Positions 1 through 9,544 of a stretch of 9,544 nucleotides of DNA are shown here, in pieces; the first letter of the stretch is position 1, and the number at the start of each line of letters is the position of its first letter. Under the pieces are notes generated by a model. The model saw only the letters and a list, made by a program, of their open reading frames with translations. It ran no database searches and was not told the DNA's origin. Source of the stretch: Spirochaetota bacterium (GTDB lineage Bacteria; Spirochaetota; UBA4802; UB4802); contig JAKPOE010000246.1 of the NCBI GenBank assembly GCA_029548025.1, positions 1-9,544 on the forward strand, read 5' to 3'. A program made the translations under genes and the position numbers.

Positions 1-1127
1 TCATATAAGCGTGAAAGTGAAGATACGTAACCAAACTCATTATCATACCAGAAGTTTAAGTCAACCATGGTATAGTAATTATCGCCGCGTTTGGTGGTTC
101 GGTGATGGGTAAATTCTGCATCATAGATAGTTGAATAGGTACTTCCCACGATATCCGAGCTTACAAGCTGTTTCTCTGAGTAACACATGATATCTGGATT
201 TTTTTCTGAGTACTGTTTAAATATTTTATGGATATACTGGTTATCATAATCACCAAGAAGCGAAACATCCAGAATAACTATCGAACCAGTATTAACAGGC
301 ACCCTTATGGATGAAGCCTGCGAACCTATACCCAGTTTCTGCACTTCGGGTATAACCTCCAGAACTGCCTTTGCAGCACCGGTGCTTGTGGGTATCATGT
401 TGTTCAAAATGCTGCGCCGTTTACGGGTGTCTTTATCGCCATCTTTAGGTAATACATCAAGCGTTGACTGCGAATTGGTTACGGCATGCACCGTTGTTAA
501 TGCATATGAAATAAATTTATCGCCAAAATGATCAACCAGCGCTTTGATAGGTGGTGCGCAACAATTGGTAGTGCATGAAGCATTGGAAATGATAACATGT
601 TTTCCAGCATCATACTTATCAAAATTAACACCGCCAACTACGGTAACCGCATCATCCGGAATCTGTTTACCTTTATCTTTTACTTTAAATGGTGCTGTAA
701 CAATCACCTTCTTAGCATGATTAAGATGACCCCGCAGAGAATTTTCATCATTTCGCGTTGGATCAAGCATCTTACCCGTAGTATCAAAAACAACATTCAC
801 GCCAAATGTATCCCATGGTATCTTTCCGGGCACCCTGTAGTCAGGCTCGTTTAACCAGATTAGCTTTACACCATTGAGGTAAACATGACCATCTTTTATC
901 TCAACCGCGCTCTTGCCACTGAAACCGCCAATAAACCTATTAAAAGAACCATAGGTAGAATCATATTCAAAGTACGTCGCTAAATCCTCTAATGAGGTAC
1001 CCGTTTTTCTTCCGGTTGCTATAACTATTTCTTTTTGCTGCTTCTTTGCGGCATAGAGCCATACCAGAAGCTTGCCTATGCGTCCAATTCCCATAACACC
1101 AATTGGTGCATCAGGTAATACTGCCAT
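1..1127 (-). CDS. gap: Divergent type I glyceraldehyde-3-phosphate dehydrogenase, 3' end cut by window edge
   Basis: Catalyses the reversible conversion of glyceraldehyde 3-phosphate, phosphate and NAD(P)+ to 1,3-bisphosphoglycerate in cytoplasmic glycolysis or gluconeogenesis. 375 codons are visible and the frame is still open at the edge. Seen: Rossmann glycine motif GIGRIG (about residues 13-18, usually GFGRIG), catalytic motif NASCTTN with nucleophile Cys185, TTVHAVT with the base His214, PTSTGAAKAV (246-255), IRVPV with Arg275, and WYDNEFGY (360-367). The usual NAD-selecting Asp after the second beta strand (AIND in E. coli) is replaced by ATGRKTG (37-43), which suggests NADP preference. 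It is longer than the usual 330-340 residues because of inserts around residues 61-72, 95-105 and 147-160. The start at 1127 is chosen because GGAGG (1139-1135) lies 7 bases upstream; an in-frame ATG at 1133 abuts that site. The family call is secure; the cofactor is inferred. Confidence 0.95.
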   Translation of the reverse strand, partial: MAVLPDAPIGVMGIGRIGKLLVWLYAAKKQQKEIVIATGRKTGTSLEDLATYFEYDSTYGSFNRFIGGFSGKSAVEIKDGHVYLNGVKLIWLNEPDYRVPGKIPWDTFGVNVVFDTTGKMLDPTRNDENSLRGHLNHAKKVIVTAPFKVKDKGKQIPDDAVTVVGGVNFDKYDAGKHVIISNASCTTNCCAPPIKALVDHFGDKFISYALTTVHAVTNSQSTLDVLPKDGDKDTRKRRSILNNMIPTSTGAAKAVLEVIPEVQKLGIGSQASSIRVPVNTGSIVILDVSLLGDYDNQYIHKIFKQYSEKNPDIMCYSEKQLVSSDIVGSTYSTIYDAEFTHHRTTKRGDNYYTMVDLNFWYDNEFGYVSSLSRLY

Positions 1128-1159
1128 AATCATCCTCCATATATAGTAAAATAATTATA
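1128..1159 (-). promoter_or_regulatory. Candidate -10 box and ribosome binding site of the GAPDH gene
   Basis: On the minus strand a perfect TATAAT occupies 1159-1154, about 26 bases before the ATG, and GGAGG at 1139-1135 is a strong Shine-Dalgarno site. No good -35 hexamer lies 16-18 bases upstream of the -10: the region there is GC-rich (GGACGG). The promoter may therefore depend on an activator, or the TATAAT may be a chance match in AT-rich DNA. The ribosome binding site is secure; the promoter is tentative. Confidence 0.4.
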
Positions 1160-1261
1160 TACCCGACAGGATGTTGCCGTCCCCAGCTTCCATTTTTATA
1201 TTTAAATTTAGGTAAATAATAATAACGCTACTATTAAGAATCAACTTCCAGTGACTATTGG

Positions 1262-1290
1262 AAAAGCTATTATAAATATTTCAAGCTTTT
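1262..1290 (-). terminator. Weak hairpin after the PPDK-like gene
   Basis: AAAAGCT (1290-1284 on the minus strand) can pair with AGCTTTT (1268-1262) across a 15-base AT-rich loop, 16 bases after the stop codon. The stem is only 7 bp with two G:C pairs, and the T run is part of the stem rather than after it. It is a poor intrinsic terminator and could allow read-through into the GAPDH gene. Confidence 0.22.
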
Positions 1291-1305
1291 TTGCACATAA
1301 CGATA

Positions 1306-4300
1306 TTATCGATGTACCTTCCGTGTGGGATGCGCACCCAGATAAACATGCCCGGTGTTGCCATCAATGGTTATGACATCACCCTCTCGAATGACTATCT
1401 TACCTCCCTGTTCCCTGTTTATAACAGCTATGTTCTCACTTTCAGCAATCTTCATTATGGAAAAATCACTAACGCCCGATTTTTCCAGACGGCGCATCTG
1501 CAGTACAGCATGTGATGTCATGCCTCCCACCGAGGTTAAAATCCCATCCGATTTTTGTAAACCAATGACATCCTCAGGATTTGTTTCCGGACGTATCAAA
1601 ATAATCTTATCTTTGGGATATTGCATCCGTATAGCTTCTATGCGATTGATATCAAATACAGCCCTGCCACTTACAGCACCTCCTGAAGCAGCCAATCCCT
1701 GTCCCAGCAGGTACTGCGATAGCTGCTGTGGAGTTTCTACAAGCTCTTCTATATCAAACATATGTTTTGCCATACCCCGTATCTGCAATATATACAATAC
1801 ATCATTTTCAAATGTAAACTCAACTTCGATATCATTGCCCCACCGCTTGCGTAACCGGCTAACAGCATCGCGTAGCGTAGCATAATGGTTGGGATATGCT
1901 TTTTCCAGCGAAGGATACATCGCAAAGCGGGCAAATTTTAATTTCTGCTGTTCGTTTATTGGAAATACCTTTGCAACACCGCTGACAATATCATGCCCCT
2001 GTGCCCTTGTTTTATATTCGCCCACTATCTGCAACTCTTCATATTCAATATATTGACTGTGCACAACACCGGTAATGGAGGTTGGCGATAGATTGCCAAA
2101 AACCATACGCTGTGCAATAACAGCAGTGCCCCAATCATCTGAAATATTAATAAATTGGCGATAGTTCCTTGCAATAGGGGAATCCCATGATTTGAAAACA
2201 GCAATAATCGCATAGAATAGCTGTTCATAAGGATCTTTGGGAGCAGAGTGCCCGGCTTTATTGATTGCATAGCGATACTTAAGGGTTAGCATTGACATCT
2301 GTTTGCCATTGAGCTTTTCTTTCAAATCAACACCAGCCTCATCCTTTGCCTGCGTCATAAGATTTTCAAAGATATGACGGTCCATCCCATATGCTGATAT
2401 TGCAAAATCGTGTATCAATCGACGGTAACAATCCCACGCAAACCATTCATCAAACTGTGTAAAATATTGTACAATTTCCTCGGTCATGCCAACATTGGTA
2501 ATAGTATCCATTACGCCCGGCATGGAAAAAACAGCACCGCTTCGCACAGACAACAGTATGGGATTTTGGGGATTGGCAAATCTAAATCCAGTAAATGCAT
2601 CAATATATTTTTTTAACATATAGATGAGCTTTCGTTTAAACCTCGGATTGTTTATATTGCCATCTTTTATCCTTTTATACAACTCTGAAGATATAACAAT
2701 CCCTTCGGGGACATTAATCCCATCCATATTTGCAGCAATAATCAGCCCCTGTGCCTTGGCACCCACCTCCCACAAAGGAACATAGAGCTCTGTTTCATCA
2801 TAAGTACCTTCATATTTTCCAATCACATGAATAAGCTTTCCCTTCTTCATACGGGCATCAATTGCACCAAGTACAACAATATTTCCCATATAGGAATACA
2901 CTGAATTGAGATGGTCCCTTAATTTTAATAAAAGGTTATCCATTAACTGCAATAATGGTGACTGCATAACCCTGTGACGCAAAAACCTGTCAACAATCAC
3001 CTCGACATTAGCAGGTTGATCGGGAGGTATGAAATCAGGGATTATATTATCCATTCCTATATTTTTAATAGCAATACGGCTGACTGACTTAAAGGTATCA
3101 TTAAACCTGTCAGAGATCTCACCATGAATAACAAGAAGGCTATTTACTATGTCACGAAACTGCGTTACGGTAATATTAGGTGCATCAAGCAAGCTGGTAA
3201 CCGAACGCATCTCGTGATTGGCAAGTCCATCAATTTCAAACGATTGGATAAAAAGTTCTACCACTCGCTTGATTGCATCATAGTCAATTTTTTGATGAGG
3301 ATAGATGCTTATATTTTCAATAATCTTTTCAAAAAGGAGTACCCGCACAATATTGCAGTGGAAAAATACCTTTAATGTATCAAACTTTTTTTCTTTATAT
3401 GATCCATACATTGATGGTATGCCAAAAGCAATATGTCGTTTAAACTCAATTGTATCCACAGGTTCAAACACATCCTGAGACAACAGGATGTCCCATTTTA
3501 ATCTGTTTTGCAGATCAAGAATTGCCTGAAGCGATTGAAACAAATCATTGCCTTCAAGTTTCTGGAAAAAGTCATCAGGTGGGTTGAAAAGATTTTCAGA
3601 TGCATATTGATGCAGTTTTTCAATAGCTCTAATATCAGAGAAATTATACTTATCAAAAATCATGCGGTACACATGCAGAAATGTAATAAATTTCTCTATA
3701 TTCACGGTAGAAACATCTAACCTTTGTACATCCTCAAACAGTTTTCTGAAATCATCATCCGGAATTTCATAGAGAAAGCGCCATATCTGTTTGCGCGATG
3801 TATCAATATCAAACATTCCGGCAATATGGTGCAACATCTTGGTCATTTCAGCAGGAAATTGTTTATCAAAATATTCTACTATACAATCAAGAGCATCCTT
3901 TTTTTCATTTTCATCCATCCCATCAAAGGTATGGTGAGCAATAGCATCCATAAAACGTTTTTTGCCAACCTTGTAGAAAAAATCCCAGAATTTTTCGTTT
4001 ACATATTCGGGAAAATAATGGCGTGTTTCCATGTAAATACGCCGTGCAATTGATTCATTATCAAGGTTGATAAGCCTGAATGTTCTGTCTAAATTGTTAT
4101 ATACTTCTAACGGCACCATACCTTTGAGTAATTCCTTGTCACCGGTCAACCAGAAGTCCATGACTCGCTGGAGTAATGCAACCGTCCGGCTGCTTGACTC
4201 AACATGCACCTGCTTGCGCACAAAATGGATGAGATCGTTCATCTGGTGATTGGTATCAACACGTTCGGTAAAGGCACGTATATTGCCGGTAGCGCCGATG

Positions 4301-5703
4301 TCATGATAAAATGCCGGGAAGACTGCAGCCAGTGATATGATAAGGTAAAAAACATCTTTATAGTTGCTGTTCAGCAACCGTGATATATCACGCTGGAATA
4401 CATCAGTGTCTTTTAAAAAAACACCCCCCAGTGTAAGGTTGGCAATAAGGCTTGCAGCAAGGCGTTTCATGTACACAGGATTAAGTTCAATAAGTTCAAG
4501 CCATGTGCGGATATTGGCAAGATGACTGGCATTCACCATAACCGACCAGTCTGAAGCAATACCTGTAAATTGTGGAAAGCAAAATCGCGCATGAACAAGT
4601 ATATCAACAAAAAGGTCAATGATGGGGCGGTTATTGATTTCCACAACAGTTTTACCGATAGTATAGATTGTTGCAAATGCAGCATTGTAATTACCACCTC
4701 GTTCAATCTCGGATATAAGCACCGGCACCACCATCTGTACAACCTGTTTTAGCAAATCAAAACGCTGCTGCTGTGCAAGCACACCACACAGTGAAGCTAC
4801 ACTGCGCGATATATAAAGCTGGAGATTGGTATCGTTACCCTGCTGCGATTTTTTTACCATAAACGATAGTAAAGAAAGCAGCACGCTGTCATCCTGAATT
4901 ATATTGCGCACAATGCATTCACGGGCTGCAATGCATATTTTTTCCCATGCAGTTTCATTATGATGAAAATCAATAACATTGATTAATTGCTGTAACAGTT
5001 TTTCATAATCCGTGATGGTAGTTCGGCTATCCAGTGCTATCTGTAATTTTTTTTCATACGCTTCTTTTGTGACTGTTTGAACATACTGGCGTAGTGTTGC
5101 TATTGATTCACCATCACTATTCCACAGGTTTCGCAATGAGTCCATATATTCTTCTTCAACCACAATACTTCGTTCTACATACAGTTTAAATTGATTGATG
5201 ATGATATCTGTGCACAGTTCAAATAGCTGTGCATCCAGTTTCTTTCGCTGAAGCGATAGCTCCATGAGTTGTATAATACGTTGATTAACATCCTCCAGAT
5301 AAAATCCTTCCTGAGTATCCGAAAGTAAAATCCTGCAAAAATCAATTGCTTCTTTATCAAAGATGGCAGTAACATTGTCCAGGGAACTATCGCCCGCAAT
5401 TTCTTTTTTTAGTAAAAACAGATAGCGATCCAGAAATGTATCAGCAGCTCTGATTGTTGAACCACGCTTGCGTACCGTTGCTTCTTTAAGATAATGGAAT
5501 ATAACGGGCAGCACCCTATCACTGTGAGGGACAATGTCATACATGTAATCATACAGATAAGCTCTGATCTCGGTAACCATGTATTTCCAGTCAATGTTGG
5601 GATGAGTCATCTCGGCAACCAGGTTTTTAGCACGGCTCAGTGCACCAATTTTATGCTCAACCGGCAACAGTATGTTATTCACATCGTAGATTTCATATTC
5701 CAT
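1306..5703 (-). CDS. Giant PPDK-like protein: unassigned helical N-terminus, ATP-grasp and phosphohistidine domains, no PEP barrel
   Basis: 1465 residues. Residues 1 to about 940 are rich in predicted helix (many Leu/Ile/Phe-heavy amphipathic stretches), have no signal peptide or clear membrane segment, and match no family I recognise. From about 971 the protein follows the PPDK nucleotide-binding domain: EVGAKAQGL (979-987), LSVRSGAVFSMPGVMDT (1051-1067, with the ATP-site Arg), FKSWDSP (1170-1176), DDWGTAVIAQRMVFGN (1189-1204), AQGHDIVSG (1234-1242), EFTFEN (1295-1300) and LQIR (1306-1309). The swivelling phosphohistidine domain follows, with ILIRPETNPEDV (1368-1379), GGMTSHA (1393-1399, catalytic His1398) and GDVITIDGNTGHVYLG (1441-1456). 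The protein ends nine residues later, so the roughly 340-residue PEP/pyruvate barrel of PPDK is absent. Expected chemistry is ATP-driven autophosphorylation of His1398; the phosphoryl acceptor is unknown. The start has AGAGG (5716-5712) 8 bases upstream. It should not be annotated as pyruvate phosphate dikinase itself. Confidence 0.9.
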   Translation of the reverse strand: MEYEIYDVNNILLPVEHKIGALSRAKNLVAEMTHPNIDWKYMVTEIRAYLYDYMYDIVPHSDRVLPVIFHYLKEATVRKRGSTIRAADTFLDRYLFLLKKEIAGDSSLDNVTAIFDKEAIDFCRILLSDTQEGFYLEDVNQRIIQLMELSLQRKKLDAQLFELCTDIIINQFKLYVERSIVVEEEYMDSLRNLWNSDGESIATLRQYVQTVTKEAYEKKLQIALDSRTTITDYEKLLQQLINVIDFHHNETAWEKICIAARECIVRNIIQDDSVLLSLLSFMVKKSQQGNDTNLQLYISRSVASLCGVLAQQQRFDLLKQVVQMVVPVLISEIERGGNYNAAFATIYTIGKTVVEINNRPIIDLFVDILVHARFCFPQFTGIASDWSVMVNASHLANIRTWLELIELNPVYMKRLAASLIANLTLGGVFLKDTDVFQRDISRLLNSNYKDVFYLIISLAAVFPAFYHDIGATGNIRAFTERVDTNHQMNDLIHFVRKQVHVESSSRTVALLQRVMDFWLTGDKELLKGMVPLEVYNNLDRTFRLINLDNESIARRIYMETRHYFPEYVNEKFWDFFYKVGKKRFMDAIAHHTFDGMDENEKKDALDCIVEYFDKQFPAEMTKMLHHIAGMFDIDTSRKQIWRFLYEIPDDDFRKLFEDVQRLDVSTVNIEKFITFLHVYRMIFDKYNFSDIRAIEKLHQYASENLFNPPDDFFQKLEGNDLFQSLQAILDLQNRLKWDILLSQDVFEPVDTIEFKRHIAFGIPSMYGSYKEKKFDTLKVFFHCNIVRVLLFEKIIENISIYPHQKIDYDAIKRVVELFIQSFEIDGLANHEMRSVTSLLDAPNITVTQFRDIVNSLLVIHGEISDRFNDTFKSVSRIAIKNIGMDNIIPDFIPPDQPANVEVIVDRFLRHRVMQSPLLQLMDNLLLKLRDHLNSVYSYMGNIVVLGAIDARMKKGKLIHVIGKYEGTYDETELYVPLWEVGAKAQGLIIAANMDGINVPEGIVISSELYKRIKDGNINNPRFKRKLIYMLKKYIDAFTGFRFANPQNPILLSVRSGAVFSMPGVMDTITNVGMTEEIVQYFTQFDEWFAWDCYRRLIHDFAISAYGMDRHIFENLMTQAKDEAGVDLKEKLNGKQMSMLTLKYRYAINKAGHSAPKDPYEQLFYAIIAVFKSWDSPIARNYRQFINISDDWGTAVIAQRMVFGNLSPTSITGVVHSQYIEYEELQIVGEYKTRAQGHDIVSGVAKVFPINEQQKLKFARFAMYPSLEKAYPNHYATLRDAVSRLRKRWGNDIEVEFTFENDVLYILQIRGMAKHMFDIEELVETPQQLSQYLLGQGLAASGGAVSGRAVFDINRIEAIRMQYPKDKIILIRPETNPEDVIGLQKSDGILTSVGGMTSHAVLQMRRLEKSGVSDFSIMKIAESENIAVINREQGGKIVIREGDVITIDGNTGHVYLGAHPTRKVHR

Positions 5704-5761
5704 AGCAACAGCCTCTCTGCATGTAATAATTATAAATTACTGGTACAGCCCTATGCCTGTC

Positions 5762-5795
5762 AATACTATTACATAAACGATAATTGAATAGTATT
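5762..5795. repeat. 9-bp perfect inverted repeat upstream of the PPDK-like gene
   Basis: AATACTATT (5762-5770) and AATAGTATT (5787-5795) are exact reverse complements separated by 16 bases. A further direct copy of ATAGTATT lies at 5832-5839. The left arm overlaps a TTGACA hexamer read on the minus strand (5763-5758), and a TATAAT is at 5734-5729. The 23-base gap between these hexamers is too long for a standard sigma70 promoter. The arrangement could be a repressor or activator site for the PPDK-like gene, about 60-90 bases before its start. The arms are AT-rich, so chance is a real alternative. Confidence 0.35.
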
Positions 5796-5861
5796 TTAAA
5801 TGTTACGATTCCAATCTCATGATAGATATCCATAGTATTATAATTTTTTGGGTGAGGGGAG

Positions 5862-5932
5862 AGATTCTTCGAAACTGTGTTATTCTGAATGACCATGAAT
5901 GGCATGCTATTCTGAACTATGATTCAGGATCT
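5862..5932. repeat. Imperfect palindromic intergenic repeat, possibly dispersed
   Basis: This 71-base element begins AGATTCTTCG and ends TTCAGGATCT. Its arms fold back around the centre CATG-AATGG-CATG (5894-5906): TTCTGAATGACCATG on the left pairs with CATGCTATTCTGAA on the right, with a one-base bulge and a few mismatches. TATTCTGAA also occurs twice in direct orientation (5881-5889 and 5908-5916). The pattern of AGATTCT ends with internal TTCTGAA resembles short palindromic elements scattered between genes in many bacterial genomes. It lies between the clpB terminator and the PPDK-like gene and has no coding potential of its own. Copy number cannot be judged from one window. Confidence 0.45.
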
Positions 5933-5938
5933 AAAGTT

Positions 5939-5975
5939 AAACAAAAATAAGGGGATGCATGGACATCCCCTTATT
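5939..5975 (-). terminator. Rho-independent terminator of clpB
   Basis: Read on the minus strand, a perfect 12-bp stem AATAAGGGGATG / CATCCCCTTATT (5975-5964 and 5957-5946) encloses the 6-base loop TCCATG and is followed by TTTGTTT. It begins 10 bases after the clpB stop codon. This is a strong intrinsic terminator and separates clpB from the PPDK-like gene downstream. Confidence 0.93.
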
Positions 5976-5985
5976 GCTTACATGC

Positions 5986-8595
5986 TTACACTGCTTGCTT
6001 CTCAGCTTTACTGCGTTTTACATTAAATTGGATTTCATTATTCTTGTAATCCACAATAACGGTATCATCATCCATTATCTCGCCGCCTAAAATTTTTACG
6101 GAAAGTGGATTGAGCAGATATCTCTGTAAAGCCCTCTTCAACGGACGTGCACCAAACTGTGGATCAAACCCAACGTTAACAAGGTAATCTAACGCCTTTT
6201 GTGTAAGCTCAAGTTTTATGCCGCGATCTTTTAAACGTTTGCCCACCTCATTGAGCTGTATCATGATAATTTTATTGATATGCTCTCGGGTCAACGGGTT
6301 AAAGACAATCACATCATCAATGCGGTTTAAAAACTCAGGCTTAAAATGCATCTTCAGCTCCTGCTGCACCCCTTTTACCCGTTCCTCATAGGGTATGGCA
6401 GGGTCAGAAATATATGCTGTCCCAATGTTGGATGTCATGATTATAAGGGTATTCTTAAAGTCTACTGTGCGCCCTTTTGCATCGGTAAGCCTGCCTTCAT
6501 CCAGTATTTGTAAAAATACATTAAACACATCCGGATGTGCCTTTTCAATCTCATCAAACAGGACAACCGAATAGGGACGCCTGCGGATGGCTTCGGTAAG
6601 CTGTCCGCCCTCTTCGTACCCAACATAGCCAGGTGGTGCACCAATAAGGCGTGCTACCGAATGTTTTTCCATATACTCGGACATATCAATACGCACTATC
6701 GCCTTTTCATCATTGAACAAAAACTCTGCCACAGCTTTTGCCGTTTCGGTTTTTCCTACACCTGTTGGTCCTAAAAATATGAACGAACCAATGGGTCTGT
6801 TGGGATCCTGCAATCCAGAACGAGAACGGCGTACTGCATCAGCAATAGTTTGTATTGCCTGCTCCTGACCAACCACCCTCTTTTCAATAATCTCCTCCAT
6901 TTTTAAAAGCTTTTCTTTTTCACCTTCAAGCATTTTACTTACGGGTATGCCGGTCCATCTGGAAACAACAGCAGCTATCTCCTGCTCGGTAACCTCTTCT
7001 TTTAAAAGCTTTCGATCTTTCTGAATATCATTCAACTTATCATTGAGCGCTTTTAACTTCTTTTCAAGCTCAATAATCTTTCCATATCGTATCTCAGCAA
7101 CTAAATTCAGATTGCCTTCACGCTCGGCTTTTTGCTCCTGTATTCGTAAATTTTCAATCTCTTCTTTAATCTTCCGTATTTCTACTATGATCTTCTTTTC
7201 ATTTTGCCACTGTACCGAAAGTTCCTTCTTCTTTTCATTTAAATTTGCTAAATCCTCTTCAATCTTCGCAAGACGCTCTAATGATGCTTTGTCCTTTTCC
7301 TTTTTTACTGCTTCACGCTCAATGGTAAGCTGGCGTATCTTACGTTCAATCTCATCAAGCTCTATTGGCATGGAATCAATCTCCATCTTTATGAGCGAAG
7401 CAGCTTCATCAATTAAATCAACTGCCTTATCAGGCAAAAATCTATCAGTGATATAACGGTTAGACAGCACCGCTGCAGCAACCACCGCTGAGTCCGAAAT
7501 ACGCACGCCATGATGTACCTCATAGCGTTCTTTTAAACCACGCAAAATGGCGATAGTATCCTCAACTGAGGGCTCACTGGTAAATACAGGCTGGAAGCGT
7601 CGTTCCAGCGCTTTGTCTTTTTCAATATACTTTTGATATTCATTCAGGGTTGTTGCACCAATGCAGCGCAGCTCTCCCCGTGCCAATGCAGGTTTAAGCA
7701 TATTCGATGCATCAACCGAACCTTCTGCAGCGCCTGCACCAACCAGCACATGCAACTCATCAATAAACAAAATAACATCACCTTCGGATTGTTCAACCTC
7801 CTCAATAACAGCCTTCAAGCGTTCCTCAAACTCGCCACGGTATTTAGCACCGGCAATCAATGCGCCCATATCAAGCGCAACAATGCGTTTATTCTTCAAG
7901 CTTTCGGGAACATCACCAGCAACAATACGCTGTGCCAAGCCTTCAACAATGGCAGTTTTGCCAACACCCGGCTCGCCAATAAGGACAGGATTGTTTTTTG
8001 TTCTGCGTGACAGTACCTGCATAACACGACGAATCTCCTCATCTCTGCCAACAACAGGATCAAGTTTGTTCTGCCGTGCCAATTTGGTTAAATCCCTGCC
8101 AAACCGTTCCAGCGCATTATATTTATCCTCAGCCGACTCATCGGTAACACGTTTATTGCCTCTGATATCGGCAAGCACACGCAGGATATTCTCTTTGGTA
8201 AAACCATGTGCATTCAATATGTCACGGGCTTTAGTTTTTCCTGTTGTGGCAATCCCCAGTATAAGATGCTCGGTGCTTAAATATTCATCCTTTAATGTAA
8301 CTGCTTCATTCCATGCAGTATTCAGCACATCACGTAAAACTGATGACATAACACCGCCGCCAGGACCGCCGTACTGCTTTGGCATTGCCGAAAGTGCCAT
8401 CTCGGTTTCACGCTTAATTTCATCTACCGAAGCACCCAGCCGTTGAGCTATAGGCGTAAATATGCCATCATCCTGATTGACAAGTGCATACAATACATGC
8501 TCGGGGGTTATTTCAGGGTGGTTATATTGTGTTGCCACATTCTGCGCTTCATACAGTGCATTCTGTGTCTTTAATGTCAGTTTATCCATACGCAT
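5986..8595 (-). CDS. clpB: ATP-dependent protein disaggregase ClpB (Hsp100)
   Basis: Cytoplasmic hexameric AAA+ chaperone that, with DnaK/DnaJ/GrpE, threads aggregated proteins through its pore. The 869 residues (E. coli 857) show all the parts: N-terminal Clp repeat domain (about 3-145), first AAA+ module with Walker A GEPGVGKT (207-214), pore loop KYRGEF (251-256), Walker B LFIDE (276-280) and ERRF arginines (331-334), a charged coiled-coil middle domain (about 405-535), and a second AAA+ module with Walker A GPTGVGKT (609-616), pore loop GYVGY (656-660), Walker B LFDE (679-682), NRID (757-760) and sensor 2 GARPLKR (815-821). The full-length middle domain separates it from ClpA and ClpC. 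The start at 8595 gives [11 protein letters not shown], close to E. coli MRLDRLT. A six-codon extension to ATG 8613 is open, but that ATG overlaps the GGAGGT ribosome binding site. It has its own promoter and terminator and is probably heat-induced. Confidence 0.97.
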
Positions 8596-8605
8596 AGGTA
8601 AATCT

Positions 8606-8611
8606 ACCTCC
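8606..8611 (-). promoter_or_regulatory. clpB ribosome binding site that decides the start
   Basis: GGAGGT (8611-8606 on the minus strand) lies 10 bases before ATG 8595. Its first G is the last base of the alternative ATG at 8613, so that upstream ATG would have no site of its own in front of it: the sequence before it is AT-only (TATATTA). The ATG at 8589 would be 16 bases away, which is too far. Confidence 0.75.
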
Positions 8612-8683
8612 ATTAATATAAAATAATAAAATTACAATACCATTAATACATGAATACAATAACCATAAAATAATAAAACAGGA

Positions 8684-8692
8684 GAGTGCTAA
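8684..8692 (-). promoter_or_regulatory. Perfect half-site of the CIRCE operator (HrcA) in the clpB leader
   Basis: The minus strand reads TTAGCACTC at 8692-8684, identical to the left arm of CIRCE (TTAGCACTC-N9-GAGTGCTAA), the operator of the heat-shock repressor HrcA. It sits about 35 bases after the expected transcription start and about 90 before the clpB start, a usual place for CIRCE. The partner arm, expected at 8674-8666, is ATTATTTTA and shows no match, so this is only a half-site. A 9-base chance match in 150 bases is unlikely but possible, and binding by HrcA is unproven. Confidence 0.45.
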
Positions 8693-8731
8693 TGCGAGTT
8701 CTATAACAGACAGGAAATTATATTTTATATT

Positions 8732-8760
8732 AATATACTCAATTTATTTCCAATCGTCAA
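8732..8760 (-). promoter_or_regulatory. clpB sigma70-type promoter
   Basis: On the minus strand, TTGACG (8760-8755) and TATATT (8737-8732) are separated by exactly 17 bases; each hexamer is one base from consensus. The -10 lies within a 12-bp palindrome, TATATTAATATA (8737-8726). The -35 starts 3 bases after the stop codon of the upstream gene. The predicted leader is about 130 bases. A second TATAAT at 8722-8717 has no suitable -35. The housekeeping type of promoter implies that any heat induction works by relief of repression rather than by a sigma32 promoter. Confidence 0.75.
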
Positions 8761-8763
8761 GTA

Positions 8764-9544
8764 TTATTTATTTCGGATATCTTCTTCTCCCGACAATGGT
8801 ATAATCTGCTTTACCGTAACAGGAATAAACCATAGGGGAGGATTAAAAAATCCTTTCCATTGCGGGCGCTGAATAATATCCTTCACCGTTAATTTTAGCA
8901 TTGATGGAATATGACTACCCGGCAGCCCAACTACTGCAACCGGTAAAAGTCCCACCCCATAGGGTGCACCTAAATCCTGTTTTGGAGAAATGCCAACATA
9001 CATGCGCATGTGTTGATTCTCTGCTAAATAGTTGAGGATTCTTTTATCCGCAACCGGCAGCCATAGCGAGTATCCGCCATCAGCAATAAGAACACGGGCA
9101 ATTACCTGACCAGTCAGTTTATTGTTATGTGCAATAGTCTGGCATATATCAACGATATTATTTTCCAACTCTTCTGCATTGAGTATTTTTATTGCTGTTT
9201 GCTTTGGATACAGCGCAGGCAGTTCATACGGCAGAGCATTCTGTACACCAAACACCTCGGCAACAAAAGGTTTTGCTGCCTTCGTCTTTGTAGCGGTCAC
9301 ACCATCCTTCCATCGGTCACCTGCATCACCATGGAATATCCTTCCAGCTTCGCAAAACACATCAACTGGATTTCCATAAACATCATACATCCTCTGCCTG
9401 TATGTCACATCATAGTAACTATCGCCAATAAACGATAACGCTGTGCGCTCAGTATGGGTTAAACCTCCTGTGCCAATCACATACAGCGTTATGCCCTTTT
9501 TCTTGATAAGGTAACGAAGTGAACGTGCATTGCTGTAATCGCAC
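8764..9544 (-). CDS. Unrecognised protein, C-terminal 259 residues, 5' end outside window
   Basis: The frame is open from the window edge to TAA at 8766-8764, so the start lies beyond 9544; a GTG at 9480 is internal, with the frame continuing upstream through 21 further codons. I do not recognise the family. The visible part begins with alternating helix and strand, including GITLYVIGTGG (17-27) and FIGDSYYDV (38-46). Next comes an Asp/Gly-rich stretch, FHGDAGDRWKDG (70-81). A later hydrophobic segment, GVGLLPVAVVGLPG, is too short and Pro/Gly-rich for a membrane helix. The tail is rich in Pro and Trp (QRPQWKGFFNPPLWFIP) before a charged end. GDSYYD recalls HAD or GDSL hydrolase motifs, but the other motifs of those families are not seen. 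Codon use and composition match the neighbours. No terminator follows; the clpB promoter begins at once. Confidence 0.85.
   Translation of the reverse strand, partial: CDYSNARSLRYLIKKKGITLYVIGTGGLTHTERTALSFIGDSYYDVTYRQRMYDVYGNPVDVFCEAGRIFHGDAGDRWKDGVTATKTKAAKPFVAEVFGVQNALPYELPALYPKQTAIKILNAEELENNIVDICQTIAHNNKLTGQVIARVLIADGGYSLWLPVADKRILNYLAENQHMRMYVGISPKQDLGAPYGVGLLPVAVVGLPGSHIPSMLKLTVKDIIQRPQWKGFFNPPLWFIPVTVKQIIPLSGEEDIRNK

What the first reader, a model, noticed from the sequence alone, without database searches (positions are those of the whole stretch)
1306..5703. PPDK-type phosphohistidine enzyme without its PEP barrel, fused to a roughly 940-residue unknown helical region
The last third has the PPDK ATP-grasp and swivelling His domains with key motifs intact (SVRSGA, DDWGTAV, AQGHDIVSG, GGMTSHA), but the reading frame ends just after the His domain. 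PPDK, PEP synthase and rifampin phosphotransferase all pair ATP-grasp and His domains with a third module that supplies the acceptor. Here the only candidate for that role is the very large N-terminal region. This fits a phosphotransferase with an unknown substrate, perhaps a protein, polysaccharide or small molecule, or a regulatory kinase that passes phosphate to a separate protein.
Basis: partly seen in the sequence, partly recalled or inferred. Interest (0 to 1): 0.75.

Follow-up and report, generated by a model that had tools for sequence, protein, structure and literature searches.

The report
Dikinase with an unknown acceptor domain
An uncultured spirochaete encodes an enzyme that looks able to load phosphate from ATP onto a histidine but lacks the usual module that receives it; it carries a large unknown helical domain instead and is encoded beside a variant of the sugar enzyme GAPDH, so it may perform a phosphorylation not yet described.

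Summary
Confirmed: the 1465-residue ORF ends in a PPDK-type ATP-grasp and phosphohistidine domain with intact motifs and has no PEP barrel. It is not half of a split PPDK: 10 of 13 relatives' genomes hold a complete PPDK, and only 1 of 36 barrel matches lies in a short frame. The N-terminal 975 residues are not a plain scaffold: in 52 aligned proteins from two families (about 30% identical), segments 345-531 and 679-780 are as conserved as the catalytic domains and rich in invariant charged residues. AlphaFold models are confident and found no clear PDB match. New: the next gene is a divergent GAPDH paralogue in 16 of 16 readable relative loci. Of 296 Spirochaetota genomes, 24 hold both, adjacent and co-directional; two hold only the dikinase (contig ends), one only the GAPDH. 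Desulfobacterota hold sister families of both; linkage there is untested. Best explanation: a phosphohistidine dikinase with a new N-terminal acceptor module for an anionic small molecule, working with an NADP(H)-type GAPDH-like enzyme. Activity and substrate are unproven.

The parts
1306..5703 (-). CDS of the fused dikinase, 1465 aa
4684..5703 (-). N-terminal helical arm, residues 1-340, poorly conserved (8 of 340 positions at >=90%)
4111..4671 (-). Conserved core segment a, residues 345-531 (55 of 187 positions at >=90%, 35 invariant): W386 N391 H394 N397 R399, D432 D434, R476, H493 R496 K497 Q498 H500 E502
3670..4110 (-). Variable helical stretch, residues 532-678 (0 of 147 positions at >=90%)
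3364..3669 (-). Conserved core segment b, residues 679-780 (27 of 102 at >=90%, 17 invariant), with KRHIAFGIPSMYGSYKEKKFD at 755-775
2914..3363 (-). Helical segment c, residues 781-930 (17 of 150 at >=90%; D851, D922 invariant)
1768..2769 (-). PPDK-type ATP-grasp domain, about residues 979-1312
1333..1710 (-). Phosphohistidine (mobile) domain, about residues 1332-1457
1510..1512 (-). Codon of His1398, the predicted phosphorylated histidine (GGMTSHA)
3..1133 (-). GAPDH-like gene that follows the dikinase; 377 aa seen, the end lies outside the window

Best explanation
A phosphohistidine dikinase with a new N-terminal acceptor module. Proposed cycle: the C-terminal PPDK-type ATP-grasp domain charges His1398 from ATP (as in PPDK, probably leaving AMP); the small His domain then swings back to the N-terminal helical module and passes the phosphoryl group to a substrate bound there, or the reaction runs in reverse. 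The invariant Arg/Lys/His residues of the N-terminal core suggest a small anionic, probably phosphorylated substrate. The GAPDH paralogue encoded next to it, predicted to prefer NADP(H), would use the product or supply the substrate; the simplest scheme is acid -> acyl phosphate (dikinase) -> aldehyde (GAPDH-like), by analogy with aspartokinase and aspartate-semialdehyde dehydrogenase (recalled). Shown: domains, motifs, conservation, gene pairing in Spirochaetota. Inferred: catalysis, swivelling towards the N-terminus, substrate class, cofactor, direction.
For: ATP-grasp and His domain positions K983, R1054, E1295, Q1307, R1309 and H1398 are invariant in 52 aligned proteins; by the alignments they fall on the PPDK positions recalled as K22, R92, E323, Q335, R337 and H455. 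N-terminal segments 345-531 and 679-780 hold 55 of 187 and 27 of 102 positions at >=90%, against 72 of 334 for the ATP-grasp and 37 of 126 for the His domain, 8 of 340 for residues 1-340 and 0 of 147 for 532-678. The GAPDH paralogue follows directly in 16 of 16 readable loci, and in 24 of 24 genomes that hold both genes they are adjacent and co-directional. All 13 genomes tested also hold a canonical GAPDH, so the partner is an extra, specialised copy. Desulfobacterota hold a sister branch of each gene.
Against: No activity, substrate or structure is known. No model coordinates were available, so it is not shown that the invariant N-terminal residues form one pocket or lie within reach of His1398. 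G165 has the GAPDH variant without a detected dikinase. Gaps between the genes reach 185 bp, so one transcript is not proven. At least 13 of the 26 genomes with the N-terminal region are the same genomes that one search had found. Linkage in Desulfobacterota could not be tested.
Confidence: 0.55

Rival explanations
1. Protein-directed or regulatory phosphotransferase: the helical N-terminus docks a protein, perhaps the partner GAPDH, and the phosphohistidine domain modifies it.
For: The N-terminal part looks like HEAT-type helical repeats over residues 12-471, a common protein-binding form; a protein partner is encoded next door in 16 of 16 readable loci.
Against: The conserved residues sit in two segments of the core and not in the repeat arm, and the charged invariant set resembles a small-ligand site; the GAPDH paralogue keeps its own catalytic residues.
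Confidence: 0.15
2. Phosphorylation of a polysaccharide or another substrate unrelated to GAPDH; the neighbouring GAPDH is merely co-regulated.
For: Glucan, water dikinase shows that the same chemistry can act on glucans (recalled). Variable gaps of -3 to 185 bp and the lone GAPDH in G165 leave room for loose linkage.
Against: No carbohydrate-binding Pfam domain in 32 members. The GAPDH stays while no other neighbour family recurs in more than 4 of 18 loci, window included.
Confidence: 0.1
3. A pseudo-enzyme or regulator that no longer transfers phosphate.
For: A PPS-like transcription regulator, PspR, is reported in Haloferax (PMC10948481, search listing with the start of the abstract).
Against: The catalytic positions of the ATP-grasp and His domains are invariant across two distant families.
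Confidence: 0.06
4. Half of a split PPDK whose PEP barrel is encoded elsewhere.
For: The ATP-grasp and His domains are PPDK-like.
Against: 10 of 13 relatives' genomes hold a frame of 909-1019 aa with both PPDK_N and PEP-utilizers_C matches. Of 36 PEP-utilizers_C matches, 35 lie in frames of 580-1019 aa; the other is a 277-aa frame in G004 matching profile positions 144-291. A tree separates the fused proteins from the PPDKs of the same genomes, with moderate support (90/78).
Confidence: 0.02

Closest known systems
Pyruvate, phosphate dikinase (TIGR01828; e.g. 1kbl, 1vbg, 2x0s)
   Same: ATP-grasp domain followed by phosphohistidine domain with the same motifs.
   Different: No PEP/pyruvate barrel; about 975 extra residues in front; 332 bits against the cut-off of 843.
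Rifampin phosphotransferase and related small-molecule dikinases (PMC4844700, abstract and passages read)
   Same: The two phosphotransfer domains combined with an unrelated acceptor domain that had no known structural homologue, according to that paper.
   Different: There the acceptor domain lies between ATP-grasp and His domain; here only about 19 residues lie between them and the candidate acceptor is N-terminal. NF041857 gives 12.2 bits against 999.
Two-component dikinases HpeHI, CreHI and phenylphosphate synthase (PMC12167813, passages read)
   Same: Reuse of ATP-grasp and His domains for small molecules.
   Different: They are two proteins acting on phenolic substrates; this is one chain, with a GAPDH-type neighbour.
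Glucan, water dikinase of plants (recalled)
   Same: A large N-terminal substrate region in front of phosphotransfer domains.
   Different: Its His domain precedes the ATP-binding domain (recalled), the reverse of the order here; no carbohydrate-binding Pfam hit here.
Type I GAPDH (TIGR01534), for the partner gene
   Same: Both GAPDH Pfam domains above cut-off; the catalytic Cys and His and the columns that I recall as phosphate-site Thr and Arg are invariant with canonical enzymes.
   Different: GR motif at the end of strand 2, insertions, and a clade of its own against 14 canonical GAPDHs.

Membership tests
PPDK | PPDK-type ATP-grasp domain with its catalytic residues | tested here: met
   TIGR01828 aligns residues 981-1310; K983, R1054, E1295, Q1307, R1309 invariant in 52 proteins
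PPDK | Phosphohistidine domain with GGMTSHA | tested here: met
   Pfam PEP-utilizers 47.4 bits; H1398 invariant in 52 proteins
PPDK | C-terminal PEP/pyruvate barrel | tested here: not met
   The frame ends at residue 1465, 14 residues after the mobile-domain match; no PEP-utilizers_C hit in the protein
PPDK | Score above the equivalog cut-off of TIGR01828 | tested here: not met
   332.2 against 843.45 bits
PEP synthase | Score above the equivalog cut-off of TIGR01418 | tested here: not met
   28.8 against 739.75 bits
Rifampin phosphotransferase | Order ATP-grasp, acceptor domain, His domain; score above NF041857 | tested here: not met
   12.2 against 999 bits; about 19 residues between the two domains
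Small-molecule dikinases (works like) | ATP-grasp and His domains with intact catalytic positions plus a separate conserved candidate acceptor region | tested here: met
Small-molecule dikinases (works like) | ATP-dependent phosphorylation of a small molecule through phosphohistidine | not testable with these tools
   needs an enzyme assay
Known helical folds in the PDB (core residues 345-955) | Clear structural match over most of the core | tested here: inconclusive
GAPDH (partner gene) | Both GAPDH Pfam domains and the catalytic Cys and His | tested here: met
   98.4 and 49 bits over cut-off; C187 and H216 of the L001 copy invariant in 13 aligned proteins
GAPDH (partner gene) | Score above TIGR01534 (type I GAPDH) | tested here: inconclusive
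   296.6 against 367.2 bits, but the window copy is cut off at its end
GAPDH (partner gene) | Asp at the end of strand 2 that selects NAD (recalled) | tested here: not met
   GR in 16 of 16 Spirochaetota copies and in 6 of 6 group-2 copies; the canonical G001 copy has INDLTD. Of three canonical rows, P0215 and P0235 have the Asp and P0217 does not

The most novel reading that the evidence does not exclude
The two genes form a module in which an ATP-to-AMP dikinase with a new, all-helical acceptor fold activates a phosphorylated acid (possibly 3-phosphoglycerate) to an acyl phosphate for an NADPH-linked GAPDH paralogue: carboxylate reduction driven by phosphohistidine chemistry, present in two bacterial phyla.
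Probability: 0.2. Interest if true: 0.85.

Novelty: new variant of a known kind. Interest (0 to 1): 0.6.

Why it matters
If right, it adds a phosphohistidine dikinase family with an unusual domain order and an acceptor module without a clear PDB match. The recurrent GAPDH partner turns 'unknown substrate' into a short list that can be tested with two purified proteins. It would also correct the annotation of many proteins whose sources call them pyruvate, phosphate dikinase.

Tried and rejected
Split PPDK: not supported. Stand-in for a missing phosphoglycerate kinase: not supported, PGK was found in 11 of 13 genomes (the misses G001 and G003 may be assembly gaps). Pfam APG12 (PF04110) in the core: matched in 10 of 32 members at E <= 1; of six proteins looked at singly it was over the cut-off in P0058 only, below it in P0078 and P0034, absent in three. 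The region is predicted helical, so I take it as a local resemblance. Fold searches: no match at E <= 0.001 in the PDB for either model or among viral predictions for the core. The VIA rows are mainly HEAT-like and other helical stretches; no PPDK or RPH chain is among the rows shown, which excludes nothing.

Gene context in Desulfobacterota: no locus could be fetched (a viral-contig scan with P0078 found none; the 15 of 135 plasmid records shown matched only the ATP-grasp/His part). By eye I compared longest-contig lengths of the 56 group-2 dikinases listed with the group-2 GAPDHs listed and saw none in common; both lists are capped, so this says little either way. A first tree of the catalytic part held only two PPDKs because of a strand mistake and is not used; one search replaced it.

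Papers: in the listings (titles and starts of abstracts) I saw none that describes this architecture or gene pair; one search showed 15 of 50 papers and one search showed 25 of 29, and the library lacks most subscription journals. PMC4001038 (passages): DVU0246 is a PPDK_N/mobile-domain gene of 2235 bp, so shorter than this family. PMC4046663 (passages): lists two PPDK and four pyruvate, water dikinase loci of Desulfotignum without domain detail. PMC8100219: listing only.
Full report
What is there. The window shows four genes on the minus strand: part of an unnamed ORF (8764-9543), clpB (5986-8613), the 1465-aa ORF of the finding (1306-5703) and a GAPDH-like gene cut off by the window end (3-1133). 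The closest relative, 98% identical at the protein level, is in a Spirochaetia assembly, UBA2205. The C-terminal third carries a PPDK-type ATP-grasp domain and a phosphohistidine domain whose catalytic positions are invariant in 52 aligned proteins. The protein stops 14 residues after the mobile-domain match, so the PEP/pyruvate barrel is absent.

Not a split PPDK. In 13 relatives' genomes, 10 have a frame of 909-1019 aa that holds both a PPDK_N and a PEP-utilizers_C match. Of 36 PEP-utilizers_C matches, 35 lie in frames of 580-1019 aa, and one is a 277-aa frame in G004. In a tree of the ATP-grasp/His part, 19 fused proteins form one side of a branch with moderate support (90/78), next to 8 PPDKs from relatives' genomes.

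The N-terminal region. In 32 members scanned singly, apart from the two phosphotransfer domains only APG12 matched more than two members at E <= 1 (10 of 32), and I take it as a local resemblance. Two families share the architecture among the best 120 of 754 hits: one with full-length members of 1451-1504 aa (P0001-P0056 and P0058, plus fragments), and one mostly of about 1384-1427 aa (P0065-P0120) at about 30% identity, covering up to 99% of the query. Source names, where given, include Desulfobacterales, Desulfobacula, Desulfatirhabdiaceae and Thermodesulfatator for the second. Across 52 sequences, positions conserved at >=90% number 55 of 187 in residues 345-531 and 27 of 102 in 679-780, against 72 of 334 in the ATP-grasp domain, 37 of 126 in the His domain, 8 of 340 in residues 1-340 and 0 of 147 in 532-678. 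The strongly conserved set is rich in charged and polar residues: W386 N391 H394 N397 R399; D432 D434; R476; D483; H493 R496 K497 Q498 H500 E502; K685 Y686; K755 R756 H757; S764; Y769 E771 K773 D775; D851; D922. I read this as a substrate site rather than a repeat scaffold.

The partner gene. In 16 of 16 loci whose contig runs past the end of the gene (L013 ends inside it), and in the window, a divergent GAPDH follows on the same strand. Fifteen loci were seen; L014, hidden there by a longer overlapping ORF, was found. Gaps run from -3 to 185 bp in the 16 pairs measured. Other neighbour families recur in at most 4 of 18 loci, window included; clpB and the ORF before it recur in four. In a draw of 296 Spirochaetota genomes, 26 hold the N-terminal region (E <= 1e-3), 25 the GAPDH variant (E <= 1e-75) and 24 both; in all 24 the two lie on the same contig and strand, with the GAPDH starting 1.6-1.8 kb after the N-terminal match, as the rest of the gene requires. 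The hypergeometric value is about 6e-32, but it ignores shared descent, and at least 13 of the 26 are genomes that one search had already found. Exceptions: in G211 and G214 the contig ends within the dikinase match or gene; in G165 a 3.2-kb contig has the GAPDH without a dikinase in the 0.67 kb before it.

What the partner looks like. All 13 genomes searched also hold a canonical GAPDH, so the partner is an extra paralogue. It keeps the catalytic Cys and His and the columns that I recall as phosphate-site Thr and Arg. It has GR in 16 of 16 copies where the canonical GAPDH of G001 has INDLTD. From general knowledge of Rossmann folds this suggests NADP(H); one of three canonical rows (P0217) also lacks the Asp. 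A sister group of the same GAPDH type occurs in Desulfobacterota (P0206-P0213, P0241 onward; names given for a few), and the two groups together are split from 14 canonical GAPDHs with 100/100 support. So both genes have a branch in the same two groups; whether they are linked in Desulfobacterota could not be tested.

Mechanism. Shown: an apparently intact ATP-grasp/phosphohistidine half, no barrel, an N-terminal core conserved like a catalytic domain, and a recurrent GAPDH-type partner. Inferred: the His domain shuttles phosphate between the ATP-grasp domain and the N-terminal core; the substrate is small and anionic; it is shared with the GAPDH paralogue. The simplest chemistry that links a phosphotransferase to a GAPDH-type enzyme is making or using an acyl phosphate. 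I put 0.55 on the general reading and 0.2 on the specific acyl-phosphate scheme.

What is known. The RPH paper says that such enzymes belong to a large unexplored group and that its acceptor domain had no structural homologue (PMC4844700, abstract and passages). HpeHI, CreHI and phenylphosphate synthase show the two phosphotransfer domains reused with other acceptors (PMC12167813, passages). This family differs from these by an N-terminal, nearly all-helical acceptor candidate and a GAPDH neighbour. It fails defining tests of PPDK, PEP synthase and RPH, so I file it as a new variant of the phosphohistidine-dikinase kind.

Noticed in passing
L053-L058 (G005:C280, G011:C48, G008:C6, G007:C112, G009:C16, G006:C3): A second PPDK-like protein of about 864-904 aa, with a PEP barrel, occurs in 12 of 13 genomes. 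In the six read, no SVRSG-type motif was found in the ATP-grasp part and the His motif reads GGFSSH. It lies next to PGK and convergent with it in 5 of the 12, so it may be a PPDK with a changed ATP site.
   Followed up: partly
L051 (G198:C40:6500-14500): The dikinase of this genome lies in two frames, residues 1-423 and 427-1460 of the query, about 170 bases apart: a split gene, an insertion or an assembly fault.
   Followed up: no
L049 (G165:C311, 3219 bases): GAPDH variant without a dikinase in the 0.67 kb before it; the next gene downstream looks like a cation transporter by eye.
   Followed up: no
P0058 residues 452-497: Pfam APG12 (ubiquitin-like Atg12) match over the cut-off (27.7 against 22.8 bits) on the IGATG...HFIRKQ segment of the conserved core; 10 of 32 members match at E <= 1.
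   Followed up: partly
window 8764-9543: ORF cut off by the window end, with hits below the cut-off to Pfam Sulfatase and NCBIfam LIC10012, followed by clpB; both recur only in L001-L003.
   Followed up: no
P0204 (378 aa): A GAPDH variant 54% identical to the L001 copy that branches first within the Spirochaetota-type group; its organism and neighbours are unknown.
   Followed up: no
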